Positions 1 through 41,881 of a stretch of 41,881 bases of DNA are shown one piece after another. A program made the position numbers and the translations under genes. The stretch is from positions 1 to 41,881 of the forward strand of contig WBUQ01000020.1 of assembly GCA_008933635.1 (NCBI GenBank), in the 5' to 3' direction. Source of the stretch: Desulfobulbaceae bacterium. GTDB taxonomy: Bacteria > Desulfobacterota > Desulfobulbia > Desulfobulbales > Desulfocapsaceae. Under the pieces are notes generated by a model. It saw nothing but the letters and a program-made list of their open reading frames with translations. It had not been told where the DNA came from and made no database searches. Every line of letters starts with the position of its first letter. Position 1 is the stretch's first letter.

Positions 1-74
1 ATCCCACCCTCGCTGTTGTACATTCTGGCGCATATTCTCCACTTTATTCAACCCTTCGACAGACAGGTTCGCAT

Positions 75-665
75 ATGGCAGAAATCAAGAGCACGATGGA
101 TATGGTTATGGAACGTGCGGCACGGATGGCCGCCGCATCCGACGTCCAGATCGACAACGAGGATACCAAGAGGACCGGGATGCGCCTGGCGGCCGATTTC
201 CTCAACGGCAAGATTGCCGACCTCGCCGCGGCACTTGCGGAGCAGAACCAGGGAGAACAGGGGGCAATCCGCCGGGGGATGATGGAGACCCTGCTGCGCA
301 ATGTCACCCTGCCCCGCGACGAGCAACTGAAGACCACCGGGCTTCTCGCCCTCAAGGCGGTGCTCAGTCTTGCCGGCAGCCAGCTTTCCCCGGTCTGTTC
401 CGAACTCCAGCAGATTCTCGAGCAATACGGCCAGCACAAGGAGCAGACCACCCAGCAGCTTGAAGAGGCGATCAGGGCCCAGCTCGGGCAGCAGATGGCC
501 CGCCGGGGCGGCCAGCCAACCCAGGGTGCGGCCATCAATCCCGCCCTCCACCCGCAATACCGCGAGGAACTGGCACGGATGCTGAGCGATCTCAACAGCC
601 AGTACTCCCAGGCCCTCGAGCAGCGCAAGGAGATGATCAGACAGGCTATCGATCGCCTGCGCTAG
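75..665 (+). CDS. Hypothetical helical protein, 196 aa
   Basis: I do not recognise this family. The protein is soluble, with no signal peptide or membrane segment. It is rich in Gln, Glu, Ala, Leu and Arg with heptad-like spacing, so it is probably mostly alpha-helical, with possible coiled coil around residues 120-145 and 165-196. A Gly/Gln/Pro-rich break lies near residues 148-160. It contains a single cysteine, near residue 116. The ATG start follows only a weak purine stretch. The gene is followed 47 bp later on the same strand by an M24 peptidase and may share its transcript. That the ORF is a real gene is supported by strongly GC-biased third codon positions like its neighbours. Function unknown. 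Confidence 0.7.
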   Translation: MAEIKSTMDMVMERAARMAAASDVQIDNEDTKRTGMRLAADFLNGKIADLAAALAEQNQGEQGAIRRGMMETLLRNVTLPRDEQLKTTGLLALKAVLSLAGSQLSPVCSELQQILEQYGQHKEQTTQQLEEAIRAQLGQQMARRGGQPTQGAAINPALHPQYREELARMLSDLNSQYSQALEQRKEMIRQAIDRLR

Positions 666-712
666 GACATGTCCCTGCACCCCCAACACGAACTCCCCCG
701 GCAAGCATCCAA

Positions 713-1813
713 ATGAACTATGCCAAACGGATCGACAAACTGCAGGCAATCCTCCGTCGGCAGAAGGTCGATGCCCTGCTCGTTTCCCAACCGGAAAACC
801 GGCGCTATCTCAGCGGCTATACCGGCGGAGACCATGGCATCGGCGAGACCTCGGGCCTGCTCCTGATCCCGGCCCGGGGCCGCGTCCACCTGCTGACTGA
901 TTTTCGATACCGGCTCCAGGCCGAACAGGACGTCCCTTGGGCGACCGTGCTGCTCTACCCCAAAGGCCTGCTGAAGCTGCTGCCGCAGTTGCTGCCGGAT
1001 CTCGGCATCAGCAGCCTCGCCTTTGAAAGCCACTACACCCTGCATGCGACGGCGGCGAGGCTGGGCGAGCTGCTCGGCAAGGCCGGAATCGCAACCGTTC
1101 CCCTGAAGGGCGTGGTGGAAAAGATGCGGCTGATCAAGGATGATGACGAGATCGCCTGTATCCGCCGATCGGTGGCTCTCAACGAGGAGGTCTTCCAGGA
1201 GATCTTCCCCGCTATCCGCCCCGGGCAGACCGAAATCGAAACGGCGCTGGCAATCGAAGCGGCCATGCGTTTAAAAGGCGCCGAAGGGCCGAGCTTCCCG
1301 TCAATTATCGCCTCGGCCGAACGCAGCGCCCTGCCCCATGCGGTCCCATCGGCAATGCAGATCGCAAAGGACCGGCCGCTGACCGTCGACATGGGCCTGA
1401 TCCTGGACGGCTACTGCTCGGACATGACCAGGACCTTCGTTCCGGGCAAAGCAGATGCAAAATTCCTCGAACTGCACCGTTTGGTACGACGGGCCCAGCT
1501 GGCCGGGATGCGGGCGATCAGGGCCGGAGTCAGGGCCAGCAAGGTGGACCGGGCCGCTCGGGCCGTCATCGCCGACGCCGGATACGGCCAGGCCTTCGGC
1601 CATGCTCTTGGCCACGGCGTCGGGCTTGCCGTCCACGAAGATCCCCGGCTTTCCGCTCTCAATAATAAACAGCTCAGGGCCGGCATGGTGGTGACCGTCG
1701 AACCCGGCGTCTATCTTCCCGGCTGGGGTGGAATCAGGCTGGAAAACATGGTGGTCGTCCGCGAGGACGGCTGTGAGAACCTGAATACTGACTCAACCTG
1801 GCTCGACGTATGA
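713..1813 (+). CDS. M24 family metallopeptidase (Xaa-Pro aminopeptidase-like)
   Basis: Predicted cytoplasmic dinuclear-metal aminopeptidase of the creatinase/prolidase (pita-bread) fold, removing an N-terminal residue before proline. Residues 1-130 form the creatinase N-terminal domain and about 140-366 the catalytic domain. The five expected metal ligands are visible: Asp226 (VDMG), Asp237 (SDMTR), His301 (LGHGVG), Glu330 (VEPG) and Glu344 (RLEN). The 11-residue spacing between the two aspartates matches the family. Length, 366 aa, is normal for the short PepQ/YqhT-like group. The ATG has no obvious Shine-Dalgarno. Its stop overlaps the start of the PIN-PhoH gene (ATGA), implying translational coupling. 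Xaa-Pro aminopeptidase against Xaa-Pro dipeptidase cannot be decided from sequence alone. Confidence 0.93.
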   Translation: MNYAKRIDKLQAILRRQKVDALLVSQPENRRYLSGYTGGDHGIGETSGLLLIPARGRVHLLTDFRYRLQAEQDVPWATVLLYPKGLLKLLPQLLPDLGISSLAFESHYTLHATAARLGELLGKAGIATVPLKGVVEKMRLIKDDDEIACIRRSVALNEEVFQEIFPAIRPGQTEIETALAIEAAMRLKGAEGPSFPSIIASAERSALPHAVPSAMQIAKDRPLTVDMGLILDGYCSDMTRTFVPGKADAKFLELHRLVRRAQLAGMRAIRAGVRASKVDRAARAVIADAGYGQAFGHALGHGVGLAVHEDPRLSALNNKQLRAGMVVTVEPGVYLPGWGGIRLENMVVVREDGCENLNTDSTWLDV

Positions 1814-3129
1814 CCCCATCGCAACCGAAGCACTTCGTCCTCGATACCAACGTCCTCCTCCACAACCCCGAATCGATCACCTCCTTTGATGACAACTGCG
1901 TGGTCCTGCCGATGACCGTCATCGAGGAGCTTGACAGCTTCAAACGCCACAACGACGAACTGGGGCGGAGCGCCAGGCAGGTCATCCGCAAACTCGACAG
2001 CCTGCGAACCACCGGCTCACTGAAGGACGGGGTGCCGATGGAGAACGGCGGCACGCTGAAGATCACCGTCGAGACCGACGATATCCACGGCACCTTCATG
2101 GACATGAGCGTGCCCGACAACCGCATCCTGGCGGTGGCCAAGGCCCTGCTCAGCCAGGGAGAACGGGTGATCTTCGTCTCCAAGGATATCAATTCGCGGC
2201 TGAAGGCCGATGCCCTCGGCATCGAAGTGATGGATTTCGAAAAGCAGAAATGCGATTTCGACACCCTCTACACCGGCTGGCGGGAACTGCAGGTCGCCAC
2301 GGAACTGATCGACCGTTTCCACCGGGAGGACAATCTGGCCATTGAAGGCGGCGATTTCCTCACCAACGAGTTTGTCCTGCTCAAAGACGAGAACAACCCC
2401 AAGCACAGCGGTATCGGGCGGGCTGTTTCGCCGCAGCTGCTGGTTCACCTCAACCCCGAATACGACAGCGCCTGGACCATCCGTTCCCGTTCGAAGGAAC
2501 AGCGGATGGCCCTGGAACTGCTGCTCAACCCTGAGATCAACCTGATCACCATGATCGGCCGCGCGGGAACCGGCAAGACCCTGCTCGCCCTGGCGGCCGG
2601 CCTGGAGACGGTCGTCCATCTCGAGCTCTTCGAGAAATTGCTGGTTTCACGGCCAATCATCCCGATGGGTAAGGATATCGGCTACCTGCCAGGCACCAAG
2701 GATGAAAAGCTCAGCCTGTGGATGCAGCCGATCTTCGACAACCTGACGTATCTGATGCGACTGCAGCACCGCACCGATGAAGGGACGGTTCAGCAGAAGG
2801 TCAACCAGCTGCTGAAGAACCAGGAGGTCGAACTGGAGGCCCTGACCTACATCCGCGGCCGCTCGATACCGAACCAGTTCGTCATCGTCGACGAGGCGCA
2901 GAACCTGACGCCGCACGAGGTCAAGACCATCATCTCCAGGGCCGGCGAGAACACCAAGATGGTCCTGACCGGTGACCCGAACCAGATCGACAACCCCTAT
3001 CTCGACTCTTCATCAAACGGCCTGTCCTATGCCGTCGAGAAACTGAAAGGCCACGCCATCTATGGACATGTGACTCTCAGCAAGAGCGAGCGCAGCCCGC
3101 TGTCGGCCATTGCCGCCGACTTTTTATAG
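1810..3129 (+). CDS. PIN domain-PhoH ATPase fusion protein (YlaK/PhoH2-like)
   Basis: Predicted RNA-processing enzyme: an N-terminal PIN ribonuclease fused to a C-terminal PhoH-type P-loop ATPase. The PIN acidic residues are Asp12 (LDTNVLL), Glu39/Glu40, Asp103 (DNRILAVA) and Asp126 (SKDIN). The ATPase has Walker A GRAGTGKT at 250-257, Walker B FVIVDEAQN at 357-365 and the family motif LTGDPNQID at 386-394. Length 439 aa is standard for PhoH2-type fusions, which in other bacteria couple unwinding to RNA cleavage (family knowledge). It starts inside the stop of the upstream peptidase gene (ATGA overlap). No antitoxin-like small ORF of the mycobacterial PhoAT type is seen; the upstream partner is a peptidase. 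Confidence 0.93.
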   Translation: MTPSQPKHFVLDTNVLLHNPESITSFDDNCVVLPMTVIEELDSFKRHNDELGRSARQVIRKLDSLRTTGSLKDGVPMENGGTLKITVETDDIHGTFMDMSVPDNRILAVAKALLSQGERVIFVSKDINSRLKADALGIEVMDFEKQKCDFDTLYTGWRELQVATELIDRFHREDNLAIEGGDFLTNEFVLLKDENNPKHSGIGRAVSPQLLVHLNPEYDSAWTIRSRSKEQRMALELLLNPEINLITMIGRAGTGKTLLALAAGLETVVHLELFEKLLVSRPIIPMGKDIGYLPGTKDEKLSLWMQPIFDNLTYLMRLQHRTDEGTVQQKVNQLLKNQEVELEALTYIRGRSIPNQFVIVDEAQNLTPHEVKTIISRAGENTKMVLTGDPNQIDNPYLDSSSNGLSYAVEKLKGHAIYGHVTLSKSERSPLSAIAADFL

Positions 3130-3269
3130 CATTTTTTCTGATTGGCGGATACCTTAGCCGGCTGGGATCGGTTTCCCGACCCGGCGACTGCTGCCCCGGC
3201 TCTCCCGAGGGATCCTGCCGAACCTGACTGTACTGCCCCCTGAACATTCACCGAAACCCGGAACGCACG

Positions 3270-3602
3270 ATGCACCAGATAGTTATTGATGAATTGTCGC
3301 CAATGGAGCGGGACAATATCGACTCCTACCTGAAACGAAGTCTGAAACATGGGCCGATGATCGGTCTCTACTGGCTGACTCTGCCGGACGACCTGCTTTC
3401 CCCGGTTCAGCACAAACACCAGCCCTGCGGCCCCTTCCATGTAGCCATTGAGGTTGAACGGGACAAAATGCGCTGCGAACTCCTCGTCCGTAGCGAAAGC
3501 AACCTGCACTGCCATTGTACCGCCTACGCCACCTCTGCCCAGCGTCAGTTCATTTTTGACTTCATCGACCGGATGATCAAAGAGGAACAGATCCGGGCCT
3601 GA
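3270..3602 (+). CDS. Hypothetical protein, 110 aa
   Basis: Unrecognised small soluble protein with no signal peptide or membrane segment. It has a balanced composition with Cys and His residues (Cys near residue 53, CHC near 81-83). The final third, ending in an acidic/basic helix, looks helical. A poor GGA lies just before the ATG. It sits 140 bp after the PhoH gene and 85 bp before aconitase on the same strand, so it may be the first gene of a transcript leading into aconitase. Codon usage matches its neighbours. No function is proposed. Confidence 0.6.
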   Translation: MHQIVIDELSPMERDNIDSYLKRSLKHGPMIGLYWLTLPDDLLSPVQHKHQPCGPFHVAIEVERDKMRCELLVRSESNLHCHCTAYATSAQRQFIFDFIDRMIKEEQIRA

Positions 3603-3636
3603 TCCGCGTGACCCACCAACCCCCCGACACTCTCGA

Positions 3637-3665
3637 AACGGCCCTGCTGCCGCTGCACGGCCGTT
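3637..3665 (+). promoter_or_regulatory. Hairpin in the aconitase leader
   Basis: A perfect 7-bp inverted repeat (AACGGCC / GGCCGTT) encloses a 15-nt loop and ends 22 nt before the aconitase ATG, just upstream of its AGGAG ribosome-binding site (3676-3680). It may be a transcript-processing or translational element. It lacks the C-bulge and CAGUGN loop of an iron-responsive element. Confidence 0.3.
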
Positions 3666-3687
3666 ATCGTTTCCAGGAGACCTGACA

Positions 3688-5952
3688 ATGACCGCCATCG
3701 ACTCGACCGTCCAGTATATCGAAACCGTCTACCGCAGAATGGAGGCCGCCATCGCCGTTGTCCGGCAACGGCTGGGCCGCCCCCTTACCTACACCGAAAA
3801 GATCCTCTACGGCCACCTCGACACGCCGCAGGATGCGGAACTGGTGGCCGGAACCTCGTATATCAAGACCAGGCCGGACCGGGTGGCCCTGCAGGATGCG
3901 ACGGCGCAGATGGCGATCCTCCAGTTCATGCTGGCCGGCAAGGATGAGGCGGCAGTGCCTGTCACCGTCCACTGCGACCATCTGGTCCGGGCTCACAAAG
4001 GGGCCGCTGCCGATCTCGCCAGCGCCCGGATCGAAAACCGCGAGGTGTACGACTTCCTCGCCTCAGCCTCCCAACGCTACGGTTTCGGCTGCTGGCTGCC
4101 GGGCGCCGGCATTATCCACCAGGTCGTCCTCGAGCGCTACGCCTTTCCCGGCCTGATGATGCTCGGAACCGATTCCCACACCCCGAATGCCGGCGGCCTT
4201 GGTGCTTTCGCTTCCGGTGTCGGCGGCGCCGACGCGGTCGACGTGATGGTCGGCATGCCCTGGGAGGTTCTTCATCCCCGGGTCGTCGGTGTCCACCTCA
4301 GGGGGAGGCTGCACGGCTGGACCGCACCGAAGGACATTATCCTCAGGCTGCTGGCCGAGCTGACCTGTGCCGGCGGCACCAACCGGGTGTTCGAGTATTT
4401 CGGTGAGGGGGCCGCGAGTATCTCGGCCACCGGCAAGAGCACGATCTGCAACATGGGGGCGGAACTCGGCGCCACCACCTCGCTGTTTTCCTTCGACAGC
4501 CATATGCAGCGCTATCTCGAATCCTGCGGCCGCAAGGCTGCAGCGGAACTGGCGGTCGCCTACGCGGGCATGCTCCGGCCCGATCCGGAAGTCCTTGCCA
4601 ACCCGGCAGGCTATTTTGCCGAGGTTATCGAAATCGATCTCGACCATCTCGAAGCCCATATAGTCGGCCCGCACTCTCCGGACCGGGCGGCCACCGTCAG
4701 TGGCATGGCCGATCACATCGCCGCCGGCAACTACCCGGAAAAAGTTTCCTACGCCCTGATCGGTTCCTGCACCAACTCCTCCTATGAAGACATGGAAAAG
4801 GTCGCAGCGATGGCCGGCCAGATCGCCGAGAGAGGGTTGCGGCTGAAAACTCCGCTCCTGATCACCCCGGGTTCGGAGCAGGTCCGGGCAACGATCGCAC
4901 GCGACGGCCAGCTGGCCCGGCTCGAGGCTGTCGGGGCGACCGTCCTCGCCAACGCATGCGGCCCCTGCATCGGCCAGTGGAACCGCGAGGGTTTGGAGAA
5001 GGGTACGCCGAACTCGATCATCACCTCGTACAACCGCAATTTCCCGAAACGCAATGACGGCAATCCTGAGACCTGCTGTTTCATAGCCAGTCCTGAAACG
5101 TGCATGGCCTATGCGATCCACGGCACCTTCAGCCGCAACCCCTTCTCCTGCGAGCTGAAGGCTGCGGATGGCAGCCTCTTCACGCTGACCCCGCCGGAGA
5201 CAGTCAATGAGGTTCCTCCCGCAGGTTTCATCAGCGGTGCGGAGGGATACCTCGCACCGGCCGACAACCGGACAGACATCGAAGTCAGAGTCAAAAAGGA
5301 TTCCGAACGGCTTGCCCTGCTGGAACCGTTCAAACCATGGAACGGCTTTGATTTCATGAACCTGCGCCTGCTGCTGAAGGCCAGGGGCAAGTGCACGACC
5401 GATCATATTTCGCCGGCTGGCCCGTGGCTCCGCTACCGCGGCCACCTCGACAACATCTCCAACAACATGTTCAGCGGGGCGATCAACGCCTTCACCGGCG
5501 AGGCAGGCAAAACAGTCAACCACCTGAACGGGGAAATGCAGCCTTACAATGAAGTCGCCAGGGCATACAAGGCGGCTGGAGAAAACTGGGTCGTGGTCGG
5601 CGACACCAACTATGGCGAGGGCTCGTCCCGGGAGCACGCCGCGATGAGCCCCCGTCACATGGGCGGGCTGGCGGTGATCACCAGATCGTTTGCCCGGATA
5701 CATGAAACCAACCTGAAAAAGCAGGGCCTCCTGCCGCTGACTTTCGCGGTGCCCGCGGACTACGAACTGGTCCGGGAGGGCGATCGGATAGACCTCCTCG
5801 GGCTGACCGAACTGGCACCCGGCAGCGCGGTCCGTCTGATCCTGCACCACCTTGACGGTTCAGTATCGAACGTTGAACTCAGGCATTCACTGAATGCCGA
5901 GCAGATCGCCTGGTTCAAGGCCGGTTCGGCCCTCAACTTCCTCAGGCAGTAA
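3688..5952 (+). CDS. Aconitate hydratase, mitochondrial (ACO2) type
   Basis: Cytoplasmic 4Fe-4S aconitase interconverting citrate and isocitrate in the TCA cycle. Length, 754 aa, and motifs fit the mitochondrial type rather than AcnA or AcnB. The cluster ligands are Cys361 (GSCTNSS), Cys424 and Cys427 (ACGPCIGQW); their 63/3 spacing equals that of mammalian ACO2. Other hallmarks are LGTDSHTPNAGG near 159, NRNFPKRNDGNP near 447-458, CTTDHISPAGPW in the swivel domain and GEGSSREHAAMSPRH near the C terminus. A good AGGAG site precedes the ATG. A second, unrelated-subfamily aconitase lies at 17574-20321. The gene ends before a stable hairpin (5960-5996). Confidence 0.96.
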   Translation: MTAIDSTVQYIETVYRRMEAAIAVVRQRLGRPLTYTEKILYGHLDTPQDAELVAGTSYIKTRPDRVALQDATAQMAILQFMLAGKDEAAVPVTVHCDHLVRAHKGAAADLASARIENREVYDFLASASQRYGFGCWLPGAGIIHQVVLERYAFPGLMMLGTDSHTPNAGGLGAFASGVGGADAVDVMVGMPWEVLHPRVVGVHLRGRLHGWTAPKDIILRLLAELTCAGGTNRVFEYFGEGAASISATGKSTICNMGAELGATTSLFSFDSHMQRYLESCGRKAAAELAVAYAGMLRPDPEVLANPAGYFAEVIEIDLDHLEAHIVGPHSPDRAATVSGMADHIAAGNYPEKVSYALIGSCTNSSYEDMEKVAAMAGQIAERGLRLKTPLLITPGSEQVRATIARDGQLARLEAVGATVLANACGPCIGQWNREGLEKGTPNSIITSYNRNFPKRNDGNPETCCFIASPETCMAYAIHGTFSRNPFSCELKAADGSLFTLTPPETVNEVPPAGFISGAEGYLAPADNRTDIEVRVKKDSERLALLEPFKPWNGFDFMNLRLLLKARGKCTTDHISPAGPWLRYRGHLDNISNNMFSGAINAFTGEAGKTVNHLNGEMQPYNEVARAYKAAGENWVVVGDTNYGEGSSREHAAMSPRHMGGLAVITRSFARIHETNLKKQGLLPLTFAVPADYELVREGDRIDLLGLTELAPGSAVRLILHHLDGSVSNVELRHSLNAEQIAWFKAGSALNFLRQ

Positions 5953-5959
5953 TGGCGCA

Positions 5960-5996
5960 GACCTTCTCCCCGGCACCCGAACCGGAAGAGAAGGTC
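5960..5996 (+). terminator. Stem-loop after aconitase
   Basis: Perfect 9-bp stem GACCTTCTC / GAGAAGGTC with an inner CCGG/CCGG pairing. It lies 7 nt after the aconitase stop. It lacks a U-tract, so it may be a 3'-end stabiliser or a factor-assisted terminator rather than a classic intrinsic terminator. Confidence 0.45.
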
Positions 5997-6078
5997 CTGC
6001 TTGACAGAACCAGGGCCCCGACCGTATCCTCTTGCTTATGGGTTCACGCTCCCCTTCACCCACATCTTTTCATGCCAC

Positions 6079-7383
6079 ATGCAGATCATAACCACCCACA
6101 AGAATACCGACTTCGATGCTCTGGCGTCAGTCATCGCCGGCACCCTGCTCTACCCGGATGCCGTCGGTGTGATCCCCAAGATGGTCAACCCCAATGTCGC
6201 GCGATTTCTTTCCACCCACAAGACCGCCTTCAATATCATCCTGCCGCATGAGGTCGAGCACGCCCTGATCGACACGCTGGTAGTCGTCGATACCGACAAG
6301 TGGCAGCGTCTCGACCGGATGGATAAGCTGAAGAACCGCAAGGATATCGAGATCCACCTGTGGGACCACCATATGAACGGCGGCGATATCGACGCCCACT
6401 GGGCATGTCATGAGGCTGCCGGCGCCACCATCACGCTGATGGTCAGGGAGATGCGGAAACGGGGCATGAGCCTGTCGCCGCTGGCGTCAACGGTGATGCT
6501 GATCGGCCTCTACGAAGACACCGGCCACCTTACCTTCCCCTCCACCAGGGCCGAGGACGCCCATGCCGCCGCTTTCCTGCTGGAAAACGGTGCCGACCTC
6601 CATGTAGCCGGTTTTTTTCTGAATCCTCCCTACGAAGAGAACCAGAAGGAGATCCTCTTCGAACTGATGAAGCAAACCGACAAGTTGAAGATCAATGATC
6701 ACTCGATAGCGGTCAATATCGTCAAACTTGACGGCAAGGTGATGACCATGGCCAATGTCGTCAACATGTACCGCAAGATTATCAATGTCGACGCCGCCTT
6801 CGTTATATTTGTCAACGAGGCGGACCAGCGAAGCATGATCATCGCCCGTAGCGGTATCGACCGTATCGATGTCGGATTGATGATGAAGAATTTCGGTGGC
6901 GGAGGGCATTCCGGGGCTGGATCGGCGACGGTGAAATTCCAGGACTTGACCCCGGAGGCGTTGAAGAAGGCCATAATCGAGCAGATTCAGAAAGACCAGA
7001 AAGAGGTTGCCAGAGTCTCCGACATCATGTCCTTCCCCGTCACCACCGTTCCGCCCGACACCACCATGCGCGAGGTTCACACGATCATGGCCGAACAGAA
7101 GATCAGAGGTGTCCTGGTCGTCGACAACGGCGAACTGCTGGGGATCATCGTCCTCTGGGATTTCAAGAAGATCAGGCAGGAGAGGCAGTGGGACAGTCCG
7201 GTCAAGGCCTTCATGGCCCGCAACATCACCACGATTACCCCGGACGTCGCACCGACCAAGGCCGCTCAGATCATGGTCACCAACAATATCGGTCATCTGC
7301 CGGTTGTCCACGAGGGCGAGGTGATCGGCATCGTCACCCGCACCGATATCCTCACCTACTACTACGACCTGCTGCCTGATTGA
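6079..7383 (+). CDS. DHH/DHHA1 phosphodiesterase with tandem CBS domains
   Basis: Predicted Mn-dependent phosphodiesterase (NrnA/GdpP-like fold) acting on short RNA or a dinucleotide. With the start used here (434 aa), motif I is THKNTDFDA (His7, Asp11, Asp13), followed by Asp71 (VVVDTD), DHH at 96-98, EDTGH near 147 and DHHA1 GGGGHSGAG at 273-281. Two CBS domains occupy about 313-368 and 375-430 and probably bind a nucleotide. I chose ATG 6079 because the family begins right at motif I; an upstream TTG at 6001 would add 26 unfamilylike residues. In many deltaproteobacteria this domain string continues into a tRNA nucleotidyltransferase/poly(A) polymerase, which is absent here. The gene ends with tandem stops TGA-TAA. 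Confidence 0.9.
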   Translation: MQIITTHKNTDFDALASVIAGTLLYPDAVGVIPKMVNPNVARFLSTHKTAFNIILPHEVEHALIDTLVVVDTDKWQRLDRMDKLKNRKDIEIHLWDHHMNGGDIDAHWACHEAAGATITLMVREMRKRGMSLSPLASTVMLIGLYEDTGHLTFPSTRAEDAHAAAFLLENGADLHVAGFFLNPPYEENQKEILFELMKQTDKLKINDHSIAVNIVKLDGKVMTMANVVNMYRKIINVDAAFVIFVNEADQRSMIIARSGIDRIDVGLMMKNFGGGGHSGAGSATVKFQDLTPEALKKAIIEQIQKDQKEVARVSDIMSFPVTTVPPDTTMREVHTIMAEQKIRGVLVVDNGELLGIIVLWDFKKIRQERQWDSPVKAFMARNITTITPDVAPTKAAQIMVTNNIGHLPVVHEGEVIGIVTRTDILTYYYDLLPD

Positions 7384-7389
7384 TAAGTG

Positions 7390-7419
7390 CAGCGACCCGA
7401 TCCTGCGGCCGGGTCGCTG
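7390..7419. terminator. Hairpin terminator between convergent DHH-CBS and lon genes
   Basis: Perfect 10-bp stem CAGCGACCCG / CGGGTCGCTG with a 10-nt loop, centred in the 49-bp gap between two convergent genes. T-runs are short on both sides, so intrinsic efficiency is uncertain, but position and perfection argue for a shared bidirectional terminator. Confidence 0.65.
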
Positions 7420-7432
7420 TTATCCCGTGACG

Positions 7433-9856
7433 TTACTTGAAGCAGATCTTCAAAACATCCTTGAAGGTCGAGACGTAGTGCGGAGTGATTCCCTCCCGGA
7501 TGTACGCCGGCAGCAACTCGAAATCCTGCTGATTTTCCTTCGGTAGCAGGACCTGGGCGATTTTGGCCCGCGTTGCGGCGATAATCTTCTCCTTCACCCC
7601 GCCGATCGGCATCACCAGGCCGCTGAGAGTGAGCTCGCCGGTCATCGCCGTGCGGGCCTGAATCGGTTTTCCAACCGCCAGCGAGTAAAGGGAACAGGCC
7701 ATGGTAATGCCGGCTGATGGCCCGTCCTTGGGTGTTGCCCCGGCCGGGACATGGAGATGGATGAAGTTCTTGTTGAAGAACTCCTTGGCCTTCTCGTTGT
7801 CCTGGAGCAGCGAGCGGACATAACTGTAGGCGATCTCTGAGGATTCGACCATCACCTGCCCGAGTTGACCGGTCTGCTTGAACCCGGGCTGCCCCGTCGG
7901 CACCGGGATCGATTCGATATGCAGCGTCGCCCCACCCATGCTGGTAAAGGCAAGCCCCGTCACCACCCCTATCCGCGGCTTATTGAAGGCATTGTCCTCC
8001 GTAAACAACTTCTTGCCGAGCAGGTCAGTGAGATCTTTGGAGTGAACCTTGAACGTCTTTTCGGGTTCTTTGACGATCTCCTTGATCGCCTTGCGCATGA
8101 TCTTCTTGATGCAGTTCTCAAGCCCGCGGACTCCGGCCTCCCGCGCGTATCCCTCGACGATGGCGGTCAGCACCGCTTTCGGGAAGGCCACCTGATTTTT
8201 CGTCAGGCCGTGATTCTTCAGCTGCTTGGGAATGAGATGACGCCGGGCGATCTCGACCTTTTCCGCCATGATATAGCCAGGCAGACGGATCACCTCCATC
8301 CGGTCGATCAACGGTCCCGGGATGGTCTCCATCTGGTTGGCGGTACAGATGAACAGCACCTTTGAGAGGTCGAATCGGACATCGAGGTAGTGATCGAGGA
8401 AATCCTTGTTCTGCTCCGGGTCAAGCACCTCGAGCAGGGCCGAGGCAGGGTCGCCGTGGAAGCTTGCCCCGATCTTGTCGATCTCGTCGAGCATGATAAG
8501 CGGATTGGCAGTCTTGCAGGTCTTGATCGCCTGGAGGAACTTGCCCGGCATCGCTCCGATGTAGGTGCGGCGGTGCCCCTTGATTTCCGCTTCGTCCCGC
8601 ATCCCGCCGAGCGAAAAACGGTAGAATTCGCGTCCCAGGCTCCTGGCGATGGATTGCCCGACCGAAGTCTTGCCGACACCTGGGGGACCGATCAGCAGGA
8701 TGATCGACCCCGAGATGTCGCCTTTTATGATGCCGACGGAGATCAATTCGAGGATACGGTCTTTGACATCCTCGAGGCCGTAATGATCCTGATTGAGGAT
8801 TTCCGCCGCCTTGTCGAGGTCATAGCTGTCCTCAGTGTAGACCCCCCAGGGGAGAACGGTGAGCCAGTCGAGATAGGCCCGGGAGACGTTGAATTCGGCG
8901 GAAGACGGGCCGAGCAGCCGCAATTTTTCCAGTTCCTCCTGAATCCGGTCCCGGGCCTCGTCGGAAAGTACCAGTTTCTTCAACCGCTTCTGGAACTTGT
9001 CGATCTCGCTCTCGCTGTCTTCCTTGGCCAGCCCCAGTTCCTTCTTGATCTCCTGCAGCTGCTGTTTCAGGAAGAATTCCCGTTGCTGTTTGGAAAGCTG
9101 GTCCTCGATCCGTTTGGAGATCTGGGCCTTGAGCTTGGTGATCTCCAGCTCCTTCTTCAGAATGACCAGCGCCGCCTCGATCCGCACCCGGACCTCGCGT
9201 GTTTCGAGGATCTCCTGGATCTCCACCCCGGACGAGGTGGTCATCGAGGCCGAGAAGTCGGCGAGCGCGCTCGGATCACTGAGATTGATGCGCTCGATCA
9301 GCAACGACAACCCCTCCTTGAACAGCGGATTGAGGTTGACGAGTTCCTTGATGCAATCGATGATCGCCACCGAATACGCCTTGATCTCCTCCGTATTCTC
9401 GACCTTGCCATCCGGCCAGTACCGGACCTCGGCCCGGAAGACGCCTTCTTCCCTGACGATGCTGACGACATCATAACGCTGGAGGGCCTGGACCAGCAGC
9501 TGCATTGGCGCCCCTCCCTGTTTGGCTACAGATACCTGAAGCACCCTGACTACCACCCCGACCTTGAAGAAATCATCTCCGCTCTGCGGGCTGCGCGGCA
9601 GAGAGTCCTCCGACGGACGGGTGAGCAGCAGGCCGAGGTACAGCGGCGCCGTCTTGTCTTCCGTATCCATCAGGGCCTGCTGTAGTGCCGGATCCTCGAT
9701 GATGATCGGTCCCATCATCTTCGGAAACATCGGCCGGTCATGCAACGGAATCAGCAGAAGTTGCTCAGGGAGCTTGTCCTCAGCAACTACAAGGGATTTG
9801 CCGTCATTTTCAACATCTTCCACTTCAGGTGTCAGTACGGTTGGTTGCTCAGCCAT
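7433..9856 (-). CDS. lon: ATP-dependent protease La (Lon)
   Basis: Cytoplasmic AAA+ serine protease that degrades damaged and regulatory proteins. The order is: LON substrate-binding N-domain (about 30-230), a charged coiled-coil region (230-310), AAA+ module with Walker A GPPGVGKT (390-397) and Walker B LIMLDEID (453-460), then the protease domain. The catalytic dyad is Ser714 (KDGPSAG) and Lys757, 43 residues apart as in E. coli Lon. The 807-aa length is normal. A strong AAGGAG lies just before the ATG on the minus strand (9861-9867), fixing the start. It is divergent from livJ across a 454-bp gap. No CIRCE-type heat-shock element is visible upstream. Confidence 0.98.
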
Positions 9857-9860
9857 CTCA

Positions 9861-9867
9861 TCTCCTT
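9861..9867 (-). promoter_or_regulatory. Ribosome-binding site of lon
   Basis: Read on the minus strand, AAGGAGA lies 4 nt before the lon ATG, an almost ideal Shine-Dalgarno that decides the start. Confidence 0.8.
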
Positions 9868-9975
9868 TTCGCTTTTCAGCACCAGCGGGATGTCATCAAG
9901 GCATCGCCGTAACACGACCACGTTTTCCCGGACACATCCAACCAGCCACGCATTATTAATTAACACCTTCATTTT

Positions 9976-10004
9976 TAAGTACAATTTGCCATTATCGTTG
10001 TCAA
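9976..10004 (-). promoter_or_regulatory. Possible sigma-70-like promoter for lon
   Basis: On the minus strand a consensus TTGACA (9999-10004) is followed after 17 nt by TACTTA (9976-9981), a weak -10. It lies about 120 nt upstream of the lon start in the most AT-rich part of the gap. The -35 is convincing; the -10 is poor. Confidence 0.35.
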
Positions 10005-10231
10005 GGACTTATTCCTTCAAACACAGCTTCGAGCTCTTCGCACCCCAGCGATCTCCTTCGGCACCGGATGACCGTCAGGCACTTGGAAGTTACAATATTG
10101 TCGCAGTTTTTTTTTGTACGGCACCGAGCAATACTCTGCTTGACCTTTCCAACATGAATAAGGTAGCATCACTTCCGGAATGCACCAATGCTGTGTAGAC
10201 TTGTAATGCAATACACCCTGATTGGAAAGGC

Positions 10232-10268
10232 TGTGGGGAGCTTTTCCCCCACACCCATGCCAATGGGT
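10232..10268 (+). promoter_or_regulatory. Tandem hairpins in the livJ leader
   Basis: Two adjacent stem-loops share base 10253. The first is TGTGGGG / CCCCACA (10232-10238 with 10247-10253, 8-nt loop). The second is ACCCAT / ATGGGT (10253-10258 with 10263-10268, 4-nt loop). They sit about 35 nt before the AGGAGG of livJ. They may modulate transcription or mRNA stability; no known riboswitch class is recognised. Confidence 0.4.
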
Positions 10269-10310
10269 GAACCGAAACCATCTGTTGATTCATTCAAAGA
10301 AGGAGGGAGT

Positions 10311-11513
10311 ATGTTCAATCACATGTCGAAAGCGTTATCGTTGTTTGTCGCCGCCAGCATGACCATGGCTACCTGCGGCATGGCCTTGGCAGCCGATGCC
10401 AAGTCCATCAAGATAGCCACCCAGTCGCCGCTTTCCGGCGATCAGTCGGTTGTCGGCGTCGACATCAAGAGAGGTGCGGAACTGGCACTGGAACAACTCG
10501 GCAAGCCCCTGGCTGACATGGGATTCAAGGTCGAACTCGCCCCCTTCGACGACCAGGCGAATCCTGACACCGGTGTCGCCAACGCCAAGCGTATCGTCTC
10601 CGACCCGGCTATTTTAGCCGTTGTCGGTCACTATAACTCAGGGGTCCAGATCCCTTCCTCCGAGGTCTACCACACCTCTGGCCTGGCCAACGTCTCACCT
10701 GCCAACACCAACCCGAAAGTCACTACCCGCGGCTACCTGGAAGTAAATCGCATCGTCGGACGTGACGACGTCCAAGGTGTGGTCGGCGCCGATTTCGCCC
10801 TTGGCTTGGGTGCCAAGAGTGTTTTTGTCATTCATGACAAGACAGCATACGGCCAGGGTATCGCCGAATTCTTCAAGAAACGTGCGGAAGAAAAAGGCCT
10901 CAAGGTGCTTGGCTTTGAAGGCACCGAAGAGAAGGCCAACTTTGACGCCCTGCTCTCGCCGATCCTCGCCGGCAGCCCGGATCTCGTCTATTTCGGCGGC
11001 ATGTACTCCCAGGCAGCCGTTCTCTTCAAGCAGGCTCGCGAACGCGGCTATGCCGGAACCTTCCTGAGTGACGACGGTTTTGATTCTTCCGACGCCACCA
11101 AGATCGCCGGCCAGACTCTCATCGATGGCGGCGGCACCTATTATTCGACCGTTTCCGGCCCGGCTGCTGTCTATCCCGGCACAGCAAAGTTCATCGCTGA
11201 CTTCAAGGCGAAATTCAACTCCGATCCCCAGCCGTTCGCAGCCCAGGGTTATGACAGCATGGCCATCGTTCTGAAGGCCATCGAAAATGCCGCAAAAGCA
11301 GGTGGCAATGCCACCCCGACCCGTGAAGCAGTCGCCAAAGCGATCCGTGAGTTGAAGGACTTCCCGGGCATTACCGGAACTTTCACCTTCAACAACATCG
11401 GCGATCCGATCGTTGCCAAATACTTCGTCATCAAGGTCAACTCCGCTGACCCGGCGAAGTGGAGCGAAAACTCCATCGTCGAGACCCTCGATATCGCTCC
11501 TCCGCAGCAATAA
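10311..11513 (+). CDS. livJ: Branched-chain amino-acid ABC transporter substrate-binding protein
   Basis: Periplasmic binding protein (type I fold) that delivers leucine/isoleucine/valine or related amino acids to LivHMGF. I start at ATG 10311 because AAGGAGGGAGT immediately precedes it and a classic signal peptide follows (basic start, hydrophobic core near 8-22, cleavage at ALA-ADAKS near 27). Upstream in-frame codons lie in the leader. The mature protein begins KIATQSPLSGDQSVVG, typical for the family, and carries the ligand-pocket region GHYNSGVQIPSSEVY. Length is 400 aa. It is the first gene of the liv operon, separated from livH by a strong hairpin-T terminator. Exact substrate specificity cannot be read from sequence. 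Confidence 0.95.
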   Translation: MFNHMSKALSLFVAASMTMATCGMALAADAKSIKIATQSPLSGDQSVVGVDIKRGAELALEQLGKPLADMGFKVELAPFDDQANPDTGVANAKRIVSDPAILAVVGHYNSGVQIPSSEVYHTSGLANVSPANTNPKVTTRGYLEVNRIVGRDDVQGVVGADFALGLGAKSVFVIHDKTAYGQGIAEFFKKRAEEKGLKVLGFEGTEEKANFDALLSPILAGSPDLVYFGGMYSQAAVLFKQARERGYAGTFLSDDGFDSSDATKIAGQTLIDGGGTYYSTVSGPAAVYPGTAKFIADFKAKFNSDPQPFAAQGYDSMAIVLKAIENAAKAGGNATPTREAVAKAIRELKDFPGITGTFTFNNIGDPIVAKYFVIKVNSADPAKWSENSIVETLDIAPPQQ

Positions 11514-11531
11514 GGCTTCCTCAGCTCCTTT

Positions 11532-11572
11532 CCTTCCGGTCCTTTCCACCCAGAAAGGACCGGAAGGTTTTT
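11532..11572 (+). terminator. Intrinsic terminator between livJ and livH
   Basis: Perfect 15-bp stem (left 11532-11546, right 11553-11567) with a 6-nt loop, directly followed by TTTTT. It begins 18 nt after the livJ stop and ends 15 nt before the livH ATG. Leaky termination here would give more binding protein than permease. Confidence 0.9.
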
Positions 11573-11587
11573 CATTAGGGATTCCCT

Positions 11588-12763
11588 ATGAATCGATTTG
11601 TTCAGTCTATCAACGTCAACGAGTTGATACGGCCATTGGGTCAGCTCATGGTTTTTTCCCTGGGCAGCGCCATCGCTCTCTCTGGCATTGCGCTTATGCT
11701 AGCCCTGGTGCTCGATCAGACCGCCGTCGGTCTGGCCCTCCAGGACAAGTATAACGTCACCCTGTATACCTATACCCTGATAAATCTGCCGCAGGTGGTG
11801 ATCGACGGACTGACCATCGGCTTCGTGTATGCAGCGATCGCTCTCGGCTATACGATGGTGTATGGCGTTCTGGAATTCATCAACTTCGCCCACAGCGAGA
11901 TCTTTGCCGTCGGTGCCTTTATCGGCGTTGAATTCCTCATCGCCATGGACAGCAGCGGCCTATTGCGCAGTGCATCGATCGGCATGTCATACCTGCTGCT
12001 GATCCTCGCAATCCTCCTTGGCATGGTGGCCGCCGGAGGCCTGGCGGTGACGGTCGAGCGGGTGGCCTACCGCCCCCTGCGGGGAGCCTCCCGGCTGGTG
12101 CCGTTGATTTCGGCGATCGGTGTCTCCTTCCTGCTGCAGGATGTCATTCGCCTGGTGGAAGGTTTGACTACCGGAGATTTCAACCGGATTTTCCCCTCCT
12201 TCGGCAATTTCGACCAGCGGCTCAATTTCGGCAAATTGGCCCTCGGCGCGACGAACATCAACCTCGGCATATCGATCAAGTCGATCATCGTCATTGTCGC
12301 GGCAATGTTGATGCTGATCGGTCTCAACTACCTCGTCAACGCCACGAGAATCGGCAAGGCCATCCGTGCCGTCGCCCAGGACCGCCATACAGCCAGTCTG
12401 ATGGGGATCAACGTCAACCGGATCATCTCGATTACCTTTCTCGTCGGCGGGCTGCTCGGTGGCGCCGCCGGCGTCCTGTACGCGCTGAAATTCACCAGGA
12501 TCGATCCTTTCGTCGGTTTCTTTCCTGGCCTGAAAGCCTTTGCGGCTGCAGTTCTTGGCGGTATCGGCAACCTTACCGGCGCCCTGCTCGGTGGAATCGT
12601 CCTCGGGATGCTGGAAACCTTCGCCGGTTCCTATATGGGAGTTTTCACCATGGGTGCCGCAGGCTCCGAATACAAGGATATCTTCGCCTTCAGCATCCTG
12701 ATCCTCGTCCTGATTTTCCGTCCGCAGGGTCTCATGGGTGAAAACGTCGGACAGAAGGCATAA
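11588..12763 (+). CDS. livH: Branched-chain amino-acid ABC transporter permease LivH
   Basis: Inner-membrane permease subunit, pairing with LivM. The family core starts near residue 71 (VIDGLTIGFVYAAIALGYT) and contains EFINFAHSEIFAVGAF near 97-112, the cytoplasmic-loop region IGKAIRAVAQDRHTASLMGI that contacts the ATPases, and FFPGLKAFAAAVLGGIGN. At 391 aa it is longer than usual LivH (about 300): the first 70 residues add one predicted membrane segment (about 21-45) and a short loop. An AGGG lies 7 nt before the ATG. The gene follows the livJ terminator and precedes livM by 13 nt. Confidence 0.95.
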   Translation: MNRFVQSINVNELIRPLGQLMVFSLGSAIALSGIALMLALVLDQTAVGLALQDKYNVTLYTYTLINLPQVVIDGLTIGFVYAAIALGYTMVYGVLEFINFAHSEIFAVGAFIGVEFLIAMDSSGLLRSASIGMSYLLLILAILLGMVAAGGLAVTVERVAYRPLRGASRLVPLISAIGVSFLLQDVIRLVEGLTTGDFNRIFPSFGNFDQRLNFGKLALGATNINLGISIKSIIVIVAAMLMLIGLNYLVNATRIGKAIRAVAQDRHTASLMGINVNRIISITFLVGGLLGGAAGVLYALKFTRIDPFVGFFPGLKAFAAAVLGGIGNLTGALLGGIVLGMLETFAGSYMGVFTMGAAGSEYKDIFAFSILILVLIFRPQGLMGENVGQKA

Positions 12764-12776
12764 GGAGGAGGGAATC

Positions 12777-14126
12777 ATGATATCCATGACTATCCGGCAG
12801 CTCTTTGAACAGATCAACCGCGGCTACTGGCCCTACGCCATCATCCTGGCACATATTGTTCTGGGAACTGCCATGGTCTACTCGACCCCTCGTTCCAGCA
12901 TCGCCTTCCTGGTGCTGATCACCTCGTTTTTCTCCCTGTACTATTTCAAAGCCGACATCCGTTTCAAAATCATCGTCGGCGCTATCCTCGCCTTGATAGT
13001 TATCCCGATCGTCGGAGTGCGAAACATTTTCTACCTGGAAGTCATTTTCCAGGTCTGCGTGTTCGCCGCCCTCGCCCTGGGTCTGAATATCGTTGTCGGT
13101 TTCGCTGGTCTGCTTGATCTCGGCTATGTCGCCTTTTATGCCGTCGGAGCCTACCTGTGGGCCTTCTTCGGCTCACAGCAGTTCTACGTTCTCCATTTCG
13201 CTCCGGGCACACAGCCTTCGAACCTGCCTTTTCTGTTGCCGGGAGATGCCTTTTATCTCTTCTTGTTTCTGGCAATCATTGTCGCCGCCTTCACCGGCAT
13301 CCTGCTCGGTCTGCCTGTTCTTCGCCTGCGCGGCGACTACCTCGCCATTGTCACCCTTGGCTTTGGAGAAGTCATCCGGGTGCTGGCCAACAATCTCGAC
13401 AAACCGCTGAATTTCACCAACGGTCCGCAGGGCATAACCCCGATACAGCGTCCGACCATGCCGGAGACTGTGGTCGAATGGTTCAACAATGTCTTCGGTG
13501 GTATGATCGGGCACAAGGCCAGTACTGCCGACCTGTACAATGTGATGTTCTATTTTTTCGCCCTGATGGTGATCATCGTCATCATCTTCGTGACCAGACG
13601 AGTTGACGATTCCAAGATCGGCAGGGCCTGGACTGCCGTCCGGGAGGATGAGACGGCGGCTATCGCCATGGGTATCCCGCTGGTCAGGATGAAACTGGCA
13701 GCCTTCGCCCTCGGTGCATCCTTTGCCGGAGTAATGGGTGTCCTGCTGGCAGCCAGTCGGACCTTCATCAGCCCTGAATCCTTCTCCTTCATGCAGTCGA
13801 TAGGCGTACTGTCGATGGTCATCCTGGGTGGCTCAGGAAGCATTCCCGGGGCCATCCTCGGTGCGGCAACCGTCACCCTGCTGAACCTCCAGATCCTGCA
13901 GGGATTCTCGCTGTACCTGAGCGAACTTCGCCAGAGCGACGCCGTCATCCCGCTGATAAATTTTGCCTGGCGCGACCTTTCCACCCAACTTGACCCGGCG
14001 AAATATCAACGATTGCTCTTCGGCCTGATCCTGATCCTGATGATGATTTTCCGGCCGGGCGGCCTGATTCCTGCCAAACGCCGAAAACGCAGGCTCGCCT
14101 CGGACCAAGCAACGGCAGAACAATAG
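12777..14126 (+). CDS. livM: Branched-chain amino-acid ABC transporter permease LivM
   Basis: Second inner-membrane permease subunit of the Liv transporter. I start at ATG 12777, which follows AAGGAGGAGGG; an in-frame ATG at 12738 lies inside livH. The 449-aa protein has several N-terminal hydrophobic segments, then the LivM core LGLNIVVGFAGLLDLGYVAF near 100, LRLRGDYLAIVTLGFGE near 195, and IGRAWTAVREDETAAIAMGI, the ATPase-coupling loop. The C terminus is basic (KRRKRR), consistent with a cytoplasmic end. It lies between livH and livG with 13-nt gaps. Confidence 0.95.
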   Translation: MISMTIRQLFEQINRGYWPYAIILAHIVLGTAMVYSTPRSSIAFLVLITSFFSLYYFKADIRFKIIVGAILALIVIPIVGVRNIFYLEVIFQVCVFAALALGLNIVVGFAGLLDLGYVAFYAVGAYLWAFFGSQQFYVLHFAPGTQPSNLPFLLPGDAFYLFLFLAIIVAAFTGILLGLPVLRLRGDYLAIVTLGFGEVIRVLANNLDKPLNFTNGPQGITPIQRPTMPETVVEWFNNVFGGMIGHKASTADLYNVMFYFFALMVIIVIIFVTRRVDDSKIGRAWTAVREDETAAIAMGIPLVRMKLAAFALGASFAGVMGVLLAASRTFISPESFSFMQSIGVLSMVILGGSGSIPGAILGAATVTLLNLQILQGFSLYLSELRQSDAVIPLINFAWRDLSTQLDPAKYQRLLFGLILILMMIFRPGGLIPAKRRKRRLASDQATAEQ

Positions 14127-14139
14127 GACGACAATTCAG

Positions 14140-14934
14140 ATGGCGCTTCTTGAAACTATCGATATCACGAAAGTCTTCGGCGGATTGACAGCAGTCAACA
14201 AAGTCAATTTCAAGCTGGAACCGGGACAGATTGTCAGCATCATCGGGCCAAACGGAGCTGGAAAAACAACCTTTTTCAACACGCTGACCGGTATCTACAG
14301 CCCGGATGGCGGCGAGATCAACTTCAATGGTCGATCCCTGCTCAAACTTCGCCCCGATCAGATAGCCGCCCGCGGCATCAGCCGTACATTCCAGAACATC
14401 CGTCTCTTCGGAGAAATGTCTGTCATCGAGAACATCCTGGTCGGCATGCATGTTCATCTCCGCCAGTCGCCAATCGCCACCCTGCTGCACCTGAAAGGAT
14501 TCAAGAATGAAGAAGCGGAAGCCGAGAATAAGGCTGTCGAATTGATGCACTATGTCGGCCTCAGGGGCGTCGGCAACGAACTGGCAAAGAATCTGCCTTA
14601 TGGAGCTCAGCGTCGCCTTGAAATAGCCAGGGCGTTGGCCGCCGATCCGCTGCTGCTGCTCCTCGACGAACCCGCCGCCGGGATGAATCCCCAGGAGACC
14701 GAGGATGTCACGAAACTCTTCCGCAGCATCCGTGACGACCGCGGCACCACCATCCTTCTGATCGAACATGATATGCGGGTAGTCATGAACATCTCCGAAC
14801 ATATCATCGTCATGGATTACGGGGAAAAGATTGCCGAAGGAACTCCAGCGGAAATTCGTTCGAACCCGCGGGTCATTGAAGCCTATCTCGGCCGCGGGGC
14901 AGTCGCCGGACAGCACGAGGAGAAACTGTCATGA
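14140..14934 (+). CDS. livG: Branched-chain amino-acid ABC transporter ATP-binding protein LivG
   Basis: Cytoplasmic ATPase of the Liv transporter. Walker A GPNGAGKT is at 36-43, the signature is LPYGAQ at 152-157 (the LivG-type variant of LSGGQ), Walker B LLLLLDEP at 171-178, and the switch histidine lies in LLIEHDM. The stretch GISRTFQNIRLF near 79-90 is diagnostic of LivG. Length 264 aa is standard. Its stop overlaps the livF start (ATGA), so the two ATPases are translationally coupled. Confidence 0.96.
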   Translation: MALLETIDITKVFGGLTAVNKVNFKLEPGQIVSIIGPNGAGKTTFFNTLTGIYSPDGGEINFNGRSLLKLRPDQIAARGISRTFQNIRLFGEMSVIENILVGMHVHLRQSPIATLLHLKGFKNEEAEAENKAVELMHYVGLRGVGNELAKNLPYGAQRRLEIARALAADPLLLLLDEPAAGMNPQETEDVTKLFRSIRDDRGTTILLIEHDMRVVMNISEHIIVMDYGEKIAEGTPAEIRSNPRVIEAYLGRGAVAGQHEEKLS

Positions 14935-15644
14935 GCCTCCTTTCCCTGAACAACGTCCACAGCCACTATGGACATATCCATGCCCTGAAAGGCATCAGTC
15001 TCGATGTCAACAAAGGGGAGATCGTCACCTTGATCGGTTCAAACGGCGCCGGCAAGAGCACTACCCTGCGAACCATTTCCGGCATGATGCATCCGACTTC
15101 CGGCAGCATCACCCTGAATGGCGTGGATATATCGAAAATGGACCCGCATGCGATCGTCCTCGCCGGCCTCGGCCATGTGCCGGAAGGTCGCGGGATCTTC
15201 CCAAAGCTGACAGTCAAGGAGAACCTGGAAATGGGGGCCTTTACCGTCACTGATCGCCAGGCGGTCGAAGAACGCATGGAATACGGATTTACCCTTTTCC
15301 CACGATTGAAGGAACGCGTCAGCCAGTATGGCGGCACACTTTCAGGTGGCGAACAGCAGATGCTGGCCATCGCCCGCGGCCTGATGCTCAACCCGAGCAT
15401 CCTGATGCTCGACGAACCGTCGATGGGGCTGGCTCCGGTGCTGGTGGAGCTGATTTTCGACATCATCAAAACCCTCAACGAGAAGGGAACAACCGTCCTT
15501 CTGGTCGAACAGAACGCCCTGATGGCCCTTTCGATCGCCCACCGCGGCTATGTGCTGCAGACCGGAGAAATTGTGGTCAACGATTCAGCCGCCAACCTGA
15601 AGATGAACCCTCTGGTGCAGAAGGCCTACCTGGGGATGGATTGA
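14931..15644 (+). CDS. livF: Branched-chain amino-acid ABC transporter ATP-binding protein LivF
   Basis: Second ATPase of the Liv transporter, expected to dimerise with LivG. It has Walker A GSNGAGKS at 36-43, signature LSGGEQ at 137-142, Walker B SILMLDEP at 156-163, and the LivF hallmark LGHVPEGRGIFPKLTV near 80-95. At 237 aa it has the usual length. It starts within the livG stop codon. Its 3' end overlaps the convergent membrane transferase gene by 19 bp, so no separate terminator is visible between them. Confidence 0.96.
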   Translation: MSLLSLNNVHSHYGHIHALKGISLDVNKGEIVTLIGSNGAGKSTTLRTISGMMHPTSGSITLNGVDISKMDPHAIVLAGLGHVPEGRGIFPKLTVKENLEMGAFTVTDRQAVEERMEYGFTLFPRLKERVSQYGGTLSGGEQQMLAIARGLMLNPSILMLDEPSMGLAPVLVELIFDIIKTLNEKGTTVLLVEQNALMALSIAHRGYVLQTGEIVVNDSAANLKMNPLVQKAYLGMD

Positions 15645-17356
15645 GAGATCTTCTGTCCCTGTTGGTGCTTTGCGGCTATCGTCTGTGAGGGCGAATGGAT
15701 CACCTGCAGATTCTGCGGCGTACCGTCCCGGTGAAGAGAAAACTGCATATAGCCGCTTCGGCCGAATGATGCCACGCCGTTGACATAGACCAGGCCACTC
15801 TCCTCGGCCGGATTGCGGATATCGTAGCCAAGAACCCGGGCAATGATCTTACCGACCTGATAGTGGGTGACTGGCGGTTTTTCCCGCTGTTCCCGTATGA
15901 ATCCGGGATCGACTCCGGCGGCATACATCATGACAGGGACCAGCGGTGAGACCAGGTCGAGCTGGTCATGACCCCAGTGCCCGTTTTCCCCCAGATTTTC
16001 CCCGTGGTCAGAAGTAAAAAAGACATAGAGCGATCCTCTCGATTTCTCTCGCAATTCAGCCAGCAGCTCGCGATACAGGTAGTCGGCGTAGAGAACGGCA
16101 TTGTCGTAGGCATTGGTGCTCGCCTCTGCAAAAGGAAGATCCTGCGTAGGAAAACGCTGGAAGTCCGGACGATGCTCGGTGTTTTCCTGGTAAGGCAGGT
16201 GGACATTGCGCTGATGGACGACGATGAAACGTTTGCCGCCGGACGGGATTTCCCTGACTAATCGCAACAGCCCTTCATCCTTGTCCTGCTCGAACACTTC
16301 CGGCTGCCTGTCAGAGGTGACCATCACATCGATCGGACCGAGTTTGACGCCGTTCAGGCAATTGCTGTTCTGAGCGGACAGATAGTAGGTGGTGAATCCG
16401 TGCTGTTTGGCCAGCTGAAAAAGATTGGTATCCTGCTGCCGCAAGCGGCTTTCGTCGAGAGGGTGATACTGCAGGGTATAGAACATCGGCAAGGTCGACC
16501 GGGTGGCGTTGGCAGCCGAGAAGCCCTTGCCGAAATAAAAATCCGGACTGGATGACAGACTGTCGAGAAACGGCGTTGTCTTGCGGCCGTACCCGAACAG
16601 TGACATATGATTCGGGGTCAGGCTTTCCCCCATGACCACCACTACGGTCATCGGTGCCATCGACATGGCCGTCTCCCGTACCTCATACGCCGGGAACTCC
16701 AACTTTGCCGTCTGAGCGAACACACTCTCGGGCAGCAGCACGCCGAAATACAATGAGTAGGAGTTGAGAGTGTTGATCAGTGTCGGATTTTTGGCCGTGG
16801 GGAAAAAATTGACGATATCGTTACGGTCGGTGTGGGTCTTGATCCGAATCAGCGGAAAGAGCAGAAAGGCTATGACGACAACGATGAACCACCGATTCTT
16901 GACCGGCAGATGCCATGTCCGGTAGAGGAGCAGCAGACAGAGCAGATACGGTACCAGAACGACCACCGGCACATAGAGGAAGTGGACGGAATTGGCCGCC
17001 GCCGTTCCAACCACTTCCAGGTGCTCGACCAGCATCAGGCCGATGGCGAAGGGAGTGATGTACTCGTGATCAAAGGCCAGACTGCCGAACTGCGTCAGTT
17101 CAAGAATCGCCAGCGCCGAGAGAACAACTGCAGCCAGCCGGAAACTCGGACAGGCACAGAGGGCAACACCGAACCCCCAGAACATCCAGAAATACTTGTC
17201 CCGGAACCACAGTACCTGCATGTCGTTGAACTGGTTGAAAAAAAAACCTGGCAACAACATGGTCAGGGCAATCATCATGCCCAGCACCGCCTGGATCGCT
17301 ACTTTTCTCCCGATAGTCTGCATAATGAACTGACTCTTCCGAATCGAGACAGACAT
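15626..17356 (-). CDS. Phosphoethanolamine transferase-like membrane protein (alkaline phosphatase superfamily)
   Basis: Predicted inner-membrane enzyme of the EptA/OpgE/CptA-like family that moves a phospho-headgroup onto an envelope glycan. The N-terminal half has about five membrane segments (near 20-40, 55-68, 72-88, 128-147 and 155-170). The periplasmic catalytic domain starts near 225 and carries MGESLTPNHMSLFGYGR (Glu244), the probable nucleophile Thr285 in ANATRSTLP, HQRNVHLPY near 381-389 and FTSDHGENLGENGHWGH (Asp450, His451). Length is 576 aa. ATG 17356 is used; an internal ATG at 17323, preceded by GGAAGAG, is an equally good start. The acceptor (lipid A, core or another glycan) is not determinable, and a sulfatase role is less likely. 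Confidence 0.85.
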   Translation of the reverse strand: MSVSIRKSQFIMQTIGRKVAIQAVLGMMIALTMLLPGFFFNQFNDMQVLWFRDKYFWMFWGFGVALCACPSFRLAAVVLSALAILELTQFGSLAFDHEYITPFAIGLMLVEHLEVVGTAAANSVHFLYVPVVVLVPYLLCLLLLYRTWHLPVKNRWFIVVVIAFLLFPLIRIKTHTDRNDIVNFFPTAKNPTLINTLNSYSLYFGVLLPESVFAQTAKLEFPAYEVRETAMSMAPMTVVVVMGESLTPNHMSLFGYGRKTTPFLDSLSSSPDFYFGKGFSAANATRSTLPMFYTLQYHPLDESRLRQQDTNLFQLAKQHGFTTYYLSAQNSNCLNGVKLGPIDVMVTSDRQPEVFEQDKDEGLLRLVREIPSGGKRFIVVHQRNVHLPYQENTEHRPDFQRFPTQDLPFAEASTNAYDNAVLYADYLYRELLAELREKSRGSLYVFFTSDHGENLGENGHWGHDQLDLVSPLVPVMMYAAGVDPGFIREQREKPPVTHYQVGKIIARVLGYDIRNPAEESGLVYVNGVASFGRSGYMQFSLHRDGTPQNLQVIHSPSQTIAAKHQQGQKISQSIPR

Positions 17357-17518
17357 CGCATGGATTACTGCCTGTTGCGATTAAATTTGCGGGATAATAT
17401 TTCCCTGCCTTTTCTTTTCCCTGTCCTGCCGGCAGAATTCCTGTACACTGGATTACAGCAGCTACATATTGACAGACAGGGCCTTGCCGAGAATTTTCTA
17501 TACCGCTTCACCTCTATT

Positions 17519-17531
17519 TTGTCACTGACAA
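17519..17531. promoter_or_regulatory. Palindrome upstream of the AcnA-type aconitase
   Basis: TTGTCACTGACAA is a perfect 6-1-6 palindrome, 43 nt before the acnA start, in the 217-bp gap shared with the divergent transferase gene. This is a plausible dimeric-regulator site, but the regulator is unknown. Confidence 0.3.
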
Positions 17532-17573
17532 CCTTACAGATCTATCCACCAGACACTGACCACGGAGCAGCCC

Positions 17574-20321
<2,748 letters not shown>

Positions 20322-20336
20322 CGATGGCACTGACGG

Positions 20337-20370
20337 AAAAAGGCCCTGGATGCGCCAGCATCCAGGGCCT
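20337..20370 (-). terminator. Intrinsic terminator of the Fur/Cys-rich regulator operon
   Basis: A 12-bp perfect stem (20341-20352 with 20359-20370, 6-nt loop) is followed, on the minus strand, by TTTTT (complement of 20337-20341). It therefore terminates the minus-strand regulator operon, and may also stop acnA transcripts from the plus strand, where the U-tract is missing. Confidence 0.88.
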
Positions 20371-20396
20371 CCTTGCCCCCCTTTCCGGCAAGCGGA

Positions 20397-20645
20397 TCAG
20401 GCCTTCAGAACCTGCCGTCCCTGATCGGTGATGCCATACTTGCAGCGAACCGGACTATCGACATAGCCTTGCTTCTTCAGGCCTGCGATCTTATTGCTGA
20501 GGCTTTTGGCTTCAAAACCGGTTGCTGCGGCTATATCCTTCGTGCCACATGGCCCGCCGCACTCCTCCATGGCGGCCAGAATCCGTTTCTCTTCATCCGA
20601 CAATGAGCTGGTGCTGCTGCACGCACATCCGCATCCGCATTTCAT
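20397..20645 (-). CDS. Small Cys-rich winged-helix DNA-binding protein, 82 aa
   Basis: A winged helix-turn-helix occupies about residues 15-80 (ILAAMEECGGPCGTKDIAAA, then SLSNKIAGLKKQGYVDSP as recognition helix and wing). The N terminus carries an alternating-cysteine cluster CGCGCAC (Cys3, 5, 7, 9); Cys29, Cys33 and Cys68 are additional. The arrangement suggests a metal or Fe-S sensing regulator, but this is inference. It is translationally coupled to the upstream Fur-family gene (ATGA overlap) and followed by a strong terminator, so the two form a bicistronic regulatory operon. I do not recognise a named family. Confidence 0.8.
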   Translation of the reverse strand: MKCGCGCACSSTSSLSDEEKRILAAMEECGGPCGTKDIAAATGFEAKSLSNKIAGLKKQGYVDSPVRCKYGITDQGRQVLKA

Positions 20646-21046
20646 TCCTTGATCTCCTTGTTTATTTTTTCACGACATGCTGGACATATGCCGGCAAGTT
20701 CAAGGCGATAGCCGGTAATGGTATACCCTGACCGCCCTTTTGCCGTTTCCACGGGGATCTGTTCCCTGTTCAACTCGACGTTATCGATCCGGTGGCAGAT
20801 CACGCAACAGATGTGATCGTGTTCCTTCACATCATAATCGAAGCGTTTCTGCCTGCCGCCAACCTCAAGTTTGGCAACCATCCCCAGGTTCGAAAGGATC
20901 TCGAGATTGCGGTAGACGGTAGCCAGGCTGATCCTCGGGATGAGACGTCGCACACGCTCGTAGAGTTCATCGGCAGTCAGGTGGCTGCCGCTTCTTTTCA
21001 ACTCTTCGAGAATAATCTCTCGCTGGTTGGTCATCCGCAATTGCAT
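20642..21046 (-). CDS. Fur-family transcriptional regulator
   Basis: Fur superfamily metalloregulator, 134 aa: N-terminal winged helix (about 1-70, with TADELYERVRR and SLATVYRNLEIL as the recognition region) and a C-terminal dimerisation/metal domain. A structural zinc site is visible as Cys81/Cys84 (CCVIC) and Cys121/Cys124 (CPAC); His76/His78 (EHDHIC) are candidate regulatory ligands. Fur, PerR or Zur identity cannot be settled, though the four-Cys zinc site and the promoter elements would suit PerR or Fur. Its own promoter overlaps Fur-box-like and Per-box-like sequences, implying autoregulation. It is coupled to a Cys-rich winged-helix protein and divergent from an ABC exporter. Confidence 0.92.
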   Translation of the reverse strand: MQLRMTNQREIILEELKRSGSHLTADELYERVRRLIPRISLATVYRNLEILSNLGMVAKLEVGGRQKRFDYDVKEHDHICCVICHRIDNVELNREQIPVETAKGRSGYTITGYRLELAGICPACREKINKEIKE

Positions 21047-21059
21047 CTCTATTCCTTTA

Positions 21060-21096
21060 TAAGAATAATTACTAAATGTATATGATTATCGATATT
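21060..21096 (-). promoter_or_regulatory. Candidate Fur-box and Per-box operators over the fur-like promoter
   Basis: The promoter spacer (21078-21096) matches the classical 19-bp Fur box at 13 of 19 positions by my alignment, including an exact GATAATCAT. Just downstream, 21060-21074 matches the PerR consensus (TTATAATNATTATAA) at 10 of 14 defined positions. Either would place a Fur-family repressor on its own promoter. AT-richness raises the chance of accidental matches. Confidence 0.45.
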
Positions 21097-21103
21097 GTGT
21101 CAA
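21075..21103 (-). promoter_or_regulatory. Sigma-70-type promoter of the fur-like operon
   Basis: On the minus strand: TTGACA (21098-21103), 17-nt spacer, TACATT (21075-21080; 4 of 6 to TATAAT), about 30 nt before the ATG, with AAGGAAT (21051-21057) as ribosome-binding site. Confidence 0.7.
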
Positions 21104-21189
21104 GTTTCTTTTCTACACCCGCCAAGAATGGCCGGACGACAGGTGGAACTGTCCTGGCGGTTTATTCCCCGGCCGGATATGGTATATAC

Positions 21190-21205
21190 GCATAATCGCT
21201 TATGC
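21190..21205. promoter_or_regulatory. Inverted repeat upstream of the ABC exporter
   Basis: GCATAA-TCGC-TTATGC is a perfect 6-4-6 repeat, 49 nt before the exporter ATPase start. It could be an operator or leader hairpin. AT-rich TATATA and CATAAT sequences overlap it as possible -10 elements. Confidence 0.35.
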
Positions 21206-21254
21206 TGGACAGCTTCGTCCGCCACCGGAACACGAACACGACATCTCCATCCCC

Positions 21255-22142
21255 ATGCATCCCATCCTCGAGGTGATACATCTCCGCAAGCATTTCTCCA
21301 CGGTTGAGGCCGTGCGGGGGATATCGTTCAGCGTCCGCCCCGGGATCTGCTTCGGCCTGCTCGGCCCGAACGGTGCCGGCAAGACCACCACACTCGAAAT
21401 CATCGAGGACATCCTCAAGCCCACCAGCGGCGAAATCTTTTTCGATGGTTCACCCCGCACAAACGCCTTCCGGGAGGACGTCGGCATCCAGTTCCAGCAT
21501 ACCTCGCTGCTGAATTTTCTCTCCGTCGAAGAAACCCTGGCCACTTTCGCCCGCCTTTATCATCGTCCCGCTGGTCTCGAGGAGATCATCGAACGCTGCG
21601 ATCTCAGTGAAATCAGGAAGAGACGGAATGACCGGCTGTCAGGCGGTCAGACCCAGCGACTGATGCTGGCCCTGGCCCTGGTCAACCGGCCCAGGCTCGT
21701 CTTTCTCGACGAGCCGTCAACCGGTCTCGATCCTCAATCCCGCCGCAATCTCTGGAAAATCGTCCTCGAACTGAAGAGCGAAGGCCGGACGCTGATCCTC
21801 ACTACCCACTCGATGGAGGAGGCAGAATACCTCTGCGACGAAATCGCCATAATGGATCAGGGAACGATCATTGCCTCCGGCTCCCCCGCCGAACTGATCA
21901 AGCGCCATGGCGGCCTGAACTCGATCCTGCTGCCGTGCGCGAACTGCAGCTGCCCGCTTGAGGCCCTGCCGCTGGCAGCTGAAAAACTCGATGACGATAC
22001 GCTGGTCATCCATGTTGAGGAGATACACCAGGGACTGAACGCCTTGATGGAATGCGGGATCGACCTGCAGGGCATCTCGATCCATTCGCCCAACCTCGAG
22101 GATGTGTTTCTCCATCTCACCGGAAAGAGGCTGCGCGAATGA
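21255..22142 (+). CDS. ABC-2 exporter ATP-binding protein with Cys cluster
   Basis: Cytoplasmic ATPase of a drug/lipid/metal-type exporter (DrrA/CcmA-like). Walker A GPNGAGKT is at 37-44, signature LSGGQ at 128-132, Walker B LVFLDE at 148-153, and the switch histidine is His185. The C-terminal extension (about 215-295) holds an unusual CANCSC cluster (Cys228, Cys231, Cys233) that could bind metal. Length is 295 aa. No Shine-Dalgarno is obvious. The stop overlaps the permease start (ATGA). It is divergently transcribed from the Fur-like/Cys-rich regulator operon, which suggests, but does not prove, metal- or redox-linked control. The substrate is unknown. Confidence 0.92.
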   Translation: MHPILEVIHLRKHFSTVEAVRGISFSVRPGICFGLLGPNGAGKTTTLEIIEDILKPTSGEIFFDGSPRTNAFREDVGIQFQHTSLLNFLSVEETLATFARLYHRPAGLEEIIERCDLSEIRKRRNDRLSGGQTQRLMLALALVNRPRLVFLDEPSTGLDPQSRRNLWKIVLELKSEGRTLILTTHSMEEAEYLCDEIAIMDQGTIIASGSPAELIKRHGGLNSILLPCANCSCPLEALPLAAEKLDDDTLVIHVEEIHQGLNALMECGIDLQGISIHSPNLEDVFLHLTGKRLRE

Positions 22143-23182
22143 ACCTGCGACGGATATGGGCGCTCCTTGTCGCCAGAAACGCCGAATTCTTTCGGGATCG
22201 GGCAGCCTTCGGATGGAACTTCGCCTTCCCTTTCCTGATCATCGTCGGCTTCGGCATCCTCTTCAACGGCAGAGAATTCAAACAATTCCAGGTCGGGGTC
22301 TTTCCGGGCGAAACCGTCTCGGCCGATTTGTCCGGCAGCATGCTGCCCGAGGCATTCCGCCGCGACCGGCATATCGTCCTGGTGCCGGTTGCCGACCGCA
22401 CGGAGGGTGAAGATCTGCTCAGCCGCCACCGGATCGATCTGCTGATCGACGCCCATTCGTCCAGGCACGCCTACTGGATCAACCCATCCTCGCCGGATAG
22501 TTCCCTAGCCGAGCGTGTCTACCTCGCGTCCTTCATGGCGGGCCGGCAGGTGCCGGAAAAAGGTGTAACCAGAGGTGGGCAAATCAGGTACATAGACTGG
22601 CTGATGCCCGGCATTCTGGCGATGAACATGATGTTCTCGGCTCTCTGGGGTGTCGGGTATGTCATTGTCCGTTATCGGAAGAACGGGGCACTGAAGCGTC
22701 TGCGCGCAACCCCGCTCACCGCCCTTGAATTCCTCACGGCCCAGATGCTGTCGCGCATCTTCCTCCTGCTCTTTACCCTCTGCGTCGTCTGGATCGGCGC
22801 CGACCTGCTTTTCGATTTCCAGGTACACGGCTCACTGGCGCTGTTGATGCTCATTTTTTCCCTCGGTGGTCTGAACCTCTGCTCGATCGGTCTGATCCTC
22901 GCGGCACGGGGCACCAGCGAGGAATTTACCAGCGGTGTACTCAACTTCATCAGCTGGCCGATGATGTTTCTCTCCGAGGTCTGGTTCTCGCTCGAAGGAT
23001 CGCCGGCATGGGTCCAGGACCTGTCGCGGCTGCTGCCCCTCACCCATCTGCTCACAGCTGCCCGGCGCGTAATGAACGAAGGAGGCACCTTTCACGATGT
23101 CAGTTTTGAGTGTGGCCTCCTCCTGCTGTCAACCGTCATCTGCCTGGCTTTCGCAGCCGCGCTCTTCTCCTGGAACGAATAG
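22139..23182 (+). CDS. ABC-2 type exporter permease
   Basis: Inner-membrane partner of the preceding ATPase. I start at ATG 22139, which overlaps the ATPase stop, giving 347 aa. A first membrane helix (about 25-42) is followed by a long soluble loop to about residue 145, then about five membrane helices at 155-347, the standard ABC2_membrane layout. The conserved GALKRLRATPLTALEFL precedes the core, and WPMMFLSEVWFSLE lies near the end. The gene is followed after one base by tatD. Confidence 0.92.
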   Translation: MNLRRIWALLVARNAEFFRDRAAFGWNFAFPFLIIVGFGILFNGREFKQFQVGVFPGETVSADLSGSMLPEAFRRDRHIVLVPVADRTEGEDLLSRHRIDLLIDAHSSRHAYWINPSSPDSSLAERVYLASFMAGRQVPEKGVTRGGQIRYIDWLMPGILAMNMMFSALWGVGYVIVRYRKNGALKRLRATPLTALEFLTAQMLSRIFLLLFTLCVVWIGADLLFDFQVHGSLALLMLIFSLGGLNLCSIGLILAARGTSEEFTSGVLNFISWPMMFLSEVWFSLEGSPAWVQDLSRLLPLTHLLTAARRVMNEGGTFHDVSFECGLLLLSTVICLAFAAALFSWNE

Positions 23183-23183
23183 G

Positions 23184-23984
23184 ATGGTGAACCTTTGCCT
23201 GCTCGACAGCCATCTGCACCTGCAGGACGCACGCTTCGAAGGGATCCGTGCTGAAATCCTCCTGCGGGCGGCGGGAGCCGGGGTCAGCCGGATGCTCTGC
23301 AACGCCACCCGCGAAGGGGACTGGCGGGAGGTGCTTCATTTGAGCGCGGCATGCCCGGCAGTCATTCCCTTCATCGGCATCCACCCCTGGTATGCGGCCT
23401 CGGTGGAAACCTCCTGGAACAAGAGACTGGCAGCCGTCATCGCCACCAACCGCTGCGGTATCGGCGAGGCAGGTCTTGACGGGAAATGCCGGATTCCAGT
23501 GGCCAGCCAGGAAACCGTTCTCGCCGTCCAACTTGAACTGGCAAGAGAATACCAGCGGCCGGCAGTCCTCCACTGCGTCGGTGCCTGGGGTCGACTGCTT
23601 GACATGCTGGAACGGCTGGCGAAAACAGGTGATCTGCCACCGCTCATGATCCATTCCTTCGGAGGCTCCCTCGAAATTATGCACCGCCTGGTGCGACTGG
23701 GATGCTGGATCTCTTTCTCCGCCAGGCTCATCGACCGCGAGCGGCATACGCTGCAGCGGGTTTTCTGTGCAACACCGCTCGACCACATCCTGCTGGAGAC
23801 CGATGCCCCCGACCAGTTGCCGGCGGACCTGAAGAATTCTGCCACCACCCCGTATAATGAACCGGCGAATATTGCTGACCTCTATCGGCAGGCGGCACAG
23901 CTCCGCCACATGAACCTCGACGATTTCACCCGACAGATCTGGAACAATGGAGAGATTTACGCGGATTCGCTGCTTCCTCGGTGA
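23184..23984 (+). CDS. TatD family metal-dependent hydrolase
   Basis: Amidohydrolase-fold deoxyribonuclease or related hydrolase of the TatD family, 266 aa. ATG 23184 starts one base after the permease stop; an earlier in-frame ATG lies inside the permease. Metal-ligand motifs appear in order: SHLHLQD (His10, His12), GIGEAGLDG, VLHCVGAWG, MIHSFGGS and LLETDAPD. Compared with canonical TatD the LHC and SFSA segments are slightly diverged. It overlaps the start of tcdA by 38 bp. Biological substrate is uncertain; DNase and D-aminoacyl activities are known in the family. Confidence 0.92.
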   Translation: MVNLCLLDSHLHLQDARFEGIRAEILLRAAGAGVSRMLCNATREGDWREVLHLSAACPAVIPFIGIHPWYAASVETSWNKRLAAVIATNRCGIGEAGLDGKCRIPVASQETVLAVQLELAREYQRPAVLHCVGAWGRLLDMLERLAKTGDLPPLMIHSFGGSLEIMHRLVRLGCWISFSARLIDRERHTLQRVFCATPLDHILLETDAPDQLPADLKNSATTPYNEPANIADLYRQAAQLRHMNLDDFTRQIWNNGEIYADSLLPR

Positions 23985-24714
23985 GGAGCGTTTTGCCAGG
24001 CTGCAGGCAGCCTTCGTGACGGTGGTCGGGCTCGGCGCCGTCGGCGGTCATGTGGTCGAAGGTCTGGCGCGGGCCGGGGTCGGTCATCTGCGGCTGATCG
24101 ATTTCGACACAGTTCAGCCATCGAACCTCAACCGCCAGATTCTCGCCCTTTCCTCCACCCTTGGTCTTCCCAAAGCCGAAGTAGCCCGGGAGAGGGTTCT
24201 GGCCATCAATCCCGACTGCCAGGTCGAGGCCCTGCAAATCTTCGCCGACGACCTTACCGCCGGCCCGATCCTCACCCCTGAGCCGGATCTGCTGATCGAT
24301 GCCATTGATTCCCTCAACCCGAAGGCCCAGCTCCTGGCAGCCGCTTATGTCCGGAACGTCCCCACTCTATCTTCGATGGGTGCCGCCCTGCGCACCGACC
24401 CGGAACTGATCCGCTCCGCGGACCTCTTCGACTCCCGAAAATGCCCTCTGGCCAAACGGCTGCGGAAAAAGTTAAAGAAAAACGGGATTGGGCGTGGCAT
24501 TCGCTGTGTCTATTCAGTTGAAGATGTCGATTTCGATTACCGGGAACCGGAAGAGGAGACTGCGACATCGCCCTATGCCGGTCGAGGGCGCAAAAGACGG
24601 GTTCTCGGCAGCCTGCCGACGCTCACCGGCATCTTCGGCCTGATCATTGCCAACCAGGCTATCCTGCAACTCGCCGGAAACCTCACCGAGAAACGTGGGG
24701 AATCCCCACGGTAG
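23947..24714 (+). CDS. tcdA: tRNA threonylcarbamoyladenosine dehydratase (TcdA, ThiF/E1 family)
   Basis: Predicted ATP-dependent enzyme that cyclises the t6A modification at tRNA position 37 to ct6A. The E1-type nucleotide-binding loop GLGAVGG is at 28-34, Asp52 sits in LIDFDTV, and the SNLNRQ motif is at 59-64. A candidate catalytic region is DSRKCPLAKRLRK. The C terminus contains LPTLTGIFGLIIANQAIL, typical of TcdA. The start ERFTRIRCFLGEER matches family N termini, so the 38-bp overlap with tatD is probably real. Its TAG stop sits beside a 7-bp hairpin, and the frame stays open for 49 further codons with typical local codon use. Confidence 0.9.
   Translation: MERFTRIRCFLGEERFARLQAAFVTVVGLGAVGGHVVEGLARAGVGHLRLIDFDTVQPSNLNRQILALSSTLGLPKAEVARERVLAINPDCQVEALQIFADDLTAGPILTPEPDLLIDAIDSLNPKAQLLAAAYVRNVPTLSSMGAALRTDPELIRSADLFDSRKCPLAKRLRKKLKKNGIGRGIRCVYSVEDVDFDYREPEEETATSPYAGRGRKRRVLGSLPTLTGIFGLIIANQAILQLAGNLTEKRGESPR
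24694..24710 (+). terminator. Hairpin at the tcdA stop
   Basis: CGTGGGG-AAT-CCCCACG, a perfect 7-bp stem with a 3-nt loop, ends 2 nt before the TAG stop of tcdA. Only three T's follow, at 24721-24723. It is a weak terminator candidate or a stop-codon-context element. Confidence 0.35.
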
Positions 24715-24977
24715 GGGTGGTTTCCGCAAGCGTCCTCTGACCCGCCACCCGGAACACCTGCACCGGAAGGGCCGCCGGCTGAGCGGCTCCCGCGCCTTGC
24801 CAGCGAACCAGAGGCCTTCGACCTCGCCCAGCGTGTCATCACCGTCTCCCGCCAGGAGAGCTGAGCTCCCCCGGTCCCGGCATCCAGCGGAAGTAAAGAT
24901 GTTTCCCGTTTGCATGCTGTGCAGAAGACAAACGCCATCAAGGTAGGATACGGACTGACCTTAAGAACTGCGCAGAG

Positions 24978-25886
24978 TCAGGTCTCCTCCCGACCATACT
25001 GCAGGACCAGCATGGCGGCGATGACGATGGCAACCCCCGGCAGCACCCTGGGGTCCGGAAGGCCGTGCCCGAGAAGCAGATCGATAACCACCACCATTCC
25101 GGGATAGAAATAGGAATAGGCCATGACTCTGGTGGGTCCGAGGTAGGCGATGGCGTACTGGGTAAGAAAGAAGGTGACGACCGTAGTGAAGAATGCCAGA
25201 TAGCAGATGCCACCCCAGACAAACAGAGGCACATCCGCCCAGGGAATGTCTGGCAGGGAGCGGCCGGAAAGGAGCAGCAGCCAGATGCTGCCGGTGGCAA
25301 GTATCCAGAAGGTCATTACGATCATCGATTCGCCCCGGTGGAGGCGGCGGACCAGAGGCGTATACAGGCCCATCGCCAGGCAGCCGGCAAGGAAGATGAC
25401 ATCGCCCCTGTTCCAGGCCATCGCCAGCAGAAGCTCGGGTTCCCCCCTGAAGATAACCCATATCGCCCCGATCATTCCGACCACGAGAGCGGCCAGTTGG
25501 CGTTTCGCCAATCTTTCCTTGACCAGAAAGACGGCATAGAGTCCGGCGATCGACGGCACAAGGGTGAAAATGACACTGGTATTGAGGGCGCTGGTGAATC
25601 TGAGGGCAAGGAACATGCAAAAGAAGAATATCACCAGACAGAGGCTGATCAGGGCCGACCGACCAAAAAGGGACCAGGAAAATTGCAGGCCGAAACGAAA
25701 GGAAACATACGGCCCGAGCAGGCAGGCGGCGATGATGAACCGGACAAGAGTCAGGACCGCCGGATCGAGGCCGGCGGTGATCGCTGCGCCCACAGTGAAC
25801 GAGGTCGAAACCAGGGCCGCACAGAGCACCATCAGCAGGTGGATGAAGGCGAGGGAAGGTCGCCCCCCGTCTCTACCTACGACCAC
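24978..25886 (-). CDS. EamA/DMT family transporter
   Basis: Ten-helix inner-membrane permease of the drug/metabolite transporter superfamily (two EamA repeats, about 10-140 and 155-295). Hydrophobic segments recur every 25-30 residues, with LVRFIIAACLLGPY near 47 and the second-repeat landmark LGPTRVMAYSYFYPGM near 250. Length is 302 aa. The recognisable start is GTG at 25886; no in-frame ATG lies just upstream, and an internal ATG about 18 codons in is possible. Substrate unknown; members export amino acids, nucleotides or other metabolites. A second EamA protein lies at 35160-36164, of a different lineage. Confidence 0.88.
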   Translation of the reverse strand: MVVGRDGGRPSLAFIHLLMVLCAALVSTSFTVGAAITAGLDPAVLTLVRFIIAACLLGPYVSFRFGLQFSWSLFGRSALISLCLVIFFFCMFLALRFTSALNTSVIFTLVPSIAGLYAVFLVKERLAKRQLAALVVGMIGAIWVIFRGEPELLLAMAWNRGDVIFLAGCLAMGLYTPLVRRLHRGESMIVMTFWILATGSIWLLLLSGRSLPDIPWADVPLFVWGGICYLAFFTTVVTFFLTQYAIAYLGPTRVMAYSYFYPGMVVVIDLLLGHGLPDPRVLPGVAIVIAAMLVLQYGREET

Positions 25887-25890
25887 GATC

Positions 25891-26056
25891 CAGCCATGAG
25901 CTGTCTTCCTTCAAATATCTCATTCAGTTTGATGAATTGAGAGATCCAGGCGTTTTCGCGGCGCACCTCCGTCCGGACCGGTAAATGCGCCTGATCTTGT
26001 TTCAAGGATGTTGCCGCCTAGGCAATCATGTCGCCGGCGAACAGCCATGAGCTGTC
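25891..26056. repeat. Pair of 15-bp direct repeats
   Basis: CAGCCATGAGCTGTC occurs at 25891-25905 and again at 26042-26056, spanning the gap between the EamA gene and the zinc-ribbon membrane protein. The second copy runs into that protein's stop and includes GAGCT-GTC-AGCTC. No transposase or longer homology is seen. Confidence 0.5.
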
Positions 26057-27446
26057 AGCTCTTGCTGGCCTTGACTCCGAACAGATAGCGATACACCACG
26101 CCGCACAGCACGACGTTCATCGGCAAGGTCCAGATCAGGCCGATGCCTAATGGAATAGCGGAGACCATGGTGATGAGCCCCATGACAAGGAAAAGGCCGA
26201 AGACTTTCCACCACACCTTGTGGATCGCCTTGCGTGATTTCTCCATCGCCTCCCACGGACCAAGCCGACGGTCAAGCATCAGAGGAAGGGTGAGTGTATA
26301 GCCAACAGCCAGATAGATCCCCGGCAGGACAAGCAGGATCAGCCCGCTGACAATGAGCAGAGACATCAGGATAGTGGCGATGAGCAACTGCACGGCAACC
26401 GGAAAACCTTCGATAACCGTCTTCCATGTGCAGCTCTTTCCAGCAGCCAGGCAGACGCCGATATACATCAAGCCGGCGGTGAAAAGAGTCGAGACTGCAG
26501 AGGTCAACGCATTGATCCCGATTTCCAACCATATTCCACCCGTGCTCTCCGGAGAAAGCCCGGATGACATCTGCAGGTAAACGAGTCCGAATCCAAGCAC
26601 CAGCATGACCAGGTACATGACCCCCATCGCACCCCAGACTGTACCCTTGGCGCCTTTGGTACGCTGCCAGGCCTCAGTCAGCGCCTCACCGACTGTGAAG
26701 CCGGGCTTTGGTTGAATCTCCTGGGGGGAAACGGCAGCGACTGCCGCCTGCGCTTCTGGTTCGTCTCCCACAGCAGAGGCCGAAGTATCCTGGGCTTTGG
26801 CAACAAGATCTTCCTCTGCGAGAGGAGGTGCTTCCACCGGGGACGTATCGCCCCCTGCATCCTTGGTCAGTTCCGGTTCCACATCAGATTCGGACCCAAT
26901 TTCGTCGGGTTCTTCATGCTCGGCTATCCGGGCGGTTTCTGCTGAGACGTCAGGTTCCTCCCCGGCTGCAGCCGGCATCGATTCCGGCGGAACGAATTCA
27001 GAGGTGATCTCTGCATCCTTCTCGCCAGTATCAATAACTTCGCGGGCTTCACCCTCCTCGACTGTTTCCTCCTCCATTGCTGCGACCGAAGGCGCCTCCT
27101 CCGGGATCGCTTCCCGGTCCACTTCGTTTGCCTCTGGGAACGGTTCCGGCTCGTGCTCCGGCGGTGAAGGTTCCACCTCCTGATCCGGGGTCAGCGCTTC
27201 GGCAGGCGGAACGTCCTGGGCTGCCTCTGCCGAACTCTCGATGACCTCGGAGGGTTCGACAGGGGCAGGGACCTCGCCGGCAACATGGGAATCGGTCGGC
27301 CACGCGGATTCTGAATCGATTTCTATGATGCCGCGATCGTCCTGACACCGGAATACCGTATCACACTTCGGGCACCTGACCTTCCTGCCGATATACGAAT
27401 CATCCGCGGAGCCTTTGACTCCGCAGTGTGGACAATGCATTTTCAT
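26055..27446 (-). CDS. Zinc-ribbon, acidic-linker, membrane protein, 463 aa
   Basis: Three parts are visible. Residues 1-35 form an MJ0042/DZR-like zinc ribbon (Cys5, Cys8, Cys25, Cys28) with the signature VRCPKCDTVFRC. Residues about 40-250 are a low-complexity linker very rich in Glu, Pro, Ala and Ser. Residues about 265-460 are an integral-membrane domain with about six helices, resembling DUF975/YciC-type bacterial membrane domains (TKGAKGTVWGAMGVMYL, LDRRLGPWEAMEKSRKA). The ribbon should be cytoplasmic. The neighbouring 100-aa protein has a paralogous ribbon. Function unknown; the analogous domain layout recurs in many deltaproteobacterial proteins of unknown role. Confidence 0.82.
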   Translation of the reverse strand: MKMHCPHCGVKGSADDSYIGRKVRCPKCDTVFRCQDDRGIIEIDSESAWPTDSHVAGEVPAPVEPSEVIESSAEAAQDVPPAEALTPDQEVEPSPPEHEPEPFPEANEVDREAIPEEAPSVAAMEEETVEEGEAREVIDTGEKDAEITSEFVPPESMPAAAGEEPDVSAETARIAEHEEPDEIGSESDVEPELTKDAGGDTSPVEAPPLAEEDLVAKAQDTSASAVGDEPEAQAAVAAVSPQEIQPKPGFTVGEALTEAWQRTKGAKGTVWGAMGVMYLVMLVLGFGLVYLQMSSGLSPESTGGIWLEIGINALTSAVSTLFTAGLMYIGVCLAAGKSCTWKTVIEGFPVAVQLLIATILMSLLIVSGLILLVLPGIYLAVGYTLTLPLMLDRRLGPWEAMEKSRKAIHKVWWKVFGLFLVMGLITMVSAIPLGIGLIWTLPMNVVLCGVVYRYLFGVKASKS

Positions 27447-27495
27447 CGCCGATCTCCCGACAGGACGGTTGTCCTGATTTCGATTATCGTTTCAA

Positions 27496-27510
27496 CCCAT
27501 GGGCCATGGG
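27496..27510. repeat. 15-bp palindrome between the two zinc-ribbon genes
   Basis: CCCATGGGCCATGGG is a perfect 7-1-7 palindrome in the 96-bp gap between the genes. No T-run follows on either strand, so it is not an evident terminator. Confidence 0.35.
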
Positions 27511-27542
27511 CTACGGAAAAACCAAATCGATCCGACAGTTTT

Positions 27543-27845
27543 TCAGTTGGGCAGACATATCCGGCAGAAAACCCGTTCGCCTCTTGTCTCAAGGAAATTG
27601 GTGCTGAGCGAAAAACCGCAGACTGAACAGATACCGATGTCCGATCTGCCGATAACTCCTGTTCCCTCCAGAGGTTGTACGCCGACGCTGCCCGCCTGCA
27701 TTGCCGGGGAACCAGACGCCGGAGCGACGGTATCCGTCTGCTGCAACCTGAATACCTTTTGACACTGTGGACACCGCACATTCCTGTCGAGCAGGGCGTC
27801 ATTGGCGGTTCCCTTCAGCCCGCAATATGGGCACATCAATTTCAT
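27543..27845 (-). CDS. Small double zinc-ribbon protein, 100 aa
   Basis: The N-terminal ribbon (Cys5, Cys8, Cys25, Cys28; VRCPQCQKVFRL) is closely similar to that of the next gene downstream on the same strand. A flexible Ser/Gly/Pro linker (40-65) leads to a second CxxC-x17-CxxC unit (Cys73, Cys76, Cys94, Cys97) ending at the C terminus. There is no membrane segment. It looks like a duplication of the neighbour's first domain with a different partner. It could bind zinc and a protein or nucleic acid; no function is assigned. It is divergent from folA. Confidence 0.75.
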   Translation of the reverse strand: MKLMCPYCGLKGTANDALLDRNVRCPQCQKVFRLQQTDTVAPASGSPAMQAGSVGVQPLEGTGVIGRSDIGICSVCGFSLSTNFLETRGERVFCRICLPN

Positions 27846-27874
27846 TACCGACCTCCGGAAGAATTCCTCTCTGT

Positions 27875-27960
27875 TGTATTCCTGGCAGGGAAAATGTATA
27901 TTTCAAGTATTATTAAATAGAAAAATATCTAAATTCAATACCTTTTTCCTCAATACCAGA
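27875..27960. promoter_or_regulatory. AT-rich divergent promoter region (zinc-ribbon gene / folA)
   Basis: The most AT-rich stretch of the neighbourhood. On the minus strand TTGAAT is followed after 18 nt by AATAAT (5 of 6 to the -10 consensus), a reasonable promoter for the zinc-ribbon gene. A folA promoter probably lies here too but is not resolved. Confidence 0.4.
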
Positions 27961-27968
27961 TACCCAGC

Positions 27969-28448
27969 ATGGATATTCTGCTTATTGCTGCCATGTCAAC
28001 CAACCGCATAATCGGGAAAAACGGGGTCACACCATGGCACATCCCGGAAGAACTCGGATTTTTCAAAACCACGACCATGGGAAACCCCATCGTCATGGGA
28101 AGAAAGACCTTCAATGCCCTGCCGGGGCCTCTGCCGGGAAGGGAGAATATCGTCCTCAGCCGCGACCCCCGCTTTCAGCACCCAGGAGTGACGATAGCCC
28201 GATCACTGCAAGAGGCCCTCGAACACTGTTCCGGTCACCCCAGGGTCTTCATTATCGGCGGGGCCCAGGTATTCAGGGAATCACTGCCGCTTGCCACGGG
28301 GATCATTCTCTCCGTCCTTGATCGAAAGGTTGCCGGAGATGCCAGTTTTCCCGAAATCGATCCGCATGTCTTTCAGGAGACGGCACGGCAGAGGCATACC
28401 GGCCGGGAACCGTTCACCGTCATCACCTATCACCGCATCTCCTCCTGA
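27969..28448 (+). CDS. folA: Dihydrofolate reductase
   Basis: NADPH-dependent reduction of dihydrofolate to tetrahydrofolate in the cytoplasm. The 159-aa protein has the DHFR core: IAAMSTNRIIGKNG at 6-19, TPWHIPEELGFFK with the active-site acid probably Glu28, NPIVMGRKTF at 39-48 and VFIIGGAQVFRESL. The acid position is Glu rather than the Asp27 of E. coli, as in Gram-positive-like DHFRs. No thyA is adjacent. The next gene, an acyl-CoA synthetase, starts 17 nt after the stop, so they may be cotranscribed although functionally unrelated. Confidence 0.95.
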   Translation: MDILLIAAMSTNRIIGKNGVTPWHIPEELGFFKTTTMGNPIVMGRKTFNALPGPLPGRENIVLSRDPRFQHPGVTIARSLQEALEHCSGHPRVFIIGGAQVFRESLPLATGIILSVLDRKVAGDASFPEIDPHVFQETARQRHTGREPFTVITYHRISS

Positions 28449-28465
28449 TACCTGATAGCGATCCC

Positions 28466-30883
28466 ATGCCGCCACCGATACAATTCGAATCAATCACCAG
28501 ACTGATGGCCGCGGCCGCCGCTGAGAAACGCCATTCCCTCTTTGAATTCGAAATCTATGATCTGCTCTCTCTGTCAGGAGCAGAGACCACTCCCAGGACT
28601 CGATTCATCCCAATCGGCCTTCGGTTGACCGATGAAGAACTGACTGCGCTACCGGGCGACAAAACCGTCCTGAAGATCGTCTCGCCGACTATTGTTCACA
28701 AGACCGAGATCGGTGGAGTCCGCATCGTCGAAAAATCACCGAACACCATCCGCTCAGCGATGCGACGGATGCTGCACGAGGTGCCGGAAAATTACTGCAG
28801 CTGGATCGCACAGCACCCGGATTCGGCCCCTGCGGAATATGCCCATCTCGCGCCGGACGAACTCCTTGCCGCCATCAGGGGAGACCTTCACGGCATCCTG
28901 CAGGTTCAGTATATGCCGCCCGATTCCAGCGCCTTCGGCAACGAGTTGATCGTCGGGCTGCGCCGGACCAGGGAATTCGGCATGATCATCAGCGCCGGGC
29001 TGGGAGGAACCGATACGGAACTGTATGCCAGACGGTTCCGCAAAGGCCAGGCCGTGGTGGCCGGATCGACGGCGATGCATGACGGCCTCTCCTTTTTTCG
29101 CCTGTTCACCCGCACCATTGCCTACCGCAAGCTGGCTGGCCTGACCCGGGGACAGCGGCGGATCGTCACCGACGAGCAGCTGATCGAATGCTTCGCCTCC
29201 TTCATCGAAATGGCCAACTACTATTCACCGACCAACGTGGCAACACCATTCGTCATCGAGGAGTTGGAAATCAACCCCTTCGCCTTCACCGATTTCCTGA
29301 TGGTTCCACTTGACGGCCTCTGTCGTTTTTCCGTGGACAAGGCTGTTCTCTCCCGCCGCCCCGTCGAAAAGATCGACAGACTGCTCCATCCCGCCAATAT
29401 AGGCATCATCGGCGTTTCCGCCTCCCGCCGCAACTTCGGAAGAATCATCCTCGACAACATCGCCGCGGAGGGTTTCCCGCGGGGAGATCTTGTCATCGTC
29501 CACGAACAGGAACAACTGATTGACGGTATCCCCTGTGTTCCCTCCCTTGCCAGACTGGACAAGAAGCTGGACCTCCTTGTCGTCGCCATCAATGCCGCCC
29601 GGGTTCCCACCCTCATCGAGGAAGTCATCGCCCTCGACTCGGCCGACAGCGTCCTGCTGATACCCGGCGGCCTGGGGGAGACGGTCGACAGCCGGCAGCG
29701 GGCAGAGCAGGTCATTGCCGCCATTCATGACGGCCATGGTCGCGGCGATGGCGGGCCGGTTTTCCTCGGCGCCAACAGTATGGGCGTGATCTCCAGACCT
29801 GGCCGCTACGACACCTGGTTCATCCCGGAGGCGAAACTGCCCAAAGAACGCGGCACGTCGTTTCGACGCGCCGCCCTGGTCAGCCAGAGCGGCGCCTTCA
29901 TGCTCAATCGCAGCCACCAATGTCCTGAATTGCGGCCAGCCTATATGATTTCGATGGGGAACCAGACCGACCTCAGCCTCGGCGATATGCTCGAGTATTT
30001 CAAGAATTCGACCGAGGTGGATGTCATCGCCGTCTACGCTGAAGGTTTCCAGGATCTCGACGGCCTTCATTTCTGCCGGGCGGTGCGTGATGCAGTATGC
30101 GCGGGCAAGGAGGTGATATTCTACAAGGCCGGCAGGACTCCGGAAGGAAAGGCGGCAACCAGCAGCCATACCGCCTCGCTGGCTGGGGACTATGTCGTCT
30201 GCGAAAGCAGCGTACGTCAGGCGGGGGCAATGGTCGCCGGCAATTTCACCGAATTCCAGAACCTTTTCCTGCTCGCCGAATACCTGCATGATCGCCGGAT
30301 CGATGGTAATCGCCTGGCCGCCGTCAGCGGTGCCGGTTTCGAGGCTGTCGGCATGGCCGATTCAATCGATTCCGATGACTACCACATGCAGCTGGCCCGC
30401 CCCTCAGCGGCAACCGAAGGCAGAATTGCTGCCATCCTCGACAAGAAAGGACTCGCCGAACTGGTCACTCTGCGGAACCCGCTCGATATCACTCCCGCCG
30501 CCGACGATGAAGCCCATGTCCAGATCGCCAAGGCGCTCATTGAAGATGATGGCGTCGATGCCCTCGTCATCAGCCTCGATCCCCTCTCACCCTCGACATC
30601 CACCCTTGCCGGAACGGCCCGCTCGCTCTACGACATGAACGCACCGAACAGCATCCGGCAGCTGATGATCGACCTTGTCCGCCAGACCGACAAACCAATC
30701 GTCACCGTTGTTGACGGCGGCCGAATGTACAACCCCCTGCGGGACAGCCTGACCGATAACGGGGTACCTGTCTTCACCACATGCGACCATGCGATCTCTG
30801 CACTGTCGCTGTACATCGAAGGTCGCCTCGCCAGCGGGCTGCTGCGCGCAACGTCCGCGGCCAGCACCCCGCGCGACGCATAA
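28466..30883 (+). CDS. ADP-forming acetyl/acyl-CoA synthetase, single chain, ATP-grasp first
   Basis: Predicted acetate-CoA ligase (ADP-forming): acyl-CoA + ADP + Pi to acid + CoA + ATP, a substrate-level phosphorylation step, or the reverse. Beta-type ATP-grasp region spans about 20-285 (LKIVSPTIVHKTEIGGV at 69-85, ELEINPFAF at 266-274). The alpha-type CoA-binding and ligase regions follow at about 305-800 (NIGIIGVSAS at 311-320, LVSQSGAFM at 471-479). The phospho-histidine candidate is His568 in SSHTASLAGD. Many ACD enzymes have the CoA-binding half first; here the order is reversed. Length is 805 aa. Substrate (acetate, propionate, aryl acids) is not decidable. Confidence 0.9.
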   Translation: MPPPIQFESITRLMAAAAAEKRHSLFEFEIYDLLSLSGAETTPRTRFIPIGLRLTDEELTALPGDKTVLKIVSPTIVHKTEIGGVRIVEKSPNTIRSAMRRMLHEVPENYCSWIAQHPDSAPAEYAHLAPDELLAAIRGDLHGILQVQYMPPDSSAFGNELIVGLRRTREFGMIISAGLGGTDTELYARRFRKGQAVVAGSTAMHDGLSFFRLFTRTIAYRKLAGLTRGQRRIVTDEQLIECFASFIEMANYYSPTNVATPFVIEELEINPFAFTDFLMVPLDGLCRFSVDKAVLSRRPVEKIDRLLHPANIGIIGVSASRRNFGRIILDNIAAEGFPRGDLVIVHEQEQLIDGIPCVPSLARLDKKLDLLVVAINAARVPTLIEEVIALDSADSVLLIPGGLGETVDSRQRAEQVIAAIHDGHGRGDGGPVFLGANSMGVISRPGRYDTWFIPEAKLPKERGTSFRRAALVSQSGAFMLNRSHQCPELRPAYMISMGNQTDLSLGDMLEYFKNSTEVDVIAVYAEGFQDLDGLHFCRAVRDAVCAGKEVIFYKAGRTPEGKAATSSHTASLAGDYVVCESSVRQAGAMVAGNFTEFQNLFLLAEYLHDRRIDGNRLAAVSGAGFEAVGMADSIDSDDYHMQLARPSAATEGRIAAILDKKGLAELVTLRNPLDITPAADDEAHVQIAKALIEDDGVDALVISLDPLSPSTSTLAGTARSLYDMNAPNSIRQLMIDLVRQTDKPIVTVVDGGRMYNPLRDSLTDNGVPVFTTCDHAISALSLYIEGRLASGLLRATSAASTPRDA

Positions 30884-30980
30884 GATACGGGAGAGGAATC
30901 AGCCCGTTCGGTACAATTCACGCAAGATCATCTGTCCTGCCGCCGGGCCTGCCTCAGCCGAAACCGTGAGACAGCCATGG

Positions 30981-31343
30981 TCAAACCAGACCGGGATGTC
31001 TGTCAATCTCGCCTTCGATGCGATCGACATCCTCCGAATTGTAGCGAAGGATATTCTGCAGGTGAAAAAGACTGTCAGGGTCGATTCTGGTGAACCGCAG
31101 ACTGACATGACCCTGATCGGAACGGACAACTTCACCGAACACCTCGACTCCGAGTTCCGGGTCCGCCGGTTCCAGGGGGATCCATAGCCGGCACGGCTGA
31201 CCAGGCTTGAACTGGTCTCTGGTTTCGAACATGCAACCGCCGATACTGAGATTTTTCACATGATCAAACACATACAGCTTCTCCTCCACTGTCAGCATGG
31301 CCGCCATGGCAAAGCCAATGCGGCTGAATCTCCGTTTTTCCAT
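30981..31343 (-). CDS. PilZ domain protein
   Basis: Small cytoplasmic PilZ-fold protein, probably a cyclic-di-GMP receptor. ATG 31343 is preferred because GGAG lies 7 nt upstream and the product starts at the PilZ motif KRRFSRIGF (RxxxR type); the ORF extends 29 codons further upstream without family-like sequence. The second c-di-GMP motif is NLSIGGCMFE. About 120 aa, so a stand-alone domain; the partner is unknown. The C-terminal tail (SLFHLQNILRYNSEDVDRI) is helical. It is divergent from a DUF3124 gene. Confidence 0.88.
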   Translation of the reverse strand: MEKRRFSRIGFAMAAMLTVEEKLYVFDHVKNLSIGGCMFETRDQFKPGQPCRLWIPLEPADPELGVEVFGEVVRSDQGHVSLRFTRIDPDSLFHLQNILRYNSEDVDRIEGEIDRHPGLV

Positions 31344-31556
31344 CGTCGGCTCCAGTAAAGTACTTCGACCCGGCGTCCCGAAAACCCGCAGCCGGTTTTC
31401 CACGTGGACAGCCGCCCGGTGACGGATCAACTGCTGGCCCCCTCACCCGTACCGTTTTTCCTTTCAAATCTTCTCAAAAAAGCGCTACAAAGAAAAGACA
31501 TTTTCTGACTGCCCGGACCACCGGCGGCGCCACCTTCGCTCCACGGAGATTCTGCA

Positions 31557-32051
31557 ATGATGCCTTCCCGCTTTCACCCGTTCCATCTCGTAATGACCCT
31601 GGTTGTCATGGTCGTCCTGTTCTCTCCATCGGTCCGGGCCGAGATTAATTTCCCGCTGTCAAAAGGGCAGATGGTCTATGTGCCTGCCTACAGCCACATC
31701 TATATGGGTGATCGGGAGCAGCCCTTCCTGCTCGCCGTCACCCTCAGCATACGGAATACCGATCCATCAACGTCGATGACCGTCTCCCGCGTCGGCTATT
31801 TTGATTCGGAAGGCAGACTGCTGCGCGAATACATGCGGCATCCACTCGTGATCAAGCCGTTTTCCTCAACCCGTATCGTCATCAAGGAATCTGACGCAGA
31901 AGGTGGCTCCGGCGCCAGCTTCCATGTTCGCTGGCACGCCGAAAAGGCGATCAACCAGCCCATCATCGAATCGATCATGATCGGCACCAAGAGCCAGCAG
32001 GGCATCTCATTCACCTCCCGTGGCCAGGTGATCATCGAAGGTGCGGAATAA
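31557..32051 (+). CDS. DUF3124 family exported protein
   Basis: The 164-aa protein has a signal peptide (hydrophobic 11-23, likely cleavage after VRA near 26) and a complete DUF3124 domain: GQMVYVPAYSHIYMGDRE, LSIRNTDPSTSMTV, ESDAEGGSGASFHVRW and QGISFTSRGQVII. Function of the family is unknown; it is predicted periplasmic. GGAG lies 8 nt before the first of two consecutive ATG codons. A possible promoter upstream is TTCAAA, 17 nt, TACAAA near 31466-31494. No operon partner is required by spacing; the next gene is 251 bp away. Confidence 0.88.
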   Translation: MMPSRFHPFHLVMTLVVMVVLFSPSVRAEINFPLSKGQMVYVPAYSHIYMGDREQPFLLAVTLSIRNTDPSTSMTVSRVGYFDSEGRLLREYMRHPLVIKPFSSTRIVIKESDAEGGSGASFHVRWHAEKAINQPIIESIMIGTKSQQGISFTSRGQVIIEGAE

Positions 32052-32302
32052 TCCTGCCAGTTGCCGCAGAAACGTACAGCCCCCCCAGTCACCCTCCGGC
32101 AATCGAGGTCTACGCGAAGGCGGCAACCTGCCCTTGATCTCTTTCTTGCCGGTCCTTATGGTTGCCTCAGAAGGAGAAATCGTCTCGCTATTCCTTCAAC
32201 CGCAGCCAGGGCCGGACGCAGCGTCCGTGGTGGTGCACTCTCCCTCGAGAGATTGCGTCGTGGCCCACCCTTCCCCGTCGTCATCTCCCCAGGAGGTCCG
32301 CC

Positions 32303-33043
32303 ATGCGTTCCGTATTTATCGCTATGATGCTTCTTTTCTGCACGACAACTGTCAGTGCAGTCACCACGAAAAACGTCAACTACACTGTCAATGGCACAGC
32401 GTACCAGGGATACCTTGCCAGCCCCTCCATGGACGCCCCTCTGGTCCTGATCATCCATGACTGGGATGGTTTGACCGACTACGAAATGAAGCGGGCGGAT
32501 ATGCTGGCAGCGCTCGGCTACAACGCATTCGCCGCTGACCTCTTCGGCGCCGGGGTGAGGCCTGCGGCGGTGGAAGACAGGAAACGCCTGACCGGAGCGC
32601 TCTACCAGGACCGCCATACAATGCGGGTCCTGCTCGATGCCGGCCTCGCTGCAGCCAGAGACAATGGCGTCACCAGCACGAAGGCGGTTGCCGCAGGTTA
32701 TTGTTTCGGTGGTGCGGCTGTGCTGGAAATGGCCCGTTCCGGTTCGGACCTGCTTGGCTTCGTCTCTTTTCATGGCGGCCTGACTACTCCTGAAGGTCAG
32801 AATTACAGCAAGACCCGGGGACAGATCCTCGTTCTGCATGGAACCGCCGACGAAAGCGTCACCATGCAGGATTTCGCCACTCTCGCACAGGAACTGGAAA
32901 AACAGCAAATTCGCCATGAAATGATCAGTTACAGTGGCGCCCCGCATGCCTTTACGGTGTTCGGCAGCGAACGGTACCGGGAAGATGCGGATCGCAAATC
33001 CTGGCAGCGCTTCACCGAATTTCTGATCGAGGTATTCAAATAG
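32303..33043 (+). CDS. Dienelactone hydrolase family protein, exported
   Basis: Alpha/beta hydrolase of the dienelactone hydrolase family. ATG 32303 follows AGGAGG and gives a 246-aa precursor with a signal peptide (hydrophobic 4-18, cleavage after VSA near 19). The catalytic triad is Cys134 (GYCFGGA), Asp183 (HGTADESV) and His215 (GAPHAFT), with the oxyanion-region HDWDGL near 52. It probably hydrolyses a lactone or ester in the periplasm; the substrate is unknown. Upstream bases 32052-32302 show no gene. Confidence 0.92.
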   Translation: MRSVFIAMMLLFCTTTVSAVTTKNVNYTVNGTAYQGYLASPSMDAPLVLIIHDWDGLTDYEMKRADMLAALGYNAFAADLFGAGVRPAAVEDRKRLTGALYQDRHTMRVLLDAGLAAARDNGVTSTKAVAAGYCFGGAAVLEMARSGSDLLGFVSFHGGLTTPEGQNYSKTRGQILVLHGTADESVTMQDFATLAQELEKQQIRHEMISYSGAPHAFTVFGSERYREDADRKSWQRFTEFLIEVFK

Positions 33044-33224
33044 CCCTCCAGCGCACCTCCCCCGCCGCTATGTGAGAACAGACTTCCACCCAGCCGTTCA
33101 GTTTCGCCCGACAACAGGCTGGGAATGGACGGGGCTGGTGCGCTGTGGTATTGTCGACTGAACAGTCGCAGCGCAGTCTGGCCAGTTTCGCCGTTATTGC
33201 CATGAGCGACCTCAACCATCTCTA

Positions 33225-33239
33225 ATGCAACCTTTGCAT
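33225..33239. promoter_or_regulatory. Inverted repeat at the modF-like start
   Basis: ATGCAA-CCT-TTGCAT is a perfect 6-3-6 repeat ending 2 nt before the ATG, where a ribosome-binding site would normally be. It does not resemble a ModE box. It may be an operator or a translation-limiting hairpin. Confidence 0.35.
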
Positions 33240-33241
33240 CC

Positions 33242-34726
33242 ATGAGGATCAGCAAACTCAGCCATCCACTGCTCGAGATAACCGCGCTTGCGACCGCCCC
33301 GGATCAATCCTGGTGTGTCTACGGAGCGAACGATTCGGGAATCGATACGTTCTTTGCCGTGCTGGCCGGGGATATCGTCCCTGCAGCGGGTGAACTTGTC
33401 CTGCCGGAAAATATGGGAACAATTTCGTTCAAGACGCAGCAGGAGATCTACGAGGAGGAACTCCGCAAGGACGACAGCGACTACCTCGATTTTCCCGATC
33501 CAGGTACACCAGCCCGCGCTTTCCTCCCCCCGAACTCCGAAAAATCGCCCCTGGTCGAGTCCTTCGACATGACTGACTCCCTCGATAAAGGTTACCGTCA
33601 GCTCAGTTCCGGACAGAGCCGTAAATTGATCCTCCTGCGGGAAATCCTGCGGGGTGCCGGACAACTCATCATCCAGAATCCCTACGATGGCCTCGACAAG
33701 ATCGGTTGCGCCGAGTTGGACAGAGCCCTGGCATCGCTCCCCGATCACCGGGTGCAGATCCTGGTCACCGTCAACATAAAGGATGACATCCCTCACTGGT
33801 GCAGCCACCTGGCCGTCCTCCATCGCGGACGACTGGTTTTCCAGGGACGAAGGTCGGATGTTATCCATCAGATCGATCACGTCCATGATACCGGCAACGG
33901 TTATGCAGACACCGACTTCGAGAAGCTGGGAATCCGCACCACCGCGCTCCCGCTTTCCGAGAAAAATGAGATCATCAGCCTGCGCAACGGATTCGCCCGT
34001 TTCGGCGAGTTCACTGTGTTCGAAGGTCTCGATCTCCAGATTCATGACGGTTGCCATACTCTTGTCACTGGGCCGAACGGCTGCGGCAAATCAACCCTGT
34101 TGCAGATCATTACCGGTGACAACCCGAAATGTTACGCCAATGATCTCCGTATCTTCGGCAGACAGCGCGGCAGCGGCGAGTCGATCTGGGAACTGAAATA
34201 CCGGATGGGCATCGTCTCGCCCGAACTGCATCGGAACTATCGTGCCCCCGGTACCGCCCGACAGGTCGTGCTCTCCGGGCTGTTCGATACCATTGGCCTG
34301 TACCGGCGGGTTACAGCTTTGCAGGAACAACAGGCCCGACACTGGCTTGATTGGCTCAACCTCACCGGCAAGGCCTCATTCTCCTTTCGCCGACTCAGCT
34401 TTGCCGAACAGCGGCTGGTGCTGATCGCGCGAGCCCTGATCAAGCTTCCCCGCCTGCTAGTCCTCGATGAGCCGACACAGGGTCTTGATGATGGCAACCG
34501 AAAAAAACTCCTCGATCTTCTCGACCGGATCGCCGACCGCCAGATCTGCACCATCCTCTACGTCAGCCATCGCCAGGATGAATTTCGTCCCTTCTTCCAG
34601 CAGCATGTCCGGTTGGAAACCTACATGCCGGCACTGCGCAGGATTAACACATCCGGCAAAACTCCTCCCGGAGCCGGCCGGGCGGGGAATTCAATCCCCG
34701 ATCCTCCTACCGGGGCTACACCATGA
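33242..34726 (+). CDS. Tandem ABC ATPase, ModF-like
   Basis: Soluble double-ATPase resembling E. coli ModF (PhrA), including the ModF-like order of segments and GDNPKCYANDLRIFGRQRGSGE near 292-313. First half: degenerate Walker A GANDSGIDT (28-36, no Lys), intact signature LSSGQ (121-125), degenerate Walker B LIIQNPYDG (142-150). Second half: intact Walker A GPNGCGKST (277-285), altered signature LSFAEQ (385-390), intact Walker B LLVLDEP (405-411), switch His443. In a head-to-tail dimer this leaves one consensus ATP site. No molybdate permease is adjacent. It overlaps the lipoprotein gene (ATGA). Role unknown. Length is 494 aa. Confidence 0.88.
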   Translation: MRISKLSHPLLEITALATAPDQSWCVYGANDSGIDTFFAVLAGDIVPAAGELVLPENMGTISFKTQQEIYEEELRKDDSDYLDFPDPGTPARAFLPPNSEKSPLVESFDMTDSLDKGYRQLSSGQSRKLILLREILRGAGQLIIQNPYDGLDKIGCAELDRALASLPDHRVQILVTVNIKDDIPHWCSHLAVLHRGRLVFQGRRSDVIHQIDHVHDTGNGYADTDFEKLGIRTTALPLSEKNEIISLRNGFARFGEFTVFEGLDLQIHDGCHTLVTGPNGCGKSTLLQIITGDNPKCYANDLRIFGRQRGSGESIWELKYRMGIVSPELHRNYRAPGTARQVVLSGLFDTIGLYRRVTALQEQQARHWLDWLNLTGKASFSFRRLSFAEQRLVLIARALIKLPRLLVLDEPTQGLDDGNRKKLLDLLDRIADRQICTILYVSHRQDEFRPFFQQHVRLETYMPALRRINTSGKTPPGAGRAGNSIPDPPTGATP

Positions 34727-34950
34727 ACCCACGTCCTGTTCTTGTGCTGCTTTTCATCGGCAGTCTTTTCCTTGCCGGCTGCTCCGAAAATGAACCAAAG
34801 ACAGAACCGGAACCGGTCAGCAGCAAGGCCGAGCAGGTCGGCAAAGAGGCGGCCGAGGCAATCAAGACGCCGATTGAACAGGCCGACGCCGTTTCCGGCA
34901 TGCAGAACGCTCATAACCAGGCTCTTGAGGAGCAGGCCAAATCCCAGTAA
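34723..34950 (+). CDS. Small lipoprotein, 75 aa
   Basis: Signal peptide II: hydrophobic LVLLFIGSLFLAGC with the lipobox LAGC at 17-20, so a lipid-anchored protein. The mature part is short, rich in Glu, Lys, Ala and Gln and probably helical (KAEQVGKEAAEAIKTPIEQ). No named family. It starts inside the stop of the ModF-like gene, implying coupled expression. The residue after the Cys is Ser, compatible with outer-membrane sorting if a Lol system applies. Confidence 0.8.
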   Translation: MNPRPVLVLLFIGSLFLAGCSENEPKTEPEPVSSKAEQVGKEAAEAIKTPIEQADAVSGMQNAHNQALEEQAKSQ

Positions 34951-35159
34951 CGGACAGCGAAACGAACGTTCCAACGATTCTTGGCCAACTGGCACAGTCG
35001 CCAGCATTCCAGTATCCCGGATAACTGCACCTGTTATTTATTTCTCGATCTGTGCCTGTACTTTTTCCGGTGAAAGGATACATTACGGCTTTCTAACGGC
35101 ATATGGCTCTCCGCCACACAGCCTTTGACGAGATCTGCCGAAATCCTGTCCGGAAAAAC

Positions 35160-36164
35160 ATGCGAAACGTTCTTTTTTACATCGTCACAGTCGCGATCTG
35201 GGGATCGACCTGGATTGCCATCAAATTCCAGCTTGGTGCTGTCGATCCGACACTCTCCGTCGGCTACCGTTTCAGCCTGGCTGCCATTCTGCTCCTGCTC
35301 TGGTGCTGGATTGGCCGACTGCCAATGCGATTCACCCTCGTCCAGCATGGTTTCATGCTGCTACAGGGGGTCATGCTGTTTTCGCTGAACTACCTGCTGT
35401 TCTATCTCGCCGAACAGCAGATTGCCAGCGGTCTAGCCGCCGTCATCTTCTCGACGGTCCTTTTGATGAACATGGTCAACGGAGCCATATTCCTCAAATC
35501 GCCACTGGACCGCAAAGTCATGGCAGGAGGCATGCTTGGCCTCTTTGGTATCGTACTGGTCTTCAGGCCGGAGATCACTTCTTTTGCGCTTGAGGGAGGC
35601 GGTCTTTATGGCGTGTTCCTCAGTCTTCTGGCCACCTACTTCGCTTCGCTGGGCAATATCCTGTCGGCCCGCAACCAGAAGAACAATCTCCCGATCGTCC
35701 AAACGAACGCCATCGGCATGGGATATGGCGCCCTGTTGATGCTTGGAGCCGCCTGGCTCACCGAGAAACCCTTCCTCTTTGAAACGACCGTCAGCTACAT
35801 CCTGTCCCTGCTGTATCTTGCAATCTTCGGTTCGATTATCGCCTTTGGCTGCTACCTGTCCCTCATCGGCCGAATCGGTGCCGATCGTGCCGCCTATGCT
35901 ACCCTGCTCTTTCCTCTCGTCGCCCTTGCCATCTCCACGGTCTGGGAGGATTACCACTGGACAGGATCGGCTGCTGCCGGTGTGCTGCTGATCCTGACCG
36001 GCAATCTTCTGATGCTGCGGTTTAAAACGGCCAATCCGGGTGGGAGTTTCTCCCTCTTACGGCGACTGTCCCTATACCGGACAAAGGGCAGCGGCCGGCT
36101 CGCGCCCGACGTCACAGCGCTCCAGCCGCTGGAGTCATCCACACATGTGTTGAAGCGGCGCTGA
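35160..36164 (+). CDS. EamA/DMT family transporter
   Basis: Ten-helix permease with two EamA repeats. ATG 35160 is preferred: GGA lies 6 nt upstream and the product starts directly at the first helix (RNVLFYIVTVAIWGSTWIA); an in-frame ATG at 35103 would add 19 hydrophilic residues. Landmarks are GSTWIAIKFQLG, SLNYLLFYLAEQQIASGLAA and, in repeat two, LIGRIGADRAAYATLLFPL. A 45-residue basic C-terminal tail (about 290-334) follows the last helix. Probable metabolite exporter; substrate unknown. It is not closely similar to the EamA protein at 24978-25886. Confidence 0.88.
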   Translation: MRNVLFYIVTVAIWGSTWIAIKFQLGAVDPTLSVGYRFSLAAILLLLWCWIGRLPMRFTLVQHGFMLLQGVMLFSLNYLLFYLAEQQIASGLAAVIFSTVLLMNMVNGAIFLKSPLDRKVMAGGMLGLFGIVLVFRPEITSFALEGGGLYGVFLSLLATYFASLGNILSARNQKNNLPIVQTNAIGMGYGALLMLGAAWLTEKPFLFETTVSYILSLLYLAIFGSIIAFGCYLSLIGRIGADRAAYATLLFPLVALAISTVWEDYHWTGSAAAGVLLILTGNLLMLRFKTANPGGSFSLLRRLSLYRTKGSGRLAPDVTALQPLESSTHVLKRR

Positions 36165-36386
36165 GGACAAAATCGGGGATCACAGCTGCGATGACATGCG
36201 ACTTCATCGGCCCTCCTTCTCCGCTCCGAGTCTTGTGGTTTGCTCTTCACAGCCATGCCGGCGATCCGGTTGGAATCGGTCCACACATTGAAATGGGGAT
36301 TTCTCAGGCGCTCCAGACAATCCACCGACACCTGCCCTGTCATCGTTCAGTCAACTGTTTTTGAAATCATTCAGGCAGATGAAAGC

Positions 36387-36422
36387 AAAAGAGGGAGACA
36401 CCGACTAAACGGTGTCTCCCTC
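36387..36422 (-). terminator. Intrinsic terminator of the rnf operon
   Basis: A perfect 13-bp stem (36391-36403 with 36410-36422, 6-nt loop) is followed on the minus strand by TTTT (complement of 36387-36390). It lies 35 nt after the rnfB stop, and could also end plus-strand transcripts from the EamA gene. Confidence 0.92.
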
Positions 36423-36457
36423 TTCGCATCTGAACCGAACTGACTGCCGCAGGTGTA

Positions 36458-37333
36458 TCAGCTTGCCATTTTCAGCCCTTGTTCAATCTTACGGGCGATC
36501 ACTCGGGGGCCCTGATAAATCCTGAAAATCTGGCGCGGACATTTGGCGACACAGACTTCTTCACAGCTTGGCCCATAGGCGATACATGCCTTATGGTCGA
36601 TTTTGACCTTGTTGTTCTCGTAGGTTACTGCCTTGGCCGGGCATACCTTGACGCAGAGTTTGCAACCGATGCAACCTACTTCGCAGACCGCCTTGACCTT
36701 GTTCCCTGAATCCTGGGTCGAGCAGGGAACATACACCCGGGCCTTCAGTGTCTGGATTTCGATGATCTTCTTGGGACAGCCACGCACGCAGGCACCGCAA
36801 CTGACGCATTTGTCGGGATCGACAATAGGGAAGTCATCAACCATGGTAATCGCATCAAACGGGCAGATTGAAGCACACTCGCCAAGTCCGATACAGGCAT
36901 ACTGGCAGTTGGACGGTCCGCCGAAGGCAAGGTTGGCAGCGGTGCATGTGGAAAAGCCGATGTAGCGGTGCTTTTGTGCGACTTGCCCCTCGATCCGTGA
37001 ACACCGGATGACAGCAATCTGATCTTCCACCGCGGTCAGTTTCTTGCCAGTCAATTCGGCGACTACTGCCGCTACCTTTTCCTTGCCGGGAAAGCAGAGA
37101 TTGGGCGGGACATCGGGATCGGTAACAACGGCGATGGCGTACCCCTCACAGCCTGGATAACCGCACCCGCCACACTGGGCCAGGGGAAGAGATTCCAGGA
37201 CATGTTCTATCAAGGGATTGCTTTCGACAGCAAACTTGTGGGCGGCAATGGCAAGGCCGATACCAAAGAAAAGGCCAATACACCCCAATAGCACCACACC
37301 GCCTATTGCAATTTTTATCAATGCCGGATCCAT
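36458..37333 (-). CDS. rnfB: Rnf complex ferredoxin subunit RnfB
   Basis: Electron-entry subunit of the ion-translocating ferredoxin:NAD+ oxidoreductase. One N-terminal membrane anchor (about 6-28) is followed by the Rnf 4Fe-4S domain LAQCGGCGYPGCEGYA near 51-66, then a chain of ferredoxin motifs: CQYACIGLGECASICP, CVSCGACVRGCP, CEVGCIGCKLCVKVCP and a final CxnCxxxCxxxCP. At 291 aa it is of the extended type, with more clusters than E. coli RsxB (192 aa). It is the last gene of the operon, 48 bp after rnfA and just before a strong terminator. Confidence 0.97.
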   Translation of the reverse strand: MDPALIKIAIGGVVLLGCIGLFFGIGLAIAAHKFAVESNPLIEHVLESLPLAQCGGCGYPGCEGYAIAVVTDPDVPPNLCFPGKEKVAAVVAELTGKKLTAVEDQIAVIRCSRIEGQVAQKHRYIGFSTCTAANLAFGGPSNCQYACIGLGECASICPFDAITMVDDFPIVDPDKCVSCGACVRGCPKKIIEIQTLKARVYVPCSTQDSGNKVKAVCEVGCIGCKLCVKVCPAKAVTYENNKVKIDHKACIAYGPSCEEVCVAKCPRQIFRIYQGPRVIARKIEQGLKMAS

Positions 37334-37381
37334 AATCTTGTCACTCTCACTTCCATGCGTTGAGTATGCGGAAATCTCTGA

Positions 37382-38323
37382 TCAGAAGAGCTGCAGACCG
37401 GAGAAACCCAGAAATGCCATGGCAAACTGACCCGCGACGATAAAGGCGATCGGCAGGCCTTTGAAGGTCGTTGGGATGTTGGCCAGTTCCAGCCGCTCCC
37501 GCACCGAGCTCATCAGATACAGGGCCAGCAGAAAGCCACCGCCGGCACCAAACGCCAGCATGAAGGTCTCAAACACGCTGTAATTGTTGTTGGCCATGAT
37601 CAGCGGTACGGCGATAATGACACAGTTGGCGATAACCAGTACCAGGTAAACTCCGAAGGAGTTGAACAGGATCGGGTTGACCTTGCGGAGGATGGTGTCA
37701 ACCGCCTGTACCGTCAGCGACACGAGGCCGATGAAGACGACGATCTGCAGAAAATTGAGTCCATACGGAATGAGGATGAACTGGTAGAAGAACCAGCTCA
37801 TCAGCGCCGAAGCAACCATGACGATGGTAAATACCACGCCCATCCCCTTGGCGGTTGTTTTCCTTTTCGAAGTGCCGAAGAAAACGCACAGGCCAAGGTA
37901 TTTGGTGAACACGAAGTTGTTGACCAGCAGTGCGGAAATCAAAATCGACAAGAGATAGCCGATATACGACTTTGCCACCTTCAGGCTTTCAATTTCGGCG
38001 CCACCGGCATCACGAATCGACACGACATGGGTCTTGGCCGTATTGAGCGGTTCAGCGAACAGCAGGGACACGCTTCGACCATCGCCGGAGATTCCGACCT
38101 TCTGAACCTCAAGCCGGATATCCGGATCAGATTCCTCGAACACTGTATACATCCCTCCATCCTGCATCGTGGTCTTATCGACCGGAGCATGGTAGGTGAG
38201 GATGATTTCGTTCTCCGCCCCGAATTTCTGTCCACTCGCCAGTTCCGCAGCCTGGAGCAGGACCGGAGCCAGAATGAACAGCAGGACCGCGGTCCAGTAT
38301 GTGAAGTGTCTGCGTATCATCAT
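37382..38323 (-). CDS. rnfA: Rnf complex subunit RnfA with exported N-terminal domain
   Basis: Integral-membrane subunit of the Rnf complex, here 313 aa instead of the usual about 190. The RnfA core starts near residue 118 (YIGYLLSILISALLVNNFVF) and has six membrane helices, with TKYLGLCVFFG and FGAGGGFLLALYLMSSVRERL. The first 117 residues are extra: a signal peptide (about 11-25, LLFILAPVLLQA) and a small beta-rich domain resembling SbsA/Big-type Ig-like domains (TTMQDGGMYTV, GDGRSVSLLFAEPL, KTHVVSIRDAGG). ATG 38323 overlaps the rnfE stop (ATGA) and follows GGGGAAG, so the extension is genuinely in frame with the operon. Confidence 0.93.
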   Translation of the reverse strand: MMIRRHFTYWTAVLLFILAPVLLQAAELASGQKFGAENEIILTYHAPVDKTTMQDGGMYTVFEESDPDIRLEVQKVGISGDGRSVSLLFAEPLNTAKTHVVSIRDAGGAEIESLKVAKSYIGYLLSILISALLVNNFVFTKYLGLCVFFGTSKRKTTAKGMGVVFTIVMVASALMSWFFYQFILIPYGLNFLQIVVFIGLVSLTVQAVDTILRKVNPILFNSFGVYLVLVIANCVIIAVPLIMANNNYSVFETFMLAFGAGGGFLLALYLMSSVRERLELANIPTTFKGLPIAFIVAGQFAMAFLGFSGLQLF

Positions 38324-38937
38324 TTCTTCCCCTTCGCCTGTTTGTAGGCAAGCTCGATCCAATTGAAAAAGGCCATCATCAAGCCGACCACGAAGAACCC
38401 GGCACTGGGCAGGATGAAGAACAGGAGAGGTTTGAAACCAAGGACATCGTAACCGAGAATCGCCCCGGAACCGAGAAGCTCCCGGACAAGACCTATGACC
38501 ACCATGCCGACCAGAAAGCCGAGTCCCATGCCGAGGCCATCCCAGAAGGAGTCCTGCGCCGATTCCTTGCAGGCGAACATTTCCAGCCGCATGGTGATAA
38601 TGGCGAAGGCGACGATCAGCTTGACGAAAATGCCCATCTTGGCGTAGGCTTCAGGGAGATAGGCGGCCAGAGCCAGATCGATGACGGTAACCCAGGTGGC
38701 GATGGTAAGGGTGTAGGTGGGAATACGGATTCGCGGATGAATCTTGTTCTTGAACAGCGATATGGTGACGCTGGAAAAGACCTGGACGAAGAGAACCGCG
38801 ATGCCCAGCATCACGCCGTTTATCACCGTGGTCGAAATCCCGACGGCCGGACACATCGACAGGGCCAGCTTGAAGATCGGATTCTCACTGAGGATTCCGC
38901 GAGCGATCAACTGCATGCTTGATTTATCGTTTGCCAC
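38320..38937 (-). CDS. rnfE: Rnf complex subunit RnfE
   Basis: Six-helix membrane subunit paralogous to RnfA with inverted topology, 205 aa. Landmarks are ENPIFKLALSMCPAVGIST near 18-37, LFKNKIHPRIRIPTYTLTIA near 61-80, TMRLEMFACKESAQDSFWDG near 115-134, and LVRELLGSGAILGYD near 150. The conserved cysteines in MCPAV and FACKE are placed as in NqrD/RnfE, where they bind an Fe-S cluster with the paralogue (family knowledge). It lies between rnfG and rnfA; its stop overlaps the rnfA start. Confidence 0.97.
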   Translation of the reverse strand: MANDKSSMQLIARGILSENPIFKLALSMCPAVGISTTVINGVMLGIAVLFVQVFSSVTISLFKNKIHPRIRIPTYTLTIATWVTVIDLALAAYLPEAYAKMGIFVKLIVAFAIITMRLEMFACKESAQDSFWDGLGMGLGFLVGMVVIGLVRELLGSGAILGYDVLGFKPLLFFILPSAGFFVVGLMMAFFNWIELAYKQAKGKK

Positions 38938-38957
38938 GTGAACTTCCTCTCAAATGA

Positions 38958-39842
38958 TTAGAACGCAACCTCGATCTTCTGTTCCGCCAGGGCGGTATCC
39001 AGAATATTGAGGCGATAGGCAAATTTTTTGACGATGCTCTTGACGCCGTTGTTGACCGAACGGCTGGAAATGGTGGCACCGGTCAGGGCATAGATATCTT
39101 TATCCCCGTACTTTTTCAGAATCTTCGCCGCATCTTCCGCAGCAATATCGCCCTCCAGTGCCTGAAAATACTCATCAGGCAACGGCTCCTTGACTACATC
39201 AAGGTCCTTCAGTTGCTCAAATGTCTTCCCTTTGAACTGATTCCTGAAATAATCCTGCTCTATTTCCGCGCCAAGCCCCGGATCCTCCTCATGCTCGAGT
39301 ATTTCGAGACCAAGCAGGGTGAATTTCGGGTCGGTGGCCAGCATCACCCCGATAAAGGTCTTGAAACCGGTAAACTTGCCGTCGAGAAGATAGGCGATCC
39401 GCTCGCCATTGTTGGTGACGATGATGGTCTGGTCGGCGAATTTCGCATCCTTGCCCGCGCCGACGATCCCATTCACCACCTTGTCACGTTCCTCCTTCTC
39501 AAGGACCTTGGCTTCATCTACCTCCACGGATTTGTTGTCGATAACCTTTCCGGAAAGATCAAGGGTGAGGAAGATGAATCCCTCCTTCCCCGACAGCAGA
39601 TAACCGATGTACTGGCTCTGTTTATCGGAAACAATATAACGGTACACTTCGTGCAGAGCCATGCTGTCGGGAATCGGCTTGTCCGCCGAATACCCGAGCA
39701 GGGCATATCGAACCTTCTGTTCGTTGACGTGCTCGTTGTGCTTCTTGGCCTTGTTGGTGACGATGAAGGCTGAGCCCATGACCGTGGCGGCCAGGATACA
39801 GGAGACTGTCAGCCGGATTATGATAGTGAATATATCTTTCAT
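38958..39842 (-). CDS. rnfG: Rnf complex FMN subunit RnfG
   Basis: Membrane-anchored subunit with covalent FMN facing the periplasm. One N-terminal membrane helix (about 8-28), then the FMN-binding domain; the attachment motif is LTGATISS with Thr257 as acceptor. EHEEDPGLGAEI near 183-194 is diagnostic. At 294 aa it is longer than many RnfG (about 200), with the extra residues mainly in the region 45-150. The start codon lies inside the rnfD stop and GGAGG precedes it. An FMN transferase (ApbE) needed for attachment is not in this window. Confidence 0.96.
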   Translation of the reverse strand: MKDIFTIIIRLTVSCILAATVMGSAFIVTNKAKKHNEHVNEQKVRYALLGYSADKPIPDSMALHEVYRYIVSDKQSQYIGYLLSGKEGFIFLTLDLSGKVIDNKSVEVDEAKVLEKEERDKVVNGIVGAGKDAKFADQTIIVTNNGERIAYLLDGKFTGFKTFIGVMLATDPKFTLLGLEILEHEEDPGLGAEIEQDYFRNQFKGKTFEQLKDLDVVKEPLPDEYFQALEGDIAAEDAAKILKKYGDKDIYALTGATISSRSVNNGVKSIVKKFAYRLNILDTALAEQKIEVAF

Positions 39843-40891
39843 CGGCTACCTCCCTGGGGCGGAGCGAACCGCCGCGGCTTGAACCAGCCGTCGAGGACCG
39901 GGCTCAGCGGATTCATCAGCAGAATGGCGTAGCAGATGCCCTCAGGATATCCGCCCTTGAGCCGGATCATCACCGTCAGCGCGCCGATCCCGAAGCCATA
40001 GACCAGCTGCGAAACCTTGTTGGTCGGACAGGTCACATAATCGTTGGCCATGTAAAAGGCGCCAAGCAGGGCGCCACCGGTGAGGATAGCCAGCAGCGGA
40101 TCACCGCTGAAGTACGTCTCGCCGCCGAAGATCCAGGACAGCAGGGCGATTGTCCCCAGTACCGATACCGGAATATGCCAGGTAATATATCCCCTGTAGA
40201 TCAGATACAATCCGCCAAGGACAATGAGGAAGCCGGAAGTCTCACCGATGCAGCCGGGTCGCCATCCCATGAAAAAAGACCCGTAGAGGGAGGTTCCCGC
40301 ACCGAACATCTCGGTAAAGGCGGCCATGCCCTGTTCCTTGATGACCGCAAGCGGTGTGGCAGTCGACACGGCACTGACTCCTTCTCCGAGATAGGAAAAG
40401 ACAGCCATATCCTGAAGTGGCGGTAGCCACGCCGAGGTCATCGCTACCGGGAAAGTCGCCAGCAGGAAGGATCTGCCCAGCAGTGCCGGATTGAAGATGT
40501 TATAGCCGATGCCACCGAGGATGTGCTTGCCGATGTAGATCGCCATCACGGCCCCGAGTACTGGCAGCAGCGGCGATACCCCGGGCGGAATGACAAAAGC
40601 CAGCAGCATGCCGGTTATGACCGCGCTGCCGTCCCTGACCGTGACCCGCCGGCCGAGGAGTTTCTGACTGGCGGCCTCGACCGCCACGCAACTGGCGACC
40701 GAAACAGCGGTGATGAGCAGGACCTGGATACCAAAGACGAAGACAGACAGAAGCAGCGGCGGTATCAGGCAGGCCACGATGGTCCACATGATCTTTTCAA
40801 CCGATTCATGGCTCTTCACATGGGGAGAGATGGAGACCTTCCACTCTCGCAATGCGGGAGATGACTGGTTTTCTGGTGCTAGCGGTTCGAT
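39839..40891 (-). CDS. rnfD: Rnf complex subunit RnfD (putative ATC start)
   Basis: Membrane subunit of the Rnf complex with covalent FMN; about nine helices, FMN-attachment motif STATPLAV, the family N-terminal ISPHVKSHESVEKIMW and the C-terminal GGYPEGICYAILLMN. The start is unusual. No ATG or GTG lies in frame after the last upstream stop. A TTG at 40852 has no Shine-Dalgarno, whereas AAGGAG (40899-40904) lies exactly 7 nt before ATC at 40889-40891, giving 350 aa beginning (f)Met-Glu-Pro-Leu-Ala. I use the ATC as the likelier start; the TTG form would have 337 aa. Confidence 0.9.
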   Translation of the reverse strand: MEPLAPENQSSPALREWKVSISPHVKSHESVEKIMWTIVACLIPPLLLSVFVFGIQVLLITAVSVASCVAVEAASQKLLGRRVTVRDGSAVITGMLLAFVIPPGVSPLLPVLGAVMAIYIGKHILGGIGYNIFNPALLGRSFLLATFPVAMTSAWLPPLQDMAVFSYLGEGVSAVSTATPLAVIKEQGMAAFTEMFGAGTSLYGSFFMGWRPGCIGETSGFLIVLGGLYLIYRGYITWHIPVSVLGTIALLSWIFGGETYFSGDPLLAILTGGALLGAFYMANDYVTCPTNKVSQLVYGFGIGALTVMIRLKGGYPEGICYAILLMNPLSPVLDGWFKPRRFAPPQGGSR

Positions 40892-40965
40892 GGCGTATCT
40901 CCTTCAGAAACGTTGTTCAAACTGGAGGTTCCGGGCGTGTCGGTAATCTGTTCCGGTAACCTCAT
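40879..40965 (-). CDS. Possible 28-aa leader ORF between rnfC and rnfD
   Basis: ATG 40965 opens a 28-codon frame (MRLPEQITDTPGTSS...) that ends in TAG 12 nt inside the proposed rnfD ATC start and contains rnfD's AAGGAG. A weak AAAGG precedes it. It could couple rnfC translation to rnfD or be chance. Confidence 0.2.
   Translation of the reverse strand: MRLPEQITDTPGTSSLNNVSEGDTPSNR
40899..40904 (-). promoter_or_regulatory. Shine-Dalgarno that decides the rnfD start
   Basis: AAGGAG on the minus strand, 7 nt before an ATC codon in the rnfD frame and 46 nt before the only alternative (TTG). Confidence 0.6.
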
Positions 40966-40977
40966 GACCTTTGATTC

Positions 40978-41881
40978 CTATCTCTTTGCCTTCATCTTGG
41001 CCAGACGGACAAATTGGACCAGGGGCCGCTTCGCCGGGCAGACGTAGGCGCAGCTGCCGCATTCAAAGCATTCGAACACTCCGAACTGGGCGGTGTCCTC
41101 AGGCCGGTTGGCCTCGACATAGATGCCGATTTCCTTCGGCTCAAGCCCCATCGGACAGGCTTCGAGACACCAGCCGCAGCGAATGCACTGGGAGTGCGGT
41201 GTTGTATCCACCTCGTCGTCGGCCAGGAAAAGCACCGCCGATGTCGTCTTGGTCACCGGAACATCGAGATTGGAGACCGCAAATCCCATCATCGGTCCCC
41301 CCATGATAACCTTCGCCAGATCGGGTTTCAGACCGCCAAGGTAATGAACGATATCGGAAACCCTGGTCCCGACCTTGACCAGCAGATTGGCCGGCCTGGC
41401 AATTCCCTTGCCGGCAATGGTGACAACCTTTTCGTAAAGCGGTTTGCCGAGGACCACCGCATCGCGGGTGGCTCTGGCCGTCGACACATTCTGCACCACG
41501 ACCCCGACCGCCGAGGGGAGGGCCATTGCCGGCACCTTGCGGCCGGTGATGGCCTGGATCAGCTGTTTCTCCGACCCCTGCGGGTATTTCACCTTCAGGG
41601 CCTGCACCGTCACGGAATACTCGGCGGTCGAACCGGCACGGGCCGCCTCGGTCATCGCCAGGATCGCGTCCGGTTTATTGCTCTCGATACCGATCTGGCA
41701 TTGCCTGATGCCGAGGATCTTCAGGATAATTTTCGCCCCCTCGACAATATCAGCAGCGTATTCCAGCATCTGCCGGTGATCTGAGGTGATATACGGCTCG
41801 CATTCCGCTCCGTTTAGCAGCAGGGTATCGATAGGGTTGTCGGGAGGAGGGCTCAACTTGACATGGGTCGGAAAACCGGCA
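40978..41881 (-). CDS. rnfC: Rnf complex subunit RnfC, partial (5' end beyond window)
   Basis: C-terminal two thirds of the NADH-interacting membrane-associated subunit. The frame stays open to the window edge, so the N terminus, including the Gly-rich NADH site, is missing. Visible are the FPTHVKLSPP region at the edge (family-typical), LLLNGAECEPYITSDH, the SLBB-like middle, IMGGPMMGFAV, and two 4Fe-4S motifs CIRCGWCLEACP and CFECGSCAYVCP. The protein ends soon after the second cluster, so it is the short form without the long repeat tail of E. coli RsxC. It is the first visible gene of the rnfCDGEAB operon. Confidence 0.96.
   Translation of the reverse strand, partial: AGFPTHVKLSPPPDNPIDTLLLNGAECEPYITSDHRQMLEYAADIVEGAKIILKILGIRQCQIGIESNKPDAILAMTEAARAGSTAEYSVTVQALKVKYPQGSEKQLIQAITGRKVPAMALPSAVGVVVQNVSTARATRDAVVLGKPLYEKVVTIAGKGIARPANLLVKVGTRVSDIVHYLGGLKPDLAKVIMGGPMMGFAVSNLDVPVTKTTSAVLFLADDEVDTTPHSQCIRCGWCLEACPMGLEPKEIGIYVEANRPEDTAQFGVFECFECGSCAYVCPAKRPLVQFVRLAKMKAKR

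Follow-up and report, generated by a model that had tools for sequence, protein, structure and literature searches.

Closest described systems

The membrane [2Fe-2S] cluster of the A. woodii Rnf complex (PDB 9eri-9erl) is held by RnfA C25 and C113 and by RnfE C25 and C108, according to the available text of PMC11889175. The same text reports that RnfA T110G and RnfE L103G and V106G abolished autotrophic growth, that N107A allowed partial growth, that T111G was without phenotype at 20 mM NaCl and that RnfG touches the cavity of RnfA/E. RnfG moves back and forth between RnfA/E and RnfD (accessible passages of PMC12174285 and PMC11889175), and RnfA and RnfE are described in part of the text of PMC12174285, a review, as having inverted topology. 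A figure legend in this review calls the membrane-core cofactors of Rnf and Nqr strictly conserved (PMC12174285).

Two further systems are relevant. Na+-NQR (NqrC, NqrD, NqrE) has a homologous core and, in the available part of the same review, is without RnfB (PMC12174285). The Tol2-type Rnf2 of D. toluolica is a second, unusual Rnf of sulfate reducers, with an RnfB of about 700 aa that carries NAD sites and an RnfC without an NADH domain, as described in the accessible portion of PMC5109826. The legend to S9 Fig of one survey lists Rnf as absent from the Desulfobulbales by BLASTP (PMC10553843).

Here we describe an rnf locus from this order that differs from all of these. The reading that we prefer, tentatively and at slightly short of an even chance, is that of a remodelled, separate Rnf type (rnfCDGEAB) in which an Ig domain at the periplasmic mouth of RnfA/E docks an enlarged RnfG and in which the membrane cluster and the ion site have been rebuilt.

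An rnf operon with an extended rnfA

The window is a stretch of 41,881 nucleotides from a Desulfobulbaceae draft genome assembly (4.5 Mb, 240 contigs). At its end, on the minus strand, the gene order is rnfC, rnfD, rnfG, rnfE, rnfA, rnfB (Table 1). The start codon of rnfA (ATG, 38323-38321) overlaps the rnfE stop codon (TGA, 38322-38320) as ATGA and is preceded by GAAGGGGAA; the rnfA stop codon is TGA at 37384-37382. An earlier note on this DNA, which gave no strand, had claimed an N-terminal extension of RnfA and had fixed the start by the overlap and the upstream sequence. The extension is real, the gene lies on the minus strand and both features of the start are present. A mis-called start is ruled out by the ATGA overlap and by the length and signal peptide, which are conserved among relatives.

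Table 1. Features of the rnf locus in the window
Feature	Position	Strand	Evidence
rnfC, 5' end cut by contig edge	40978..41856	minus	matches TIGR01945 from position 148
rnfD, 337 aa, flavin motif TATP	39839..40852	minus	profile match
rnfG, 294 aa, enlarged periplasmic part, flavin motif TGAT at residues 254-257	38958..39842	minus	
rnfE, 205 aa, GTG start	38320..38937	minus	profile matches
RnfE Cys29 = A. woodii Cys25, ligand kept	38851..38853	minus	alignment
RnfE Lys106 = A. woodii Pro102, helix 4 before break	38620..38622	minus	alignment
RnfE Phe111 = A. woodii Asn107	38605..38607	minus	alignment
RnfE Ala112 = A. woodii Cys108 ([2Fe-2S] ligand)	38602..38604	minus	HMMER alignment to 9eri
rnfA, extended, 313 aa	37382..38323	minus	ORF list, PF02508 match
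RnfA putative signal peptide, residues 1-26	38246..38323	minus	sequence, modelled helix 2-26, relatives' signal sequences/lipoboxes; cleavage place by eye
RnfA predicted Ig-like domain, residues 27-118, conserved DPDI at 66-69	37970..38245	minus	seven modelled strands, SbsC superposition
RnfA six-helix core, residues 121-313, kept cluster ligands Cys146 and Cys234	37385..37963	minus	PF02508
rnfB, 291 aa, CGGCGYPGC motif with Cys54	36458..37333	minus	profile matches

From N- to C-terminus, RnfA is laid out as a probable signal peptide, a predicted Ig-like domain and a six-helix core, and is considerably longer than A. woodii RnfA (191 aa). The note's claim of an intact six-helix core behind the extension is borne out by the Pfam Rnf-Nqr model (PF02508), which matches residues 125-310 with 148.6 bits against a cut-off of 23.8. 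TIGR01943 is the best NCBIfam model, yet its 187.5 bits fall below the curated cut-off of 229.3. The core also matches RnfA chains in the PDB (35-43% identity to 9eri_A over the aligned parts), and both cluster cysteines are present.

The subunits are the same as in A. woodii. All six genes are found in the order C-D-G-E-A-B in 20/20 relatives fetched, and the set in the window is likewise together. A decaying operon is disfavoured by this and by the RnfA core, which is approximately 85% identical among 26 members. An alignment of 21 members shows that the flavin threonine motifs (RnfG TGAT, RnfD TATP) and the CGGCG motif of RnfB are conserved. A full-length RnfC of the same type (locus L035) has RnfC_N, Complex1_51K and Fer4 matches. 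Like this type, Tol2-type Rnf2 is an unusual Rnf of sulfate reducers, but identity with it is ruled out by the length of RnfB and the Complex1_51K match of RnfC, as far as the available part of PMC5109826 describes Rnf2.

The two families most often seen among the neighbouring genes are ApbE, in 35/51 stretches, and DHO_dh, in 29/51 (Pfam names from L035; the 51 stretches include some contigs twice). The DHO_dh-family gene (PF01180) adjoins rnfC upstream, for example at L035:2573-3553; the contig of the window ends short of this position, and no ApbE gene was seen after rnfB in the window. One deep-branch member has a nitroreductase-family gene (PF00881) between rnfA and rnfB (L158:6596-7168). 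In another locus, a single open frame spans rnfE and rnfA (L109:676-2289), which is either an RnfE-RnfA fusion or a sequencing error (MAG contig, coverage 1.3).

Distribution of the extended type

When 58 genomes were searched with the whole RnfA, 34 gave a match. Full-length extended RnfA is present in 26/58, that of the window included: 22/37 genomes of the window's family and 4/21 of other families in the order. One more genome (G011) has the extended RnfA in two pieces. A pattern scan of public genomes, using clade-specific words that would miss a deeper branch, found 138 stretches encoding a relative. Among the best 80 of these 138, the match reaches into the extension in 80/80; 78 have a readable rnfE. 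All 80 are labelled as deltaproteobacterial save a few MAGs that bear the names Pseudomonadota, Proteobacteria or Myxococcales. The 51 pattern matches in viral contigs included no relative.

RnfE was used to search the phylum and matched 138/395 genomes at E 1e-30. Among the matches listed, and leaving the window aside, identity falls into levels of 72-76% (6 rows), 56-61% (6 rows) and 46% or less. All 12 rows of the upper two levels were fetched and carry the RnfA extension.

The earlier note had left room for the extension being common to every RnfA of the order and already described. As far as tested this is not so: seven fetched genomes of the window's family that have the extended type (L055-L060, L063) also carry an ordinary short RnfA. 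These seven canonical loci indicate that two Rnf types coexist there. The canonical paralogues of the family share the core fold and subunit families with the clade and differ in having a short RnfA, 36-40% identical to that of the window in the eight genomes listed, and an RnfE with NC. No description of an Rnf with extended RnfA or with the RnfE alanine discussed below, and no biochemistry of this clade, was found among the literature matches listed, in a coverage with subscription journals mostly outside it.

A tree of the RnfA core and RnfE, with the Ala/Cys column described below removed, was made from 76 rows (36 from the clade and 40 controls drawn at random). The clade falls on one branch with an SH-aLRT of 100 and a stem length of 1.63 changes per column; some branches are long enough to draw a warning from the tree program, most of them within the controls or where the Nqr-like rows attach. 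On this tree a single origin would be enough to account for the clade. Taken together, the sequence comparisons indicate that the extension is a trait of a distinct Rnf clade in the Desulfobulbales and other Thermodesulfobacteriota, and not a one-off. The window (36458-41856) and loci labelled Desulfoprunum (Desulfobulbales in the NCBI taxonomy) carry this divergent type of rnfCDGEAB. This places Rnf in an order that one survey, in its S9 Fig legend, gave as lacking it (PMC10553843).

The extension is predicted to be an Ig-like domain

An AlphaFold2 model based on 63 aligned members has seven strands at RnfA residues 29-116; block means of pLDDT are 84-93 over residues 31-120. The model is poor in its membrane region (pLDDT below 50 at 134-149, pTM 0.49). 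A folded domain, as the earlier note had claimed, is thus predicted. The domain was placed by Foldseek and by VIA-align superposition of the predicted model on known chains, and fitted best to SbsC (Z 13.0, rmsd 2.1 over 87) and Sap (Z 11.9, rmsd 1.5 over 78); the fit to CopC was lower (Z 8.3, rmsd 2.8 over 79). The model therefore predicts an S-layer-type seven-strand Ig sandwich of approximately 90 residues, of the S-layer/Big_5/CopC type. Although the fold appears to be shared with the S-layer Ig domains of SbsC and Sap and with CopC, these chains are only 14-18% identical to the extension, which differs from them in being fused to a redox membrane subunit.

The note had proposed a test of membership in the SbsA/Big Ig-like families. 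Big_5 (PF13205) matches 10/63 clade members at E 0.01 (best 2.2e-6), but not the window's own extension; the first 120 residues alone gave only SWM_repeat, at E 0.051, in Pfam.

Mean identity over the 26 members, the window included, is 48% for the extension and 85% for the core. In eight codon-level pairs, with synonymous sites near saturation in several, pN/pS lies at 0.12-0.38 in the domain, against 0.03-0.12 in the core. The Ig domain is under purifying selection. Its faster evolution also fits a passive spacer, and both the lower identity and the higher pN/pS agree with the domain being a structural or export device only, which would fix the N-out topology of RnfA or stabilize it and would have no catalytic part. 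We regard this explanation as doubtful. The domain is present in 97/97 scorable clade members, with P67, D68 and I69 invariant in the 63 aligned, and ordinary RnfA has no extension in 56/56 scored, yet RnfA and RnfE have inverted topology there too (PMC12174285, available text). An Ig domain that docks RnfG remains our preferred reading.

The domain is probably periplasmic

All 26 members, the window included, start with a hydrophobic stretch that by eye resembles a signal sequence. In a pattern search of 97 distinct members, 12 had a lipobox and 60 an AxA-like site; the other 25, the window among them, resemble signal peptides by eye. Residues 1-26 of the window's RnfA look like a signal peptide, although the cleavage site, LQAAE, misses the AxA pattern used. 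One lipobox (L128) is probably false, and one of the rows judged by eye (L140, LQGC) is probably a true one. The remaining 11 lipobox rows fall within L139-L154, a range of which three are labelled Desulfobacteraceae or Desulfobacterales.

By the positive-inside rule, positively charged loops lie on the cytoplasmic side of the membrane. The RnfA loops 1, 3 and 5 between helices contain 4, 2 and 1 Lys/Arg residues, respectively, and loops 2 and 4 contain none; loop 1, which follows helix 1 and reads SKRKTTAKG, has a strong positive charge. By this rule the N-terminus of RnfA is outside. The signal peptide, with a lipobox in one branch, and the positive loop after helix 1 thus support the note's proposal that the extension would lie in the periplasm.

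RnfE has lost a cluster ligand and residues of the proposed ion site are exchanged

We compared RnfE from 173 loci, 160 of them distinct. At the position of A. woodii C108, 98 have Ala and 62 have Cys, all 98 clade members being in the first group and all 62 others, which are controls from the window's phylum, in the second. The RnfA extension is present in 97/97 scorable Ala cases and in 0/56 scorable Cys cases. Three of the four RnfA/E cysteines of the membrane cluster thus remain, and the fourth, in RnfE, is replaced in the window by Ala112. The Cys of FACKE downstream of Ala112 was considered as a general substitute ligand and rejected, since several members of the clade have Ser or Gly there. 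Six rows set apart by eye as Nqr-like (NqrD-like) keep the cysteine at the RnfE position (6/6) and, in the rows scored, have no Ig domain. The window's genome has an NqrD/NqrE-like pair on another contig (L062), and there too the cluster cysteine is kept.

The surroundings of the cluster are also altered, with exchanges at residues of the Na+ site proposed for RnfA/E. In RnfE, P102 is K in 97/98 clade members (one Ala) and P in 56/56 canonical sequences; N107 is F in 98/98 and N in 56/56. In RnfA, P107 is V in 97/97 (P in 44/48 canonical), T110 is I in 91/97 with 3 Val and 3 Thr (T in 47/48), T111 is A in 91/97 (T in 48/48) and E88 is D in 97/97 (E in 48/48). A. woodii has the canonical residue at RnfE Cys108, Pro102 and Asn107 and at RnfA Thr110 and Pro107. 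RnfE R67 and E115 are common to A. woodii and the window and are kept in 98/98 clade members, as are RnfE C25 in 97/98 (one gap), RnfA Q85, N112 and C25 in 97/97 and RnfA C113 in 96/97 (the exception is L136).

The three ligands kept (RnfE C25, RnfA C25 and RnfA C113) and the strong conservation of the core would be expected if the RnfE change were harmless, with three cysteines and another ligand holding a normal [2Fe-2S] cluster in an ordinary Na+- or H+-pumping Rnf. This is improbable in our estimation, since the exchange is invariant and is accompanied by N107F, P102K, P107V, T110I and T111A, which suggests a rebuilt site rather than one neutral change. Additionally, T110G left A. woodii unable to grow, although the N107A mutant still grew in part and, at normal sodium, T111G was without phenotype (PMC11889175, available text). 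The clade is a natural counter-example to strict cofactor conservation, one ligand being gone.

RnfG is enlarged

From the RnfG membrane helix, placed by a hydrophobicity rule, to the TGAT motif the median distance is 259 residues among 93 clade members (range 102-274, with two outliers at 102 and 106) compared with 164 among 51 others (156-215). Clade RnfG thus gains approximately 95 periplasmic residues. In Foldseek, the best match to a model of clade RnfG (pLDDT 91.7) is NqrC (E 1.1e-8, TM 0.49/0.57), with a loose superposition (rmsd 9.0 over 285 columns). The greater size of RnfG may therefore be a likeness to NqrC and not a novelty.

Across the loci compared, the extension is accompanied by the loss of the RnfE ligand, the exchanges at the proposed ion site and the larger RnfG. 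These traits all lie on one stem branch; their linkage is one event and does not prove joint function.

A possible mechanism

In the remodelled Rnf that we tentatively favour, ferredoxin and NADH would remain the cytoplasmic partners. Attached where helix 1 of RnfA reaches the outer face, the Ig domain would form a rim around the periplasmic opening of RnfA/E; the role that we infer for it is that this rim docks the mobile, enlarged RnfG. Docking would allow electron transfer between the RnfG flavin and a modified centre with three cysteines. The site may have gained a new fourth ligand in addition to its three cysteines, may hold a different centre or may hold none.

Transporters are known in which a lysine replaces Na+. 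The lysine near the helix-4 break of RnfE could likewise stand in for a bound cation, which suggests that the ion site is changed. With Lys106 present and the Thr110 hydroxyl lost, Na+ would no longer be moved through RnfA/E as proposed for A. woodii, and proton coupling, or no coupling at the RnfA/E step, would be more likely than Na+ movement. The clade allows a test of whether coupling depends on the cluster in the membrane and on the sodium site proposed for RnfA/E.

Further remodelling can be imagined, and seems to us unlikely: a deep-branching Rnf in which the membrane [2Fe-2S] cluster would be replaced or lost, coupling would have switched to H+ in place of Na+ or been given up, the lysine acting as a built-in cation, and a periplasmic module of Ig domain and RnfG would redirect electrons, possibly to a periplasmic acceptor. 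Alternatively, the Ig domain could serve to dock a periplasmic partner from outside the complex, either a cytochrome or a lipoprotein, with the RnfA/E path cut or altered and electrons going to the periplasm and not back to NAD by the usual U-shaped path. The ligand lost in RnfE and the probable lipid anchor in one branch point this way, as does the predicted fold, the S-layer/CopC-type Ig being a common binding fold. We nevertheless consider a separate partner quite unlikely: RnfB and RnfC, the ferredoxin and NADH sides, are kept, and the two commonest neighbour families are ApbE and DHO_dh, although a cytochrome might be encoded elsewhere.

A probable selenocysteine in RnfB

The reading frame of rnfB in 11 clade loci (L139, L140, L143, L145-L150, L153, L154) contains a TGA in place of the codon for the first Cys of CGGCGxxGC, which corresponds to Cys54 in the window. 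The position of the TGA, exactly at this Cys, suggests that it probably encodes selenocysteine at an Fe-S ligand. Folding energy did not separate the loci as expected of a SECIS element (mean z -0.56 for the 11 UGA rows vs -1.09 for 87 Cys rows). GGCTTC follows the TGA in 10/11 rows (GGCTTT in L146), with an exact GAAGC partner found by eye in 8. SelB was above the cut-off in 10/10 genomes tested, four of which have the rnfB TGA.
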